From positions 595,501-659,500 of the forward strand of contig NZ_LR134173.1 in NCBI RefSeq assembly GCF_900635815.1: DNA of 64,000 nucleotides. The letters run 5' to 3'. This document shows positions 1-64,000 of this stretch, piece by piece. Made by a program: the position numbers and the translations under genes. Each line of letters opens with the position of its first letter. Position 1 is the stretch's first letter. This stretch comes from Legionella cherrii. GTDB lineage: Bacteria; Pseudomonadota; Gammaproteobacteria; Legionellales; Legionellaceae. The notes beneath the pieces were generated by a model. The model was not told the origin of the DNA. It searched no databases and was given only the letters and a program-made list of their open reading frames with translations.

Positions 1-204
1 AAACTCAATCAACCTGTAGAACAGGTCTTAAAAAAATTAGCGAATGCGGGTATAACTGGAGGTTATAACCCAGGAGTTCATTACCCTCAATTAGCGAATA
101 CCCTTTTAATTTGTGCTACGGAAATGCGAACGCAAGAGGACATCGCGTTTTATGCAAAAACGTTGAAATCCATCATGTCTCAACGAGGTGACTCATGTTT
201 GTAA
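1..204 (+). CDS. gcvPA: Glycine dehydrogenase (decarboxylating) subunit 1, C-terminal end only
   Basis: Only the last 67 codons are in the window; the gene begins upstream. The frame reads through GGYNPGVHYPQLANTLLICATEMRTQED and ends with TAA at 202-204. This is the typical C-terminus of the alpha half of the two-subunit P-protein of the glycine cleavage system, which decarboxylates glycine with PLP and passes aminomethyl to lipoylated GcvH. The identification rests mainly on gcvPB lying about 300 bases downstream. The stop overlaps the start of the next gene by 10 bases, so translational coupling is likely. Confidence 0.85.
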   Translation, partial: KLNQPVEQVLKKLANAGITGGYNPGVHYPQLANTLLICATEMRTQEDIAFYAKTLKSIMSQRGDSCL

Positions 205-503
205 TTCAGTTGACCTATTTAGTTCCTCTTAGTGAAGTGGATAAATACCTGCAAGCACATAGAGAATTCCTTGATTACTATTATAAACAAGGCTTATTGC
301 TGGTCTCAGGTCCTATGAAGCCTCGCACTGGTGGAATCATCATCGCAGCTTCAAATGATCGAGCTTATCTCGAATCCATATTCAAAAAGGATCCCTATTA
401 TCTGGCGGAGATCGCCGAGTATCAATTTATTGAATTTACTCCGGTCAACCATCGCGCTGAACTTAAAGAATTTATTCAAAAAATGGAAGGCAAATTATGT
501 TGA
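195..503 (+). CDS. YciI-like (YCII domain) small protein
   Basis: A 102-residue protein with the ferredoxin-like YCII fold pattern: an N-terminal strand (FVIQLTYL), a helix containing the usual [12 protein letters not shown], then [19 protein letters not shown], and a late [18 protein letters not shown] segment. YciI-like proteins are small, usually dimeric proteins of mostly unknown function; some are enzymes acting on chlorinated or lactone-type substrates. It overlaps gcvPA by 10 bases and gcvPB by 7, so it is embedded in the glycine cleavage operon and probably co-translated with it. A role in glycine metabolism is only inferred from that position. Confidence 0.8.
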
Positions 504-1963
504 TTTTTGAATTATCTAAAAAAGACCGTCAGGCAGCTGCCCAAGCGCCCAAAATTTCAACCAGCAAATACGCCATTCCCGCTGAATTGGAGCGGAAAAC
601 GCCTCCCAAAATGCCCGCTTGCTCCGAATTACAAGTGGTAAGGCATTTTACCCGTTTATCCCATAAAAATTTCTCAATCGACAGCAATTTTTATCCTCTG
701 GGTTCATGTACCATGAAGTACAATCCGCGAGGAGTCCACAAAGCAGCATCGATGGCTAATTTTCTTAATCGTCATCCTCTAGCAACTGAAGAAAACAGCC
801 AGGGTTTATTGGAAGCATTGTATCGCTTGCAAGAGCATATTGCTGAAATTACAGGCATGGCAGGTGTTTCTTTGACTCCCATGGCAGGATCCCAAGGTGA
901 ATTTGCTGGAGTTGCGATGATTAAAGCCTATCATCAATCTCGAGGCGACACCGCACGTGATGAAATGCTAATTCCTGATGCAGCTCATGGTACAAACCCC
1001 GCTTCTGCAGTCATGTGTGGCTTTAAAATTGTTGAAATATCGACTGCTGCAGATGGCGATATCGATCTGGAAGAATTAAAAAGCAAACTAGGGCCAAGAA
1101 CAGCAGGCATCATGCTAACTAATCCCTCTACTTTGGGCTTGTTTATGCGTCAAATAAAAGAAATAGCAGCCCTTGTTCACCAAGCAGGGGGGTTATTGTA
1201 TTACGATGGAGCCAATCTCAATGCTATTTTAGGAAAAGTTAGACCCGGGGACATGGGTTTTGATGTCATGCACTTAAACTTACATAAAACATTTGCTACT
1301 CCTCACGGTGGGGGTGGCCCCGGTGCTGGTCCTGTGGCTGTAGGCAAACGCTTACTCCCTTTCATGCCATTACCGGTGGTGAAAAAAACGAATTCCGAAT
1401 ATCAGTGGGCAACCCATCAAGATTATCCACAAAGTATTGGCCGCTTATCCTGTTTTATGGGAAATGCCGGCATTTTGCTGCGCGCTTATTTTTATATGCG
1501 TGTTCTTGGCAGAGAAGGGTTACTCCGTGTTTCAGAATATGCAACATTGAACGCAAATTATCTGCTTAAAGAACTCACTAAAGCAGGTTTTACCGCAGCC
1601 TATCCAAACCGGCGAGCTTCTCATGAATTTATTCTTACTTTAAGTCCAGAAAAGAAAATGTATGGTGTTACTGCAATGGATTTTGCCAAACGATTATTGG
1701 ATTATGGGGTCCATGCACCAACCACCTATTTTCCACTGCTCATCCCAGAATGTCTGCTGATTGAACCTACCGAAACTGAAAGTAAAGAGGAATTGGATCG
1801 CTTTGTGGAGATTATGAAAACCATTAGAGAAGAAGCGGCCACAAATCCTAATTTGGTCAAAGATGCGCCTCATACGCTGCCTGTCAAACGGTTGGATGAT
1901 GTAAAAGCAGCCCGAGAGTTGGATTTAAATTATTTTGCACATGAGGAATCCAAAGAGAAGTAG
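497..1963 (+). CDS. gcvPB: Glycine dehydrogenase (decarboxylating) subunit 2
   Basis: A 488-residue beta subunit of the glycine cleavage P-protein, close to the usual length. The PLP-binding site is visible as [22 protein letters not shown], where the lysine in LHKT forms the Schiff base. The signature [15 protein letters not shown] lies near the N-terminus and [13 protein letters not shown] about residue 125. With GcvPA, GcvH and GcvT it converts glycine and tetrahydrofolate to CO2, ammonia and methylene-THF in the cytoplasm. It is the last gene of its operon, and inverted-repeat hairpins follow at 1986-2083. The reading frame is intact. Confidence 0.97.
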
Positions 1964-2415
1964 CACTATTGTTCCCCCAGGCTCCCTTCTCCCCATGGGA
2001 GAAGCTGCCCGTCAGGCGGATGAGGTGATTTAGTCTTAGCGAATAAACCCTCACCCCTGCCTCCTCTCCCACTTGTGGGAGAGAGGACTCTTTAGGTTAG
2101 TAGGTTTTTGCTACAGAACTTTGGGTTACACTCCTTGCTCAAACAGTTCAGAAAGCCAATACCCGTTTATAAAGCACCTAGAATAGCTCTTGTACATCAA
2201 TCTTATAAGGTCTATAACTATAAGATAGAATGAACCATTTCGGCTCCATCTGCGACCCCGGATTTGTGTGCTCAATGATGGTTTTAATTTACAGATATTA
2301 GAACTCTTAGGAAACTCGCTGCGGGGGATAAAGTGCAAACAGAGGCGTTGCATCGACGAAATCATTCGCTCCCTTCAGTAAATTTCCGAAAGAACTTTTT
2401 AAGGAACCATATAAA
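1964..2415. other. Intergenic region between gcvPB and the chemosensory operon
   Basis: About 450 bases without a credible gene. The first part holds two REP-like inverted repeats, listed separately. The remainder up to 2400 is AT-rich and should contain the promoter of the chemosensory operon. No clear sigma-70 or sigma-28 box could be recognised. Short reading frames here have no family resemblance and no good start signals. Confidence 0.6.
1986..2083. repeat. REP-like pair of palindromes (CTTCTCCC/GGGAGAAG and CTCTCCCAC/GTGGGAGAG)
   Basis: Two perfect inverted repeats lie about 60 bases apart. One is CTTCTCCC-CAT-GGGAGAAG at 1986-2004, the other CTCTCCCAC-TT-GTGGGAGAG at 2064-2083. Between them is GGCGGATGAGG, whose reverse complement CCTCATCCGCC occurs in the similar block at 15570-15665. 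Both blocks sit after a gene end. This is the layout of a dispersed REP-type element; it may also stabilise or terminate the gcv transcript. Confidence 0.7.
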
Positions 2416-2883
2416 GTGCCCCAGCAGAACCTTACAGTTCTCCACTTTCTTTTGCAGGACATAAAAGTCTGTATGGATTTACACTATGTAGAACAAGTTC
2501 TGCCCTTGCCTATGCTTGAAATTGTACCGTCTAGCCCTATCTATTTTGTAGGGCTGATGAATCTAAAAAATAAATGCATTCCTGTTATTGACCTGGCAAT
2601 TTGTACTGGCTTGATACGAAATGAAATATACCCTTTAAATATTCCCATCCTACTGTGCTCCGATGGAGTGCATCAAGTGGGTCTGATTGTTGATAAAGTG
2701 CTTGGATTGAGTGATATCGACAAACAGCAAATCGAAGTACATGAAGAATTTACAACGAATAACTCACCGTTCCTGGGCGCTGTCACTTTAGAAACCGGGG
2801 TTTCTCTATTGCTCGACATCAATTGGGTTTTAGCTCTAAAGTTAACGCAAGAAATCAACCTGGCAGATACCAATCATGAGTAA
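2416..2883 (+). CDS. cheW: CheW-like coupling protein 1
   Basis: A 155-residue single CheW domain. Recognisable elements are the N-terminal strand, YVEQVLPLPMLEIVPSSPIYFVGLMNLKNKCIPVIDLA (the usual RG-x-x-IPVIDL position reads KNKCIPVIDL), and VGLIVDKVLGLSDI in the second barrel. CheW links chemoreceptors to the CheA kinase under the membrane. The start is GTG, preceded by AAGGAA at 2401, about ten bases upstream; there is no in-frame ATG between the upstream stop at 2329 and this codon. First gene of a seven-gene run. By position it corresponds to WspB or WspD of Wsp-type systems. Confidence 0.9.
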   Translation: MPQQNLTVLHFLLQDIKVCMDLHYVEQVLPLPMLEIVPSSPIYFVGLMNLKNKCIPVIDLAICTGLIRNEIYPLNIPILLCSDGVHQVGLIVDKVLGLSDIDKQQIEVHEEFTTNNSPFLGAVTLETGVSLLLDINWVLALKLTQEINLADTNHE

Positions 2884-2889
2884 TATAAC

Positions 2890-3762
2890 ATGGGTAATAA
2901 TACATTAAATGACATAAAAAAACTTGAATCTGCATTTATCGAGTTAATCCATAAGCGCTATGGATTGGTCATCCATGTGAATCAAGCACAAGAGTTAACA
3001 AAAACCATTGCTGTCGCATGCAATAAATTCAGTTATCAACCCCAAGAATACTTAGAGCAATTAAATAACTGTGCCAGCAATTCCTCTTTATTAGCTGATT
3101 TAGTTGCAGCAATTACTGTAGGAGAAAGTTATTTTTTTCGTGATAAAAATCAAATGCAGTTGCTTGAGAATAAACTGTTACCTGATTTAATTAATCAAAA
3201 ATCACAAGACTTCTCTTTAAAAATTTGGAGTGCTGGTTGTTCTTCGGGTGAAGAAATCTATACCCTGGCCATATTGTTGGCGGAGCTCATACCCAATATT
3301 GACCTATGGGACCTCTATTTATTAGGTACCGATATCAATACCAACTCACTTCAAAAAGCATCTGCAGCTATTTTCGGGCAATGGTCCATGCGTTCTATTC
3401 CAGAAAAATACTTACAACGCTATTTCGTGAAAAATGACCGGACTTACGTTCTTTCACCCGAGATTCGTGATTTAGTACAATTTAAATTCCTTAACTTATG
3501 CGATAACAGCTACCCCTCCATAATCAATGGAATATTTGAGGTGGATTTGATCTTGTGCCGCAATGTGCTTATTTATTTTGATAATGAACTTGCTGCAAAA
3601 ATTATGAAAAAGCTAAGTGCATGTATGCATAAAAACGCTTATCTTATATTAGGTGCATCCGATCCTATTGTCACCAATGGGACAAATCTTGTTTTTCATC
3701 ATGATGGTGCAATCTATTTCTCGCTCGATAGCAGCAGTGAATCAAAGAAGGATATTGAATGA
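2890..3762 (+). CDS. cheR: CheR-type chemoreceptor glutamate methyltransferase
   Basis: A 290-residue SAM-dependent methyltransferase that would methylate glutamates on the receptor encoded two genes downstream. CheR marks are TVGESYFFRDKNQ around residue 80, the SAM motif IWSAGCSSGEEIYTLAILLAE around residue 117, and VDLILCRNVLIYFDNELA around residue 220. There is no TPR extension, unlike Pseudomonas WspC, and no pentapeptide-binding insertion could be judged by eye. It starts 6 bases after cheW1 and its stop overlaps cheW2 by ATGA, so it belongs to one operon. Confidence 0.93.
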   Translation: MGNNTLNDIKKLESAFIELIHKRYGLVIHVNQAQELTKTIAVACNKFSYQPQEYLEQLNNCASNSSLLADLVAAITVGESYFFRDKNQMQLLENKLLPDLINQKSQDFSLKIWSAGCSSGEEIYTLAILLAELIPNIDLWDLYLLGTDINTNSLQKASAAIFGQWSMRSIPEKYLQRYFVKNDRTYVLSPEIRDLVQFKFLNLCDNSYPSIINGIFEVDLILCRNVLIYFDNELAAKIMKKLSACMHKNAYLILGASDPIVTNGTNLVFHHDGAIYFSLDSSSESKKDIE

Positions 3763-4355
3763 TGAATAAAGAACAACAGCACGCTTCCGCTTTGATGCCC
3801 AAAACTGAATTAGCAATAAAAATCCTGAAATCAAGGGCCTTGCAACTTGCAAAACAGGAAATTGATACCACCAAGAATCATGGTATCTCTTTTGTTCATT
3901 TCAAGCTTGGCCAAAATGAAAGTTATGGCGTTTCATATCAATACGTTCAAGAAATTTTACATAATGCCCCTGTAGAGCAACCTCCTTTTGTACCTCATTT
4001 TATCTCCGGGGTGATCAATTGGCGTGGTACGCTGATTACTGTGGTTGATCTCAACAAATTTTTTCATCCTCAACATTCGGAACACAATCCGAAACAGGAC
4101 AATAAATTTATTATCATTATCCGGGCAAACAATACCACTCTTGGCTTGCTGACTTATCGTATTGAAGGCAGTGAGACTTATCAACCGGACCAGTTAGCGG
4201 CCCCATTATCCGCCGTCAACATTGCTAATCCAGAATATATCCTGGGATTACATCATGCGGCCACTGCAATCCTTAATGTGGAAACGATGATATCCAGCTT
4301 AAACCAAGAAATTAAAATGCGTTTATACAAGACAGGAGAGTCTCATGGAAACTAA
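3759..4355 (+). CDS. cheW: CheW-like coupling protein 2
   Basis: A 198-residue protein with one CheW domain after an N-terminal extension of about 45 residues that is polar and helical. The domain contains YVQEILHNAPVEQPPFVPHFISGVINWRGTLITVVDLNKFF, where VINWRGTLITVVDL is a textbook CheW signature. That is a better match than the first CheW. Having two different CheW proteins around cheR repeats the WspB-C-D order. The start ATG overlaps the cheR stop; a second ATG follows directly and could be used instead. Confidence 0.92.
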   Translation: MMNKEQQHASALMPKTELAIKILKSRALQLAKQEIDTTKNHGISFVHFKLGQNESYGVSYQYVQEILHNAPVEQPPFVPHFISGVINWRGTLITVVDLNKFFHPQHSEHNPKQDNKFIIIIRANNTTLGLLTYRIEGSETYQPDQLAAPLSAVNIANPEYILGLHHAATAILNVETMISSLNQEIKMRLYKTGESHGN

Positions 4356-6204
4356 TAGTAATAAACGAAGTTTTATTATTACTGTACGTGCTCGATTACT
4401 TATTGGTTTTATGACCCTGAGCTTGCCCTTATTGATATTAATGATGTTTTTGATACCAAAAGTAGATACGGTGGTCTATCTAAGTCAAAAAATTCGTAGT
4501 GAAAACTTACCCCAAATTCTTGATAGTCAAATATTCCAAGCACAAGATCTTGTTGAACATTGGGCAATGACCGGCGACCAGGAGGCCAGGGAACATTTTG
4601 CACTGCTGTGGAATGAAATCAATAAGGTTCGCAATCAATGGGATCAAGCAATGCACTCCCTGGGTAACAAAAACTTAAGGGATGCATGGGATAAATTACA
4701 AGAGTTATATATCCCTCTTTATGATATTCAAGCATCCATAATAAATGCCCCTAGAGATCCCAATAATCAAAATAATGTAGAAAATAGCAGACATATGACA
4801 AGAACTGTTGAAAATGCAATGATTGACATTTTATTGGGCTCCTATTCTCCAGAATTAGGTAAAAGAAATGGTGGGTTATATGTGCTTTTAGGGCAGGAAA
4901 TAGAAAAAAATACCCATACAATCAATGACAGCTTAAGCTCTTTAAAGATGATCGCTTATTGGCTATTGAGCCTTACTATTATCCTCACGATTTTAGTTCC
5001 TTATATAACACAGCGTGCGATTGCCAATCCTGTAGACAAAGCAATTAATATAGCAGAACGAATTGCTGCGGGTGAACGTAATGTAGTTATCCAAATTCAT
5101 TCAGCAGATAAATTAGGAAAATTGCTTTTATCCCTCAAAACCATGCAAGAAGCAATTAGAAAAAATGAGGAAATCCTCCGCACCAAAGAAGAGGAATCAC
5201 GGGAATTATTTGAGAAGCTTGTTAATTCATCGAAAAAATTCAGGCTACATAGCAGTAAAGTTGCAGCGGGAGATCTCAGAGAACGTCTTGAAATCGATAA
5301 AGAAGATATACTGCAGGATCTCGGTAAAGATTTAAATTTGATGACGGATGGTTTGGCATCAATTACAGCAAAAATTACCAAAGTCAGTAATGACATTGTC
5401 ACTATGGTGGGAACCGTTCTCACTTCTGCAAATGAACAAGCAGAAGGGATTACGTCTCAAGCCTCGGCTATCAATGAAATCAGTGCTTCATTAGAAGAAA
5501 TTGATAAGAGCTCAAAACAAACCATGTTGAAAGCACAAACCCTGCGGGAAGTAGCGAAGAACACCTATGAACAAGGGAAACTCGGTACTGAATCCGTCGA
5601 ACAAAGCATTCATGGCATTAAAGCCTCAGAAGAAAAAATGAAGCTTATAGCACAAACCATTCTTGATTTAAGTAACCACACCCAACAAATTGGCGATATT
5701 ACCTCGGTCGTCAACACCCTAGCACAACAATCAAAAATGCTGGCATTAAATGCATCGATTGAGGCATCAAAAGCCGGTGAAGCTGGGAAAGGTTTTGCAG
5801 CTGTAGCCACAGAAGTAAGAAATCTTGCAGAACAGTCAGAACAGTCTACTGTACAAGTCCAAAAAATTCTTGAGGATATTCGACGGACCACTGAAAAAGC
5901 AGTCACCGTGACCGAGGAAGGAACGAAGTCTCTTGATTCAGGAACAAAACTGATTGAGAAAGCAGGCCAAGTAATTAAAACTCTAAGTAAAATGCTTAAT
6001 GAAGCGTCCATTTCTAGCCAACACATTGAGGTGGCAATCCGTCAAGAAGCTGTTGGAATTGAGCAAATTGTTGAGAGTATGAATGAAATAAATCGCACTA
6101 CTTCAACTTTTTCAAGCGGAATAAAAGAGATGATGGCGTTTATTCATAATTTGGATAATATTGCCAAACATCTTAAAGACGATGTGAATATTTATAAAGT
6201 TTAG
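4345..6204 (+). CDS. Methyl-accepting chemotaxis protein (membrane receptor)
   Basis: A 619-residue receptor. The first membrane helix spans about residues 17-38, followed by a periplasmic region of about 165 residues that looks like a four-helix bundle. The second membrane helix is about 203-222, then HAMP about 223-275 (including IANPVDKAINIAERIAAGERN), then a long coiled-coil signalling domain. The hairpin tip is visible as EAGKGFAAVATEVRNLAEQS. No C-terminal NWETF-type tether is present. AGGAGA precedes the ATG, which overlaps cheW2 by 11 bases. It is the only receptor in the operon, so it is presumably the dedicated input; its ligand cannot be told from sequence. Confidence 0.95.
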   Translation: METNSNKRSFIITVRARLLIGFMTLSLPLLILMMFLIPKVDTVVYLSQKIRSENLPQILDSQIFQAQDLVEHWAMTGDQEAREHFALLWNEINKVRNQWDQAMHSLGNKNLRDAWDKLQELYIPLYDIQASIINAPRDPNNQNNVENSRHMTRTVENAMIDILLGSYSPELGKRNGGLYVLLGQEIEKNTHTINDSLSSLKMIAYWLLSLTIILTILVPYITQRAIANPVDKAINIAERIAAGERNVVIQIHSADKLGKLLLSLKTMQEAIRKNEEILRTKEEESRELFEKLVNSSKKFRLHSSKVAAGDLRERLEIDKEDILQDLGKDLNLMTDGLASITAKITKVSNDIVTMVGTVLTSANEQAEGITSQASAINEISASLEEIDKSSKQTMLKAQTLREVAKNTYEQGKLGTESVEQSIHGIKASEEKMKLIAQTILDLSNHTQQIGDITSVVNTLAQQSKMLALNASIEASKAGEAGKGFAAVATEVRNLAEQSEQSTVQVQKILEDIRRTTEKAVTVTEEGTKSLDSGTKLIEKAGQVIKTLSKMLNEASISSQHIEVAIRQEAVGIEQIVESMNEINRTTSTFSSGIKEMMAFIHNLDNIAKHLKDDVNIYKV

Positions 6205-6213
6205 GAGGCACCA

Positions 6214-8505
6214 ATGACTCCAGACGATCACCTATTAAATGAGTTGCTTGAAACGTTCGGCACAGAGCTTGAATCATTATTGACTGTCATCACGGATAAT
6301 TTAGAAAAAATAGAACGTGGTGGATCAATGGATGATGTAAGTCATCTGATGGAAGAAGTTTCGCGAGCAGGGCGTAATATTAAGGTGTCCGCACTTTCTC
6401 TGGGGATTAATGACTTAGGAACCATGGCGGAATACGTTGAAAAGCTGTTTGCACCGTCGCAAAAAGTATCACCAGAAGTCATTAATTTAACGTTTCGCAC
6501 CATTAATGGGATGCGTGAACTCCTTCATCATTTTATAGAAAAAAAACCGCTTTCAACTGCGCTTGACGAATTGTTACATCAATTACAATACGTTCTGATT
6601 TATGAAGAAAAAGAAGAATCGCCAGAAGAACAACCTCCATTATCTGAAGAGAACCCGGTCACCGAAGCCATACCCCTTTCTAAACCATTGGATAATGAAT
6701 TCATCAAAAAAATTGTTGAAACATTTAAAACAGAACTTCAGGAAAATTTAATTACGATTACTGATGGTTTGCTCCAGCTTGAGAAGGGAACAAATTCAGA
6801 ACAAGAATTCCAGGGCGTGCTGAATGAAATGTTTCGAGTTGCCCATAACATTAAGGGTTCTGCACGTGGTATAGGAGCTCAAGATGTCGGTGAGATTGCC
6901 CATCATCTAGAAACATTATTTACAGCAATTCAGAAAAAAAGTATTAAAGTATCCTCTGAACTTATTAATCTTTGCCTGCAATCGATCGATTACATGAATG
7001 AAGCAATGCAATGCTACAGCGAGCAAAGACCGATTTCCTTCGATTTAAAAAAACACTTGCTGCAACTGCAACACTACATGGAATTACCTACTCAAGACCT
7101 ATCATCTACTCGGGAATTGTATGCAAAAGATATGGAAGAATCTGAAAAGGGCCCACATACCCCAACGATACAGGCTAAAACAAGTGAGTTTGAATCAATA
7201 CGTGTCTCTTTGCAAAATTTAGATAGTGTTTCAGTTTATACGGAAGAAATTCAAACCATAAAAATCGCTATTGAAGAGTATTATTCCAAATTAAGTAAAA
7301 TGAATTTCAAAATCGATGATCTACTCCTTTCATGGAAAAAAAATAGAGCTTATTTCAAAACAAATACTGATGGTATCAGTGGACCAATAGATTACCTATT
7401 CACCACAAATTTCGTTGAATTATCCGACATCAATAATTCGATGCACTTAATGCAAAGAGAGTTGTCACTATCTATTAATGAACTTTCCCTATTGTTAAAT
7501 GCCCTGCAAGATGAAATCCGTACCTTACGTCTTATTCCAGTATCCACCCAATTACGTTACCTACCACGTATAGTCCGTGACTTAGCTCAAGAACTAAACA
7601 AACAAGTTAATCTTGAAATAAGCAGTAATGATGTAAAAATTGATAAAATTATACTGGATGGTTTAAAAGACCCAATTGTACATCTTTTGCGCAACGCAAT
7701 TGATCATGGGATAGAAAATGCTGAGGTTCGTAAAGCAGCCGGCAAGCCACCGCAAGGAAATATCCACATCAAGGTCAATCAGGAAGATAATCAGATAGTC
7801 TTCAAAATTAGTGATGATGGAGCAGGCATTAATACCAATGACGTGATTCGTATTGCCCTGCAAAAGAATTTAATTACCCAAGCTGAGCTTGGAAATATGA
7901 AAAAAGAAGATATTCATGAACTCATTTTTCGACCGGGTTTCTCTACCCGTGAAATTGCAACAGATATTTCAGGTCGAGGTATAGGGCTGGATGCGGTGCG
8001 CTCCAATTTGCTCCGTTTAAAAGGCCAGGTGAGTATTGAAAGTCAACCCAATAAAGGGACAATCTTTTATCTCAAAGTTCCACTCACATTGGCTACTGAG
8101 CGTGGATTAATTATCTCCTGTTGCAACCAAATATTTGTCCTTCTTACCAGCTCGGTAGAAAGTGTGATGTTGTTAAAGAAAAATGAGATTATCAACGTCG
8201 AGGGAATCCCTTCTGTTCTTGTCAAAGAACAGCCCGTTTTGTTATGCTCTTTGTCTAAGGCACTGCATCTTAATGAAAAAAAACAAAATTTTAAAGAATA
8301 TATCTCTGTTGTGACAATCAAAAATAATGGAGACCGAATCGCCTTGCTTGTCGATGAAATTATTGGTGAAAGAGAAATTGTACTTAAACCATTACAGGAA
8401 CCATTAACCAATATACCTTGTATAATCGGAGCTACCTTAACAGGCAGCAATCAAATTAATTTCGTATTAAACTCTTCAGAGATAATTAAACGAATGTTGC
8501 TATAG
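6214..8505 (+). CDS. cheA: CheA-type histidine kinase with two Hpt domains, the first degenerate
   Basis: A 763-residue kinase. Hpt-like domain 1 (about 8-115) has R54 where the phosphorylated histidine should be (AGRNIK). Hpt domain 2 (about 165-285) has the canonical site H211 in VAHNIKGSAR. Dimerisation helices lie about 400-445. The ATPase domain shows the N box HLLRNAIDHG (490-499), DDGAGI (534-539) and GRGIGLD (587-593). A CheW-like domain fills about 620-763. There is no C-terminal receiver, unlike WspE. Phosphate is presumably passed to the receivers of CheB and the cyclase next door. A strong AGGAGG lies just before the ATG, overlapping the receptor's stop. Confidence 0.96.
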   Translation: MTPDDHLLNELLETFGTELESLLTVITDNLEKIERGGSMDDVSHLMEEVSRAGRNIKVSALSLGINDLGTMAEYVEKLFAPSQKVSPEVINLTFRTINGMRELLHHFIEKKPLSTALDELLHQLQYVLIYEEKEESPEEQPPLSEENPVTEAIPLSKPLDNEFIKKIVETFKTELQENLITITDGLLQLEKGTNSEQEFQGVLNEMFRVAHNIKGSARGIGAQDVGEIAHHLETLFTAIQKKSIKVSSELINLCLQSIDYMNEAMQCYSEQRPISFDLKKHLLQLQHYMELPTQDLSSTRELYAKDMEESEKGPHTPTIQAKTSEFESIRVSLQNLDSVSVYTEEIQTIKIAIEEYYSKLSKMNFKIDDLLLSWKKNRAYFKTNTDGISGPIDYLFTTNFVELSDINNSMHLMQRELSLSINELSLLLNALQDEIRTLRLIPVSTQLRYLPRIVRDLAQELNKQVNLEISSNDVKIDKIILDGLKDPIVHLLRNAIDHGIENAEVRKAAGKPPQGNIHIKVNQEDNQIVFKISDDGAGINTNDVIRIALQKNLITQAELGNMKKEDIHELIFRPGFSTREIATDISGRGIGLDAVRSNLLRLKGQVSIESQPNKGTIFYLKVPLTLATERGLIISCCNQIFVLLTSSVESVMLLKKNEIINVEGIPSVLVKEQPVLLCSLSKALHLNEKKQNFKEYISVVTIKNNGDRIALLVDEIIGEREIVLKPLQEPLTNIPCIIGATLTGSNQINFVLNSSEIIKRMLL

Positions 8506-8518
8506 TGAATTACGGCCT

Positions 8519-9571
8519 ATGATAAAAATTTTAATTGTTGATGACTCGCCAACAGAAGCTGCATTAATTCAACACATCATAGAATCTGAAAAAGATATGC
8601 AAGTCATTGGTATTGCAAAAAATGGCCAAGAAGCAATCGATCTCGCTGCAAAATTAAAACCTGATCTCATTACTATGGACATTCAGATGCCCATTATGGA
8701 TGGCCTTGAGGCAACGCGCATCATTATGGCCAAAAATCCAACACCAATTGTCGTGATAAGCTCTCTGGTTAATGATGAATCAATTCATGCCACCTTTCAT
8801 ATTCTTGAAGCAGGGGCATTGACTGCTTTAGCAAAACCAGTGAATGTATTTTCTCCCTCTTTTGAAGAAAGTAGAAAACATATTGTTGATATCCTACGAA
8901 GTTTTTCTGATATTCGGGTTATAAAAATACCATTGAAAAAACATCTTGAGGAAAGCAAAAGACATCAGATAGCACATGCTAAAGCAACCCATTACGAAAT
9001 TATAGCGATGGGCGCCTCGATTGGCGGACCTATGGCATTGAAAACCATTCTCGGGCAATTAGCTCCTGATTTCCCTTTACCTATTATGGTTGTTCAACAT
9101 ATGGGTACCGGTTTTATCCGAGGGTTTGCGCAATGGCTTGGAGAAAATATAAGTCTTAAAGTGAAAAATGCTGAAGATCATGAACCCCTGCAAAAAGGGA
9201 CAGTGTACATAGCGGCTGAACCCAAACATATGGAAGTTGAACGTGATCATGAACAACTGATCTGTAGGTTAGTTGATGGCGCCCCAGTTTCTGGTTTTTG
9301 TCCTTCAATTACCCGATTAATGCAATCAATTGCGAAGGTTTCTGGAAAAAAGGCTATTGGAATCCTATTAACGGGAATGAGTGATGACGGCGCAGAGGGT
9401 TTATTGGAATTAAAACAGGCGCATGGACATACCTTGGTTCAAGACCAAGAAAGTTCTATAGTTTTTGGAATGGGAGCTGTTGCTCAGTCATTGAATGCTG
9501 TAGATCAGCTCATTGGGTTAGAGCATATTGCAAGTTATTTAACAAAAATTTGTACCACTGAACAAGAGTAG
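8519..9571 (+). CDS. cheB: CheB-type receptor methylesterase/deamidase with receiver domain
   Basis: A 350-residue protein with an N-terminal receiver (phospho-acceptor D54 in ITMDIQMP) and a C-terminal methylesterase domain. The catalytic triad is visible: S167 in GASIGGP, H194 in VVQHMG and D290 in GMSDDGAEG. The active-site motif reads GASIGG instead of the common GxSTGG, which keeps the serine. It would remove methyl groups added by CheR and so provide adaptation, as WspF does in Wsp systems. It begins 13 bases after cheA with only a weak ribosome-binding site. Confidence 0.95.
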   Translation: MIKILIVDDSPTEAALIQHIIESEKDMQVIGIAKNGQEAIDLAAKLKPDLITMDIQMPIMDGLEATRIIMAKNPTPIVVISSLVNDESIHATFHILEAGALTALAKPVNVFSPSFEESRKHIVDILRSFSDIRVIKIPLKKHLEESKRHQIAHAKATHYEIIAMGASIGGPMALKTILGQLAPDFPLPIMVVQHMGTGFIRGFAQWLGENISLKVKNAEDHEPLQKGTVYIAAEPKHMEVERDHEQLICRLVDGAPVSGFCPSITRLMQSIAKVSGKKAIGILLTGMSDDGAEGLLELKQAHGHTLVQDQESSIVFGMGAVAQSLNAVDQLIGLEHIASYLTKICTTEQE

Positions 9572-9577
9572 CTCTTT

Positions 9578-10861
9578 ATGGAAAAAGAAAGTCCGGTGAT
9601 TTTGGTTGTGGATGACAGCGCCACCATGCGTTTAATTACCTGTAATGCACTACGCCAAACGGGTTTTACTATCATTCAGGCAGAGAATGGTGAAGCAGCA
9701 TTATCTTTACTAAAAACTTCGAAACCCGATGCGATTTTGCTGGATGTAGAAATGCCTGGCTTGAATGGGTTTGAAGTATGTGCTGAAATTCGCAAACTAC
9801 CTGATTGGCGTTATCTTCCGATTATGATGGTTACCGGCTTGGAGGATTATGAATCAATTAATAAAGCGTTCCAGGCGGGTGCGACAGATTTTACCACCAA
9901 GCCCATTAATCCCACGCTTTTAGGCTATCGGGTGCGCTATATGGTGCGCACTAATTCTTACTTTCAAGAACTGCAAGTTGCCGAACAAAAAGTCCGGGTA
10001 CTCAATAATGAACTCATCGATAAGCTAGTCGAGATCCAGCAAAATGCAATTGCCGTAGCACGCTTTGTACCCCAGGATTTTCTGAAGGTGCTGAATCGTA
10101 AAAATATTGCCGACATAAAACTTGGCGACTGCGTTGAAAAAGACATGACCGTTCTTTTTTTAGATATAAAATCATTTACCTCTATGGCAGAACAATTATC
10201 TCCTGTTGAAATTTTCAACCTTTTTAATACGCTAATGAGTTATTTAGATCCAGCCATTCTTAAAAATTCTGGCCTTATTGATAAATATATTGGTGATGCC
10301 ATTATGGCATTATTCAATAATGCGGATGAAGCTGTTGCTGCCGCATTAGATATGCTAGAAGCCTTGCATACGTTTAATACCACACGAGCGCGCGATAATC
10401 TTCCACTCATCCACGTGGGAATTGGAATAAATACAGGCAACTTGATTGTAGGTACCGTTGGTTTTGAGGAGCGTATGGATTGCAGTGTAATTAGTGATGC
10501 GGTCAATATTGCTTCTCGGCTTGAGACCTTAACGCGAAGTTTTAATATCGAACTCATAATTGGTGAAGAAACTTATGAGCAGTTAAAACAAAAAGACAAA
10601 TATAATTTACGTTTCTTAGGCTTATCGACTGTAAAAGGCAAAAGCCTGCCGATTAAAGTTTATGAGGTGTTTAATCATAATCCCCCCACCGAGGTGCAAT
10701 TGAAAAAAGACTCTGCCCCTATTTTTGCGGCAGCTTTAGATCATTATGCGGCGAAACAATTTGAGCAGGCGGCAAGCCTTTTTGAACAAATCGTGACAAG
10801 TAATCCTAATGACTCACCCGCGAAATATTTTTTGCAGCAGTGCAAGGAGCATAGTGCTTAA
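9578..10861 (+). CDS. Receiver-class III adenylate cyclase, predicted output of the chemosensory pathway
   Basis: A 427-residue protein. The receiver is about 6-125 (D12/D13, phospho-acceptor D56 in LLDVEMPG, K108 in TTKP), followed by a helical linker. The class III cyclase domain is about 187-365. All key catalytic positions appear present: metal aspartates D196 (LFLDIKSFT) and D240 (YIGDAIM), adenine-selecting K236 (LIDKYIGD) and D307 (VISDAVN), and transition-state N310 and R314 (DAVNIASRLE). This K/D pair predicts ATP, not GTP, as substrate. The C-terminal 45 residues resemble one TPR. Its position matches wspR, which instead carries a GGDEF domain. The product cAMP is inferred, not shown. 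Confidence 0.92.
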   Translation: MEKESPVILVVDDSATMRLITCNALRQTGFTIIQAENGEAALSLLKTSKPDAILLDVEMPGLNGFEVCAEIRKLPDWRYLPIMMVTGLEDYESINKAFQAGATDFTTKPINPTLLGYRVRYMVRTNSYFQELQVAEQKVRVLNNELIDKLVEIQQNAIAVARFVPQDFLKVLNRKNIADIKLGDCVEKDMTVLFLDIKSFTSMAEQLSPVEIFNLFNTLMSYLDPAILKNSGLIDKYIGDAIMALFNNADEAVAAALDMLEALHTFNTTRARDNLPLIHVGIGINTGNLIVGTVGFEERMDCSVISDAVNIASRLETLTRSFNIELIIGEETYEQLKQKDKYNLRFLGLSTVKGKSLPIKVYEVFNHNPPTEVQLKKDSAPIFAAALDHYAAKQFEQAASLFEQIVTSNPNDSPAKYFLQQCKEHSA

Positions 10862-10877
10862 TATCTAATGTTTTAAA

Positions 10878-10902
10878 GTAGGTTAGGCCAAGGCCCAACC
10901 CA
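10878..10902. terminator. Hairpin between convergent genes, related to the 24720 hairpin
   Basis: GGTT-A-GGCC-AA-GGCC-C-AACC at 10881-10900 forms an imperfect stem between the cyclase and the convergent peptidase gene. Its sequence (GTAGGTT...CCCAACC) resembles the longer perfect hairpin at 24720-24749. Both may be copies of one small dispersed repeat used as a bidirectional terminator. There is no long T-run on either side. Confidence 0.45.
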
Positions 10903-10929
10903 CTCGCTCTCTATACGAATTTCTTAGCT

Positions 10930-12067
10930 TTAGCCCTCTTTAATTTTATCAACAACTTTTTGGTTGAGGTGGGTTACGATAAGCCCTACTAATTTAACAG
11001 CTTGGTCATAATCACGCTTATCAAACACCCCGGCTTGTTGATGCGCATAACGAATAGGTACACCGATATTAATACTGGGAACGCCGGAACCAGAACCTTG
11101 CACTTTTGATCCATCTTGTCCATAACCTACTTCTGATTCCAACTGAACTTGAATGTTATTATTTTTGGCTAAATCTAAAATCCAATTAAGCAGTTCTTGA
11201 TGAGGAATCATAGAACGATCGTACACAAATAAAGTAGGCCCTTTACCCAATGCAATGCGGCCTTTTCGTTTTGCAACAAGAGCGGGGTAATCATCGGCAA
11301 TACCGACCTCAACATTAATTGTAATATCGGGATGCGTGCTTTGATATACGGTGCTCGCGCCACGCAAACCAACCTCCTCTTGTACTGTTGCAGCTGCATA
11401 CAGTTGATTTGGGCGGTCCTTATTTTTTATGGAATCAAGAACATCGCCAATGAGTGCCAATCCGAGTCGATCATCAAGGGCTTTTGCTAAAAAGCGATTT
11501 TCACTTAATGGACTAAATTGACTGGCAGGAGTCACTTGCAATCCTGGGCGTACCATAAATTTTGTTTCGGCTTGTTCCTTGCTTTCTGCGCCAATATCAA
11601 GAAACACTGCATTAGCCGCAGGCAGATTATTTTTTTTTAGCTTCTTCGAGAAGATGGGTGGAGTCCATTCCAGAATAGGCCAAAATAGGACCGTTAGGAG
11701 TCGATACCGTCCAACGTTGTGCAAAGATTACCGAAGCAGGGATACCGCCCAAGGGGATGATCTTTAAAAAACCATCTGGAGTAATTGATTCAACCATGTA
11801 GCCTACTTCATCCATATGCGCCATTAATAAAACATGAGGGCCTTTTTGATCCTCCTTATATTGACCAATTAAATTGCCCATACCATCCACAGTAAGATTA
11901 CTCATGGATTGCTGCCATTGTTGCTTTACTAGATCACGAACAGACTTCTCAAAACCGGATGCACCTGCCAAATCAGTTAACTTCACCAAAGAATATTCAT
12001 CTACAACCGCGCCGGTAGTCGCACTGATTAGCATCAACCCTATGGTTAACCCATTTAATTTTTTCAT
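10930..12067 (-). pseudogene. Exported M42/M20-like metallopeptidase, split by a frameshift in an A9 run
   Basis: Two overlapping minus-strand frames make one peptidase. The N-terminal part (to 11627) has a signal peptide and LMAHMDEVGYMVESI, the first zinc ligands of the M42 aminopeptidase fold. The C-terminal part (from about 11638 to 10930) has KALDDRLGLAL, AAATVQEEVGLRGAS and NIGVPIRYAHQQAG, with the catalytic glutamates. The break lies in T9 at 11630-11638 (A9 in the gene). With eight A the frame continues as EEAKKNNLPAANAVFLDIG and gives about 378 residues, the normal size. It may be a pseudogene, a slippage site or a sequence error. The enzyme would trim peptides in the periplasm or outside the cell. 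Confidence 0.85.
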
Positions 12068-12274
12068 AACAACGTCCTTATTTTATATAAAATTCAAAAC
12101 ATCAAACACATCAGCTTAGAAACTATATACCATTCACTCGATGGAGCCAAAATGGCCGAGAGAGAAGAGTTATAAATGGTCTAATACCGATTATTGTAAC
12201 CTGATTCCACTATAGTAACCGTATAATATTTAGGCTATTATTGGCTCTTTTTTATCATCGGAACAATTTTTGTC

Positions 12275-13093
12275 ATGTATACGGCCATCGTCATCCCTGC
12301 TCGTTACGCATCAACCCGCCTACCCGGAAAACCTCTGGCAATGATTCATGGCCAAACCATGCTACAACGCGTGGTGCAATTATCGCGTGCTGCTGTCGAG
12401 GGATTAAACAATGTTTCCGTGGTAGTTGCCACCGATGATGCCCGAATTGTCCAACATTGCGATGAATTAGGCGTTGCCTCGATAATGACTTCAGTAGAGG
12501 CGCCCAGCGGAACTGATCGAGTCGCCGAGGCCATCAGCACCATGACGAACAAACCGGATTTTATTTTAAACATGCAGGGCGATGCCCCACTAACGCCCCC
12601 TGATTTCTTACGTGCACTGATTGATGCTTTTGCTGCCTCTCCGTGTGACGCAGTAACTCCGGTAACTCAGTTAAGCTGGAAACAGTTGGATAATCTGCGC
12701 AAAAATAAACAAGCCACCCCCTTTAGTGGCACTATAGCCGTTTTCAATGAAAAAACAGGCAATGCTTATTGGTTTAGTAAAAATATTATTCCCGCCATCC
12801 GCAAAGAAGAAGAATTACGCCAAAAAAGTGATTTAAGCCCAGTATTTCGTCATATTGGCTTGTACGGCTATTCATTAGATATGTTGGAACAATATATTAC
12901 TTTGCCAGAAAGTCCATTTGAACAAATGGAAGGATTAGAACAATTGCGCCTCTTGGAAAATGGTTATACCCTTCGTTGCATTCCAGTTGATTATAAAGGT
13001 CGCGCGAACATGTCAGGCATTGATAGCCCAGAAGATGTAGCTCGCGCTGAGGCATTGATTGCCCAATACGGTGAATTATTAGAGAGTAGGTAA
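12275..13093 (+). CDS. kdsB: 3-deoxy-manno-octulosonate cytidylyltransferase
   Basis: A 272-residue nucleotidyltransferase that activates KDO to CMP-KDO for LPS inner-core synthesis. The N-terminus IVIPARYASTRLPGKPL is the diagnostic CMP-KDO synthetase motif. NMQGDAPLTPP follows about residue 99 (the family usually has NVQGDEP), with HIGLYGYSLDML about 192 and the C-terminal SGIDSPEDVARAE. The family is usually about 250 residues, so this is slightly long. The histidine phosphatase gene begins 2 bases after the stop, so the two are probably cotranscribed. Confidence 0.95.
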   Translation: MYTAIVIPARYASTRLPGKPLAMIHGQTMLQRVVQLSRAAVEGLNNVSVVVATDDARIVQHCDELGVASIMTSVEAPSGTDRVAEAISTMTNKPDFILNMQGDAPLTPPDFLRALIDAFAASPCDAVTPVTQLSWKQLDNLRKNKQATPFSGTIAVFNEKTGNAYWFSKNIIPAIRKEEELRQKSDLSPVFRHIGLYGYSLDMLEQYITLPESPFEQMEGLEQLRLLENGYTLRCIPVDYKGRANMSGIDSPEDVARAEALIAQYGELLESR

Positions 13094-13095
13094 CG

Positions 13096-13734
13096 ATGAC
13101 AACACGATTACTCATTGCACGCCATGGTAATACCTTTGGTCCAGGGGACATTGTTCGACGAGTGGGAGTCACTGATTTGCCCTTAGTGGATAGTGGTCTG
13201 AATCAGGGACGCCTGTTGGGTAGGTACCTGAAAAATAATCATCTTATTCCTGATGTCATCTTCACTTCCAAACTCAAAAGAGCCATACAAACTGCAGAAC
13301 AAGCACAGAATACGATGGGAACCAATTTACCGATTAACACATTGGCCATTTTCAATGAGATCGATTACGGACCTGATGAAAATCAACCCGAAGAACACGT
13401 TGTTGGCCGTCTTGGCAAAGAAGCAATCCATGCCTGGGAATCAGGCGCGGTGGTACCTGAGGGTTGGAAGGTAGACCCTGCCGCGCTGATTAAGAATTGG
13501 ATGGACTTTGCCACCCGTATACGTCAAGAATACCCGGGAAAAACATGTCTTGTAGTGACGAGCAATGGGATCGCCCGGTTTTCACCCTATTTAACTGGTG
13601 ACTTTGCAACATTCAGTGCACAATACGGAATCAAAATCGCTACCGGAGCCTTGTCTGTCTTTGAACATAGCGAACCCACTCCGACATGGTGTTGTCGTGC
13701 TTGGAATGTGAGACCACCACCGGATACTTTGTAG
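13096..13734 (+). CDS. Histidine phosphatase family protein (phosphoglycerate mutase fold)
   Basis: A 212-residue protein beginning LLIARHGNTFGPG, the RHG motif whose histidine becomes phosphorylated. IFTSKLKRAIQTAEQ supplies the second arginine region, FNEIDYGPDE the acidic residue, and TCLVVTSNGIARF the C-terminal part. In the last of these N replaces the usual catalytic histidine (normally VSHG), so the activity may be altered. The substrate is not predictable. It follows kdsB by 2 bases, which suggests a role as a sugar-phosphate or KDO-related phosphatase, but that is only positional. Confidence 0.85.
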   Translation: MTTRLLIARHGNTFGPGDIVRRVGVTDLPLVDSGLNQGRLLGRYLKNNHLIPDVIFTSKLKRAIQTAEQAQNTMGTNLPINTLAIFNEIDYGPDENQPEEHVVGRLGKEAIHAWESGAVVPEGWKVDPAALIKNWMDFATRIRQEYPGKTCLVVTSNGIARFSPYLTGDFATFSAQYGIKIATGALSVFEHSEPTPTWCCRAWNVRPPPDTL

Positions 13735-13777
13735 CCTGGTGAAATAAAGCGAAGTTCCTCAATCAGGGAGATGATTA

Positions 13778-15517
13778 ATGAAATTATGGATGATGGTATT
13801 TTCTCTATTGATGCACTCCTTTTGCTACGGAGCTTCTGCATATTGTTTACCTAATCAAGCATGTTGGCCCAGCCAAAAACAATGGGATGCATTAAATAGA
13901 CAAGTAAACGGTCATTTGCTACAAGGATATTCGCCCTTATCTCCTTGTATTAAAAACTCGAATAACATCGCATGTAACGATATGCTCAATAAACTTAAAA
14001 ATCCTTATTTTATTGAATCGCAACCTGGAGCAACTCAATCCAATGGCTGGGTCGATGCATGGCAATCGGCAGTGAGTCCTTATGTCGTTGCTGTTGAAAA
14101 TGCACAAGAAATTGCTTCGGCAGTTAATTTTGCACGTCAACATCGAATAAAGCTTGTTGTGAAAGGTACCGGCCATGATTATCTGGGGCGCTCCAATGCA
14201 GCCAATTCTCTCTTGATCTGGACGCATAACATGCGCAAGGTCACCCTCCACGATCATTTTATCCCCCAGGGGTGTCCTACAACACAGACACCTAAATCTG
14301 CAGTCACCATAGCCGCAGGTACACGCTGGATAGAAGCATATAAAGAAGTCACGACCAATAATGGCCGTTACGTTCAGGGAGGAGGATGCACTACCGTCGG
14401 TGCTGCCGGTGGATTCATTCAAGGCGGAGGCTTTGGAAGTTTTTCCAAAAAATTTGGTACCGGCGCTGCAGGAGTTCTCGAAGCAGAAATCATTACTGCC
14501 GATGGCATGATACGCACTGCGAACGCCTGCCAAAACCAGGATCTTTTCTGGGCCTTGAAAGGAGGCGGAGGAGGTACCTTCGGCATTGTCAGTAAAATCA
14601 CCCTACTCACTCATGATCTTCCGAACTCATTTGGAAAAGTTAAAGGGACAATTACAGCGAAATCAGATGCAGCCTACCAACAACTGATTCGTTACTTTAT
14701 CCATTTTTATCGAGACCATCTCAATAATGAACATTGGGGAGAGCAAGTGAGCTTCACTCCTGGTAATAAAATGACTTTCTCTTTAGTTTTTGAAGGTTTA
14801 AGCAAACCTGAAGTTGACACACTGTGGCAACCCTTTCTTGATTGGTTAAGCAAAAAGCCGGAGCAATACCAATTTCAATGGGACAGTGCGACACGTCCTG
14901 CAAAACACTACTGGGATTTTGATTTTCTGATTGCGAATGCCCCTGATGCCATTGTGGCCAATCAAGATAAAAATGCATCCCCCAGTGAGTTTTGGTGGGC
15001 ATCAAATCAAGCTGAAGTATCCATGTACATCAATTATTATTTATCCATGTATCTTCCTTCCAAATTATTTGCTCAAGAAAACTCAGATCATTTGACCAAA
15101 ACCCTTTTTAATGCATCCCGTTTCACTGAAGTGGTCCTTCATTTCAATAAAGGTTTGTCGGGGGCCTCATCGGATGCTACTGCACGGCAGAAAGATACCG
15201 CAATGAACCCAGAAGTACTTGATGCGGTCGCTTTAGTCATTATTTCTGGAGGCCAACAAAATACCTATGCCAACATTGCCGGTCATAAACCTGATTTAGT
15301 TAAAGCAAAAAAAGAGATCCATCAAGCGAATAAGGCGATGGAATTACTCCATGGGTTAAGTCCCAACTCAGGAACTTATCCCAACGAAGCAGATTATTTT
15401 ATTCAGAATTGGCAATCTGCTTTATGGGGAAGCAATTATCCTAAACTACTGCAGATAAAACACAAATACGATCCGCAAAATGTATTTAGTTGTCATCATT
15501 GTGTGGGAAGTGAGTAA
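13778..15517 (+). CDS. Exported FAD-binding oxidoreductase with BBE domain, probable bicovalent flavin
   Basis: A 579-residue berberine-bridge-like oxidase. A signal peptide (about residues 1-19, MMVFSLLMHSFCYGASA) precedes an FAD-binding type 4 (PP-loop) domain. H133 in KGTGHDYLGRS and C204 in QGGGCTTVGAAGG match the two residues that attach FAD covalently in bicovalent family members. The C-terminus ends with the BBE motif WGSNYPKLLQIKHKYDPQNVFSC. These enzymes oxidise sugars or alkaloid-like compounds with O2; the substrate is unknown. AGGGAGA lies 8 bases before the ATG. Extra cysteines near the N-terminus suit an exported disulphide-bonded protein. Confidence 0.9.
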   Translation: MKLWMMVFSLLMHSFCYGASAYCLPNQACWPSQKQWDALNRQVNGHLLQGYSPLSPCIKNSNNIACNDMLNKLKNPYFIESQPGATQSNGWVDAWQSAVSPYVVAVENAQEIASAVNFARQHRIKLVVKGTGHDYLGRSNAANSLLIWTHNMRKVTLHDHFIPQGCPTTQTPKSAVTIAAGTRWIEAYKEVTTNNGRYVQGGGCTTVGAAGGFIQGGGFGSFSKKFGTGAAGVLEAEIITADGMIRTANACQNQDLFWALKGGGGGTFGIVSKITLLTHDLPNSFGKVKGTITAKSDAAYQQLIRYFIHFYRDHLNNEHWGEQVSFTPGNKMTFSLVFEGLSKPEVDTLWQPFLDWLSKKPEQYQFQWDSATRPAKHYWDFDFLIANAPDAIVANQDKNASPSEFWWASNQAEVSMYINYYLSMYLPSKLFAQENSDHLTKTLFNASRFTEVVLHFNKGLSGASSDATARQKDTAMNPEVLDAVALVIISGGQQNTYANIAGHKPDLVKAKKEIHQANKAMELLHGLSPNSGTYPNEADYFIQNWQSALWGSNYPKLLQIKHKYDPQNVFSCHHCVGSE

Positions 15518-15565
15518 AGTTTGGAGTGTTTAGAGGCAAACTTTTGGGATTACAGTGCCTCCAGT

Positions 15566-15665
15566 AGCAAAGATCCCTTCTCCAACCCGTGGGAGAGGGG
15601 GAAGGTTCACGCCGTAATCAAGCCCTCATCCGCCCTGGGCACCTTCTCCCCTCGGGGAGAGGGGA
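15566..15665. repeat. REP-like palindromic block, second copy
   Basis: This block contains TCTCCCC-TC-GGGGAGA as a perfect inverted repeat at 15645-15660, and a looser CTTCTCC...GGGAGAGG pair at about 15578-15599. CCTCATCCGCC is shared, in reverse orientation, with the block at 1986-2083. It lies between the ends of two convergent genes, the usual place for REP-type elements. The rest of the 15518-15697 gap holds nothing recognisable. Confidence 0.65.
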
Positions 15666-15697
15666 CACTCAGTGTGATGCAGCTACCGACTCATCAA

Positions 15698-17122
15698 TTA
15701 CACATCATCAAAATAATTTTTTAAAGTGTACTGTACCTCTAAATTGAGCTCACCTGAATTCGGGTCAATCGCACTGACCGTATCCCCAAGATAGCCAATT
15801 GCCCAAAAGAAGATGTTCGAGGTCTCCATATTGGCTTGCAAATAAGGCATTAACGAATCTGTAAAAAAGGCTTTTCCTTTTGCAGTCTTCCAAGAAGCCT
15901 CACCCAGGACAACAGGATATCCCGCTTGATATAAAAATCCCCATGACCAATCAAAACGTAATTGACTGGGCATCCCAGGCGCTGTTTCCCATCCTGCAAC
16001 CTCAGCAGGATAAACATGGGGTGAGAAAACCAAATGACCATTCTGAGCCGAATCATCACCCAGCAACCAGGATAATGCAGAATCATTTATACCTTGCTTG
16101 ATTAACTCATTCTTGAATTTGTTCTTATCAAAAACAGCAATGCCGTTTTTAGCCTGCATTTCATCAAGCAAAGGTTTAAAGTCCTCACCCCAATTTCCTT
16201 TAAAAAACACACGCTCCAAATTGCCACATAAAGAAGGATCTGAAGAATGGCTGTATCCATTGTCATTCACTACTTGTGATTTAGGGATACAAATTACAGG
16301 GTTGTTCGAATCGTCATTTCCTGAATCAGGGCCTTCGACAAACAACAATAAATCAGGGTTATTTTTCTGTACCGCATTGGCAGCTGTAGCGATGACTTTG
16401 GTCCATGGAACTTGAGAGTCATGAGATTTAAACCAATTTAATCGGTAAGGCTCATTAAAAATGTCAATGCCTATGACATTGTCTAAGTTACGGTTTTTAA
16501 TTTCTGTAGCTAACAGAGCAATGTCTTGCTCATATTGCTTCATCTCATATACAGTTCCATCGCGCATCGCATCGCCATACCCATGGCGATGGTGGATATC
16601 AATCATTACTTTGATACTTTTCTTTTTTAATTCGTGCAAAACAATCCAAAAAGCCTGCTTCGGACTCACTGCTTTTTCACACGCCATACCATTACTTTGC
16701 CATGTTTTACAAAATATACCGTTGCCTGCATTTGGGGAAGACTTGTCCGAAATCCATTTATTCAAATCAACCTCATGTTGCTCATCATAAAGCACCTCAG
16801 GTTGTATCGGTAATCGTAAGGTCTTAAAATTCACTGCTGTATTTTTATCTACGCCCGAACTTGGAAAATTCCCTGGGTTACTGATTAAATCCATCATTCC
16901 ATAGGCTCTTGGGTTGGAACTAAGGGTTGGTATGGCGTAAAAAGGATTGCTTTGTAAACCCTGTAGAATATTTGAGTCCTGAAATCCTGACCATGATAAG
17001 CCATTGATATGGATAAGCTGGCCTTTGTCATTGTATATTTTACTGTCTCGAGTTTGGTAGGAGTGCGCATCCAATGCAAGCATTAATAAAAACCAACATC
17101 CTAATACGCTTATTTTTTTCAT
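15698..17122 (-). CDS. Secreted glycoside hydrolase family 5 protein (cellulase-like)
   Basis: A 474-residue GH5 enzyme. A signal peptide (about 1-21, KKISVLGCWFLLMLALDAHS) suggests Sec export and, in Legionella, type II secretion. The TIM-barrel marks are NGLSWSGF (40-47), KTLRLPIQPE, VMIDIHHRHG (172-181), the acid/base E224 in IDIFNEPYR, FSPHVYP (367-373) and the nucleophile E408 in VVLGEASW. It should cleave beta-1,4-glucans or related polysaccharides. No carbohydrate-binding module is visible. GGAGGA precedes the ATG. Legionella species are known to secrete endoglucanases of this kind. Confidence 0.93.
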   Translation of the reverse strand: MKKISVLGCWFLLMLALDAHSYQTRDSKIYNDKGQLIHINGLSWSGFQDSNILQGLQSNPFYAIPTLSSNPRAYGMMDLISNPGNFPSSGVDKNTAVNFKTLRLPIQPEVLYDEQHEVDLNKWISDKSSPNAGNGIFCKTWQSNGMACEKAVSPKQAFWIVLHELKKKSIKVMIDIHHRHGYGDAMRDGTVYEMKQYEQDIALLATEIKNRNLDNVIGIDIFNEPYRLNWFKSHDSQVPWTKVIATAANAVQKNNPDLLLFVEGPDSGNDDSNNPVICIPKSQVVNDNGYSHSSDPSLCGNLERVFFKGNWGEDFKPLLDEMQAKNGIAVFDKNKFKNELIKQGINDSALSWLLGDDSAQNGHLVFSPHVYPAEVAGWETAPGMPSQLRFDWSWGFLYQAGYPVVLGEASWKTAKGKAFFTDSLMPYLQANMETSNIFFWAIGYLGDTVSAIDPNSGELNLEVQYTLKNYFDDV

Positions 17123-17280
17123 TCTCTATTCCTCCAAATTAAAACATGGATAATTTTTAAACGAGCATCATTTAACTACTCATCAATCATTTCAGGTGAA
17201 ACTTTGAATGGAGTTTACAAAATACAACAAATGGGGTTGTCGATTGGTGCAAAAACAAACATCATGACAGCCTGAGTGAA

Positions 17281-17323
17281 GCACGTGTAACCCATGGTGG
17301 ACTCAATCCATGATGACACGTGC
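17281..17323. other. Stem-loop with perfect 8-bp outer stem
   Basis: GCACGTGT at 17281-17288 pairs with ACACGTGC at 17316-17323. An inner CATGG (17293-17297) can pair with CCATG (17308-17312). It lies between two minus-strand genes, downstream of the 17340 gene. No T-run follows on either strand, so it is not a standard intrinsic terminator. It could be a regulatory RNA structure or a binding site; ACGTGT/ACACGT is palindromic. Confidence 0.4.
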
Positions 17324-17339
17324 ACAAGAAGAAAAGTAG

Positions 17340-17834
17340 TCAACCTACATGCGAAAAGCGACGCTCATTTTCATAAATGGATCTTTTAACCAATTCATCC
17401 ATCTCTGCGCTTGGCTCACACGATTGAAAAACCATTTTTAGCGGAGACACGTCTACCGTTGATTTACTCACATCATTTTGCAAATAACCATCAAGATTTC
17501 TATAGGTAAGATATTTATCTGTAGCAAACTCTTGGCATTGAGCCATAGTTTCATCTTGGCATATTGAAAATTTAATCAAATGTTCTGCATGGAATGGTTC
17601 TTGGCTTTTTGAAAACACATACTGTATATCGTATAGAACACTATCAGCGCCAGCACAAAAATAGGTACCTGATTGGAATTTATTATTTTCGAATACATCA
17701 CTACGGATATAACGACCTTCTCCTGGTTGCAAACCAGCAAGGGATACTTTATGAGTTGCTATTTCTTTAGGATTGTCTGCAACAACGTAACCAGTTAAAA
17801 CCAAACCCAATATTACAGAGGCTATTTTCATCAT
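17340..17834 (-). CDS. Small exported protein of unknown function
   Basis: A 164-residue protein with a clear N-terminal signal peptide (MMKIASVILGLVLTGYVVA, cleavage probably before DNPKE). The mature part has four cysteines (FCAGAD, SICQDE, QCQEF, SCEPS), which suits a disulphide-bonded periplasmic or secreted protein. No family is recognised. AGGAG lies about 10 bases before the first ATG; the second ATG directly after is equally possible. It stands alone, with AT-rich DNA upstream. Confidence 0.75.
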   Translation of the reverse strand: MMKIASVILGLVLTGYVVADNPKEIATHKVSLAGLQPGEGRYIRSDVFENNKFQSGTYFCAGADSVLYDIQYVFSKSQEPFHAEHLIKFSICQDETMAQCQEFATDKYLTYRNLDGYLQNDVSKSTVDVSPLKMVFQSCEPSAEMDELVKRSIYENERRFSHVG

Positions 17835-18186
17835 TCTGTTTTAACTCCTAATATGAAATAAATATTCCTTGAAATGGATTATTTTCCCTAAGCCGTTACA
17901 AAGAATTATAAAAATATGAAGTTGTCTAAAAAAAGAGGGAACCTTCATTAATTTCAGCCCAGCATTATACCCTATTTCATACGAATAGTGCAAAAATTTA
18001 TAAATTAATTCTCATTTTGCTCGAAAATAGGTTAATTGATCAGCTATAGGCGAATAGGAAATAGAGTTAAAGCGGTTCTCTTCAGACTCAAGATGATCTA
18101 TTTTTTGGTCTCTTTGGTTTTTTTATTTACCAATTTAAATTTTTTTATTACACTCAGTCACACTTAAAATAAAAATACATTTTTTA
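17835..18186. other. AT-rich gap between divergent genes
   Basis: About 350 very AT-rich bases between the divergent 17834 and 18187 starts. It must hold both promoters. No gene, RNA or long repeat is recognisable, and promoter boxes cannot be separated from the general A/T background. Confidence 0.5.
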
Positions 18187-18963
18187 ATGTCTAGCAATTT
18201 TAGCAAAAAATTCAGAGCGTCATTAATCAGGTATTTAAAAAATCCTCACGCTTTGCAAAATAAAAAAAATCTAGCTGCCTCTGCTTTTCTACTCTTTGAT
18301 CATGCCGCAAAAACCTGCAATAGTATCCAACCTGATAAATTTATGCCCTCTATCGATGACCTGGTCGAAGTTGCAGTTCGTGGAATTAAAATACATCCAT
18401 ACCTTGGAATCGTGTTGGATGCGTTTTGCCGTGAATTAAGCAACTCTGATCTTAATAGGGAGACACAAGCATTTCATGCTCTTACTCTGACTTATAATCT
18501 TTATTTGAAAAATAATTTAATTAACCCAGAAAAAGTAGCTAGGGATAAATTAAAAATAATCGAAGAAACAGCTCAACAATTAAAAATTGATAATAATCCT
18601 TATACCTCAGAACTAGAAAGTGCACTAGTGAAACTAACTGTTTTAACTGATGAGTATTTTGGACTATTACCCATGCAACAATTTCAAAAACATGCTGAAT
18701 TTGAGCGAAAACTCAAGTTGGTTTGTTCCGAACATCAAGCCGCCATCGAAAGCGATGCGCGAGTTAAATCTGCTTTTTACGGTTTTCTTGCAGTCATTTT
18801 TAGTATTTTTAATTTTTTTGGACTTTCCCTTGCTGGTGAATACCAAAGAAAAAATAGATTTTTTCAAGAAATTTCTTTAAAGCCAAGAAATACATTATCG
18901 GGTTTCAAGATACCTATCCTTGAAATTGAAGAGATTCAGGAATCCTCCGAAGCCCGATTATAG
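18187..18963 (+). CDS. Orphan protein, candidate Dot/Icm effector
   Basis: A 258-residue, mostly helical protein with no recognised domain. A hydrophobic stretch at about residues 199-216 (FYGFLAVIFSIFNFFGLSLAG) could be one membrane segment or hairpin. The C-terminus ILEIEEIQESSEARL is rich in glutamate and serine, like the E-block signal described for Legionella type IV effectors. There is no Shine-Dalgarno sequence before the ATG, only A and T. It ends 6 bases before the convergent hydrolase gene. Effector status is inferred from the C-terminus, codon and base composition, and neighbourhood. Confidence 0.7.
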   Translation: MSSNFSKKFRASLIRYLKNPHALQNKKNLAASAFLLFDHAAKTCNSIQPDKFMPSIDDLVEVAVRGIKIHPYLGIVLDAFCRELSNSDLNRETQAFHALTLTYNLYLKNNLINPEKVARDKLKIIEETAQQLKIDNNPYTSELESALVKLTVLTDEYFGLLPMQQFQKHAEFERKLKLVCSEHQAAIESDARVKSAFYGFLAVIFSIFNFFGLSLAGEYQRKNRFFQEISLKPRNTLSGFKIPILEIEEIQESSEARL

Positions 18964-18969
18964 GTACGG

Positions 18970-20703
18970 TTATAACTTTAATGAAGATTGCTGATCATCG
19001 ATATCTGGAAGCTCCTCAACTCCTTCAACTAGCGTCGAACTTGGCGCTGCGTGAAGATGGTGTTGTCCCTCAGGATTTTTAAAAATTTTAGCCTTAGACT
19101 CAGTCTTAGGACTACGTTGAATCGCCGCCAGTTCTTCAAAATTGGATTTGTTGACCAAACCATCGTTTTCAGAATAATGGACTTCTATCGGAATGAGCTT
19201 ATCAACATCCTCTTTTTTGAAAAATCGGGACAAGTTTTTAAACGCATTGGCTACAAAGGTGATAAAATCCCCAAGCGATGAAAGAGCAGAAGCCCCACCC
19301 TCGCGTCTTATTCCTCGTTGTCCTACCAGTTGTGCGTGCTCATCTTTATCGCTTGGATTTCGATAAAGCGTAGGTATATTGCCGATAATTTGCAATAGTG
19401 GGTTTTTCATGACTGCTGGAGCGACTAACTGAATCTTTTTGATTTTATTTTTAGCGATACCTTCTGGGGGATTTTCATTCAGTTCATGTATCGTATTTAG
19501 TGCGTTGGCAATAACCGCACCACCTAAACTGTGGCCTAGTAAAACGATTTCATCAACATTTGGATCGCGATAGGCTTTTTCTAACATGCTATAAAAATCA
19601 AATTGCATTTGTTTAATATTTAAGTCCTCTTTCCCGCGAGACTCATCAAACGCAGCACCCGACTGGTCATAACTGATGACTTTATAGCCTTTTCTGACAT
19701 ATTGATTGGCGACTACATTAAAAGTATTGACGCTGTCCTGTAAGCCATGCACAGCGAGCACTAGTTTTCTTGGTTCTTTGTCTAAAGTAGAATCAGACCA
19801 TGTCTTTGTTTGCAAGGTTCTTATATCATTGCCAGTTTTGTGGTGTCTTACAGCGTATTCTTTGATGGCTTTCTTAATTAAATCTTCAAATCGACTTGAA
19901 AAGCCCCTACTAAAGTTTTCTGATAAAAAATAGTTTGCTATCTCTTTAACCACATCATCAGGGGAGGATTGAGTATCCTGATGTTTTTTTATTATACCTC
20001 TTATTGCCTTAAGATCGCCTTGCCGTTTCACATTAGGGTTAGGGTTTAAATCTTCATACTGTTTACACGCGCATTCTATTACTTTGGCAATATTATAATC
20101 TATTCTTTCTGTTCCATAACGTGCATAAGGCTCTAATGCAGTCAAAGCATTTTGCATGGTTCTATTTATTTCGTTTTCTGCTTTTAACCTTTGCTCCCGC
20201 ACTTTTTTGGAACCGCCTTGAGCAACAATCAGATCAGCTAAGCCAATATGCCAATCGTTCGTTGTTGCATAATTTTTTGCTCCAATTTCCTTGGCCTTGT
20301 CGACTAGAGAGGTAATTACAGCCTCCATTTTCTCTTTATCATTTTTTATAATTTTCTTTGAAATTAAGCTCGTTAATGCAAGCTGAAATGCCTCTCTTAA
20401 TGCATCATCTCCTCTGGCTTCCACTACCGCAGCATCTAATTTTTCGTGATACAAGAGAAGAGCCGCCTTATAATAATGAGCAAAATGGGGGTTGTTTTCA
20501 GCTAATTTTTTATACGCTTTAATATTTTGTGGTTGTTCTGGATTCTGATCTTTTGTTTCTTTAGAGTCGAGATAAACATCAAATGCTTCATTAAGATAGC
20601 CTAATTTAAGTTGATTTCGATCATTTAAAGCTTGCTGATGAAGTTGTTGCACTTTTTCGCTGGCGCCTAATTCCGCATAAATACTTTTATAGCTACTACC
20701 CAT
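18970..20703 (-). CDS. Alpha/beta hydrolase (lipase-like) with helical N-terminal domain, candidate effector
   Basis: A 577-residue protein in two parts. Residues 1 to about 300 are helical, charged and unlike any family I recognise. Residues about 310-555 form an alpha/beta hydrolase: LVLAVHGLQDS (oxyanion region), nucleophile S392 in LLGHSLGGA, acid D514 in SENDGLVN, and a histidine at 548-551 (GQHHLHAA). Lipase, phospholipase or peptidase-like ester hydrolysis is predicted. There is no signal peptide. The C-terminus VEGVEELPDIDDQQSSLKL is acidic and resembles an E-block translocation signal, so delivery into the host by Dot/Icm is plausible but inferred. Confidence 0.85.
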   Translation of the reverse strand: MGSSYKSIYAELGASEKVQQLHQQALNDRNQLKLGYLNEAFDVYLDSKETKDQNPEQPQNIKAYKKLAENNPHFAHYYKAALLLYHEKLDAAVVEARGDDALREAFQLALTSLISKKIIKNDKEKMEAVITSLVDKAKEIGAKNYATTNDWHIGLADLIVAQGGSKKVREQRLKAENEINRTMQNALTALEPYARYGTERIDYNIAKVIECACKQYEDLNPNPNVKRQGDLKAIRGIIKKHQDTQSSPDDVVKEIANYFLSENFSRGFSSRFEDLIKKAIKEYAVRHHKTGNDIRTLQTKTWSDSTLDKEPRKLVLAVHGLQDSVNTFNVVANQYVRKGYKVISYDQSGAAFDESRGKEDLNIKQMQFDFYSMLEKAYRDPNVDEIVLLGHSLGGAVIANALNTIHELNENPPEGIAKNKIKKIQLVAPAVMKNPLLQIIGNIPTLYRNPSDKDEHAQLVGQRGIRREGGASALSSLGDFITFVANAFKNLSRFFKKEDVDKLIPIEVHYSENDGLVNKSNFEELAAIQRSPKTESKAKIFKNPEGQHHLHAAPSSTLVEGVEELPDIDDQQSSLKL

Positions 20704-21066
20704 TTTTACACCTCATTCAAAAATACGGCTGTATTTTTTTCTGACATCATCAAAAGAATTATTATTTATCAGATCGTATATTTATTATACTATTCATTTA
20801 TCAAATGAACAACAGCCTGTACTCGGTGCACTTCCTTCATTTCACGGGTAGCCTCGCATTCTGCAGGGAATTATCCCTGATTTTAAACCGCTACTGGTCA
20901 ACTAGTTATCATAATGGCAAGTTAAATAATAACTATATGATTTCATGCTAAAAAACTCTTTGCTATTAAAAAAAAATGAGTTATAACTCTCTTACCTGAA
21001 TCATGGATTGACAGGTATCTGGGATAGGTCAGCATGATGCTGAATATTTTTTTCATGGAGGAGAAA
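20704..21066. other. Intergenic region with palindromes upstream of the HTH gene
   Basis: About 360 bases between divergent genes. It holds CAGGGA-ATTA-TCCCTG (20864-20879) and the perfect 12-bp palindrome GAGTTATAACTC (20978-20989), listed separately as a possible operator. TATAAT reads on the minus strand at 20784-20789, a possible -10 box for the hydrolase gene, although no convincing -35 box is found. Confidence 0.45.
20978..20989. promoter_or_regulatory. Palindrome GAGTTATAACTC, possible operator
   Basis: A perfect 12-bp inverted repeat about 80 bases upstream of the small helix-turn-helix gene at 21067. Lone HTH proteins often bind palindromes in their own promoter, so autoregulation is possible. 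Only the symmetry and position support this. Confidence 0.35.
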
Positions 21067-21336
21067 ATGAACAGTAAAGTATTTTCGCAACGCTTTAATC
21101 GCGAGTTAGCTTCATTGGGCTTTCCTGAAGATTTAGCGGAGAAAATCAAAGCGGTAGCTAAAGTTTTTGGTGTTTCACGGCATTTAGCAAATTCTTTAAT
21201 TTTCGGCCATATACTTCCAGGGAACGAACAGCTCAACAAGATTGCAGAAATTTTAGAAGTTTGCCCGCAATGGTTAGGTGGCGCGACTGACAGAAAAAAA
21301 ACTTATCCAAGCCGCGAAGTTGCAGATAGTGTATAA
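21067..21336 (+). CDS. Small helix-turn-helix DNA-binding protein
   Basis: An 89-residue protein. The segment FPEDLAEKIKAVAKVFGVSRHLANSLIFGHILPGNEQLNKIAEILEVCPQWLGG fits the five-helix XRE/CI-like fold, ending in the WLGG motif often seen at the end of phage repressor DNA-binding domains. There is no C-terminal peptidase or dimerisation domain. The start at 21067 is chosen because GGAGGAG (21057-21063) sits just upstream; earlier ATGs at 21034 and 21037 lack a site. No integrase or phage genes are nearby. Probably a local transcription regulator. Confidence 0.75.
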   Translation: MNSKVFSQRFNRELASLGFPEDLAEKIKAVAKVFGVSRHLANSLIFGHILPGNEQLNKIAEILEVCPQWLGGATDRKKTYPSREVADSV

Positions 21337-21373
21337 TAGTTAAAGTTGAGATAATTATTATATATTGTAAAAT

Positions 21374-21428
21374 GCTGTACCTGATCCTAATATCGGGTAT
21401 TAGGTACAGCAGTTTGTATCTCTTTTTT
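21374..21428 (+). terminator. Stem-loop with 9-bp stem followed by a T-run
   Basis: GCTGTACCT (21374-21382) pairs perfectly with AGGTACAGC (21402-21410). A run of T follows at about 21422-21428. It lies 38 bases after the HTH gene and 56 before the RMD1-family gene, so it probably ends the HTH transcript. The spacing from stem to T-run is longer than usual. Confidence 0.55.
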
Positions 21429-21465
21429 TACCTTAAAAAGCTTTATTTCGCGGGTTATTACCATC

Positions 21466-22272
21466 ATGGAATGCTTGAGTTTTTGTATTGCCAAAACAAT
21501 TGATTTAGCACGAGTGGACAATCATTTTAAAAGTTCTTCCACTGAATTTACTTCATTGAAGACCCGAGATGTTCTTAAATTAAGTGCAAACCACAACAAA
21601 GATCATACGATTTTTATTTTTAAAAATGGTACGGTTGTTTCCTGGGGGATCAAACGTTATCAAATTAATGATTATTTGAATACGATCAAACTGCTGGTTG
21701 ATAAACCCGTAACTCTTTTAGTGCATGATGAATTTCATTATCAGTTCAGTGATAAAACCACCATAGAGCCACATGATTTTTTCGATGTCGATTGTTTAAC
21801 CATTGAAGATGACAGTGATGAGCTCAAACTCAGCCTCTCTTATGGGTTTTCTCAATCAGTAAAATTACAATATTTTGAAACCATCATTGATGCACTGATT
21901 GAAAAATATAATCCGATGATCCAAAGTCTTTCAATCACGGGTGAGATGGAAATTAGCCGCACCCAAATCCAACAGATTATTGGAGAAATACTTGGTGCGA
22001 AAAGTGAAATGAATTTAATTAGTAATTTCCTTTATCATCCAAAATATTTTTGGCAACATCCAACTTTGGAAGAGCACTTTTCTATGTTGGAACGGTACTT
22101 GCACATCCAAAGACGTGTCAATGCAATTAATCATCGCTTGGACACGCTCAATGAAATCTTTGATATGTTTAATGGTTACTTGGACAATCGACATGGTCAT
22201 AATTTGGAGATTATCATTATTGTATTGATCATTTTGGAAATTGTAGTTGCCGTTTTAAACTTACATTTTTAA
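21466..22272 (+). CDS. RMD1/DUF155 (YagE) family membrane-anchored protein
   Basis: A 268-residue protein with the DUF155 layout known from yeast Rmd1 and its bacterial relatives. It has an N-terminal IFIFKNGTVVSWGIKR segment (the family's F-x-NG-x-V-x-WG motif), and SLSYGFSQSVKLQYFE at about residue 125. A long conserved helical part follows, IIGEILGAKSEMNLISN...FFWQHP, with YLHIQRRVNAINHRLDTLNEIFDMFNGYLDNRHGHNLE. A C-terminal membrane helix covers about 248-266. The family's function is poorly known; the yeast members are linked to mitochondria and sporulation or meiosis. No operon partner is evident. Confidence 0.85.
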   Translation: MECLSFCIAKTIDLARVDNHFKSSSTEFTSLKTRDVLKLSANHNKDHTIFIFKNGTVVSWGIKRYQINDYLNTIKLLVDKPVTLLVHDEFHYQFSDKTTIEPHDFFDVDCLTIEDDSDELKLSLSYGFSQSVKLQYFETIIDALIEKYNPMIQSLSITGEMEISRTQIQQIIGEILGAKSEMNLISNFLYHPKYFWQHPTLEEHFSMLERYLHIQRRVNAINHRLDTLNEIFDMFNGYLDNRHGHNLEIIIIVLIILEIVVAVLNLHF

Positions 22273-22350
22273 TAAATTTTCAATTTTAATGAGAGCAAAT
22301 TAAGACAAAACAAGCTATTCTTTAGAAAAACAAGTTCTATTTATTAAATT

Positions 22351-23235
22351 ATGCTTAGTAATACAAATCAACTCAATGAAGATCAACTCAATGATCTAGA
22401 ACAATTAAAGAACGTCTGTAAAAAAAAGGATGGCAGCGTCCCTAATTTATATACGCATTTGCTCACTCAAAAACGTAATTTACCTACGATTTTACTGCAT
22501 TATGACAAACACCATTTAGTTGGATTCTTAAGTGTTTTTTTCTTTTATGAGGATGCGGTTGAAATCTCACTGCTTGTTCATCCAGACTATCGACGTAAAG
22601 GCATTGCTAAAGAAATGCTTCACACCATTTTGCCTTTGGTGAAAGAACATGGCTTTTTTAAATTGGTTTTTTCTAGTCCCTCGCATTTGAATGAGCAATG
22701 GATTGCGGATCTCGGATTCGTTTATATGCATAGCGAATATTACATGGAGCGACATGATTTAAATCCCTTACTGGATTATAAGAAAAATCTGACCTATCGC
22801 ACTGCAACAGAGCAGGATATTCCTTTACTCTGTGTTCTGGATGAGGCATGTTTTTTTAAAACTCAATCCGAATTAATTCCTCGTTTTGAACACATATTAA
22901 GTGATAGAACCTATCAAATAATATTGGCCTTTGAAGACAACCATCTTATAGGTAAGGCACATATACGCTGGCAAAAACATGGCGCTACCCTTTCTGATAT
23001 TGCAGTTTTGCCCGTTCGCCAAGGAAAGGGTTTAGGCACAGCATTGATTTCCCACTGCATTAATTATGCTTTGAGCGAAGGCAAGCCGGAACTCAATCTC
23101 GATGTAGAAACGCACAATCAAAAAGCCTTAAATCTCTATACCCGACTCGGTTTTCTCACACAAAACTCCTGTGAATACTGGGAAATCGATCTCTACACCT
23201 TGCAAAAATTAGTTAAGCCAAAACAGCGCCATTAA
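22351..23235 (+). CDS. Double-domain GNAT N-acetyltransferase
   Basis: A 294-residue protein with two GNAT folds. Domain 1 is about 1-140, with ISLLVHPDYRRKGIAKEML carrying the acetyl-CoA-binding RRKGIA loop. Domain 2 is about 147-290, with IAVLPVRQGKGLGTALISH carrying the QGKGLG loop, followed by LDVETHNQKALNLYTRLGF, the usual C-terminal GNAT motif. Both acetyl-CoA loops look intact. The acceptor is unknown. There is no clear ribosome-binding site before the ATG. A hairpin CCCAGA...TCTGGG (23251-23273) after the stop may terminate it. Confidence 0.88.
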   Translation: MLSNTNQLNEDQLNDLEQLKNVCKKKDGSVPNLYTHLLTQKRNLPTILLHYDKHHLVGFLSVFFFYEDAVEISLLVHPDYRRKGIAKEMLHTILPLVKEHGFFKLVFSSPSHLNEQWIADLGFVYMHSEYYMERHDLNPLLDYKKNLTYRTATEQDIPLLCVLDEACFFKTQSELIPRFEHILSDRTYQIILAFEDNHLIGKAHIRWQKHGATLSDIAVLPVRQGKGLGTALISHCINYALSEGKPELNLDVETHNQKALNLYTRLGFLTQNSCEYWEIDLYTLQKLVKPKQRH

Positions 23236-23250
23236 TGTACATCATGGTTC

Positions 23251-23273
23251 CCCAGAAGCTTTATGTATCTGGG
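23251..23273 (+). terminator. Hairpin after the GNAT gene
   Basis: CCCAGA (23251-23256) pairs with TCTGGG (23268-23273), and ATTTTT follows within about ten bases. It lies about 15 bases after the GNAT stop. A weak intrinsic terminator is the best reading. Confidence 0.45.
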
Positions 23274-23422
23274 CAAACATTTTTCTGTAAAATAAAACCT
23301 CATCGTAGAGCTTGACAGAATTTAAACCCCACCTTTAGTATTGTCCGATCAGCTTTTCACATAGAAGTCGCTCTTTCAACGTACATAAAAAGCGTCATCG
23401 ATTAAAATTAAAAGGATCATTG

Positions 23423-24652
23423 ATGAAAAAAAGGGTTGTCATAACCGGTATGGAAATAACCTCCTCCATAGGAACAGGCTTAAGTAAATTTTGGGAGGCT
23501 GCAAAACAGGGACAATGCGGAATAAAACGCATCCAAGGTTATGATCCTTCTTCATATCCCACTCAAATAGCTGGTGAAATTACTGATTTTTCCCTAGAGC
23601 ATCTACCCGAACTGAATAAAAACAAGCGTTATCCACGAGTTGCCCAATTCGCTCTTTATTGCACACATAATGCCATAGAACAGTCTGGACTTACTGCCCA
23701 TGAGCTCAGTAAAGCAGGAACTTTCATGGGTACTGGCATGGGGGGCTATCCCGAATCAGAAGCAAGTTATCAATTTTTCTTCGCTGATAATTGGAAAAAA
23801 ATGCAACCCCTGACGGTGATCCGAGGCATGGCCAACTCTATTGCGAATTTTGTTGCCATTGCCTTTGGTCTTGGAGGTCCTAATTCAACCATTTCCAATG
23901 CCTGTATTTCATCAGCTGATGCCATAGGCGCCGCCTACCATCAAATTGCTCATGGGAGGATTTCCACGGCGATTTGTGGCGGTACTGAAGCACCACTTTG
24001 GGAATCAATGATGTCTGCCTGGTGCAAATTAAAGGTATTGTCTACTAACAATGAAAATCCAACAAAAGCCTGCCGCCCTTTTGATTTGCATCGAGAAGGG
24101 ATGGTAATGGCTGAAGGAGCTGGCGTTTTAATTCTTGAAGAATTAAATCAAGCCAGAGCACGTGGAGCTACTATTTTTGCAGAAATAATTGGTTTTGGCT
24201 CCAGCTGTGATGCCTTTCATATTACCGCACCCTCTTCGGAAGGGCAACAACGTGCGATTCAAGAGGCATTAGATGATGCAAAATTATCACCTCGCGATAT
24301 TCAGTATCTGAAAGCTCATGGTACTGGTACTCCATTAAATGATCGAGTTGAAACGCAAACGATTAAATCACTATTCGGTGAACGAGCCTATGAGATTCCA
24401 ATCACGGCACAAAAGTCAATGATTGGACATGCGATCGGAGCTTCTGGAGTCATGGAAGTCATTTCCACATCACTTAGTCTGCAACATGATTTGTTGCTGC
24501 CTACGATTAACTTAGAAACTCCCGACCCTGATTGTGATTTGGATTATGTAGCTAATGAAGCACGTAAAAAGGCTATTGATATCGTCCTATCCAATCATTT
24601 CGCCTTTGGAGGGGCTAATATGGCGTTAATTCTCCGGAGATACATCAAATGA
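23423..24652 (+). CDS. Beta-ketoacyl-ACP synthase II-like (FabF family)
   Basis: A ketosynthase of 409 residues. Catalytic elements are the nucleophile cysteine in TISNACISSADAIGAAYHQI, the first histidine in YLKAHGTGTPLNDRVE, the second in SMIGHAIGASGVMEV, and the C-terminal NHFAFGGANMALIL. It condenses malonyl-ACP with an acyl chain in fatty acid or related synthesis. It stands alone, away from acpP, fabD or fabG, so it is probably an accessory copy with a specialised role rather than the main fabF. The start is ATG at 23423, six bases after AAAGGA; the TTG just before it is less likely. Confidence 0.9.
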   Translation: MKKRVVITGMEITSSIGTGLSKFWEAAKQGQCGIKRIQGYDPSSYPTQIAGEITDFSLEHLPELNKNKRYPRVAQFALYCTHNAIEQSGLTAHELSKAGTFMGTGMGGYPESEASYQFFFADNWKKMQPLTVIRGMANSIANFVAIAFGLGGPNSTISNACISSADAIGAAYHQIAHGRISTAICGGTEAPLWESMMSAWCKLKVLSTNNENPTKACRPFDLHREGMVMAEGAGVLILEELNQARARGATIFAEIIGFGSSCDAFHITAPSSEGQQRAIQEALDDAKLSPRDIQYLKAHGTGTPLNDRVETQTIKSLFGERAYEIPITAQKSMIGHAIGASGVMEVISTSLSLQHDLLLPTINLETPDPDCDLDYVANEARKKAIDIVLSNHFAFGGANMALILRRYIK

Positions 24653-24719
24653 AGAACAAATCTGGCTGCTTTCCGACACGGTATTTAAGCTAACTTTTAC
24701 TCATTGATGGATTGTAGCG

Positions 24720-24749
24720 ATGTAGGTTGGTCCCTGGCCCAACCTACAT
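24720..24749. terminator. Perfect 11-bp hairpin between convergent genes
   Basis: ATGTAGGTTGG (24720-24730) pairs with CCAACCTACAT (24739-24749) around an 8-base loop. It lies between the ketosynthase and the convergent outer-membrane protein gene. A bidirectional terminator is likely. The 10881 hairpin is a shorter relative, so it may also be a dispersed repeat. Confidence 0.6.
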
Positions 24750-24785
24750 CTTTGGATAATCTCTGGTGCAAAAGCAATAGGCTGA

Positions 24786-25532
24786 TTAATACATATAGCC
24801 TATGCTGAACATTAAGGCAGTAGTATATAAATGAGGCATGCCTGGACCTTGGTTCAAAGTTGCTCCATCGCCCCCCAAATAATTTTTACCCCAATCGGCA
24901 AATTCCACTCCCGCACCTACTTGCCAATTTTGAGTTAACATTTTTTGGACACCCGCGCCAAGAGTGTAAGAAAAGGCGACTATACTGGAGGTAGTAAACC
25001 AATACGTTGGATAAAGAATAGGGTCGATTGTTGTAGGCTGCCAGTCATGAGCATGATTCCAACCTACACCAAAACTACCACTAAGATAAGGCTGTAGCGT
25101 TTGAAAACCGTTACCGATGAGCTTGCCTTTAAACTCTGCTCGGAAATGACTTACTTTATACTGATAGGTATAAACATCGGGAACTCCATTCACTGTAACT
25201 GTACCCGAAAGAGAAGCATCACTGGCTGCTGCAACTCCAAGACCAAATTGAGCAATGACATTGCTCGCACCGATAAAATGTTGCAATCCAAAAAAGAGTT
25301 CACCAGTGCCTAACCAATCCGATCTCGAATCGGCAAGATAACGGTTGTATTCGGGTGGCGGGAAAGGATAAAGATATTGATCTTTCCCCGGATTAGACCA
25401 AGCTGGCCCACCGCTTGCAATAATAATAGACGACCACACCTGGGGTAAAACAGGGGCATAGAGGTCTTCAGTAGCAAAGGCATTGATTGAAAGGAATGCA
25501 AAAAACCCTGACACTATTATTTTTTTAAACAT
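24786..25532 (-). CDS. Outer-membrane beta-barrel protein
   Basis: A 248-residue protein with a signal peptide (MFKKIIVSGFFAFLSINAFA, cleaved before TEDLY). The mature part has alternating aromatic/polar strands such as ELFFGLQHFIGASNVIAQFGLGVAAA, PYLSGSFGVGWNHAHDW and TALMFSIGYMY. It ends in a C-terminal tyrosine, as expected for a BAM-inserted barrel. About eight strands are plausible, like OmpA/OmpW-size barrels. The specific function is unknown. AAAGGAT lies just upstream of the start. No partner gene is evident. Confidence 0.8.
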   Translation of the reverse strand: MFKKIIVSGFFAFLSINAFATEDLYAPVLPQVWSSIIIASGGPAWSNPGKDQYLYPFPPPEYNRYLADSRSDWLGTGELFFGLQHFIGASNVIAQFGLGVAAASDASLSGTVTVNGVPDVYTYQYKVSHFRAEFKGKLIGNGFQTLQPYLSGSFGVGWNHAHDWQPTTIDPILYPTYWFTTSSIVAFSYTLGAGVQKMLTQNWQVGAGVEFADWGKNYLGGDGATLNQGPGMPHLYTTALMFSIGYMY

Positions 25533-25792
25533 TACATATCCTTTTGATTTTTCATCATGAAATCCTGATTATTCAGGGTAATTTTATACAGTATTTGGAT
25601 CTACTTTTCTATACCTCCTCTGCGAGAATTGTAGCGTGAACACAGGTGCAGTGGCTATTGAATTAGAAGAGTTAGACTATTATTGCCTCTTTAAAACCTT
25701 TAGGCAGTCTTTCTCTTTTCATTTGTTAATGACTTGATTATATGTGACATTTTTATCAGTATGATTACATAAATTCCCAGGGAGCTATAAAA

Positions 25793-26401
25793 ATGAAAAC
25801 AAAATTTGGCTTTTTTGGTACAAACATTGAACTGCAAGAACTCAAGGAGCAGGAGATACTCCCATCGTTTAAGGTGATTTTTGTCGGGGACGTTTGCGGC
25901 AAAACCTCGCTATTACAAACACTGACTTCGGGAAAATACCCTACCTGTGTGAGAGCTTCAATGGGCGCAAATTTTTATCATAAATTGTTTGAAGTCAATG
26001 GAAACACAGTAAATCTTCACATATGGGATATATCCGGCGCAGCACGTTATGGCAATTTATGCAGGCTTTATTTTAAAGAAGCAGACATTGCGATTATAGG
26101 TTTTGATCTAACCCAAAAAGTAACCTTTGATGGTGCTGTAAAATGGCTGGAAGAAATTAATCGTCATTTAGATAGAAATAGCTTGGGAAAAATTATTCTA
26201 GTCGGGTTAAGAAGTGATGCAGTAGCTGATCAAGAATTAGACATTAAAATATTGAACAGCTTTGTTAAGGCTAATCATTTATGTTATATGACCGCAAGCG
26301 CAAAAACAGGTCAAAATATAGAAGAGTTATTCGTGCAAGCGGTCACATTAAAAATGGAATCATTACGTCTTGAAGAAGAAGCATTAACGCTCTCCAGTTG
26401 A
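25793..26401 (+). CDS. Rab/Ras-like small GTPase lacking the catalytic glutamine, candidate effector
   Basis: A 202-residue protein with a eukaryote-type G domain (about 25-185). The P-loop is VGDVCGKTSL (31-40), switch I ASMGANFYHKL, switch II HIWDISGAARYG (77-87) and the G5 loop TASAKTG (167-173). In Rabs switch II reads WDTAGQERF; here the catalytic Gln is Ala83. The G4 NKxD reads LRSD (139-142), keeping only the Asp. There is no C-terminal cysteine for prenylation. The end SLRLEEEALTLSS is a good E-block type Dot/Icm signal. GGGAG precedes the ATG. Legionella species are known to carry such Rab-like genes, likely acquired from hosts. GTP hydrolysis is probably weak. Confidence 0.88.
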   Translation: MKTKFGFFGTNIELQELKEQEILPSFKVIFVGDVCGKTSLLQTLTSGKYPTCVRASMGANFYHKLFEVNGNTVNLHIWDISGAARYGNLCRLYFKEADIAIIGFDLTQKVTFDGAVKWLEEINRHLDRNSLGKIILVGLRSDAVADQELDIKILNSFVKANHLCYMTASAKTGQNIEELFVQAVTLKMESLRLEEEALTLSS

Positions 26402-26639
26402 TGTTTATCATTAGAACAAAGAGAACAAGAGCTAAATTTTTTTCTACAATTATACCTTGTTGAAATCCTGGGCGAATAAATCAAAAACGGTTAACAAGGG
26501 GTTTAACTATTTATCAGTTAAATGGCCTGCATTCTTTCTTTTATGCAGATTTTCATCCGCAAAAATGAAGCAGCCTAAAACATAGCAATGGAGGTTTCTT
26601 GAGTATATAATCAGCTATTTTATAAAAAAAGGCCAACAG

Positions 26640-27688
26640 ATGAGTTATTCACTACGTGATATAGCAAACAAAGTACAAGGGGTAGTCATTGGTGATGACT
26701 CAATAAAAGTTTCTGTCTTATCACCTATTGATGAAATTAGCCCCGGAAGCATTGTGTTTGCTGATAGTAATGAAAATGTGAAATTAGCAGAAGCCTCTCC
26801 AGCAGCTGCCATATTAGTCAACGAACAGATTTCTGTTTCAAAAAAACCATTAATACAGGTAAAGCATCCATTTAAAGCCTTCATTTCTTTGATGCATCAT
26901 TTTAATCCGCCTCAAAAAACGATTCCTGGCATCCATCCTACTGCAGTCATTGGCGAAGGAGTGCAATTGGGAAATGAGGTCTTTATAGGCCCTTATGTAG
27001 TGATTGAAGCAGGCAGCATTATCGGTGATCACAGTATTTTAAAAAGTCACATTCATATTGGCCGTGAAGTGACTGTAGGAAATAATACCACCATACACTC
27101 CCATGTCACCGTATACGATAAATGTCAAATTGGCTCCGGAGTCATTATTCATGCCTCTACGGTTATAGGCTCTGATGGGTTTGGTTATACCTTTGTTGAT
27201 GGCAAACATCTCAAAGTTCCACATGTTGGACGGGTCATTATTGAGGATGATGTAGAGATAGGTGCAAATACCGCAATTGATCGCGCCACAATGGGGCAAC
27301 GGTTATTGGTGAAGGGACTAAAATTGATAATCTGGTCCAAGTAGCACATTCTGTTAAATTAGGTAAACACAATATCCTTTGTGGTTTTACCGGTATCGCC
27401 GGAAGCACCACTTCAGGAAATCATGTAATTTTTGCTGCCAATGTTGGTGTGAGTGATCATGTACGCATTGATGATGGGGTAATTTTAGGGGCTCGTACAG
27501 GAGTACCTCCGAACAAACACCTGAAAGAAGGGAATATTTATTTAGGAAATCCCGCTCGTCCCAAAGATCTGGCCATTCAACATGAGTTGGGGGTTAATCG
27601 CATTCCCTTGATGCGCAAAAATATTAAAGCGCTTTCGGAACAAATTGAATTATTGAAGAAACAACTTGCCAAAGAAGAGGCAGAGTAA
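26640..27688 (+). pseudogene. lpxD: UDP-3-O-acylglucosamine N-acyltransferase (lipid A), split by a one-base deletion
   Basis: Two frames make one LpxD. The first (26640 to about 27296) has the uridine-binding N-terminal domain and left-handed beta-helix hexapeptide repeats ([24 protein letters not shown]...[19 protein letters not shown]...[13 protein letters not shown]). The second continues [20 protein letters not shown]...[10 protein letters not shown] to a C-terminal helix ending [10 protein letters not shown]. The break is in GGGG at 27293-27296; five G would restore [11 protein letters not shown] and give about 349 residues, the normal length. LpxD adds the N-linked 3-hydroxyacyl chain in lipid A synthesis. 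It ends 2 bases before polA. Legionella often has more than one lpxD, so true loss is possible, but sequence error is as likely. Confidence 0.9.
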
Positions 27689-27690
27689 CC

Positions 27691-30375
27691 ATGACATCAC
27701 CCTTGATTCTCATTGATGGCTCATCCTATTTTTTTCGTGCATTTCATGCACTACCGCCTTTGACTAACTCAAAAGGGCAACCCACAGGGGCCATCTATGG
27801 GGTAGCCAATATGATTAAAAAGCTCATTAAAGATTATCAGCCGGAAGAATTAGCCGTAGTCTTTGATGCCAAGGGGAAAACATTCAGGGATGAATGGTAT
27901 CCAGAATATAAGGCTCATAGGCCGCCCATGCCTCATGACTTAAGCATCCAATTTGCACCCTTAATCCAGTTATTGGAAGCCATGGGGCTTCCCATACTGA
28001 TTATCGATGGCGTTGAAGCAGATGATGTGATAGGAACCTTAGCAAAACAAGCCACAGAACAAGGAATCCCAGTTGTCATTTCTACTGGGGATAAAGATAT
28101 GGCCCAGCTGGTTAATGAACATATTACGCTAATCAATACGATGAGCAACACCACCATGGATATTGAAGGAGTCCAAACCAAATTTGGCATTAAACCAGAA
28201 CAAGTAATTGATTATCTTACTCTAATTGGCGATACCGTCGATAATATTCCTGGAGTTAGCAAATGTGGGCCCAAAACAGCTGTCAAATGGCTTACTGAAT
28301 ATCAAAATCTGGATAACCTAATTCAAAACGCAGACGCAATTGGCGGTAAAATTGGCGAGAATTTACGAGCAAGTATTCCACAACTCCCCTTATCCAAAAA
28401 GTTAGTCACGATCAAAACCGATGTTGAGCTACCTCTAACTTGGGGTGAATTAAAACCTAATCCAGTGAATAAAGAGCAGCTTATTGAATTAACGCGCCTA
28501 TTTGAATTCAAAAACTGGCTAAAAGAACTCCTTGGTGAAGAGGGCAATTTCTCCTCGAACAAACCAGGTATCTCCAGTATACCCTTTGACATCATCACAA
28601 CGAACCAGCAACTCGATCATTTGCTCAATCAACTGGAACAATGCCAAGCATTTTGTATCGATACCGAAACAACCAGCATTGACATTATGTTGGCCGAGAT
28701 CGTTGGCATTTCTTTAGCGATTGAGGAGGGAAAAGCGGTTTATATCCCGTTTACTCATACAGATGGAACAGTTCAATTAATTCGTGAAGAAGTATTAACC
28801 GCTTTAAAACCTGTTTTAGAAAATCCGCAAATAAAAAAAATTGGTCAGAACCTCAAATACGATTATGCGGTGTTGAAAAATCATGGCATTACTTTAAAAG
28901 GCATACGTTACGACACGATGTTAGAGTCTTACGTACTCAACAGCGGTGCCGGGCGTCATGATATGGATTCATTAGCCTTAAAATATCTAGGGCATAAAGC
29001 AATAAGTTATGAAGAAGTTGCTGGTAAAGGAGCAAAACAATTACGTTTTGATCAAATTCCAGTGGAAAAAGCAGCAGCTTACGCAGCAGAAGATGCAGAA
29101 ATAACCTTGCAGTTGCACAATAAACTCTTTCCGTTGATCCCGGAATCAGTGCAAAGTGTATTCAATGACATCGAAATGCCATTAGTCACGGTACTTGCCG
29201 ATATGGAACGATTGGGAGTGCTCATAGACTCCGTGACCTTGGAGCAACATGGGAACCGTTTGAAAGAGCGGATCTATGCCTTAGAACAAGAAGCATTACA
29301 ACTGGCAGGCAAACCTTTTAATTTGAACTCTCCCAAACAATTACAAGAAATTCTCTTTGAGTCCCATAAACTGCCTGTAATCGCAAAAACACCAACTGGA
29401 CAACCTTCCACAGCAGAGTCTGTATTACAAGAGCTGGCTTATGATTATCGTCTTGCTGCGGTAATCCTTGAATACCGCAGTCTTACTAAGCTGGTTTCTA
29501 CCTACATTGACACGTTGCCTAAAAAAATTAATCCACAAACTCATAGAGTGCACACATCCTATAACCAGGCGGTTACTGCTACAGGTAGACTTTCCTCAAG
29601 TGAACCCAACTTGCAAAATATTCCAATACGAAGTGAAGAGGGGCGTCTGATTCGTACCGCATTTATCGCTCCCGATAATTGCCTTATCCTGGCAGCAGAT
29701 TATTCTCAAATCGAGTTGCGAATCATGGCTCATTTATCGCAGGATGAAAATTTACTAAAAGCCTTTGCCCAAGGTTGGGATATTCATGCAGCAACAGCCA
29801 GCGAAATTTTTCAAACGCCCTTAGAAGAAGTGAGCAGTGAACAACGTCGCAGAGCAAAAGCAGTCAATTTTGGCTTGATTTATGGAATGTCTGCCTTTGG
29901 CCTGGCAAAACAAATTGGGGTGGAACGGCAGGATGCGCAATATTACATCGATACTTATTTCCAGCGTTATCCCAAAGTTTTAGAATACATGAACCGAACC
30001 CGTCAACAGGCTCATCAGCTCGGTTATGTAGAGACCTTATTCGGCAGACGTTTGTACCTACCTGAAATTAATACACGCAATATGGTACGCCAAAAAGCAG
30101 CTGAACGAACTGCAATTAATGCGCCGATGCAAGGTACTGCAGCAGACATTATTAAAAAAGCCATGATATCCATAGCTAAATGGCAAAATGAGCAAAAAAA
30201 TCCATCTGCCAAAATGATTATGCAAGTCCATGATGAATTGGTTTTTGAAGTCAATAAAGAAGAGGTAGAGCCCTGCCAAAAAAGAGTTCGCGAATTGATG
30301 GAACATGCGGTGACACTGTCCGTTCCTCTTGTAGTCTCTATTGGTACAGGGACTAATTGGGATGCCGCCCATTAA
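27691..30375 (+). CDS. polA: DNA polymerase I
   Basis: An 894-residue protein with all three modules. The 5'-3' exonuclease is about 1-290 (LILIDGSSYFFRAFHALPPL, GVEADDVIGTLA, ISTGDKDMAQLV). The 3'-5' exonuclease keeps its acidic residues (FCIDTETTS, GQNLKYDYAVL, YAAEDAEIT), so proofreading should be active. The polymerase domain has TATGRLSSSEPNLQNIP, ADYSQIELRIMAHLS, RRAKAVNFGLIYGMSAFGL and MQVHDELVFEV. It fills Okazaki gaps and acts in excision repair. It starts 2 bases after lpxD, so they are probably cotranscribed. A hairpin follows at 30384. Confidence 0.98.
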   Translation: MTSPLILIDGSSYFFRAFHALPPLTNSKGQPTGAIYGVANMIKKLIKDYQPEELAVVFDAKGKTFRDEWYPEYKAHRPPMPHDLSIQFAPLIQLLEAMGLPILIIDGVEADDVIGTLAKQATEQGIPVVISTGDKDMAQLVNEHITLINTMSNTTMDIEGVQTKFGIKPEQVIDYLTLIGDTVDNIPGVSKCGPKTAVKWLTEYQNLDNLIQNADAIGGKIGENLRASIPQLPLSKKLVTIKTDVELPLTWGELKPNPVNKEQLIELTRLFEFKNWLKELLGEEGNFSSNKPGISSIPFDIITTNQQLDHLLNQLEQCQAFCIDTETTSIDIMLAEIVGISLAIEEGKAVYIPFTHTDGTVQLIREEVLTALKPVLENPQIKKIGQNLKYDYAVLKNHGITLKGIRYDTMLESYVLNSGAGRHDMDSLALKYLGHKAISYEEVAGKGAKQLRFDQIPVEKAAAYAAEDAEITLQLHNKLFPLIPESVQSVFNDIEMPLVTVLADMERLGVLIDSVTLEQHGNRLKERIYALEQEALQLAGKPFNLNSPKQLQEILFESHKLPVIAKTPTGQPSTAESVLQELAYDYRLAAVILEYRSLTKLVSTYIDTLPKKINPQTHRVHTSYNQAVTATGRLSSSEPNLQNIPIRSEEGRLIRTAFIAPDNCLILAADYSQIELRIMAHLSQDENLLKAFAQGWDIHAATASEIFQTPLEEVSSEQRRRAKAVNFGLIYGMSAFGLAKQIGVERQDAQYYIDTYFQRYPKVLEYMNRTRQQAHQLGYVETLFGRRLYLPEINTRNMVRQKAAERTAINAPMQGTAADIIKKAMISIAKWQNEQKNPSAKMIMQVHDELVFEVNKEEVEPCQKRVRELMEHAVTLSVPLVVSIGTGTNWDAAH

Positions 30376-30383
30376 AAATTTTG

Positions 30384-30417
30384 GCGGAATATAAGGTGAA
30401 TTAGAATTGTATTCCGC
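30384..30417 (+). terminator. Stem-loop after polA
   Basis: GCGGAATA (30384-30391) pairs perfectly with TATTCCGC (30410-30417) around an 18-base loop, 8 bases after the polA stop. A T-rich but interrupted stretch follows. It is a probable polA terminator, although the loop is long. Confidence 0.5.
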
Positions 30418-30463
30418 GTGCTCTTCTATTATTCTTTTTGAAACACTTAAAAGGACTAAGAAG

Positions 30464-30871
30464 ATGTTTCATAAGATACTACAAGCCACTTTTGCTATTC
30501 TTTGTTTTTCTCTTGGATGGAGCGCCCAAGCAGCTCAAGATCTAATGATTATTAATTCGAGTGACCAGATAGCCGAAGCACGCGTTTTTAACTACGATTG
30601 CCTGGACACCGATAGTTGTTCTATTGCTCCAGGCACTTCAATCAGTATTTCTCAAGCCACAATGAATTCTCTTTGTATCGAATCCCCGGAAAAATGTGAA
30701 ATTAAACTGGGTGTTGCACCAATTATTGCAGCAATTGGAGTCGGGGTTTATCATACTGAACAAGGTTTGTTGTATGTAGCAGGATCCCGCTGGACTGGTT
30801 ACTCTGCCCGTCAATTAGCAAGTAATGTAATTGAAATTTATAAAACAAATAAAATTGATGAAGTGCATTGA
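30464..30871 (+). CDS. Small exported protein of unknown function
   Basis: A 135-residue protein. The start at 30464 is chosen because AAGGAC lies about 8 bases upstream and the sequence then begins with a clear signal peptide (MFHKILQATFAILCFSLGWSAQA). The mature part has cysteines in pairs (FNYDCLDTDSCS; NSLCIESPEKCEIK) and a glycine-rich middle (AIIAAIGVGVYHTEQGLLYVAGS). No family recognised; probably periplasmic or secreted. Confidence 0.75.
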   Translation: MFHKILQATFAILCFSLGWSAQAAQDLMIINSSDQIAEARVFNYDCLDTDSCSIAPGTSISISQATMNSLCIESPEKCEIKLGVAPIIAAIGVGVYHTEQGLLYVAGSRWTGYSARQLASNVIEIYKTNKIDEVH

Positions 30872-30939
30872 TATTATCCTGGCGAATAATGCGATTGTAT
30901 TTGATACCAAAAGAAAAAAATGAAGATTAAGTGACTTTT

Positions 30940-31347
30940 TTATGTATGGTGCGTTGCCCAATATATATTCAACGCATCACCATATTCCAAAGGTTTAATA
31001 ATTTGCCCTCTCACATTTAAATCTTTAATTGCTAGCTTATCTTCCTTAGTATACGCATTTGTCAAAATAAAAACTTCTGTAAATGCTAATGAGGGATCCT
31101 TTCGAATAATTTTTAGCAAATCGATACCGTTTACTTTGGGTACATTAATATCAAGAAGTATCACCTTGGGATGGATTTTTTCTTGTCCATAAAGTCCCAA
31201 TAATTTGTTAAGTGCTTCTTCACCATTGGAAGCCACTTCAATCGCACAAGATTCTTTAACTTTTTTAAATATGCGCTTTACACCCTCGACATCTACGACA
31301 TCATCCTCGATATACAGAATATCAACGGCGTTTTTGTGAGTTTCCAT
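30940..31347 (-). CDS. Single-domain response regulator (Rcp1-like)
   Basis: A 135-residue receiver without an output domain. The acidic pocket IEDD lies near the N-terminus, the phospho-acceptor Asp in VILLDINVPKVNG, T in FILTNAYT, and the conserved lysine in IIKPLEYG. The insertion LLGLYGQEKIHPKV before the phospho-site is typical of Rcp1-type regulators that partner phytochrome-like or PAS histidine kinases. The start METHK at 31347 has GGAG upstream; the longer frame from 31368 is less likely. It is divergent from a paralogue at 31548 and near a PAS histidine kinase. Confidence 0.85.
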   Translation of the reverse strand: METHKNAVDILYIEDDVVDVEGVKRIFKKVKESCAIEVASNGEEALNKLLGLYGQEKIHPKVILLDINVPKVNGIDLLKIIRKDPSLAFTEVFILTNAYTKEDKLAIKDLNVRGQIIKPLEYGDALNIYWATHHT

Positions 31348-31547
31348 AACAATTCTCCACCCGCGCATTCCTGTACTTTAAATGATATTTAAAAGTTTGC
31401 GGAAATCAGGAACTATTTTGGCTAAAAAAATTTAGCGCCAATGCCTCTATAAGGCTTATTTTAATTATAGTACTAAAAATTTATCAATTTTGAAAAAAAT
31501 TAAATTAATTGCCTATAATTTATATACATGTAAATAAGGATAAAATT

Positions 31548-32000
31548 ATGTATCAATTAGATAAATCAATTCATTTCATGCTCATTGACGATGATGTAAT
31601 TGATATCAAAGACGTGCAAAGAACCTTTAAAAAAAATAATATTGATAATCCCCTTCATATTGCAACTAACGGATTAGAAGCATTAAACAAATTATTGGGG
31701 CTAAATGGCGAGAAAAAGATTATGCCCACCCCCCAAATTATTATCCTGGACATCAATATGCCTAAAATGAATGGCATAGAATTTATGAAAAATATCCGTG
31801 CCAATAAACAATTAAAATCACTGCTGATTTTTATTTTTACTACATCAAATAGTGAGAAAGATAAAATGGAGGCATACAACTTAAATGTGGCTGGCTATAT
31901 TGTAAAACCTTTTCAGGTGTCACAATTTATGGAAATAATTTCATCATTACATCATTATTGGAATCTGCTTGAATTTCCTAAAGATAAGAGCAAGGACTAA
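31548..32000 (+). CDS. Single-domain response regulator (Rcp1-like), paralogue of the divergent neighbour
   Basis: A 150-residue receiver: LIDDDVIDIKDVQRTFKKNN at the start, phospho-acceptor Asp in IIILDINMPKMNG, IFIFTTSNSEKD, and lysine in YIVKPFQVSQF. It shares NGLEALNKLLGL and the overall layout with the divergent regulator at 30940, so the two come from a duplication. The start at 31548 has AAGGAT upstream. Its 3' end overlaps by a few bases the convergent histidine kinase, its likely partner. The output is probably by protein interaction, or by phosphotransfer back to a kinase. Confidence 0.87.
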   Translation: MYQLDKSIHFMLIDDDVIDIKDVQRTFKKNNIDNPLHIATNGLEALNKLLGLNGEKKIMPTPQIIILDINMPKMNGIEFMKNIRANKQLKSLLIFIFTTSNSEKDKMEAYNLNVAGYIVKPFQVSQFMEIISSLHHYWNLLEFPKDKSKD

Positions 32001-33279
32001 TCACTATTTTTTTTCCTGATTTGCTTAGGCCAAGTAAATGAGATCGCCGTTCCATGGCCTACTTGAGATTCCACCATCACTTTGCCTCCCTGAGATTCAA
32101 CAATTTTTTTCACAATACTCAAGCCAACACCGGTGGACTCCAATTCATCTCTTGATTTAAGTGTTTGAAAAACGATAAAAATTTTATCAAAAAATTCAGG
32201 CTCAATGCCTGGGCCATCATCTTCGATCGTAAACTGATAAAATGACTCCCATGAATCGACCTCGATTGTAATTGTGCCCTTTTTTCGATGGTGATGTTTG
32301 ATGCTATTATTTATCAAATTGGACAACACCTGAATCAATGGAATCTTCGCTGTTTGAAAAACGGGTAATTGTTTAGGGTATATAAACTCAAATTGGCCCT
32401 CAGGATTAAGGCCTTCGATAATGTCTTTCAAAATTATTTTAGTATCGACAAGTTCAACATTCAAATCGACCCGACCAGCACGCGAATATTGTAATATGCC
32501 ATCAATTAAATTGGACAAACGCAAAGTACGTTTACGTAATAATGACAAGTTTTCTTTTGATTTCTCATCAATCTTGTCGGCATTATCCTCTTCAATCCAA
32601 GTGGCTAATCGTTCGATTGCACGCAAAGGTGCCTTTAAATCATGTGAGGTAATATAAGCAAATTGTTCCAATTCTTCATTGGTCTTAATCAATTGATTTT
32701 CAACTCGCTTCGCTTCTGTAACGTCTTTGGAAATTAAAAGAAAACCAATAGGCTTACCTGAATCGTCTCGACGTAAGCTTAAGGTAACCGAAGCAAGAAA
32801 ATGTGACCCATCTTTGCGAACCCGTTCAAACACTCCTTCAGTTTTCCCTTCCTGCAAAGCTTTTTGTATAAACTCTTGAACTGCTCCCGATTCAATGTCT
32901 TCGGGATATGTAAGAAAAGTAGATTTTTTTTATTTACCATTTCCGAAGCATGGTAACCATAATTGCGGTAAGCTCCTTCATTCCATACGATTATTTTTCC
33001 ATTTAAATCGGTAGCAACAATCGAATAATCTATGGAACTTTCCAGTATATTTTGCAAAATACTTTTTGCATAAAAGGTGTCTTCGTCTGTTTTAATGGTT
33101 TGTGCCTCCAAATTGAGAATGCTTTTTTCCGCGCGCATACTCTCTTTGCTCTTGTGTTTTTCAGTCTGATTTAATTTTTGGCCAAAGGCTCCCAAAGTCT
33201 TTTTCCCACTCGTTTTTTTATCCTCGAGTATTTTTTGTGCTTTCTTATCATGGGAGTTTTGCATCCATTCATATTCCAT
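31997..33279 (-). pseudogene. PAS sensor histidine kinase, split by a frameshift in an A8 run
   Basis: Two frames form one kinase of about 427 residues. The N-terminal part (33279 to about 32931) has a charged leader and a PAS core (SSIDYSIVATDLNGKIIVWNEGAYRNYGY). The rest (to 31997) has the PAS/PAC end, HisKA with the phospho-acceptor His in ITSHDLKAPLRAI, and HATPase (SNLINNSIKHH, IEDDGPGIE, STGVGLSIVKKIVE). The break lies in T8 at 32924-32931; nine would join VNKK to KSTFLTYPEDIESG in frame. There are no membrane helices, so it is a soluble cytoplasmic sensor. It sits among three receiver proteins, which are its probable partners. Confidence 0.88.
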
Positions 33280-33483
33280 TGTAGCTTCCTCAAGAAATGG
33301 ACCTTATTAATATGTCCTTAGAATAGATAACTCTAATTATAGCGTGTGTTTTATGCACTTGCTGATTGATCATCAGCTTCAATGCTGAGAATGGAGTCAA
33401 CATCGGAGAAAATTCAGCCCATGGCTGGTGTCGAATGAGATAACCATCCGGCATAAAGATTACACCCATCGTTTTACGCTGCT

Positions 33484-34023
33484 CTAATACGAGCTGCGTA
33501 TCGGGTTAGATGCAATCAAGATGATAATTGGATTGTCTTTTTGTACGAGTATGATGAGAGTATGTGGGTTGCTTTTCATTGACTGCGTCATCAAAATAAA
33601 AAGACCAGGTTTTTGAATGCACTCTGGGTTGACTGTTTTTGTCCAGGTATTGTATTCGTTAACTAAACGATTCGATTGAATAAAAACCTTGGCGAAAGCA
33701 CTACGCATAAACTCCGAATCTGACCAAGCAATTATGGGAAGATGAGGATATTTTTGCAAAATAACGGCTGCAAGTTGGGGACCATGAGTCGATAACTCAT
33801 CAATCAAATTCAACTCACCATCAATGATAACGAGATCGGGCACATGGGTATCTATACAAGACAATGCGTCTTGACTATTACTCACAACATCTATTGATAC
33901 CGATGCAATTACTGACTCTAAGAGTCGAGACAAACAAAATGCATTAAAGGCATTGTCTTCAATAATTAATACACGCATCGCATCCGGGCTCCCTGTTAGT
34001 TCAGGATTAAGTATAAAGATCAA
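33484..34023 (-). CDS. Response-regulator receiver-like protein with unknown C-terminus
   Basis: Up to 179 residues. A receiver-like domain starts at MRVLIIEDNAFNAFCLSRLLE; the phospho-acceptor position is the Asp in LVIIDGELN, and PIIAWSDS follows. The C-terminal 50 residues (CIQKPGLFILMTQSMKSNPHTLIILVQKDNPIIILIA) are hydrophobic and unlike a normal receiver end. The conserved lysine is not clear. A start at 33978 (MRVL, preceded by GGGAG) fits the fold better than the longer frame at 34023. It is probably part of the adjacent two-component cluster. Confidence 0.7.
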   Translation of the reverse strand: MIFILNPELTGSPDAMRVLIIEDNAFNAFCLSRLLESVIASVSIDVVSNSQDALSCIDTHVPDLVIIDGELNLIDELSTHGPQLAAVILQKYPHLPIIAWSDSEFMRSAFAKVFIQSNRLVNEYNTWTKTVNPECIQKPGLFILMTQSMKSNPHTLIILVQKDNPIIILIASNPIRSSY

Positions 34024-34228
34024 ACCTTAAGGAACAATTAAGAAATTATTTTTATAAATAATTATTTTTTAATGTTGGATTATCAGTCGTTGGTTTCGGT
34101 AGAAGAGGTGGTAATTTAAAAAACTTATCACCTCTCAGAGGAAAATATTTTGCTTCAAACCATTGGTTGATGATCGTTGAAAAAGTAATGCAGCACGTGC
34201 CTGTATTTCCAAATAAAGAGATAAAGAG

Positions 34229-34423
34229 CTATCGCGCACCACCGCCAACGCCACCGATGCCACCATGTCCACTACCCCCTTCTCCGGAGCCTTCTCCACC
34301 ATAACCTTTTTCATTATTCGTTGAAAAAGGGGGATGATTGGTATTACAGGAGCAAACAAATAAGGTGGTTCCAAGCAAACACAACGCAAAAATAGCTTTT
34401 TTCCATTGCTTCATAGTTAACAT
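34229..34423 (-). CDS. Small glycine-rich lipoprotein-like peptide
   Basis: A 64-residue product. MKQWKKAIFALCLLGTTLFVCSC is a signal sequence with a possible lipobox (FVCSC, lipidated at the last cysteine). The short mature tail is asparagine/proline and then glycine-rich (GYGGEGSGEGGSGHGGIGGVGGGAR). A ribosome-binding AAGGAAAA precedes the ATG. The function is unknown; such Gly-rich small lipoproteins can sit at the cell surface. The nearby gaps 34024-34228 and 34424-34569 hold nothing else recognised. Confidence 0.6.
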   Translation of the reverse strand: MLTMKQWKKAIFALCLLGTTLFVCSCNTNHPPFSTNNEKGYGGEGSGEGGSGHGGIGGVGGGAR

Positions 34424-34569
34424 GTTTTTTCCTTATGAATTATTTATTCCCTTATAGCGTGTCTTACCCATTTGTTTCATAAACATAATGGAGTAGCAAA
34501 TCATTATGTTAACTTTCAATATAATATAAGTTGGGTCAAAATTCATTCTGAATAGAAATCGTCCTCACC

Positions 34570-35454
34570 TTACTGTAAATTATAATCCGCAATTAACTCG
34601 TCAATTACTTTCCATGACTTTTCAATGTCCTCTGGATTAGTCCCAGGTAATCTTGCACAGACAATAAGCGCTTTCCATAGCGCCCATCCGCGAGCACGCG
34701 CCCATGTTGCTTTATCGAGTTGCAGCGTTTTACGAAAAACTTGACGACTCTCAGCTTTGAAAAAGGTCCAAGCAATCACCAGGTCACATGCAGGATCACC
34801 GACTGCTAATTGACCAAAATCAATTACCGCACACAGACGTCCTTCTTTGACTAATAAATTGCCTGGGGCAATATCACCATGAACCCACACAGGAGCAGAG
34901 CGCCATGCCTCACTCAGTGCCTCAGACCAGATTGCAGAAAGAGTCCCACTATCTACTTGGTGACGCAAAATTTTAATTGCCTCTTGTGTCTCGGCATCAT
35001 ACGTTGACAGTGCTCCTCCGCGGTAAAAACTGTGTTCGCCTGCTACTGGACCACCACTCGCGTTAATCCCTTGTAATTGCAGCAAAAATTGAGCTAAATC
35101 AGCAGCAAATCGATTCATTTCATCAATACGCGCAATGGAGGCGGTTTGTCCCTTGATCCAGCGGTAAATCGACCAAGGCCAGGGATAGTCCACTGCAGGT
35201 TCACCCTTTGCTAAAGGGATTGGGATTGGCAAAGACAAATGGGATGCAAGATAGGGTAACCAACGCTGCTCTTTTTCTACTTGGAGCGCATAAAATGCAT
35301 CACTTGGAAGGCGAACTGTCATGTCGCTGCCAAGATGAAAGGTTCTATTGTCCCAGCCACTGAATTCTACAGGCTGAATGGATAAAGCAGACCATTGTGG
35401 GAATTGTGACTGAATCAGTCTGTGTACAAGTGAAACATCGATAGGTACGGTCAT
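34570..35454 (-). CDS. Aminoglycoside phosphotransferase (APH) family kinase
   Basis: About 294 residues from MTVPIDVS. The APH fold shows VRLPSDAFYALQVEKEQRWLP (N-lobe Lys/Glu), the catalytic loop VWVHGDIAPGNLLV (HGD-x-x-x-x-N) and AVIDFGQLAVGDPACDL, where the metal-binding DFG-like motif is intact. It is close to proteins annotated as aminoglycoside or macrolide phosphotransferases, but the natural substrate may be a metabolite. The start at 35454 is preferred because GGGGA is 6 bases upstream and the longer frame overlaps the nucleotidase region. It is downstream of, and probably cotranscribed with, the nucleotidase gene. Confidence 0.87.
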   Translation of the reverse strand: MTVPIDVSLVHRLIQSQFPQWSALSIQPVEFSGWDNRTFHLGSDMTVRLPSDAFYALQVEKEQRWLPYLASHLSLPIPIPLAKGEPAVDYPWPWSIYRWIKGQTASIARIDEMNRFAADLAQFLLQLQGINASGGPVAGEHSFYRGGALSTYDAETQEAIKILRHQVDSGTLSAIWSEALSEAWRSAPVWVHGDIAPGNLLVKEGRLCAVIDFGQLAVGDPACDLVIAWTFFKAESRQVFRKTLQLDKATWARARGWALWKALIVCARLPGTNPEDIEKSWKVIDELIADYNLQ

Positions 35455-35529
35455 TGTTATCCCCACAAATGTGGTTTCTTGGTCAATTTTTCGTAACAAT
35501 AAGTCAACGCTTTTGCTGAGAGCAAAAGC

Positions 35530-36912
35530 CTATACCTCAACATCATGCGCCAATAAACGTCGATTCGCACGAAAATAAGTTGCCGGAGAATGCTCCAACA
35601 AATCCGATAGTTTTTCCATATAAATACAAGCAAAGCGATCGACTTGGTATGCAAAATAACTTTCCTCTGCTCCCGCGCGAAAAATACGTTCCCATTTTGG
35701 ATTAAAATAGGTTTGTTGTTCCTTTAACAATTTTGTAAGTTGTGCATCAATTTTACTGATTTGCGCTTGCAGTTCTTGAATTTCATGGCTGTATTGGTTT
35801 GAACTTTCATCAATCATTTTGGTGTATAGATTGACATATTGCTTTTCTAGTTCTTTCTTTACATTCATGGCTTCGCTAATTTTTTTCTCTACCGGCATCG
35901 CCCTTGCTTGCGCCGCAATTTCCTCTCCAAGCTCTTCAACAACCAAAGCAGTACGCCAATTGCAGTCTTTCTTTAATCGTAAAATATCACCATAGATATG
36001 ATCCCCAATATAAAGAATTTCATCGCCACGGACACGCAAATCTTCAGTAAATTTTTTGGCATTGCCCCCTTGATAAACCCCTGGAACGATAGACCCGCTC
36101 ATATTAGTCATGGTCCCATTCACAGGATTAATCGACAAAAAACGGAGATTATCATAAAAAAAACGGGGTTTATTCGCTAATGTAATGACAAATTCAAATA
36201 AATTGATCCAACTCTCACCCTTTTTTAAAAAGGGGTTAATCGCATATTCTAGTAAGAGTTTGGTATAGGAATAGTCGGAATTGGTAAGAATAAAAATTTT
36301 TTTCCCATGATGGATAAAATGTTTCAAACCCTCGACTAATGCACGCTCTTTAATCACATAAGTAGGCAAATTTTTACTAATGATTGTTTTTAAACTGCCA
36401 TCCGAATGTACTTTATCCACACAAAATTGTACGTCTTGAGCTATGGTTTGATAACTAGGAATTTGCTCAGGATATAGGCTGTCTTTCAAATCAACTAATT
36501 GGCCATACAAAACACAGAAAGCGATCGAAAAAGCGGTGTCGATTGCCATATAATTTGGATCACCTAAATCAACATAGATACTGCGATAAATGTTCTGTTG
36601 CTCGACAAAATCAATCTGTTTGGTGCCATGATAACTTTGTCGAATGGCACCATAACGACTCAATTTCAAGATGTTGCCGTTCTTGCTATCAATGACTAAA
36701 CCACGAATTGCATCATGGTAATTAAAATTTAATTTTTTAATTTGTTCAGGATAATGTTTTACCTCGACCAATTGTTCTTTGACGAGCTGATAAACCAAGG
36801 ACTCAAAATTCTCCGAGTTATAACGAATCAAGGTATGGTCCATATCCAGACCAATTAACTTGATTTTTTTCATATTTAGAATTCGATTTACATAAACTTT
36901 ATGTTCATTCAT
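35530..36912 (-). CDS. Cytosolic IMP-GMP 5'-nucleotidase (HAD, cN-II family)
   Basis: A 460-residue HAD-superfamily nucleotidase. The catalytic motif I is LIGLDMDHTLIRYNS (nucleophile D and the acid/base D two residues on). Motif II is IFILTNSDYSYTK, and motif IV is GDEILYIGDHIYGDILRLKKDCNWRTALV. The C-terminal helical part ends FRANRRLLAHDVEV. It closely resembles the L. pneumophila cN-II protein of known structure (remembered, not searched). It dephosphorylates IMP/GMP in the cytoplasm. Eukaryote-like cN-II enzymes are rare in bacteria and characteristic of Legionella, which helps the genus assignment. The start with MNEHKVYVNR matches the remembered homologue's extra N-terminus. Confidence 0.95.
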   Translation of the reverse strand: MNEHKVYVNRILNMKKIKLIGLDMDHTLIRYNSENFESLVYQLVKEQLVEVKHYPEQIKKLNFNYHDAIRGLVIDSKNGNILKLSRYGAIRQSYHGTKQIDFVEQQNIYRSIYVDLGDPNYMAIDTAFSIAFCVLYGQLVDLKDSLYPEQIPSYQTIAQDVQFCVDKVHSDGSLKTIISKNLPTYVIKERALVEGLKHFIHHGKKIFILTNSDYSYTKLLLEYAINPFLKKGESWINLFEFVITLANKPRFFYDNLRFLSINPVNGTMTNMSGSIVPGVYQGGNAKKFTEDLRVRGDEILYIGDHIYGDILRLKKDCNWRTALVVEELGEEIAAQARAMPVEKKISEAMNVKKELEKQYVNLYTKMIDESSNQYSHEIQELQAQISKIDAQLTKLLKEQQTYFNPKWERIFRAGAEESYFAYQVDRFACIYMEKLSDLLEHSPATYFRANRRLLAHDVEV

Positions 36913-37000
36913 TAGCCTAAAACCTATTTATTATAAGTAGCCTGGGCCGAGCAGCGGGAACTTTCGTCAACCTCGCATGCTCGTGGGGATGAGGCCTCTA

Positions 37001-37650
37001 CTATTTCACGCGCTTTACACCATCCTGAGAAGCCAATAAAACAACATCCGCCGTACGATGTGCAAATATACCATTTTCTACAACGCCAGTGATGCGGTTA
37101 ATACGATCTTCCATATCCAATGGTTCATTGATTGTTAAATTAAATACATCAAGAATAATATTACCATTATCCGTTATAAATCCTTCTCTATACTCAGGAT
37201 CGCCGCCTAATTTTACTAATTGCCGAGCAACCATACTCCGTGCTAAAGGAATTACTTCAACAGCGACAGGAAAACGTCCTAAATGCTTAACTAGCTTTGA
37301 GTCATCCACAATACAAATAAATTGCTCTGCCAACTGGGCTACAATTTTCTCACGGGTATGAGCGCCGCCCCCCCTTTGATCATTTGACCATGCTCGGTTA
37401 CTTCATCAGCACCATCGATATAAATGGGTAGCTCCTGTACTGAGTTCAAATCAATAACGGGAATACCTTCCTTTCTTAAAAGCGCTTCTGTCGCTTTAGA
37501 GCTTGATACGCAGGCATCAATTTTATGCTTTATGGTCGCCAATTCTTTAATAAAGAAATTCACTGTGGATCCAGTACCTACACCGACCACCATGTCCTCT
37601 TCGATAAATTGCAATGCAGCTTTTGCCGCTTTCATTTTTAATTCGCTCAT
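37001..37650 (-). pseudogene. rpiA: Ribose-5-phosphate isomerase A, split by a one-base deletion in a G run
   Basis: Two frames form one RpiA. The N-terminal part (37650 to about 37375) has [29 protein letters not shown] and [16 protein letters not shown]. The C-terminal part has [36 protein letters not shown] to VKRVK. The gene has seven G (C at 37368-37374); eight would read [14 protein letters not shown] and give about 216 residues, the normal length. RpiA interconverts ribose-5-P and ribulose-5-P in the pentose phosphate pathway and is normally needed for growth, so a sequencing error is more likely than real loss. Its start overlaps the rlmB stop by one base. Confidence 0.93.
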
Positions 37651-38399
37651 TAAGAACCGCTCCCTTTTCTTTGCCTTACAATTTCATATAAAGAAACACC
37701 AGTGGCTACAGAAACATTCAAACTGGATACACTGCCTAACATGGGCAAAGAGAACAAACCGTCACAGTGCTCACGCGTCAACCGACGTAGCCCTTCGCCT
37801 TCAGCACCCATAACCATTGCGATATTCCCAGTGCAGTCTGTTTGATAAAGCGAACTGGTTGCCTCACCCGCGGCACCATAAATCCAAACCCCATGTTCCT
37901 TTAAAAGGTTCATGCTACGGACCAAATTAGTCACTCTGACTACAGGGATTGACTCGGCTGCACCACAGGCAACCTTACTTACCACAGGAGTAATACTGGC
38001 ACTTTTGTCTTTGGGTATCACGACAAAATCAACTCCGGTTGCATCTGCGGTACGCAAACATGCTCCCAAATTATGTGGATCAGTGACCCCATCCAAAATA
38101 AGAATCAAAACAGGCTGTTTACTGGACTCCAATAAGGCAAGCAAATGAGATTCATTATAATCGGGTAACGCAGAAGCCGTTGCCACAATACCTTGGTGAG
38201 TAAAGTCTGCAAAGCGCTGATTCATTTTTTGCATACTCAATTTTTCAATGCAGACACCCATTTGCATGGCTTTATTAATGAGGTCCTGCAAGCGCAGGTC
38301 CGCACGGTCTTCACTGATATAGAGTTTTTTAGTCACTCGATGTGGATTGGCTAACAAAGCAGAAACCGCGTGTACCCCATAAACATACTGCTCACTCAT
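37650..38399 (-). CDS. rlmB: 23S rRNA (guanosine-2251-2'-O)-methyltransferase
   Basis: A 249-residue SPOUT/TrmH-family methyltransferase. The N-terminal substrate-binding domain begins [15 protein letters not shown]. The three SPOUT motifs are present: [41 protein letters not shown] and [22 protein letters not shown], forming the SAM-binding knot. It 2'-O-methylates G2251 in the ribosomal P loop. Its start overlaps the rnr stop by 4 bases, the classic rnr-rlmB pairing. Confidence 0.97.
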
Positions 38400-40573
38400 G
38401 ACTCTGTGGTTTCCTCTACTGGCTCAAAATCAATTTTACGCTCATCCAAATCCACACGGGCGACTAATACCGTCATCTTGTCTCCCAAACGATACACCTG
38501 TCCACCTCGTGTTCCAATTAGGCGATGCTTTACAGAATCAAATGTATAATAATCATTTTTTAAAGAAGTCACATGGACCAGACCTTCAACATAAATTTCA
38601 TCAAGTTCTACGAAAATTCCAAAACCTGTTACTGCAGAAATTCGCCCATTGAATACTTGCCCCAATTTATCTTGCATGTACTCACATTTTAACCAAGCAA
38701 CTACTTCGCGGGTCGCCTCATCAGCGCGTCGTTCGGTCATCGAAGCATGTTTACCTAAGCGATTCATATCCTCATGGGTATAATCAAACTCATAAATTGG
38801 CTTCTTATCCAATAAATGACCAATGGCGCGATGAATTAACAAATCCGGATAACGTCTGATGGGTGAAGTAAAATGAGTGTAGGCAGAATAAGCCAGACCA
38901 AAATGTCCTTCATTCGCCTCAACATAGTGTGCTTGTTTCAGAGAACGAAGCATTACCGTTTCAATCAGATGTTTGTCCGGTCGACCCTCAATGGCATTCA
39001 TAGTACGCTGAAAATCTTTAGGCCCAGGTTTTTTTCCACCACTCAGTTGCAATCCCAACTCACCTAAAAACTGTCTTAAGGCGGTAATTTTGTCTTCTTC
39101 TGGCGCCGCATGCACTCGATAAAGTGTAGGGATTTCAGCTTTTTCTAAAAATCGTGCGGTGGCAACATTCGCGGCCAACATACATTCTTCAATCAATTTA
39201 TGGGCATCATTGCGAATCACTGGAACGATACATTGAATTTTTTTATTTTCATCAAATTCGATGCGCGTTTCCGTGGTTTCGAAATCCATAGCGCCGCGAA
39301 GTTTGCGGGTAACTAATAAAACATGATACAAATCATGAAGAGACTGCAATGTAGGCCATAAAGAGGCATGTTGTTCATCCGCAGCGTCCTGCTCAAGCCA
39401 AGAGCCCACTTGGGTATAAGTTAATCGAGCATGTGAATGAATGACGGCGCGATAAAAACGAGAGCGCGATATTTTACCTTCACTACTGATCGCCATTTCA
39501 GCAACCATACACAGCCGGTCGACATGAGGATTTAGCGAACATAAACCATTGGATAAAGCTTCCGGTAACATGGGAATTACTTTGCCAGGGAAATAAACCG
39601 AGTTACCACGGCGCGCTGCTTCTTTATCCAATGCCGAATCGTGCATTACATAATTGCTGACATCAGCGATTGCGACATATAATTGGAAACCGCCTTTGGG
39701 CTTTTTATAACAATAAACTGCATCATCAAAATCTTTAGCATCTTCACCATCAATCGTCACAAAGGGCAGCCCACGCAAATCAGTACGATCCTTAATTTGT
39801 TCTTCGGTGACATGCTGTGGGATTTTCGCTACTTCAGTGCTAACATCCTCCGGCCATTCAAAAGGAATTCCGTGAGCATAAAGTGCGACTTGAATTTCCA
39901 TACCGGGAGCCATATGCTCGCCCAAGACATGGATTACTTTGCCTATAGCTTGGGTTCGTTTACTTGGAAAGGCAATTAATTCGACCAAAACAATTTGATC
40001 ATTTTTTGCCCCATTCACCAGTTCTTGCGGAATAGAAATATCCTGAGTTAAATGTTTGCTATCCGGCAAGACGAAACTCACACCATGATCTGTAAAAAAC
40101 CTACCCACAATAGTCGCATTAGCATGCTCAATCACTTCGTGGATCTTCGCCTCAGGCCTGCCTTTACGATCGACGCCAACCTGATAGGCAAGGACCACGT
40201 CTCCATGCATGACCGCCCGCATTTCTTTAGCAGACAAAAACATATCTTCCGATCCGTCATCAGGGATAAAAAAGCCAAAACCATCTGGATGCCCCTGAAC
40301 GGTGCCGCGCGATAGGTTAATTCGTTGCATTAAACAAAATCGCCCGCGCCGGTCTTGCATAATTTGTCCATCGCGCAACATTGCTTTGAGTCTAAATCCC
40401 ATGGACTCTTGTTTGCGTTCATCTTTTATTTGTAATCTATCGAATAATTGATTGCGCGACATAGGCTTACCGTATTCATTAAGAACGTCCATAATGAATT
40501 CGCGGCTGGGAACAGGATCGGAGTATTTTTCACTTTCCCGTTTATAAAAGGGATCTTTTGTTTTTTTGCTCAC
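38396..40573 (-). CDS. rnr: Ribonuclease R
   Basis: A 725-residue 3'-5' exoribonuclease. Domains in order are an N-terminal helix-turn-helix-like region (PVPSREFIMDVLNEYGKPMSRNQL), two cold-shock domains, and the RNB catalytic domain with TIDGEDAKDFDDAVYC (metal-binding aspartates) and AYTHFTSPIRRYPDLLIHRAI. The C-terminal S1 domain is FNGRISAVTGFGIFVELDEIYVEGLVHV. The C-terminal basic tail of E. coli RNase R is largely missing. The start is GTG at 40573 with AGGA seven bases upstream. It degrades structured RNA and helps tmRNA-linked decay; it is followed by rlmB in the same operon. Confidence 0.97.
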   Translation of the reverse strand: MSKKTKDPFYKRESEKYSDPVPSREFIMDVLNEYGKPMSRNQLFDRLQIKDERKQESMGFRLKAMLRDGQIMQDRRGRFCLMQRINLSRGTVQGHPDGFGFFIPDDGSEDMFLSAKEMRAVMHGDVVLAYQVGVDRKGRPEAKIHEVIEHANATIVGRFFTDHGVSFVLPDSKHLTQDISIPQELVNGAKNDQIVLVELIAFPSKRTQAIGKVIHVLGEHMAPGMEIQVALYAHGIPFEWPEDVSTEVAKIPQHVTEEQIKDRTDLRGLPFVTIDGEDAKDFDDAVYCYKKPKGGFQLYVAIADVSNYVMHDSALDKEAARRGNSVYFPGKVIPMLPEALSNGLCSLNPHVDRLCMVAEMAISSEGKISRSRFYRAVIHSHARLTYTQVGSWLEQDAADEQHASLWPTLQSLHDLYHVLLVTRKLRGAMDFETTETRIEFDENKKIQCIVPVIRNDAHKLIEECMLAANVATARFLEKAEIPTLYRVHAAPEEDKITALRQFLGELGLQLSGGKKPGPKDFQRTMNAIEGRPDKHLIETVMLRSLKQAHYVEANEGHFGLAYSAYTHFTSPIRRYPDLLIHRAIGHLLDKKPIYEFDYTHEDMNRLGKHASMTERRADEATREVVAWLKCEYMQDKLGQVFNGRISAVTGFGIFVELDEIYVEGLVHVTSLKNDYYTFDSVKHRLIGTRGGQVYRLGDKMTVLVARVDLDERKIDFEPVEETTES

Positions 40574-40676
40574 TGTATATCCTGTTTGTATTTTGTGTTC
40601 ATCGTATTAAATTACTCATCATGTGCTCAGTTCTACCACTTATCTCTGAAAGTAGCAAGATAAGTGGCTCTGCGCT

Positions 40677-41154
40677 TTACTGGGGTTTTGCGACAGGAAT
40701 TACAAATCCACGTGTACCCACTGCCGCAGTTAAAGCAGATAAGGACATATCTTCTGCTGCCCAAAACGTACTGCCTTTGTCATTGGCAGGAGTCTTTACA
40801 CCTTTCCCATTTGCAGACAGCAATGAGGCCTTCACAAGGTACTTGTTGCTCATGACCTGGCTTGGATTCAATGCAATTTAATGCAAATGGACCTTTATTT
40901 AAGGCTAAGGCAGACCAATTTCCACCTTGTAACCGCGTTGTCCAACCGGCACTGGCACTAGGATTTGCTACTGGATGAGTAATCCATATATCTGTAGAAG
41001 CGAGATTATGAATAAAGACCAAACTGCTTTTTTTAGCTTTTAGTGTCACTGTTTCACCTTGAACAGCAACTGCCTGACATCCACTAGGGAAAGTCGATTC
41101 AGCGGTGACACAAAATGACCATAGCGAACAACACAAAAAAGCGAAGATTCTCAT
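40677..41154 (-). pseudogene. Small exported protein, split by a one-base insertion
   Basis: Two overlapping frames form one protein of about 158 residues. The first has a signal peptide (MRIFAFLCCSLWSFCVTAES) and SSLVFIHNLASTDIWITHPVANPSASAGWTTRL...ALNCIESKPGHEQQVPCEGLIAVCKW. The second continues KTPANDKGSTFWAAEDMSLSALTAAVGTRGFVIPVAKPQ. The shift lies near 40803-40808; removing one G or A gives CKW(K/E)GVKTPAND in frame. It vaguely recalls the L. pneumophila EnhB 'enhanced entry' family from memory; this is not verified, so no symbol is given. Four cysteines suit the periplasm. Confidence 0.7.
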
Positions 41155-41306
41155 TACGTTCTCCCAAAATAAAAAACTGAACCTGTTTGTCCAATATTGT
41201 GGAACAGTTTAACAAGAATAAAATTATATTTATACAATAAGCCTATGTCGCTAGTCAGCCTTACTTGCTAAAATCATTCCACTTTTCTTTTGCCAATGTA
41301 ACGAAT

Positions 41307-41759
41307 ATGCATATCTGGGTAGATGCCGATGCGTGCCCCAAAGTAATTAAGGAAATTTTATTCCGTGCCGCAGTCCGTACACAAACGTCACTCACTTTAG
41401 TGGCGAACTCCTTTCTTACCTATCCTAACTCTCCGTTCATCCGCGCTGTGCAGGTCACTAAGGGGTTTGATAGTGCAGATCAGTATATTACTGAACATTT
41501 AAAACCATTTGACCTGGTGATTACCGCCGACATCCCTTTAGCAGCAGAAGTTATTGCCAAAAAAGGATTAGCAATTAATCCACGTGGCGAGGAATATACT
41601 GAAAACTCCATCAAACAACGGTTAAATTTAAGAGATATGCACGAACAATTACGTGCAACAGGAAATTATTCCGGTGGCCCTGCTGCATTAAGCATCAAAG
41701 AAAAAACTGCTTTTGCTAATGCCTTGGATAGATGTTTGGCAAAGAAAGTACCCAAATAA
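41307..41759 (+). CDS. yaiI: YaiI/YqxD (UPF0178, DUF188) family protein
   Basis: A 150-residue protein with the family's N-terminus MHIWVDADACPKVIKEIL, followed by TLVANSF, VTKGFDSADQYI, PFDLVITADIPLAAEVIAKKGLAINPRGEEYT and the C-terminal TGNYSGGPAALSIKEKTAFANALDRCL. The fold is a PIN-like nuclease relative, and the acidic residues DAD and TADIPLA are kept, but function is not established. The start at 41307 matches family length; the longer frame from 41265 adds an unlikely leader. It is the first gene on the plus strand after the rnr region. Confidence 0.93.
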   Translation: MHIWVDADACPKVIKEILFRAAVRTQTSLTLVANSFLTYPNSPFIRAVQVTKGFDSADQYITEHLKPFDLVITADIPLAAEVIAKKGLAINPRGEEYTENSIKQRLNLRDMHEQLRATGNYSGGPAALSIKEKTAFANALDRCLAKKVPK

Positions 41760-41999
41760 TTAAATGTCCTGCTCCCTGTCCTCGTCATTCCGAGGCTTGG
41801 AGGAATCTCCATGCGCTAACTCCAAATCCGAGTGAGGGGGAGTACTTATTGCTGGCAATAAAGCCTCACCCCTACCCCTATCAAGCGGAGAACAATTCCA
41901 TACTTCCAGCACGTTGACGAAAGAGGGCTTCATTAAAATTTGACAAATAATTTTCAGCAACCTAGATTTTAAATATGCACAAGAAGGATGATAAACTGC
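41760..41999. other. Intergenic region with REP-like remnants
   Basis: About 240 bases with CATTCCGAGGCTTGGAGGAATC and GAGTGAGGGGGAG...CCTCACCCCTACCCC, which recall the REP-like blocks at 1986 and 15566 but without perfect palindromes. It also holds the promoter of the solute-binding protein gene; no clear boxes are seen. Confidence 0.4.
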
Positions 42000-42731
42000 A
42001 TGAAGCTGCTTCGGCATACCCTGTTTTTTATTACATTAATGAGCAATACACTTGCTTACAGTGATACCATTGTCGTTGGTGTTTCTAAAGCAGCGCCTCC
42101 TTTTTCTGCAGTGGCTGGCGGCGGTCATTATTTTGGCTTTTGTATCGATCTTATGAATGAACTATGCAAACGTCTTAATGAAACCTGTGAATATAAACCT
42201 ATAACCATGAGAAACCAGATGGATATGTTGAACTCAGGTGACATAGACATTACCTTTCCCCCCGCTCCCATTCCGCAAACACCATCGCAAGATTACATTT
42301 ACAGTTTGCCTTATATGACCAGCAACGGTCAATTTTTAACCATGTCCCCGGACATAAAAACCCTTGACGACATTAAAAACAAAAAAATAGGCACGGTACA
42401 AGAAAGCCACCTTCGCGACACGCTTTTACTTTATACGAGTCAAGATAACATCAAAGAATATCCCAAAATTTCGCTCATGATTATGGCATTACTCAATCAT
42501 GATGTGGATGCAATTATCATGAATGTAAATATCTTTAAGTATCTTACCATTAATAAAGTTATTAATTTTCAAACTGTAGGCCCTCCTATTGTTCTAGGAA
42601 ATGGCTATGGACTCATCACACTCCCCAAAAATGCCGCTCTAATTGACAGAATCAATAAGGTGCTATTACAAATAGAAAATGATGGGACCTACGAAGCCAT
42701 TTATAATAAATATTTCGGCTCTAATTTGTAG
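42000..42731 (+). CDS. Periplasmic amino-acid-type solute-binding protein (SBP family 3)
   Basis: About 243 residues from MKLLRHTLFFITLMSNTLAYS, a signal peptide. The mature protein has the family 3 pattern: IVVGVSKAAPPFSAVAGGGHYFGFCIDLMNELCKRL, ITMRNQMDMLNSGDIDITFPP, TLDDIKNKKIGTVQESHLRDTL and INKVLLQIENDGTYEAIYNKYFG. It binds a polar amino acid or similar ligand. No permease or ATPase genes are nearby, so it may be an orphan binding protein or signal input. AAGAAGG at 41981-41987 abuts the alternative ATG at 41988 and is 12 bases from 42000; the latter gives the better signal peptide. Confidence 0.85.
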   Translation: MKLLRHTLFFITLMSNTLAYSDTIVVGVSKAAPPFSAVAGGGHYFGFCIDLMNELCKRLNETCEYKPITMRNQMDMLNSGDIDITFPPAPIPQTPSQDYIYSLPYMTSNGQFLTMSPDIKTLDDIKNKKIGTVQESHLRDTLLLYTSQDNIKEYPKISLMIMALLNHDVDAIIMNVNIFKYLTINKVINFQTVGPPIVLGNGYGLITLPKNAALIDRINKVLLQIENDGTYEAIYNKYFGSNL

Positions 42732-42784
42732 CTCTATTCAGTATGGGTTAAACTGGCAGCCTTATAAAAAATACAGGATAAAAC

Positions 42785-43375
42785 ATGCCAGATAGTATTA
42801 ATGTCGCAGAAATTACTAACCTCCACAAAAATTCCATCATCACCTGGAAAGCCTCAGGAATAGTCCATCAACACCAAGAATTCTATCGGCTGGTTGAAGA
42901 AAATCATGCGTTTAACTATCAACTGTGGCATGCGGAAGATAGGGCTCGTCGTGATGATCAGGGCTATGAGTTTGTATATCAAGCCAAGCGTGAGATTGAC
43001 CGATTCAATCAATTGCGTAATAACCGTATGGAGGCGATGGATGAATGGCTTTTCAACCAACTGCAACCGGAACACTTTAGTCGATGTCCAGTGAACTCTG
43101 AATCACCAGGAATGATCATTGATCGCCTTTCTATTTTGTCCTTGAAATCATACCATATGGACCTACAAACTAAACGCGAAGATGCCACAGAAGAACATCG
43201 CAAAAATTGCGCGCATAAGTCAACCATCATCAATCAACAACTGGAGCAATTAGCTCAGTGTTTCAACGAGTTGCTTGCGGAAGTAAAAGCAAAAAAACGT
43301 ACGTTTCGAATCTATCATCAATTTAAAATGTATAATGATCCTAATCTAAACCCACAATTGTACTGCCGGAATTAG
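42785..43375 (+). CDS. DUF4254 family protein
   Basis: A 196-residue helical protein with the DUF4254 pattern: NLHKNSIITWKASG, NHAFNYQLWHAEDRARRDD, a middle QAKREIDRFNQLRNNRMEAMDEWL, and SPGMIIDRLSILSLKSYHM. Members often lie near glycosyltransferase genes, but none is here. Function is unknown. AGGA is 7 bases before the ATG. Its end overlaps by about 35 bases the end of the convergent large gene. Confidence 0.85.
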   Translation: MPDSINVAEITNLHKNSIITWKASGIVHQHQEFYRLVEENHAFNYQLWHAEDRARRDDQGYEFVYQAKREIDRFNQLRNNRMEAMDEWLFNQLQPEHFSRCPVNSESPGMIIDRLSILSLKSYHMDLQTKREDATEEHRKNCAHKSTIINQQLEQLAQCFNELLAEVKAKKRTFRIYHQFKMYNDPNLNPQLYCRN

Positions 43376-45263
43376 GCATCACGTGATGCGTTAAATCTGA
43401 ATCACTTTTTGAATGGGGCATTGTTCGATCTGGAGGGGGATTTTGAGGGGCTGTATCGTTATGAAAGAAGAAATTCCAAAGAGAAGAAGTTGAACCTTTC
43501 CTCGACAGGGAATCAGAGGCGCTCCTTTTGAAAGAGTCACTTGATCCCCTATGGGACTGGGTCTTGCTTTTATCCGTCGACACTTCATCCTGGCCAGCTT
43601 CTTTCGCCTTAACCTGACCTAGAGGTGGACGCCCCAATCCACGTGCCAAAGCTCTAAGGCCTAGAACTAATGAAAATAAGACTGCGTTAGCTATCGCTAA
43701 TAGGCCCATTACCGGTGTCTCTTGGTAATGTCCCTCTGAATCCATTTCCTGAAAAGGGGTCATGATAAAATTTGAGAAATTAAATCCCTTAGAAAGACCG
43801 GAAGCGAGAGAACGACCTACCTCACACCGTTCTTGAAAGAAGCTTTGTGGCGAAGAGCTTATACAAAGACCATCTTTTAATGAGGTTTTAAAATGATCTG
43901 CTGTTAAAAGTTCAGCATCTTTTTGCCGCTCTAAATCCTTTTTCATCGCTTTTACTTGTTCATAAGGATGTTCTTTTTCAAGCTCCGCTTTTTCTTTCTG
44001 CATATGCTGATAATGAGCATGCAACATATAAGCGGTCATTCCGACCATTAACACCAGACCAGAAACAATAAATGCAGCAAGTAGCGCAGGAGGGAAGACA
44101 CTTGCAGTAATAAAAAATACCGTAGAGACAGTAAATAAAATACTAGTCAATACTCCATAAGCAAACAAACCATACTTCATTCCCAATAAACCCGCAGTAA
44201 GATAACTGTGATTTGTTTGATTTTGTAATAATTGACGTTCTTCTTCAAACTGTTGAATTAATTGACAAAGTTGCCGTTTCAACTGCTTCAATTCGAAAGG
44301 GTCTATTTCCTTTCGACTGGCATTTTCTTTTAACTCAATAAATTTGGCATAAGTGAGTTCTAATTCTTTGGTTGTTAACGCCAATTTACAGCGGGTTTGC
44401 GTAATTTCCAATCGTAACTGGAAATCATATTCCTCATAAATTCGTGTAACAACACAAGCTAGTGTGTAAAAAGCACTAATGACGGCCATGGCGAGAAAAA
44501 GGGGCGGAGAGAGAACTGAAAGACTTACCACACCGATATAAAGATATAGACCATCAAGCAATCCACCCGCTCCTACCGCTAAAAAGGCATAAACACGATC
44601 ATCCACACTCTGATATTCTATGCGATCTAAATAAGATTTACGCTCTAATCGTGCTAATGAAGTCAACTGCTGGATTTCAAGTAAAAGCTCTTTATTCTCA
44701 TTCATTTGCTTTTTACGCCGCTCGACCATACTGCGTATCCAGAAGCGATTAGCGGCAGCAAACACACCCAATACCAAACCAACGGGAATAACCATATATT
44801 TTAGATCCATCCCGCTGATCATGCTTAAGACTTGTACCGTACTTCGCCATCCTTTATAAGCATTTTTCAAGCCCTTCATTACATCACGAAAATAGGGCCA
44901 CGCGGCCGCGATGAATTTTTTTACGGAATTATTTTCTTCTCCATCAAAAACACTAGCAAGAAAGGAAAAAGACACTAAAAACATTGCCTCTGCAGCAACT
45001 GCGGCAATGCCCTCAGGGGAGGTGAGTATTTTACGGATTAAGTCAGCGTCACTCTTAGCAATAAATACTTCTAAAAAGTATTTAAACATACTGTACGAGG
45101 AGCTTAGGGAATCCAGAACGGCATAAGCATGATAGATATAACGTTCTTTATCGAGTTTTTGCGCGAGGAGTCTACTTTGCGCGTCAATACGGCCGGCAAT
45201 TGCCAAGAGGAAAACGAGTTCTTTTGAATTTAAAGATGAACCTTCTTCGCCCTTAATAGACAT
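43341..45263 (-). CDS. Large multi-spanning coiled-coil protein of unknown function, candidate effector
   Basis: About 640 residues from MSIKGEEGSS (703 if the first ATG at 45452 is used). It has several hydrophobic segments, including AAVAAEAMFLVSFSFLASVF, MVIPVGLVLGVFAA, LSVLSPPLFLAMAVISAFYTLACVV, a pair around GMKYGLFAYGVLTSILFTVSTVFFITASVFPPALLAAFIVSGLVLMVGMTAYML, and VMGLLAIANAVLFSLVLGL. Charged coiled coils (RCKLALTTKELELTYAKFIELKE; KAELEKEHPYEQVKAMKKDLERQ) separate them. The C-terminal 75 residues are serine-rich and disordered (SSDSFKRSASDSLSRKGSTSS). No family recognised. A host-membrane-targeted effector is one possibility. The start at 45263 is uncertain because neither ATG has a strong ribosome-binding site. 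Confidence 0.7.
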   Translation of the reverse strand: MSIKGEEGSSLNSKELVFLLAIAGRIDAQSRLLAQKLDKERYIYHAYAVLDSLSSSYSMFKYFLEVFIAKSDADLIRKILTSPEGIAAVAAEAMFLVSFSFLASVFDGEENNSVKKFIAAAWPYFRDVMKGLKNAYKGWRSTVQVLSMISGMDLKYMVIPVGLVLGVFAAANRFWIRSMVERRKKQMNENKELLLEIQQLTSLARLERKSYLDRIEYQSVDDRVYAFLAVGAGGLLDGLYLYIGVVSLSVLSPPLFLAMAVISAFYTLACVVTRIYEEYDFQLRLEITQTRCKLALTTKELELTYAKFIELKENASRKEIDPFELKQLKRQLCQLIQQFEEERQLLQNQTNHSYLTAGLLGMKYGLFAYGVLTSILFTVSTVFFITASVFPPALLAAFIVSGLVLMVGMTAYMLHAHYQHMQKEKAELEKEHPYEQVKAMKKDLERQKDAELLTADHFKTSLKDGLCISSSPQSFFQERCEVGRSLASGLSKGFNFSNFIMTPFQEMDSEGHYQETPVMGLLAIANAVLFSLVLGLRALARGLGRPPLGQVKAKEAGQDEVSTDKSKTQSHRGSSDSFKRSASDSLSRKGSTSSLWNFFFHNDTAPQNPPPDRTMPHSKSDSDLTHHVMPNSGSTIVGLD

Positions 45264-45505
45264 TCTTACACACAAAAATGACCGGAGGTTAGGATGGCGC
45301 GGATTATATGGATATTTGTGCTTGATGTCAATAATCGTTTCATCCTGAATTAAAAACACACAATTCAGATGGCGGTTGATTAGGATATCACACTCAGTTC
45401 GTACAAAAAATATTTCTTTAAACCCAATTACGGGTTGTGACTTAAGAGGCAAAACCTGCTACGATATTGCACTAATAATTATAACAACTCAGGAAAGAGG
45501 ATTAA

Positions 45506-46024
45506 ATGAGATCGATACTAGCTCTCTTTATTTTTGCAGCACTAATGACTGGACCTGTTATGGCATCGAATGAAACACAAATTTACGGCTATGTTGAGAA
45601 AGTTACATTTCCAGATAAAAATTTAACACTCTCAGCAAAACTGGATACCGGAGCTAAGTCAGCGTCATTAAATGCGACCAATATTACCGAAATTACTAAA
45701 AATGGCGTTCCTTATTTGCGTTTTACGGTTCCAACGAAAACCGGAGATTTTCAATTTGAGGCAGAATACAAAGGCCGAGTCAAAATTAAAGTTCGTGATG
45801 GAGAGCATGGTTCAGAAATACTGGCACACGCCCCCATCAAACGTCCTGTTGTACTGCTCTCCATACAACTCGGAGATAAAGTTAGAACGATTAAAGTCAA
45901 TTTAACCAATCGCAAACGCTTCCTCTACCCTTTGCTTTTAGGAAGAGATGCAATTATTGCTTTTAATGGTGCGGTAAATCCTGCACTGACATTTACGTTA
46001 AGAAATCAGAGTCTTAAGAAATAA
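45506..46024 (+). CDS. Retropepsin-like (ATP-dependent zinc protease/DUF785) family protein
   Basis: A 172-residue protein with a signal peptide (about 1-20, MRSILALFIFAALMTGPVMA). Its pepsin-like half-domain has TLSAKLDTGAKSASLNATNI, where DTGAKSAS is the aspartic-protease flap motif, and RKRFLYPLLLGRDAI near the end. Such proteins accompany RimK-type ATP-grasp ligases and may cleave peptide tags or linkages in the periplasm. It is the first of three overlapping genes with a UUP1 membrane protein and an ATP-grasp ligase. AGAGGA precedes the ATG. Confidence 0.88.
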   Translation: MRSILALFIFAALMTGPVMASNETQIYGYVEKVTFPDKNLTLSAKLDTGAKSASLNATNITEITKNGVPYLRFTVPTKTGDFQFEAEYKGRVKIKVRDGEHGSEILAHAPIKRPVVLLSIQLGDKVRTIKVNLTNRKRFLYPLLLGRDAIIAFNGAVNPALTFTLRNQSLKK

Positions 46025-47550
46025 TGAAAAATAATGCGCGTCATGTATATGGACTTATTTTGACTTTATTTATCCTAGGGACAGGGATTTTTTTATACCG
46101 ACACTTTATACTTGATGTGCCACTGACTGACACTGAAACAATAAATAGTTGGACGGTTGAGTCGAATTTGCGTTTTGTTGCAGATCCGAATACACCAATT
46201 AAGGCGAGTTTTAATATACCCTATTTACCGACACATTTTGCGATTTTAGATGAGTATTTTGTATCAAGGAGTTATGGGGTAACAACCAATTTAAATGGTG
46301 ATAATCGGGAAACAGTATGGTCTATCAGACGCGCACATGGCCCACAATCCTTATATTACAGGGCAATTTTCCGGCAAACTGAGGGAAATGAATCTTCATT
46401 AGGAACCCCACCGGCAGTCAAAACACAGCCGCTTGAAGAAAGCCAAAAATCTGCAGTAGAAACCATTACTAACCAAGTAAGACAATCCTCGGCAGACATT
46501 AAAACTTTTGCCCAAAGTACAATTAAGGAACTGAATAAAAAAGATGGGAATGCCAAGTTATTGACCGGCAATGATTTTAGCGATGAACGCCTGATTAATG
46601 CAGCAATCCTTATTTTGAACCAGTCTAAAATTGCAGCGATTCCGGTAAAAGGAATTTATTTATCCCAAAAAAGCAAGGCTGAGCTCAGTTCATTTTTGGC
46701 CGTCTTTAATGGCAAAAATTGGGTTTATATCAATCCTAAAACAGGTAGCGCCGGATTGCCTAAAGATTTTCTTGTCTGGCAATATGGTAATGAACCTGTA
46801 TTTAATGTAATTGGTGGTAAAAAAGCTCAATTTAGTTTAACGGTGTCTCCTACCCCCATAAATGCTTTAAGTATCGCCAAATCGAGAGGTCTACAATCAG
46901 ACTCACAATTATTGCGCTTCTCTTTATTGCAACTACCCGTCAACGTACAGGCAACTTATAAAATTTTATTAACAGTACCTATAGGTGCTTTTATTATCTT
47001 GATTCTGCGTAACTTTATCGGGATTAAAACATTTGGTACTTTTATGCCCGTTTTAATTGCTTTAGCCTTTAGAGAAACTCATGTAATCTGGGGGATTTCC
47101 CTCTTTGTCATTATTGTATCTTTTGGTCTGCTGGCACGCTTTTATCTGGATCAATTAAGGTTGCTATTGGTTCCAAGGCTCGCGGCAATTCTGACTGTTG
47201 TCATTTTGCTGATGATCTTTATAAGTGTCATCAGTCAAAATCTAGGATTAGATATAGGACTATCAGTTGCCTTATTCCCTATGGTCATTTTAACCATGAC
47301 CATAGAACGTATGTGCATTACCTGGGATGAGCGAGGTGCCTCCGAAGCAATAAAATCGGGGGTAGGAAGTCTGGTCGCGGCCGTAATTTCTTATTGGGCA
47401 ATGAGCTATGAACCATTACAATACCTTGTCTTTGCGTTCCCCGAGCTTCTTTTAGTTCTGCTCGCTTTGATATTGTGGTTCGGACAATATCGAGGATACC
47501 GATTATTTGAGCTGAAGCGCTTTAAATCACTTGCGAGACATGTAGAATGA
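46024..47550 (+). CDS. UUP1 membrane protein: inactive transglutaminase-like domain plus seven helices
   Basis: A 508-residue protein. One membrane helix (about 8-28) is followed by a large periplasmic part of about 280 residues with a transglutaminase-like fold (SNLRFVADPNTPIKASFNIPYLP; LINAAILILNQSKIAAIPVKGIYLS; FNGKNWVYINPKTG). Then a C-terminal seven-helix module starts about residue 315 (TVPIGAFIILILRNFIGIKTFGTFMPVLIALAF onward). The catalytic Cys of transglutaminases is not evident. It starts on the stop codon of the retropepsin-like gene and overlaps the ATP-grasp gene by 4 bases. The family's established role is limited. Confidence 0.88.
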   Translation: MKNNARHVYGLILTLFILGTGIFLYRHFILDVPLTDTETINSWTVESNLRFVADPNTPIKASFNIPYLPTHFAILDEYFVSRSYGVTTNLNGDNRETVWSIRRAHGPQSLYYRAIFRQTEGNESSLGTPPAVKTQPLEESQKSAVETITNQVRQSSADIKTFAQSTIKELNKKDGNAKLLTGNDFSDERLINAAILILNQSKIAAIPVKGIYLSQKSKAELSSFLAVFNGKNWVYINPKTGSAGLPKDFLVWQYGNEPVFNVIGGKKAQFSLTVSPTPINALSIAKSRGLQSDSQLLRFSLLQLPVNVQATYKILLTVPIGAFIILILRNFIGIKTFGTFMPVLIALAFRETHVIWGISLFVIIVSFGLLARFYLDQLRLLLVPRLAAILTVVILLMIFISVISQNLGLDIGLSVALFPMVILTMTIERMCITWDERGASEAIKSGVGSLVAAVISYWAMSYEPLQYLVFAFPELLLVLLALILWFGQYRGYRLFELKRFKSLARHVE

Positions 47551-48500
47551 TTACGCTGTTTCGTCGCTTAAAAAATCATGGGATACTCAGTATTAACCAG
47601 CGTAATACTGATTTTGTATTACGCTACAATCCAAGAAAATTGTTCCCTCTTGTTGATGATAAATTAAAAACAAAAAAATTGGCTCTAAAGGCAGGAATCG
47701 CTGTTCCCCCTTTATACGATATTATTGAAACAGAACAACAAATTAAAACCATAGAAGAACGCTTAGAGCCTTATAACGATTTTGTGGTTAAACCCGCGCG
47801 GGGCTCAGGTGGCGATGGTATTTTAGTGTTTAAAGATAAAGTCTATGGACGTTATCGACAAATTAATGGAAAGTTAACCACAACTCAGGAGCTGAGCTAT
47901 CATTTATCATGCCTGCTCTCAGGGGCGTACAGTCTTGGTGGCTCCTCAGATTATGCAATTATAGAGAAACGAGTAGTAGTTGATCCGGTATTTGCTGAGG
48001 TAAGCTACGAAGGCATTCCTGATATTCGAATTATCAGCTTACTGGGTTATCCTGCTATGGCCATGGTGAGGCTGCCAACACGTTTGTCTGGTGGGAAAGC
48101 CAATCTACATCAAGGCGCAATTGGTGTTGGAGTAGATCTCGCTACGGGAAAAACCCTTGGTGGGGTATTTCATAATGACATCATTGATTATCACCCAGAT
48201 ACGCTCAATCCTATTGTGGATATAGAAGTGCCTTATTGGAACCAAATACTGGAGATTGCTTCCAGTTGCTACGACCTCACTGGCCTGGGTTATCTTGGAG
48301 TAGATATAGTCCTTGATAAAGAACAAGGACCTTTAATGCTCGAACTCAATGCCCGGCCTGGCCTAAATATCCAAATTGCGAATAGGGAGGGTGGTTTGAA
48401 ACGTTACCGAACAATCGAAGCGCACTATCAGGAACACCCTAACGAATCAGTAGCCGAAAAAGTAGCCTTTAGTCGAGAACATTTTGCCCGCTTAAAATAA
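47547..48500 (+). CDS. RimK-like ATP-grasp alpha-L-glutamate ligase-type protein
   Basis: A 317-residue ATP-grasp enzyme. NPRKLFPLVDDKLKTKKLALKAGIAVPPLYDII forms the lead domain. DFVVKPARGSGGDGILVF is the nucleotide-binding glycine loop, and GYLGVDIVLDKEQGPLMLELNARPGLNIQIAN the metal-binding catalytic end. It should join a carboxylate to an amine with ATP, perhaps adding amino acids to a peptide or protein. It is the last gene of the three-gene unit; the adjacent retropepsin-like protein could be the opposing hydrolase and UUP1 the membrane component. The substrate is unknown. Confidence 0.9.
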   Translation: MITLFRRLKNHGILSINQRNTDFVLRYNPRKLFPLVDDKLKTKKLALKAGIAVPPLYDIIETEQQIKTIEERLEPYNDFVVKPARGSGGDGILVFKDKVYGRYRQINGKLTTTQELSYHLSCLLSGAYSLGGSSDYAIIEKRVVVDPVFAEVSYEGIPDIRIISLLGYPAMAMVRLPTRLSGGKANLHQGAIGVGVDLATGKTLGGVFHNDIIDYHPDTLNPIVDIEVPYWNQILEIASSCYDLTGLGYLGVDIVLDKEQGPLMLELNARPGLNIQIANREGGLKRYRTIEAHYQEHPNESVAEKVAFSREHFARLK

Positions 48501-48746
48501 TAGCGCCTGTTGGTCATGTGTTCCGCCTCCCGAGCGATAATGAGGGTATCTCCCATCGAAGAGCATGATGCTACAGTATGCGTACCTTCACTACCTTGGG
48601 TATGAGGTCGCTCAAAAAAATATCTAAGAAGCGCATCAAACTCTGAGGAGTTTACGACCAAGGATCTCCTAATTGATGACACATTTTCGATACAGGATAA
48701 ATGCCACATTCAAGAGATCCCTGCGTTCGGATTGAAAAAAATCGTC
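48501..48746. other. Gap between convergent genes
   Basis: About 245 bases between the ATP-grasp gene and the convergent SET-protein gene. No gene, RNA or palindrome was recognised, and the reading frame on the minus strand here has no family resemblance or ribosome-binding site. Confidence 0.4.
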
Positions 48747-50441
48747 TTAAATAACCATTGTCTTACTTTCTTCGTCCTCGCTCAGTTCAGCGAGCTTCCT
48801 TTTTTTGCTCGAATTATTTTCCCCAAATTGGAAGGTGGGACTCCAAGAAGTTAAGTTCGCTTTATGGCTGCTGTCATTATCTGCACAAGCTTCGGCCACA
48901 AGTGGAGAAAATTCGTGCTCTAACGCATTGTAATCATAGCCAGGGGTTAGAATTCGCTCATTCTCATCGAACTCAAAATTAGATTGCAAAATCCACTCAT
49001 TCGTTAGCTCATCCTTAAATGGATTGTACGAGGGCTCCTCAGTTTCTTCTATATTATAACCCGGAGTTTTGGGGATCACATGCTCCATAGCCAGTTCGTT
49101 TTCACTCCAGGTAGCCTTGTAATAATATTGTGATTCATTAAAATCAGCGACAATTTGAGGTAAAGAGCTAGGTAAAGCGCCATAATCATAATCACTGTAA
49201 TAGGCAAGAATTTCTTCCCCAGGTTGAATTTGGCGTGTCGTTACGTATGAATCCGATGCAAAATCAAAACGTACATTCATCTGACTTCGATGTTGGGCAC
49301 CTTCTATGCAATAGGCTTCTGACGCTTGATTTTTAGTATAGAGATATCCCCCTCCGCCTGATTGAACTAGATAATTCATGTCTAGATCACGTTGTTTCGC
49401 CCATAATTTCATCCCTTTTTCTGGCACATCATCCATTTTCTGGCCAACGAGTTGGCAGAGCCGTTTTCTCGCAGGAATTGTCTGGCCACTAAATAGAGAG
49501 TAACGGATTTCCCCATTCCCTCTTACCGTAGGTGCTATAAGTAAATGATAAGATGAGTTTCTTTTTAGCTCCATTTTTTGATTTGTCTGAAAACGTGCCA
49601 CATCTTCTACTTTATTCAAATCATAAATCTTAGGATCTAAATTTCGATCTAAATACAATTGCTTTTTATGTTCTCTTTTGCGCTGAACCGCTTTCTGAGT
49701 TAATAAATGAAAAAAGTCTCTTATTTCTTCACGTGTATTTATTTCTTCAGGATTCATTTCTTGATCTTGTGTTTTAGCCAAATCCTGCAGGACTTCAATC
49801 AAAGTTTGTGGCTGGCGCCAAATTTGCGGACGTTCTTTTGTAAAATATTCATCCCCGTAAGAAATTGTTAACTCATCAGCAAAAGCAATTTTTTTGGCCG
49901 CGACATAATAGGCATGATAATCAAATTGAGTGGTACCATACTCGTCTTTCCATCGACGACAAATGACCTTTACTTCTAAATTAGGCTTTCCCGCGTGATT
50001 AACCCAACGTGTATGAGAGCCTGCTTTCAGCATATCAATGACTACTGCATATTCATCATTATCATCTAAATTTAATTTCCACACATAAGTAGAATCACCT
50101 TGATAGTCCTTGACCACTCGGTCCATTTTAGAGCCAGGCCTTACACCGAATAAATCTATACCTTTGATTTCACCGACAATTTCTCCTTTAGCAAACGATT
50201 TAGCTGCATAGACTCCCAGTTGATTGGAACCAAGATTGGGAATAGCCGCTATAATTACCCCTTGATCATAATCGGTGGGTAAATAATTAAAGTCGGGTTG
50301 GTCGCATTGATCCTTTACGTAATTACATAGTCTTAATTGAGACTCTGCACTGTCAGGAAAAAATAACAATTGTTCTGCTAACATTTCTTCTTGGGCTTGC
50401 AGCTGAACTCCTTTGTTCAAAAATTTAATATTTTTGGGCAT
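48747..50441 (-). CDS. Tandem SET-domain protein with nuclear-localisation-like motif, candidate effector
   Basis: A 564-residue protein. SET domain 1 (about 62-200) has LGVYAAKSFAKGEIVGEI, the key RWVNHAGKPNLEV (145-157, the R-x-x-NH-x-x-x-PN motif) and ELTISYGDEYF (190-200), so a working lysine methyltransferase is plausible. A second, degenerate SET-like module (about 308-420) repeats the order: FSGQTIPARKRLCQLVGQ, YCIEGAQHRSQMNVRFDF (the NH is lost) and GEEILAYYSDYDY. Two TPGY segments follow (459, 499). Near the end SSKKRKLAELSEDEESK has a KKRK basic cluster typical of nuclear import, then an acidic E-block-like tail. It may modify host chromatin, as the SET effector RomA/LegAS4 does; this is inferred. 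Confidence 0.85.
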   Translation of the reverse strand: MPKNIKFLNKGVQLQAQEEMLAEQLLFFPDSAESQLRLCNYVKDQCDQPDFNYLPTDYDQGVIIAAIPNLGSNQLGVYAAKSFAKGEIVGEIKGIDLFGVRPGSKMDRVVKDYQGDSTYVWKLNLDDNDEYAVVIDMLKAGSHTRWVNHAGKPNLEVKVICRRWKDEYGTTQFDYHAYYVAAKKIAFADELTISYGDEYFTKERPQIWRQPQTLIEVLQDLAKTQDQEMNPEEINTREEIRDFFHLLTQKAVQRKREHKKQLYLDRNLDPKIYDLNKVEDVARFQTNQKMELKRNSSYHLLIAPTVRGNGEIRYSLFSGQTIPARKRLCQLVGQKMDDVPEKGMKLWAKQRDLDMNYLVQSGGGGYLYTKNQASEAYCIEGAQHRSQMNVRFDFASDSYVTTRQIQPGEEILAYYSDYDYGALPSSLPQIVADFNESQYYYKATWSENELAMEHVIPKTPGYNIEETEEPSYNPFKDELTNEWILQSNFEFDENERILTPGYDYNALEHEFSPLVAEACADNDSSHKANLTSWSPTFQFGENNSSKKRKLAELSEDEESKTMVI

Positions 50442-50745
50442 ATTGATTCTACGTCATTTTATTTGCCACGAATTTTAGTGAAAAAAAATAACCTGTCCAG
50501 CTATTTTCTGGATGAGCAATGAATCTTAATTTTCACCTAACCTCCATCAAAGAGGTGCTCATTGACGTGATCTATGCATGCCCATGCGCGTACCGGAAAA
50601 TCTCAAGCTCTTTCAGTGCAATCATCAGGAAAAATGAATTTGAATAGTTCATCCATCTGCGAGCTAAAGACATGGCCTAAGACACTATTTTTTGCGGGCA
50701 CGCCTCCATGCAGGTCAAAGTACGTTAATGGCATTTTTTGGAATT
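50442..50745. other. Gap upstream of the SET gene
   Basis: About 300 bases between the SET-protein start and the end of the FAD monooxygenase gene, both on the minus strand. It must hold the SET gene's promoter. Nothing else is recognised; no terminator-like stem with a T-run is obvious. Confidence 0.4.
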
Positions 50746-51915
50746 TTATTGGTGAGTGCCCTGCGCATGTTGGATAAATAACCGTTTTATAGGGGATAAT
50801 CCATTACATACATTTAAACCCAGGCCACGCAAAGTAACAAGGGGCATAAAAGAATTACTGAATAAGCGCTTAAAGCCTTCCATTAACAAAATCGTTTGCC
50901 ATACAGCATTTTTACGCTCGCGTTGATAAGCGCCTAATGCCTTTTTGGATACCAGGGTACCATGAGCAGCATTCAAACAATCCATCCAGGAATTTACGTC
51001 AGCCAGCCCTAAATTTAAACCTAATCCGGCCAAAGGATGGATTGTATGGGCTGCATCCCCCAGAAGTAACCAGCGATTTCCCACATAGTGTTTGACATGT
51101 CTCATTTGTAAAGAAAATTGATGACGTGTGCTGATGACTTCGACCTGACCCAGCTTTCTCGCAAAAGCTTCAGTTAAGCAGGCATTAAACTCCGGTTCTG
51201 AGAGATTCATTAATTGCTCAGCATGCGCGGGTTTGGTAGACCATACGATGGAGCATTGGTGTGCATCCGCTAGGGGTAAAAATGCCAAAGGACCATCCGC
51301 GCGAAACACTTGATAGGCAGTCTGCTGATGCGCTTGCTCTACGGACACCGTTGCAACCAGTGCGTGTTGCGCATACGACCAGCTGTTTAAGGGCACCTTG
51401 AGTTGGTGACGGACTGGAGAATGGGCCCCATCGGCCACCATTAACAATTGCCCTTCCCAAGTCTGCTGCTTGCTGCAAACTCGAACTCCAGTTTCTTCGC
51501 AAAAAACCTCTTCCACGCGGCACTCAGGGAATAAATGAATGGAAGATTGGGTAGCAACTTGCTGCAGTAAAGCGTGTTTTAAGACGGACTCTTCAATGAT
51601 ATTCCCTAGATTCTGTGCACCCACGTGACGTGAATCAAAATCAATATGGGCTTTACTTTCAGCATCCCAAACATACATGCGACGATAAGGAGAAACGCGG
51701 GCACTCTCCAAGTATTGCCAGGCATTTAATTGCTGCAAGAGAGCCTGTGAAGCATGATTAATCGCATAAACTCGGGTATCAGATTGTGAATTTTTGACTT
51801 TTAATGAACCCGCATCAATCACTGCTACCGTGAAACCACGTTGAGCCATAGCTAAGGCCGCAGTTAGGCCCACGATACCACCACCAATGATTAATACATT
51901 AAATTGCAGACTCAT
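50746..51915 (-). CDS. ubiI: UbiH/UbiI/VisC-type FAD monooxygenase
   Basis: About 389 residues from MSLQFNVLIIGGG. The FAD dinucleotide motif is LIIGGGIVGLTAALAMAQRGF, the middle DG motif MVADGAHSPVRHQL, and the GD motif RWLLLGDAAHTIHPLAGLGLNLGLADV. This family hydroxylates the ubiquinone ring. Being downstream of ubiH in the ygfB-pepP-ubiH-visC order, it matches E. coli visC/ubiI, which does C5-hydroxylation; the exact position hydroxylated here is inferred. AAGGA is 6 bases before 51915, which is why this start is chosen over 51963. It lies 16 bases after ubiH. Confidence 0.88.
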   Translation of the reverse strand: MSLQFNVLIIGGGIVGLTAALAMAQRGFTVAVIDAGSLKVKNSQSDTRVYAINHASQALLQQLNAWQYLESARVSPYRRMYVWDAESKAHIDFDSRHVGAQNLGNIIEESVLKHALLQQVATQSSIHLFPECRVEEVFCEETGVRVCSKQQTWEGQLLMVADGAHSPVRHQLKVPLNSWSYAQHALVATVSVEQAHQQTAYQVFRADGPLAFLPLADAHQCSIVWSTKPAHAEQLMNLSEPEFNACLTEAFARKLGQVEVISTRHQFSLQMRHVKHYVGNRWLLLGDAAHTIHPLAGLGLNLGLADVNSWMDCLNAAHGTLVSKKALGAYQRERKNAVWQTILLMEGFKRLFSNSFMPLVTLRGLGLNVCNGLSPIKRLFIQHAQGTHQ

Positions 51916-51931
51916 TTCATTTCCTTCATAA

Positions 51932-53131
51932 CTATTTTTGCAGCTTTGGCAAAGCAATTTCACAAACTAAATCAGGAATCACTCCCCCAAATCCTCGGGC
52001 ATATCGTGCTAAAAGATTCTTCAAGGCAGGGATATTATCAAGAGCAATCAATCCTAACCCACGCACAATTCCCAATCCAGGTAAACGGCTAGTAAACACT
52101 TGGATTAAACCATCGGTTAAATGAGTGATGGCTTTTTGGTCATGGGATCTTAATTGCACGTAATGCTGGAGCATTTCTGCATTGAGTCCCCTCTCGGCGA
52201 TGCATTGTGCAAGCATCGCTACATCTCTAAGTCCAAGATTAAATCCTTGTCCTGCTACAGGGTGCAAGGTGTGTGCCGCATTACCAACAAACACTACGGG
52301 CCATTTGGTTTGTATTGGCATTAAAACTTGTTGTAAAGGAAAGGAAAAACGTTTCCCCACTTTGGCAAAACGACCCAAGCGATAACCAAATGCGCCTTGT
52401 AACTCTTGTAAAAAATTACCCTCAGATAAAGACAATAGGCGTTCTGCTTCCTTGGGAGGCACAGCCCAAACCAAAGACATGCGATTTTCTTGCATCGGTA
52501 AAAGCGCCAAAGGACCATAACTGGTAAAACGTTCGTAAGCGCGATGTTGATGTGGCTTTTGCAAGCCCACGTTAGCTACAATTGCATGTTGGCTATAGAG
52601 CTTGGTTTTGGAAGGTAAGGAACAAAAACGACGCGCTTCCGAATGAGCACCATCAGCAGCAACAATAAGGCCTGCCTTAATTTTTATTTCACCCGAATCA
52701 GTGAGAACGGTCGCCGAATGGTTTTCATAATCCAACGTCTGTAAACTCGCTGGAGCAATCAACTGGTCATGAGGCAGCAGTTGATGCAAAGCCTGATTGA
52801 TGTGCTGCATTTCAGCAACATAACCCAAAGGAGAATCCACCTCGCCTTGCAAGCGTGATGTTCCAAAGTGATGTTGATCGGAAACATGAATCATCTCTAT
52901 AGCGGTTACATGCTCTTTAAGAAGATCCCAAACGCCAAGCATCCTTAAAATACGTCGACTCGCGGGCGATAGTGCTAGAGAGCGTGCATCAAAATCAGGA
53001 CTTATTTTATCACTAAAAGGCTTAGCTTCTACTAATAAAGTACTATACCCTAACCCTTGCAAGGCAAGCATTAAAGTGGCGCCGGTTAAGCCTCCTCCAA
53101 TAATCAGTATATCAGTCTCTTTATTAATCAC
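51932..53131 (-). CDS. ubiH: 2-octaprenyl-6-methoxyphenol hydroxylase (UbiH family)
   Basis: A 399-residue FAD monooxygenase of ubiquinone synthesis. It has DILIIGGGLTGATLMLALQGLGY (FAD-binding), GLIVAADGAHSEARRF (DG motif) and VVFVGNAAHTLHPVAGQGFNLGLRDVAMLA, where GN replaces the common GD. It is a paralogue of the next gene. The start is GTG and overlaps pepP by 8 bases, typical of the conserved pepP-ubiH-ubiI block. Which ring carbon it hydroxylates is assigned from gene order. Confidence 0.92.
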   Translation of the reverse strand: MINKETDILIIGGGLTGATLMLALQGLGYSTLLVEAKPFSDKISPDFDARSLALSPASRRILRMLGVWDLLKEHVTAIEMIHVSDQHHFGTSRLQGEVDSPLGYVAEMQHINQALHQLLPHDQLIAPASLQTLDYENHSATVLTDSGEIKIKAGLIVAADGAHSEARRFCSLPSKTKLYSQHAIVANVGLQKPHQHRAYERFTSYGPLALLPMQENRMSLVWAVPPKEAERLLSLSEGNFLQELQGAFGYRLGRFAKVGKRFSFPLQQVLMPIQTKWPVVFVGNAAHTLHPVAGQGFNLGLRDVAMLAQCIAERGLNAEMLQHYVQLRSHDQKAITHLTDGLIQVFTSRLPGLGIVRGLGLIALDNIPALKNLLARYARGFGGVIPDLVCEIALPKLQK

Positions 53132-54431
53132 GCATTAATGCCTCAATTTCATCTACATCCACAGGTAATGCGGCAGTCAATACTTCATGCCCTGTTTTCG
53201 TGACTACCACATCATCCTCAATACGTACACCAATACCCCACCAACGCTTATCCACTCCCGCACTGTTTGAGCTAATGTATAAGCCTGGCTCAACCGTTAA
53301 AACCATCCCGGGTTCTAAAGCACGCCATTCACCATTAATTTTATAAAGACCGCTATCATGAACATCCAATCCCAACCAATGTCCAGAATTATGCATGTAA
53401 AACGGTTTGTATGCTTCTTGGGCAATCAATTCCTTTACATCTCCTTGTAAAATACCCAAGGCGCATAATCCTTCAGTGAGAATGCGGACCATGATTTGTT
53501 GTACCTCATTCCACTGAAGACCCGGCTTAATCGCCGCAATCCCCGCTTTTTGGGCTTTGAGCACCAATTCATAAATACTTTTTTGTTCGGGGCTGAATTT
53601 GCCATTGATGGGAAAGGTTCTGGTGATATCAGCAGCATAATTTTCAAACTCCCCTCCTGCATCAATAAGAACCAAGCTGCCTCGATGCAAAGGTTTGTTG
53701 TTTTCTGTGTAGTGCAAAATACACGCATTTTCACCACTGCCCACAATAGGATCATAAGCGACACTTCGGCAACCATGACGACTGAATTCATAAACAAGCT
53801 CTGCTTCAAGCTGATATTCATGTTCCAAATGCTTGCAACGACGCATTGCGTGTTGATGTGCTTTCACGGAAATGCTCGCTGCTCGACGCATTAAATCCAG
53901 CTCCGCATCGCTTTTAAATAAGCGCATTTCACCTAATATAGGCTCCAAGTCACATAACTGGTCTGGCACCTTAACCCCGCGTCGTACTTGACCTTTAAGG
54001 GTTTTCAATGACTGCATGATCGTTTTTTCCATCTCTGGATTTCGAGCCAGTGCGTAATAAATGGCTGACTTACCATTTAACAATTTAGGTAGCTCTTCGG
54101 CAACACTGTCTATAGGAAAAGCAGCGTGCATGCCCAACTCAGAAAGCGCCCCATCTTGTCCAAGACGTTTTCCTGTCCATTGTTCTTCCGAAGGATTACG
54201 TGTACGATTAAATAACACACTCTGAGTATCTGCTCCTGCAATAAGTACCAATAAAGCATCAGGCTCATTAAATCCGGTGAGATAATAAAAATTACTGTCC
54301 TGACGAAAGCGATAATGCGCATCACCGTTACGTAATACTTCGTGCGCCGCCGGGATAATGGCAATACTGCCAGCGGGCAATTTTTGCGCTAGTTTATTTC
54401 TTCTTATTTGGTATTCTTGTTGGGAAATCAT
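53124..54431 (-). CDS. pepP: Xaa-Pro aminopeptidase
   Basis: A 435-residue M24 metallopeptidase that removes N-terminal residues before proline. The N-terminal creatinase-like domain (FYYLTGFNEPDALLVLI) is followed by the pita-bread catalytic domain. Metal ligands are seen in VLIDAGGEFENYAADITRTFP, YMHNSGHWLGLDVHD, LTVEPGLY and GIGVRIEDDVVVT. It is cytoplasmic. AAGGA precedes the ATG at 54431; 13 bases separate it from ygfB upstream, and it overlaps ubiH downstream. Confidence 0.96.
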   Translation of the reverse strand: MISQQEYQIRRNKLAQKLPAGSIAIIPAAHEVLRNGDAHYRFRQDSNFYYLTGFNEPDALLVLIAGADTQSVLFNRTRNPSEEQWTGKRLGQDGALSELGMHAAFPIDSVAEELPKLLNGKSAIYYALARNPEMEKTIMQSLKTLKGQVRRGVKVPDQLCDLEPILGEMRLFKSDAELDLMRRAASISVKAHQHAMRRCKHLEHEYQLEAELVYEFSRHGCRSVAYDPIVGSGENACILHYTENNKPLHRGSLVLIDAGGEFENYAADITRTFPINGKFSPEQKSIYELVLKAQKAGIAAIKPGLQWNEVQQIMVRILTEGLCALGILQGDVKELIAQEAYKPFYMHNSGHWLGLDVHDSGLYKINGEWRALEPGMVLTVEPGLYISSNSAGVDKRWWGIGVRIEDDVVVTKTGHEVLTAALPVDVDEIEALMRD

Positions 54432-54444
54432 TGTAACTTCCTTT

Positions 54445-55029
54445 TTAATGAGTTATTCCAGTATGACCACCACGTTCTTTTTCATTCATAATTAAATCAC
54501 TATGCAAACGAAGTACTGCCATCCGCGCATATTCACTGACTTCCATTAATGCACGTTCATCTTCTTCATCAACATCCAAGGTATCACAATCAAGTTCAGC
54601 AAATTCAATAAGATGCTGAAATGCATCCTGAGCCTCTTCTTCATGCAATTGGTTAAGACCTATGCCAGCTAAAGTTAATGCTTGGGTAAACCCTTCGCAC
54701 CACTCACTAAAAGCTTGTGCCCTTAACAATAAAGATTCCTCTTCATCAGGAAGCATCATTTGAAATTCAAAATCCAAACTGTTAATTTGTTGCTGGCTTA
54801 TAGAAAAAACAGCAAACATGGCTAAAACAGCATTGCGACTGGCCTCATCTTTTTTATTATTTAATAAAGCACGTAAATAAGCTTCTCCTTGACTGTCCGC
54901 GCCAGCACATAGGTAGCCGCACATCATCCCATGCAATAAGCTGGCTGATATATGCAGCATTAAAACAGAAATGGATGCAGAAAATTCATCATAATCAGGT
55001 AAATGCAAATGTTCTCTTTCTTCAGACAT
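54445..55029 (-). CDS. ygfB: YgfB (UPF0149) family protein
   Basis: A 194-residue acidic helical protein with the family pattern: SASLLHGMMCGYLCAGADSQGEAYL near residue 30, EWCEGFTQALTLAGI in the middle and EYARMAVLRLHSDLI at the end. In Pseudomonas a YgfB protein represses amidase expression; the role here is unknown. It is the first gene of the ygfB-pepP-ubiH-ubiI operon and is divergent from zapA, the usual gammaproteobacterial arrangement. Confidence 0.92.
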   Translation of the reverse strand: MSEEREHLHLPDYDEFSASISVLMLHISASLLHGMMCGYLCAGADSQGEAYLRALLNNKKDEASRNAVLAMFAVFSISQQQINSLDFEFQMMLPDEEESLLLRAQAFSEWCEGFTQALTLAGIGLNQLHEEEAQDAFQHLIEFAELDCDTLDVDEEDERALMEVSEYARMAVLRLHSDLIMNEKERGGHTGITH

Positions 55030-55161
55030 ATTTAACTCATTTATAGAAAAAATACCCCATGATACCCGATTTAATGCAAGCGTTCATCCTACTAATTGCT
55101 GCTTGCGAGCAAAATTGTTACTATTCATAACAGCTCTCTATGGAATTGCAAAGGTCTTATT

Positions 55162-55485
55162 ATGACGCAGATGAAATCGTGTACTGTTAAACTACTCAAT
55201 AAAACATATGAAATTAAATGCCCGGAAGGTGAAGAACCCAATTTATTGCTTGCGGTGCAAAAATTAAATCATCAAATCATGATTAATAAAAAGAAATCGA
55301 AACAGTTGGACAATTTCCAAGCCTTATTGCTCGCGGCACTGGATATTAGTCATGAGTTGATCCTCTGTAAAAACAAACAAGCACACCAGCAACATCAGGT
55401 CACTCAATTTATTAACTCCCTAGAAAATAAAATCAATAAAATGGTGGGTGGAGAGATGATAGAACGAATTCCAGAAATGGATTAA
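55162..55485 (+). CDS. zapA: Cell division protein ZapA
   Basis: A 107-residue protein from MTQMKSCTVKLLNKTYEIKCPEGEEPNLLLAVQKLNHQ, with the short beta N-terminal domain and a following long helix (FQALLLAALDISHELILCKNK and a coiled-coil end). ZapA bundles FtsZ filaments at the septum. The start at 55162 is chosen by alignment with family length; AAAGG lies 8 bases upstream, and the earlier frame start at 55096 adds an unlikely leader. Divergent from ygfB. Confidence 0.93.
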   Translation: MTQMKSCTVKLLNKTYEIKCPEGEEPNLLLAVQKLNHQIMINKKKSKQLDNFQALLLAALDISHELILCKNKQAHQQHQVTQFINSLENKINKMVGGEMIERIPEMD

Positions 55486-55763
55486 TTGATTTATTCTGGA
55501 TTTGCAAAAAATTTTCCCGCGTCTTTCGCGGGAAAGATAGCCCACATAATTCTTCTCTTATGATGCGGGCTTTGTTGATTAGATAGTGTGGAAGAATAGG
55601 ATAAGCACCAAGCTGTTTCTATAATTCCCATAAAGGTGAGAATCCATACATTAGGCACCATGCCAAATTGGGAATAGATTACCGCCTTCGCTGGAAAGAG
55701 CTGCGATTTTTTCAACAATTTTTAATAAGAGGGACAATAGATCTTGATTAAAAGGACTTAAAA
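55486..55763. other. Gap between zapA and the FMN protein gene with two hairpins
   Basis: In many gammaproteobacteria the 6S RNA gene follows zapA, but no 6S pattern is recognisable here; a 6S gene is found near 60862 instead. This gap has a strong hairpin at 55513-55535 and a weaker one about 55540-55575 (AGCCC...GGGCT). A 75-codon minus-strand frame overlaps both and is probably not a gene. Confidence 0.5.
55513..55535 (-). terminator. Perfect 9-bp GC-rich hairpin, terminator-like on the minus strand
   Basis: TTTCCCGCG (55513-55521) pairs with CGCGGGAAA (55527-55535) around TCTTT. On the minus strand the stem is followed by AATTTTTTG, as in an intrinsic terminator. It would stop a transcript coming from the 55540-55760 region toward zapA. 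On the plus strand it could still help end the zapA transcript. Confidence 0.6.
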
Positions 55764-57335
55764 ATGAGACGCCAATGGTATATAGGATTTGGAGTAGCCT
55801 TATTATTTACGCTTGCCCTCTTTGCGATGTTCCATAGCATCGAATGGTTTTTCGCTTTTCTCATTCCCGTTATGGTGCTTTGGATCTACGATTTGATTCA
55901 AAAAGAACATACCATTCTGCGTAACTTTCCCGTCTTGGGACATGTGCGCTATTTTTTAGAATTTCTACGTCCAGAAATTCAACAATATTTTATTGCTACT
56001 GATGAAAGCGAACTTCCATTTAATCGTGAAATACGTTCTCTTATTTATGAGCGCGCCAAAAATACTCGCGACACAGTCCCTTTTGGCACCGAGCGCGATA
56101 TTTTAAGTGTTGGCTATACTTGGGCCCTACACTCTTTAGCTCCGAAACATCTTTCGGAGGTCGAACCACGAATTATGGTAGGTGGGCCAGATTGTCTCCA
56201 ACCTTATAGTGCCTCTCGGTTTAATATTTCCAGCATGAGCTTTGGAGCGCTGTCTGGCAAAGCAATTATGGCCATGAACAAAGGAGCGCAGATTGGTGGT
56301 TTTTACCAAGCCACCGGTGAAGGAGGGTTAAGCGCCTATCATTTACAAGGTGGCGATCTGGTATTTCAATTTGGAACTGCCTATTTTGGTTGTCGTGATG
56401 CACAAGGGAATTTTGACGAAAAAGAGTTCGCCGCTGAAGCCAATCGTAAAGAAGTAAAAATGATCGAAATAAAAATCTCGCAAGGAGCCAAACCCTCTCA
56501 TGGAGGCATCTTGCCTGCTGCCAAATTAACGGAGGAAATTGCAAGAGTAAGAAAAGTCCCTATGGGTCACGATGTACTCTCTCCTATAGCTCATTCTGCT
56601 TTTACCACTCCTGTAGAATTACTTTATTTCATAAAAAAATTACGCGATTTATCTCATGGCAAACCGATTGGCTTTAAATTATGTCTGGGTCGAAGAGATC
56701 AATTTCTCGCCATATGTAAAGCGATGTTAAAAACCAATATCCTGCCTGATTTTATTACTGTTGATGGTGCAGAAGGAGGAACTGGGGCTGCGCCTGAAGA
56801 ATACATTAATTTTATAGGCTCACCATTGGAAGCAGGGTTAGTCTTTGTGCACAATGCCTTAGTAGGGATTAATGTAAGGGATAAAATTCGTGTTATCTGT
56901 AGTGGTAAGATTGCGAATGGATTTGATATTCTGACTAATATCGCTTTGGGTGCTGATATGTGTAATTCTGCACGCGCAATGATGATGGCTACCGGTTGCT
57001 TACAAACGAAACAATGTAATGCAAATACTTGCCCCACCGGAGTAGCCACGCAAAATAAACGCTTACAATATGGCCTCGTTGTCGATCAGAAAAAACATTA
57101 TGTCGCCAATTTCCATAAAAACACCGTGAAAAGCTTTTTAGAAATGGTTGGCGCGCTCGGTTTAGACAATCCCAGCGATTTAAAACCCATCCACATCATG
57201 AGGCGAGTCAGCGTGCAAGAAGTCAAAACATTTAATGAAATATATGAATATCTTACACCTGGACAACTATTAGGCTCCGATATTCCTCAGAGTTATAAAT
57301 CTCATTGGGAAATGGCCGATCCGGATAAATTTTAA
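55764..57335 (+). CDS. FMN-binding glutamate synthase family protein
   Basis: A 523-residue membrane-anchored protein. One or two N-terminal membrane helices (about 6-42) are followed by a GltB-like FMN TIM-barrel: RFNISSMSFGALSGKAIMAMNKGAQ, GEGGLS, IKISQGAKPSHGG, DFITVDGAEGGTGAAPEE and DMCNSARAMMMATGC. The Fe-S cysteine cluster is in CLQTKQCNANTCPTGVATQ. It lacks the glutaminase domain, so it is not a full glutamate synthase; the electron acceptor and substrate are unknown. AAGGA lies 8 bases before the ATG. It stands alone. Confidence 0.92.
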   Translation: MRRQWYIGFGVALLFTLALFAMFHSIEWFFAFLIPVMVLWIYDLIQKEHTILRNFPVLGHVRYFLEFLRPEIQQYFIATDESELPFNREIRSLIYERAKNTRDTVPFGTERDILSVGYTWALHSLAPKHLSEVEPRIMVGGPDCLQPYSASRFNISSMSFGALSGKAIMAMNKGAQIGGFYQATGEGGLSAYHLQGGDLVFQFGTAYFGCRDAQGNFDEKEFAAEANRKEVKMIEIKISQGAKPSHGGILPAAKLTEEIARVRKVPMGHDVLSPIAHSAFTTPVELLYFIKKLRDLSHGKPIGFKLCLGRRDQFLAICKAMLKTNILPDFITVDGAEGGTGAAPEEYINFIGSPLEAGLVFVHNALVGINVRDKIRVICSGKIANGFDILTNIALGADMCNSARAMMMATGCLQTKQCNANTCPTGVATQNKRLQYGLVVDQKKHYVANFHKNTVKSFLEMVGALGLDNPSDLKPIHIMRRVSVQEVKTFNEIYEYLTPGQLLGSDIPQSYKSHWEMADPDKF

Positions 57336-57489
57336 GTTTAAAAGCCATAACATGGTTTTTCTGGCGCATGCAGCCAGGATACTGTCTACGAGTAGTCCTG
57401 GCCGCACCCAACTCCATCTTCTACACCCGTCGGTATAAGAAAACCTGAAGAGAAAGAGATTTTGTGGCTCAAACCAGCCAAGCAATGCT

Positions 57490-58044
57490 TTACTTCCATT
57501 TAATATTGCATCCTAAACTTGGCTTTTGCTCTGGACTCACTGGTTTTCCAGCAAGGAGATTATCCAGGGCATTTTGTAAATGCGAGCCAGTTACCGGTTT
57601 GTTATTTCCCGGGGTTGATTCATCCAAACAGCCGCGATAGACACAAAGCATTTCTTTATCAAAAATATAAAAATCAGGGGTACACGCCGCTTTATAGGCT
57701 TTGGCTACTTCTTGTGATTCATCATATAAATAAGGGAAAGAATAATGAAAGTTTTCCGCTTCCATTCGCATTTGTTCTGGGCCATCAGCAGGATATTTTT
57801 CGGCATCATTGGAGCTGATTGCAACAAATTGAATCCCTTTTTTCTGATAAGTTTCGGCTAATTCAACTATTTTTGTCTGAATATGTTTCACATAAGGACA
57901 ATGATTACACAAAAACATAATCACTGTTGCAATGGGTGATTTAATCTGTCCAAGGGAAACCAATTGATCATTGCGTGTATCTACTAAAGTAAAATCAGGT
58001 GCTTTACTTCCTAATGGAAGCATGTTTGAAGCAGTTGCTACCAT
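57490..58044 (-). CDS. Thioredoxin-fold (AhpC/TSA, redoxin-like) protein
   Basis: A 184-residue protein. LPLGSKAPDFTLVDTRNDQLVSL begins the peroxiredoxin-like fold, and the redox site is MFLCNHCPYVKHI (a CNHC pair). VAISSNDAEKYPADGPEQM, FPYLYDESQEVAKAYKAACTPDFYIFD and the cis-proline loop CTPD follow. There is no signal peptide, so it is cytoplasmic. This subtype is often annotated as a thioredoxin family protein; the partner is unknown. AAGGGG precedes the ATG. Confidence 0.9.
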   Translation of the reverse strand: MVATASNMLPLGSKAPDFTLVDTRNDQLVSLGQIKSPIATVIMFLCNHCPYVKHIQTKIVELAETYQKKGIQFVAISSNDAEKYPADGPEQMRMEAENFHYSFPYLYDESQEVAKAYKAACTPDFYIFDKEMLCVYRGCLDESTPGNNKPVTGSHLQNALDNLLAGKPVSPEQKPSLGCNIKWK

Positions 58045-58403
58045 AATTACCCCTTATTAACTCAAAATAGCCGCTAGAACACTAGCGTATTCGTCTCGAG
58101 TCCTCGTTGCAGGAGAACATCGACAAATGGATTGAGTGAACATCAATTGAAGTGTCGAGTGCTCTTCAATTTGAACAAAATTTCAAAAAAGAATTGCGGG
58201 TGCATGGTAAACGAAAAATCCAGGGTAATCAAATGGCTCATTCTGAATTGCTGAGTGGTGGCTTAATCCATAGAAATCAATTTCCTAAGACTGATATTTT
58301 ACCGTAGTTCATTTTATTTACATAATAAGCAGTTTAAGGGCAAATAAACTCTATTTTATCTATACTTTGGATACAGGTCGCTTTACAAATTAAGGTGTTA
58401 AAA
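58045..58403. other. Gap upstream of the coiled-coil repeat gene
   Basis: About 360 AT-rich bases between divergent genes. The promoter of the 58404 gene is probably within the last 100 bases, but no convincing -35/-10 pair was picked out. No RNA gene or palindrome of note. Confidence 0.4.
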
Positions 58404-60806
58404 ATGGCTTATGACGCATTAGATTTACCCCGAGACAAGATGGAAGAACTTCTTCGAGAATTTGATCGATTAATGGAGGAACTGGAACATTCTTTTGATA
58501 CCCTCTCTGAAGAAGATAAATCTGTTTTGGATGGTCTAGAGGATGATCTGGCTGAATTAAGCGAACTTCAAGAGGGCAAGAAAGACACGCCACCACTTGC
58601 AGTGGAAAAGCTCCTTGAGTTAGATCTTCATACCGCCCTACGCACCGTTATTGCTGAATTCCGACCCACAAAAATTGGTGATTTACAGATGCAATGTCAA
58701 AAGTTGATCGATCACCACGGTTTTGCGACCTTCCGAGAAACCTTTGATGCGCTGTTGATTCAGGCTGAATCGTTAAAAAGCCAGGAATTGAGAGCCATGA
58801 AGCATATTAATCGCTACATGATGAACAAAATGGCAGATACCTTTGCCGCTATCGCTGCAGAAGGCTCAAAAGACTACGCTAAAAGCGTTATCAATGTGCT
58901 TAACTTAAATCAGTATTTTCGGGAAGAAGGACTTGAAGCAGCGAAAACAGACAGTAAAAAAGCCCAGGAAATGGCCATCAAAAGGGTTGAGACGGAAGCG
59001 GCTCAAGCACGAGAGGATATAAGAGGGGAACTGAAAGAAAAAATAGAGGCAATAAAAAAACAAGGGCAGCCAGAAGAGGCGCAGAAAGACTTGATTGAAA
59101 AAGCCAATGAGGAAGCCACACAGAAATTGGCTGCAATTACTCAGGCAACCGCAAAGAAGGTCACCGCAATTAAAGAACAAAAGGACTGCCTTTATCTCGT
59201 TAAGGAACTAGCCATCAATCTCTCTAAGGCTAAAGCAGCTCAAGAAATAGAGCAGATAAAGAAACAAGCGCCTGAAGGCGAGCAGGGGCAGTTGATTGAG
59301 CAAGTCAATAAGGCAACCGCTAAGGAGATAGCAGCGATTAATGCCCAAGAGGACCGTCTTCAATTGGCCAAGGAGATGGCTATCAAAGTCGCTCAGACTG
59401 AAGCATTCACAAAAATAAGGGAGATAAAACAAAAGGCTATCTCTGAGGCAGAACAAAATCAATTAACTGAACAAGTGAACAAGGAAACCGCCGCAGAAAT
59501 CAATGCAATTCAAGAGATGGAAGAAATACCACCCAATTATTACATCCTAGCCGAACGTCGTATTTTTGAAGAACAGGTATTTCAGGCCGCAGAGAAAGAC
59601 GGATACCAAAAGGCGAAAAAACTGACCATCAAAGCCATTGAATCAGAGCGAGACAATAAAATAGAGCAACTTAAACAACAAGAGCCTCCTGAAAATGAAC
59701 CATTGATTGAGCAAGTCAGAAAAGAAGCCGCTGAACAAATCACTGCAATCGAACAGATGAAAACCATGCCACTGGATTATTACATTGAAGCAGCACGGCG
59801 AAAGATGCTCGTAGACGATACACGTAAAAAAACTCTTTTTCAGCGCTATGATAAAATAGCGGATTTCGTACTCAAAGACATACTGTCAAGAGAATCAATC
59901 GATGAACGAACCCTAGCGATGGAGCGTTATCTGTTAATCACTGAAAAACTGATGGCGCAAAAACATTATGATGCCGCACTCCCCATTTTTGGAGCATTAC
60001 AACAAACGCCGATCTTTCGTTTGGCAAAAACAAAAGAGGGATTATCAACTCATGCGCAGCAGGTTTTAGAAAAACTCGGTGAATTGCAGAACGATGCAAA
60101 GAATTTTGCTGCGATTAGAGGGCGTTGTGAGCGTGAAAATACCTACGTTCCTTTGAATTTCACAGTGACTGATATTACCTTTTCTACAGATGATGTGAAT
60201 CCATTTATTTTAGATAGCAAAGGAAAAATCGTTAGGGGCTGTGATAAATTACCCGGCATGGAAAGAATAATTTCGAACTGTGTTAAAGCTGCGGCAACCA
60301 AAGCCTCCGAACCTGACAGCACCTTATCCCTAGAGATGGAAGCACACCGCGAGGAATTAGCCACAAAAACAAAAAGAGAGATAGAAACAGCTCAAGATAA
60401 AGCGTCACAGAAGTGTGAGACTCGAGGTGCACTTCCTGAAGCCAGCGCCTTATTTTCTAAATCCAAGTTAAAAAAATTAATTCACTTAGGGATTGTTGTA
60501 CCTCCCAAGAGAAGTGAACAAACACGGAAAATAGAGGAAGCCTTGCACGACTTAAAAAATCGGATACAAAGCAAGTTAGATCATCTAAAAAATGTAGTAG
60601 CCCGCTATGAAGACAAAGCCGAACGTAAACTTTCTTCTATTGTAGAAAAAATGCAAAATGCAGTTACCCCTCTTTTTGAACGAATACACACCTCATTAAA
60701 AGAGTCCATTCAAAACAGCAGTCAGAGATTTCGTGAGTTAATGCAGGCCTCTAAAAATAAAAAGGAAAATGAAGATCAGGAAGGTGAACGCCCCCATAAT
60801 TTTTAA
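58404..60806 (+). CDS. Long coiled-coil protein with four tandem repeats, candidate effector
   Basis: A protein of 800 residues, mostly charged helix. Residues about 1-180 are a helical head. About 205-455 holds four copies of a ~33-residue core, roughly (K/E)IEQIKKQ-x6-LIEQVNK-x2-A-x-EI-x-AI, at about 212-246, 280-312, 336-369 and 418-449. A second element, P-x-x-YYI-x-A-x-RR, occurs at 376 and 456. The remainder is a less regular domain, with a coiled-coil tail ending KNKKENEDQEGERPHNF. There is no signal peptide or membrane helix. The start at 58404 has AAGG eight bases upstream. No family recognised; a secreted effector is possible but unproven. Confidence 0.8.
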   Translation: MAYDALDLPRDKMEELLREFDRLMEELEHSFDTLSEEDKSVLDGLEDDLAELSELQEGKKDTPPLAVEKLLELDLHTALRTVIAEFRPTKIGDLQMQCQKLIDHHGFATFRETFDALLIQAESLKSQELRAMKHINRYMMNKMADTFAAIAAEGSKDYAKSVINVLNLNQYFREEGLEAAKTDSKKAQEMAIKRVETEAAQAREDIRGELKEKIEAIKKQGQPEEAQKDLIEKANEEATQKLAAITQATAKKVTAIKEQKDCLYLVKELAINLSKAKAAQEIEQIKKQAPEGEQGQLIEQVNKATAKEIAAINAQEDRLQLAKEMAIKVAQTEAFTKIREIKQKAISEAEQNQLTEQVNKETAAEINAIQEMEEIPPNYYILAERRIFEEQVFQAAEKDGYQKAKKLTIKAIESERDNKIEQLKQQEPPENEPLIEQVRKEAAEQITAIEQMKTMPLDYYIEAARRKMLVDDTRKKTLFQRYDKIADFVLKDILSRESIDERTLAMERYLLITEKLMAQKHYDAALPIFGALQQTPIFRLAKTKEGLSTHAQQVLEKLGELQNDAKNFAAIRGRCERENTYVPLNFTVTDITFSTDDVNPFILDSKGKIVRGCDKLPGMERIISNCVKAAATKASEPDSTLSLEMEAHREELATKTKREIETAQDKASQKCETRGALPEASALFSKSKLKKLIHLGIVVPPKRSEQTRKIEEALHDLKNRIQSKLDHLKNVVARYEDKAERKLSSIVEKMQNAVTPLFERIHTSLKESIQNSSQRFRELMQASKNKKENEDQEGERPHNF

Positions 60807-60824
60807 GTCTGCACCAGGCCATTC

Positions 60825-60855
60825 TTGACTTTCATCGAGATGGCCATGGTATAAT
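60825..60855 (+). promoter_or_regulatory. Probable sigma-70 promoter of the 6S RNA gene
   Basis: TTGACT (60825-60830) and TATAAT (60850-60855) are separated by 19 bases, giving a start near 60862. The -10 box is perfect; the spacing is slightly long. The position directly before the 6S-like RNA supports it. Confidence 0.65.
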
Positions 60856-60861
60856 CAGCTT

Positions 60862-61026
60862 AACCCGATAGCGAGAGATTTTAGAACCAATGCTAACAGC
60901 ATGGGAAGCATCCTGAAATCGGCGTTGTGCAAGCCCACCTTGTAGTGGGAAGCCTGAACCGATTCATTCGCTACCCACTTGAACCTCAGGGTTCATAATC
61001 CATGTCTGTCGGGCTCCTTTCTTTCG
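60862..61026 (+). ncRNA. ssrS: 6S RNA
   Basis: About 165 bases with the 6S plan, a long imperfect hairpin with a central bubble. The closing stem CCCGATAG (60864-60871) pairs with CTGTCGGG (61006-61013). The apical part has CCCAC-CTTGTA-GTGGG, followed by GAAGCCT. On the 3' side the small hairpin GAACC-TCA-GGGTTC lies in CACTTGAACCTCAGGGTTCA, matching the E. coli segment CACCTTGAACCAAGGGTTCA. A T-rich stretch ends it. 6S RNA binds sigma-70 RNA polymerase in stationary phase. Identification is by eye; a covariance search would settle the ends. It lies between the coiled-coil gene and uvrB, not after zapA. Confidence 0.75.
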
Positions 61027-61112
61027 AGATGCAACCCTCTGAGGAAATGCAAAATTTTCGTCATCCGAGGTACTAATCTTGGTAAATAGTCGTGTTGGAG
61101 TGACTGATAACG

Positions 61113-63100
61113 TTACTTCATCAATTGCTCTTTCAATAAAAGATACTCATCTCTAATCTTGGCTGCTGCTTCAAACTCCATGTTTTTGGCATGCAAATAC
61201 ATTTGTTTTTCCAACGTATTGATGTGTTTTACTAATTCTTGAGTTGACCAGTGCAAATATTCTGGACTGGGTTCTGCAACAGCGGTGTTGCGTTTTCCTT
61301 GATAAGCGCCTTCCATAATGTCTGTTATGGATTTGCTAATCCCTTTGGGGTGATGCCATGCGCTTCATTATATGCCTTTTGCTTTTCGCGTCTTCTGTCG
61401 GTTTCATCAAGCGCTCTTTGCATGGAGCCTGTGATTTTATCAGCATAAAGAATGGCACGTCCCTTCACGTTACGCGCAGCCCGCCCTATGGTCTGAATCA
61501 AAGAGCGATCAGAACGTAAAAAACCCTCTTTATCTGCATCAAGAATTGCAACCAAGGCAACTTCGGGCATATCCAAACCTTCACGTAATAAATTGATCCC
61601 CACCAAAACATCAAATACACCTAAGCGCAAATCACGAATGATCTCCACTCGCTCCACCGTATCGATATCTGAATGCAAATAACGTACTTTAACGCCATGC
61701 TCATTCAAATAATCGGTTAAATCTTCCGCCATGCGTTTCGTTAAAGTGGTCACTAAAATGCGTCCATTTTGTTGAATCACTTGACGAATTTCTGACATTA
61801 AATCATCAACTTGAGTGCGCACCGGTCGAATTTCGACTTCAGGATCGACAAGACCGGTGGGACGCACTACTTGTTCTGCAACATTATCCGAATGTTCCTG
61901 TTCGTAAGGGCCTGGAGTAGCTGAAATATAAATTGTTTGTGGTGAGCGTGCTTCAAACTCTTCAAACCGTAACGGTCGATTATCCAGGGCCGAAGGAAGT
62001 CTAAAACCATACTGTACCAACGTCTCCTTACGAGAACGGTCACCTCGGTACATGCCCCCGATTTGGGGTACAGTAACGTGGGACTCATCGATAATCAGCA
62101 GGGCGTCTTTAGGCAAATAATCAAATAAAGTGGGCGGTGGTTCACCCGCCTCACGCCCAGATAAATAGCGGGAATAATTTTCAATACCCGAGCAATACCC
62201 CAATTCCAGCATCATTTCCAGATCAAAAAAAGTGCGCTGTTCCAAACGTTGGGCTTCAACTAATTTGTTTTGCTCCTTAAATTCAGCGAGACGCTCTTGT
62301 AACTCCTCTTTGACCCAATCTACAGTTTGCAAAATACGATCACGAGGGGTCACATAATGGGTTTTAGGGAAAATAGTAATTCGGGGGAAGCGTTGCAAAA
62401 TTTCACCAGTAAGCGGATCAAACTGAGCAATGTTTTCAACCTCATCATCAAATAATTCAATGCGTACCGCATTGCGTTCTGAATCGGCTGGAAAAATATC
62501 AATAATATCACCATGCACGCGAAACTGACCACGTTCTAGGGACAAGTTGCTGCGAGTGTACTGCATTTCAGCAAGTCGTCTTAAAATTTTACGCTGATCG
62601 GATTGTTCTCCACGGGAAAGATGTAATACCATACGCAAATAGGAATCAGGATCACCCAAACCATAAATTGCAGATACGGTTGCGACGATAATCGCATCTT
62701 TACGTTCAATTAAGGCTTTGGTTGCAGACAAACGCATCTGTTCTATGTGCTCATTGATGGATGAATCTTTTTCAATAAAGGTATCTGACGCGGGTACATA
62801 AGCTTCTGGCTGATAATAATCATAATAGGAAACAAAATATTCGACCGCGTTGTCGGGGAAATATGCTTTAAATTCGCCATAAAGCTGAGCCGCAAGCGTT
62901 TTGTTGGGAGCCATAATCAGGGCAGGCCGGCGCATGGTTTGAATAACATGTGCTATAGTAAAGGTCTTGCCCGAGCCAGTAACCCCCAAAAGGGTTTGTT
63001 TGGATAAACCAGATTCCAAGCCTTCAATTAATGAGGCTATGGCTGTCGGCTGGTCACCAGCGGGCTTATAATCGGCATATAGTTTAAATAAATCTTTCAT
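61113..63100 (-). pseudogene. uvrB: UvrABC system protein B, C-terminus split off by a one-base deletion
   Basis: The main frame (61325-63100, 591 residues) has the Walker A site [16 protein letters not shown], the beta-hairpin region [43 protein letters not shown], and helicase motifs including [31 protein letters not shown] and QTIGRAARN. It stops at GLANP. The next frame gives [14 protein letters not shown] and the UVR domain (LEKQMYLHAKNMEFEAAAKIRDEYLLLKEQL). One A added in AAA (T at 61332-61334) joins [12 protein letters not shown] and gives about 662 residues, the normal length. UvrB verifies damage in nucleotide excision repair; the lost UVR domain binds UvrC. Sequence error is likely. 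Confidence 0.95.
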
Positions 63101-63131
63101 ATCTTATTAGTATATCGCACAGGAGCAACAA

Positions 63132-64000
63132 ATGGATATCGCATTAGCAAAACGCGTGCAAAAAGTTAAGCCTTCACCTACTTTGGCCGTAGCAGCAAAG
63201 GCCACCCAAATGCGTGCTCAAGGGCATGATGTTATTAATTTAGGTACCGGTGAACCCGATTTTGACACACCCGATTACATTAAAGAAGCCGCTATTGCTG
63301 CGATTAAGCAAGGGTACACCAAGTACACTGCAGTTGACGGGATACCTGAACTCAAAGAAGCAGTTAAAAATAAATTTAAAAAAGATAATGGCCTTGATTA
63401 TCAGCTCAATCAAATTTTAGTTTCCGTTGGTGGCAAACAAAGCTGTTACAATCTCTGCCAAGCGCTACTTAATCCTGGTGATGAAGTCATTATTCCTGCG
63501 CCATACTGGGTCTCTTATCCCGATATGGTGTTATTGGCCGAAGCGACCCCGGTGATTATTTCTACAACCCCGGCGCAACGTTACAAAATCAATGCTCAGC
63601 AACTCGAAAAAGCCATCACCCCCAAAACGAGGCTAATCTTTTTAAATAGCCCATCCAATCCATCCGGAGTAGCATACACATTGGATGAATTGAAGGCTTT
63701 AGCCGAGGTCTTACAAAAACATCCGCAAATTATTATTGCGACCGACGACATGTACGAACATATTCTTTGGAGCCAACCTTTTGCGAACATTCTTAACGCC
63801 TGCCCCGAATTATATGACCGCACTATCGTCTTAAATGGTGTATCCAAAGCGTATGCCATGACGGGATGGCGCATCGGTTATGCAGCAGGTCCGCTGCCAT
63901 TGATGAATGCGATGAAAACCATCCAGTCCCAATCAACCTCAAATCCTTGCTCTATTGCCCAAAGAGCCGCTGTAGCCGCACTATCAGGCAGCAATGAAAG
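63132..64000 (+). CDS. aspC: Aspartate-type class I aminotransferase, 5' part only
   Basis: The gene runs off the window after about 289 codons without a stop. It begins MDIALAKRVQKVKPSPTLAV, then INLGTGEPDFDTPDYIKEAA, GYTKYTAVDGIPELKEAV, SVGGKQSCYNLCQALLNPGDEVIIPAPYWVSYPDM, FLNSPSNPSG and the PLP lysine in LNGVSKAYAMTGWRIGYAAGP. These features fit the prokaryotic aspartate/prephenate aminotransferase subgroup (Ig type), so the symbol is provisional. AGGAG is six bases before the ATG. It is divergent from uvrB with only 31 bases between the starts. Confidence 0.92.
   Translation, partial: MDIALAKRVQKVKPSPTLAVAAKATQMRAQGHDVINLGTGEPDFDTPDYIKEAAIAAIKQGYTKYTAVDGIPELKEAVKNKFKKDNGLDYQLNQILVSVGGKQSCYNLCQALLNPGDEVIIPAPYWVSYPDMVLLAEATPVIISTTPAQRYKINAQQLEKAITPKTRLIFLNSPSNPSGVAYTLDELKALAEVLQKHPQIIIATDDMYEHILWSQPFANILNACPELYDRTIVLNGVSKAYAMTGWRIGYAAGPLPLMNAMKTIQSQSTSNPCSIAQRAAVAALSGSNE

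What the first reader, a model, noticed from the sequence alone, without database searches (positions are those of the whole stretch)
2416..10861. Wsp-like chemosensory operon whose output is a receiver-adenylate cyclase
Gene order cheW-cheR-cheW-mcp-cheA-cheB-(REC-effector) mirrors Wsp systems, where the last gene is the diguanylate cyclase WspR. Here the last gene has a receiver joined to a class III cyclase with all visible catalytic residues (D196, K236, D240, D307, N310, R314). No stand-alone CheY, CheZ or CheD is present, and no flagellar gene is in the window. The pathway should therefore convert a periplasmic signal into cAMP with CheR/CheB adaptation. L. pneumophila is known to lack a chemotaxis operon, while some other Legionella have one, so this is an accessory trait. 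Known: family functions. Inferred: cAMP output and phosphotransfer to the cyclase.
Basis: partly seen in the sequence, partly recalled or inferred. Interest (0 to 1): 0.85.

Follow-up and report, generated by a model that had tools for sequence, protein, structure and literature searches.

The report
Legionella chemosensory operon wired to cyclase
Some Legionella carry a bacterial "chemotaxis" gene set that probably does not steer swimming but sets the level of the internal messenger cAMP, because its last gene fuses the usual signal-receiving part to a cAMP-making enzyme.

Summary
In detail: seven packed genes, cheW-cheR-cheW-mcp-cheA-cheB-(REC-class III cyclase), window 2416-10861. Of 140 Legionellaceae genomes, 25 carry this cyclase and the same 25 carry the receiver-less CheA, 1.08-1.23 kb apart. 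A 26th genome, G121, has a related CheA with a receiver and no such cyclase. Catalytic and receiver residues are invariant. The best reading is an adaptation-tuned chemosensory pathway whose output is cAMP; phosphotransfer and cyclase activity are inferred.

The host genome has flagellin, but no CheZ, no CheD and no che-linked CheY was found; eight of the 25 operon genomes gave no flagellin match. The operon is not a Wsp orthologue: CheA lacks WspE's receiver and has a phospho-dead extra Hpt, CheR lacks TPRs, and an AU test rejects grouping with Wsp-order operons. Nearest relatives outside Legionellaceae share its gene order but have CheA-REC and longer CheR, some ending in REC-GGDEF. One output swap, c-di-GMP to cAMP, is therefore likely.

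A 2010 L. longbeachae paper described the che genes and the cyclase separately; a 2012 survey lists mononucleotidyl-cyclase outputs in such clusters. Verdict: new variant of a known kind.

The parts
2416..2883 (+). cheW1, 155 aa coupling protein (GTG start)
   Evidence: ORF; PF01584 E 1.8e-20
2890..3762 (+). cheR, 290 aa receptor methyltransferase without C-terminal TPR
   Evidence: PF01739 E 9.9e-51; no TPR hit even at E<=1
3759..4355 (+). cheW2, 198 aa coupling protein
   Evidence: PF01584 E 2.2e-23
4345..6204 (+). mcp, 619 aa receptor: two hydrophobic segments (within residues 14-47 and 199-222), mostly helical periplasmic region, HAMP, MCP signalling domain; no NWETF-like C-terminal tether (motif recalled)
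   Evidence: AlphaFold2 model of residues 1-252, mean pLDDT 82
6214..8505 (+). cheA, 763 aa kinase: pseudo-Hpt, Hpt, HATPase, CheW; no C-terminal receiver
6241..6561 (+). CheA N-terminal pseudo-Hpt (about residues 10-116); Arg54 where the phospho-His should be
   Evidence: PF01627 E 3.2e-4, below cut-off, when scanned alone; R54 in 25 of 26 rows, the other (G121) a gap
6712..6990 (+). CheA Hpt (residues 167-259) with His211
   Evidence: PF01627 E 2.8e-17; H211 in 26 of 26 rows
8519..9571 (+). cheB, 350 aa REC + methylesterase (D54, S167, H194 in 26 of 26 rows)
9578..10861 (+). REC-CYC, 427 aa: receiver, long helix, class III cyclase, C-terminal TPR-like helices
   Evidence: AlphaFold2 model, mean pLDDT 88
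9599..9922 (+). receiver domain of REC-CYC (D12, D13, phospho-acceptor D56 invariant)
   Evidence: PF00072 E 2e-27; 25 of 25 rows
9911..10057 (+). continuous helix, residues 112-160, between receiver and cyclase
   Evidence: DSSP of the model
10142..10645 (+). class III cyclase domain (D196, K236, D240, S303, N310, R314)
   Evidence: PF00211 E 7e-22; matches to solved adenylyl cyclases
10685..10855 (+). C-terminal helices resembling TPR
   Evidence: weak TPR_19 E 5e-4, below cut-off; three helices in the model

Best explanation
This is a non-flagellar chemosensory pathway whose output is cAMP. A periplasmic signal sensed by the operon's receptor (and probably by a second, 73%-identical orphan receptor elsewhere in the genome) controls CheA through the two CheW proteins. 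CheA autophosphorylates on its second Hpt (His211) and passes phosphate to two receivers: CheB, which with CheR provides adaptation, and Asp56 of REC-CYC. Phosphorylation is relayed through the long helix to switch the cyclase dimer and change cAMP. In evolution, a chemosensory gene set that in some of its nearest relatives ends in REC-GGDEF (c-di-GMP) had its output replaced by a class III cyclase in Legionellaceae. CheA lost its receiver and gained a phospho-dead Hpt, and CheR is short and without a TPR tail. Shown here: gene content, order, strict co-inheritance, residue conservation, CheA phylogeny. Inferred: phosphotransfer, ATP as substrate, sign of regulation, signal, the direction of the output swap, and any downstream effect.
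For: Operon packing. Co-occurrence of the receiver-less CheA and this cyclase in the same 25 of 140 genomes, 1,076-1,234 bp apart. Full seven-gene order in 23 of 25 fetched relative loci plus the window; the exceptions are contig-cut G038 and G121, which has a CheA-REC and no REC-CYC. Invariant receiver and catalytic residues. Lys236 plus Ser303, as Lys plus Thr in the best-matching solved adenylyl cyclase. The AlphaFold model's top Foldseek matches include WspR (3bre, 3i5a) overall, with a low TM-score (3bre 0.33/0.42), and CyaC (TM about 0.8 by target length) for the cyclase domain. No CheZ or CheD match. CheW domains outside the operon only as a 103-aa ORF. The REC-CYC CheAs form one clade (100/96), sister to G121's CheA-REC (100/99), inside a 31-row clade (100/100) that also holds operons with GGDEF outputs. 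Class III cyclase genes occur in 4 of 34 other che loci, not in one clade with these.
Against: No biochemical evidence was produced. The host has flagellar genes and stand-alone receivers, so cross-talk is possible. Five further class III cyclases are in the genome, so this one is not the sole cAMP source. The cyclase could have changed substrate: a guanylyl cyclase scores nearly as well in the fold search. Outside Legionellaceae, the nearest REC-CYC relatives are not in che operons: 1 of 68 examined has a che gene within 4 kb, on the other strand. The coupling therefore rests on one family plus more distant cases.
Confidence: 0.75

Rival explanations
1. The pathway controls the cyclase, but the product or the sign differs: the enzyme makes cGMP, or phosphorylation inhibits it.
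For: Position 303 is Ser/Thr, not the Asp of classical adenylate cyclases (the classical residue is recalled). A guanylyl cyclase, Cya2 (2w01), is among the Foldseek matches at nearly the same score as CyaC and CyaB.
Against: Lys236 is invariant; recalled knowledge links this Lys to ATP and Glu to GTP. The best sequence matches in the PDB are adenylyl cyclases.
Confidence: 0.13
2. It is a motility system: CheA mainly feeds a stand-alone CheY-like receiver acting on flagella or type IV pili, and REC-CYC is a phosphate sink or side branch.
For: The host has flagellar genes. Stand-alone receivers exist. The 2010 paper called the L. longbeachae system a chemotaxis system.
Against: 8 of 25 operon genomes have no flagellin match. 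In the window's genus, flagellin is matched in 17 of 23 operon genomes and 16 of 19 others, so there is no positive link. No CheZ or CheD match. In the two flagellar regions inspected I saw no receiver gene (not every flagellar gene region was inspected). The CheY-containing second system of relatives is largely deleted here. Type IV pili were not tested.
Confidence: 0.08
3. REC-CYC is merely a neighbour, driven by another histidine kinase.
For: REC-CYC relatives outside Legionellaceae are not che-linked. The genome has a second REC-cyclase away from che genes.
Against: Strict co-inheritance in 25 of 25 genomes, at more than one chromosomal place and in more than one genus. The cheB-to-REC-CYC gap has a median of 1 bp and a maximum of 7 bp in 24 loci, taking the longest ORFs.
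Confidence: 0.04

Closest known systems
L. longbeachae chemotaxis system llo3298-llo3303 and class III cyclase Llo3304 (PMC2824747; section 13 read and passages seen)
   Same: Two CheW, CheR and CheA within llo3298-llo3302, and a class III cyclase at Llo3304. The window's REC-CYC is 79% identical to an L. longbeachae protein (P0021).
   Different: The paper calls llo3303 CheY; by the conserved order it should be CheB (inferred, not read from that genome). It lists Llo3304 separately and does not join it to the che genes in the passages seen. It leaves 'chemotaxis but no flagella' to future research.
Wsp system of Pseudomonas (WspA-F, WspR; description recalled)
   Same: MCP, two CheW, CheR, CheA, CheB and a last-gene REC plus nucleotide-cyclase fusion joined by a long helix. 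The REC-CYC model's best Foldseek match is P. aeruginosa PA3702, which is WspR (name recalled).
   Different: Output is class III cyclase, not GGDEF; CheA has no receiver; CheR has no TPR; MCP is fourth; separate CheA lineage.
ACF chemosensory clusters with multidomain response regulators (PMC3447774; abstract, section 9 and passages seen)
   Same: That survey lists mononucleotidyl cyclase among output domains fused to REC in CheR-TPR clusters.
   Different: It concerns CheR-TPR clusters. Here CheR has no TPR, and Legionella is not mentioned in its main text (term search).
Halomonas chemosensory cluster 2 (PMC5907407; passages seen, parts of the abstract included)
   Same: Wsp-like cluster with altered gene order and a receiver-bearing nucleotide cyclase.
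   Different: Output is Hpt-REC-REC-GGDEF (c-di-GMP).
Pil-Chp/CyaB axis of P. aeruginosa (recalled; CyaB structure 3r5g matched)
   Same: A chemosensory system raising cAMP; the cyclase domain is similar.
   Different: There the cyclase is a separate membrane enzyme not carrying the receiver (recalled); here the receiver is fused to the cyclase.

Membership tests
Wsp system | Last gene REC-GGDEF (WspR) | tested here: not met
   REC + PF00211, no GGDEF hit; Wsp-order locus L261 has REC-GGDEF
Wsp system | CheA with C-terminal receiver (WspE) | tested here: not met
   No REC in the window CheA nor in the 24 orthologues tested beside it; present in L261
Wsp system | CheR with TPR (WspC) | tested here: not met
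   No TPR at E<=1 in the window CheR; TPR in L261, L199, L202
Wsp system | CheA groups with Wsp-order operons | tested here: not met
   AU test p 5.8e-87 against the clade with L261, L266, L269-L271 (group chosen after seeing the tree; 'Wsp' label rests on gene order and recall)
Wsp system | MCP, two CheW, CheR, CheA, CheB in one operon | tested here: met
   (packing; no transcript evidence)
ACF class of chemosensory systems | Multidomain response regulator as output | tested here: met
   REC-CYC
ACF class of chemosensory systems | Assignment by published CheA class models | not testable with these tools
   Class HMMs not held
ACF class of chemosensory systems | Function other than flagellar or pilus motility | tested here: inconclusive
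   8 of 25 operon genomes have no flagellin match; pili not tested
Flagellar (F-class) chemotaxis | Stand-alone CheY in the operon, CheZ/CheD | tested here: not met
   No CheY in the operon; no CheZ or CheD match in the genome
Class III nucleotide cyclase | PF00211 with two metal Asp, transition-state Asn and Arg, substrate Lys (roles recalled) | tested here: met
   25 of 25 invariant
Adenylate (not guanylate) cyclase | ATP as substrate | not testable with these tools
   Lys236/Ser303 suggest ATP; no assay
4HB-type MCP ligand domain | Four-helix bundle periplasmic domain | tested here: inconclusive

The most novel reading that the evidence does not exclude
A single event in Legionellaceae re-wired an adaptation-capable chemosensory kinase from c-di-GMP to cAMP output. 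It combined replacement of REC-GGDEF by REC-CYC, loss of the CheA receiver, absence of the CheR TPR tail, and gain of a conserved phospho-dead Hpt (Arg in place of His in 25 of 25) that acts as a docking or brake domain. The 'chemotaxis genes' of non-flagellated Legionella would then be an array-based, methylation-tuned cAMP sensor.
Probability: 0.48. Interest if true: 0.72.

Novelty: new variant of a known kind. Interest (0 to 1): 0.56.

Why it matters
It offers a concrete answer to a question left open in print in 2010 (PMC2824747): why some Legionella keep a chemotaxis system without flagella. It also gives a natural case in which one chemosensory kinase lineage seems to have exchanged one second messenger for another, with the accompanying kinase remodelling visible in sister genomes. 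If phosphotransfer holds, it would be a direct CheA-to-cAMP route with CheR/CheB adaptation. Five proteins with a cyclic-nucleotide-binding domain in the host are candidate readers.

Tried and rejected
Considered and rejected: orthology to Wsp. A common origin of all che-cyclase operons: the AU test rejects one clade of the 18 REC-CYC rows plus 4 other cyclase rows, p 4e-6. A non-flagellar reading based on lack of flagella in the host: wrong, the host has flagellar genes. A che partner for REC-CYC relatives outside Legionellaceae: 1 of 68 with a che gene within 4 kb (9 of the 77 non-Legionella loci gave no REC+CYC ORF and were left out). A histidine kinase within 4 kb was found in only 14 of 68 with a single-sequence model, so where the cyclase was recruited from stays open.

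Led nowhere: plasmid searches gave no hit of 60% identity or more, and I looked at no neighbourhood there. Pfam gave no family for the receptor's periplasmic part. The promoter scan upstream found nothing promoter-like. NCBIfam gave a name above its cut-off only for CheB. No fold family can be asserted for the receptor's periplasmic part.

Tree details: one search was a first tree with some badly cut rows. It was remade from 65 of 72 rows; 7 near-duplicate Legionella rows were dropped before building. Three rows (L248, L263, L268) were relabelled from GGDEF to other, and HK rows were merged into other, between the two. The REC-CYC group needed 2 changes, where the window row stood as a group of its own, and is one clade. 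AU groups were named after the tree was seen. The che, GGDEF, REC, CYC and HK profiles used were built by me from few sequences and can miss distant genes.

Not in print? Searches of an open-access library gave no listing that I recognised as joining a Legionella che operon to a cyclase output. Most listed papers were not opened, subscription papers are not covered, and supplementary files were not read.
Full report
Observation. Neighbouring genes overlap or lie at most 13 bp apart. The window lies in a single-contig genome of 3,729,541 bp. The closest relatives of the cyclase, at 96% identity, are named Legionella sp. PATHC038 and PATHC035.

More than chance. In 140 genomes of the family, a CheA at 42% identity or more and without a receiver is found in 25 (a receiver profile hits only G121's CheA among the 26 CheA rows). 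The REC-CYC (59% identity or more, E <= 1e-168; the next match in any genome is 9e-59) is found in the same 25. REC-CYC lies 1,076-1,234 bp downstream of CheA in each. Of the 25 relative loci fetched, 23 hold all seven genes in the same order, and with the window this makes 24 of the 25 REC-CYC genomes. G038 is cut by its contig start. The remaining fetched locus, G121, has mcp-cheA-cheB, a CheA with a receiver and a single Hpt, and no REC-CYC match in its genome at E <= 1e-30. In 18 of the 24 REC-CYC relative loci the operon sits next to gcvPB (L073-L090). In L091-L093 and L096 other genes flank it. L094 and L095 end too near the operon to judge.

The output protein. Receiver residues D12, D13 and D56, and cyclase residues D196, K236, D240, N310 and R314, are invariant in 25 of 25 rows. 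Position 303 is Ser in 23 and Thr in 2. D307 is invariant but is not the substrate-specifying position (recalled numbering: seven before the catalytic Asn). PDB sequence matches are led by photoactivated adenylyl cyclases and P. aeruginosa CyaB. The AlphaFold2 model (mean pLDDT 88) shows receiver, a helix of residues 112-160, cyclase and three C-terminal helices. Foldseek's first match is 3bre, P. aeruginosa PA3702 (WspR; TM 0.33/0.42, so only a shared overall plan), and the cyclase domain alone matches CyaC at TM about 0.8 by target length. A guanylyl cyclase (2w01) is close behind, so ATP is likely but not shown.

The kinase. CheA has two N-terminal Hpt-like domains. The second carries His211. 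The first carries Arg54 in the phospho-His position in 25 of 26 rows, the 26th (G121) being a gap; the neighbouring Asn and Lys are kept. A CheA survey (PMC10782961; passages seen) reports phospho-dead Hpt domains in multi-Hpt CheAs, of unknown function, and that over 90% of CheAs with two or more Hpts also carry a receiver. The Legionella form, with two Hpts and no receiver, is therefore an uncommon architecture.

Is it flagellar? The host has two Flagellin_N matches and, in the regions fetched, ORFs that I read by recall as fliC/fliD/fliS and flgC to flgL. CheZ and CheD gave no match. CheW domains are found only in this operon and in a 103-aa ORF. That ORF and an adjacent intact gene are what is left of a second system (mcp, cheW, cheY, cheA and a gene I call cheC-like) that relatives G115 and G117 keep. 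The name cheC-like is mine; Pfam gave no family for that ORF. Of the 25 operon genomes, 17 have a flagellin match and 8 do not (G038 is only 74% complete); in the window's genus 17 of 23 operon genomes and 16 of 19 operon-free genomes have one. Operon and flagella are thus not positively linked.

Where it comes from. In 369 genomes of the class, six outside the family gave a CheA at E <= 1e-75. Four of the six, L199-L202, keep the order cheW-cheR-cheW-mcp-cheA-cheB; the other two, L203 and L204, are incomplete or differ. L199 ends in REC-GGDEF and L202 in REC-REC-GGDEF. L200 has a receiver, a CheC-like and a PAS-GGDEF gene downstream. L201 shows no output gene. CheR carries TPRs in both CheRs tested, L199 and L202. 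CheA ends in a receiver in L199-L202. A 398-genome phylum sample gave matches in 198 genomes. I fetched 38 usable loci, mostly the best-scoring; 34 had an ORF labelled cheA by profiles that I built. All 34 carry a receiver label on CheA. Downstream of cheA on the same strand, within the stretch fetched, a GGDEF gene is labelled in 10 of 34, a histidine-kinase gene in 9 of 34, and a class III cyclase gene in 4 of 34. Pfam confirms the four cyclase proteins (L254, L256, L276, L278). The CheA tree (65 rows, 350 columns) gives the 18 REC-CYC rows as one clade (100/96), G121 as sister (100/99), and both inside a 31-row clade (100/100) with 12 other loci. Five of the 12 I labelled GGDEF: L199 and L202 by Pfam; L244 (with receiver), L242 (no receiver label) and L243 (on the other strand) by my profiles. 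CheR in those 12 loci is 359-546 aa, against 283-305 aa in 24 REC-CYC loci. Grouping with Wsp-order operons is rejected, as is one clade of all cyclase operons. That GGDEF was the ancestral output is an inference from this distribution; no ancestral-state test was run.

REC-CYC relatives outside Legionellaceae (77 of the 80 loci kept by the scan, from cyanobacteria, Thiotrichales, SAR324 and others) are not che-linked: 1 of the 68 that could be examined has a che gene within 4 kb, divergent (L140 has three che genes within about 7 kb). The simplest reading is that the cyclase was brought to the che genes within or just before Legionellaceae.

The receptor. It has two hydrophobic segments and a mostly helical periplasmic part. 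Its 43 database matches to that part carry Legionella or Fluoribacter names wherever an organism is named. A paralogue 73.5% identical over 615 residues lies elsewhere in the genome, G000 3287554-3289416. The signal is unknown.

Literature. The L. longbeachae genome paper (PMC2824747; section 13 and passages) describes the che genes as a chemotaxis system without flagella, names llo3303 CheY, and lists Llo3304 separately as a class III adenylate cyclase. By the conserved order llo3303 should be CheB and Llo3304 the receiver-cyclase; this is inferred, as I did not open that genome. PMC3447774 already lists mononucleotidyl cyclase among outputs of CheR-TPR clusters. So the kind is known. The specific wiring, the kinase remodelling and the likely output swap are what is added here.

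How it probably works: as in Best explanation. Shown: anatomy, co-inheritance, conservation, phylogeny. Inferred: phosphotransfer, ATP, sign, swap direction and effect. On checking, the main odds were lowered slightly, because GGDEF outputs in the sister clade are Pfam-confirmed for only two loci.

Noticed in passing
window 10930-12067, - strand: A gene downstream of the operon (aminopeptidase by recall) is split into two overlapping ORFs (264 and 146 aa) in different frames. Of the 18 gcvP-flanked relative loci, 12 have one ORF of 377-402 aa, L089 is split too, and 5 gave no match. Described only.
   Followed up: no
G000:C1 about 1598600-1599600 (locus L101 9601-10607): Remnant of a second, CheY-containing chemosensory system: a 103-aa C-terminal piece of CheA and an intact adjacent gene. 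Relatives G115 and G117 keep the whole set.
   Followed up: partly
G000:C1:3287554-3289416 (L102): Orphan receptor 73.5% identical over 615 residues to the operon's MCP.
   Followed up: partly
G000:C1:2071520-2072614 (L103): A second receiver-class III cyclase (364 aa), followed by a 597-aa ORF that looks like a membrane protein; no che gene was recognised nearby.
   Followed up: no
loci L235, L236, L237, L238, L240: Cyclic-nucleotide-binding proteins of the host: a single cNMP domain, a patatin-like phospholipase with cNMP domain, a tandem cNMP protein, one Crp-family regulator with HTH, and a weakly Popeye-like protein.
   Followed up: partly
window 30940-34023: Three stand-alone receivers around ORFs that look like histidine-kinase pieces, not linked to che genes.
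   Followed up: no
L254 (G823), L256 (G546), L276 (G558), L278 (G581): Other che operons with class III cyclases: REC-CYC-protein kinase in L254; in L256, L276 and L278 a receiver-bearing gene precedes the cyclase gene, whose own receiver is absent (L256) or weak (L276, L278).
   Followed up: partly
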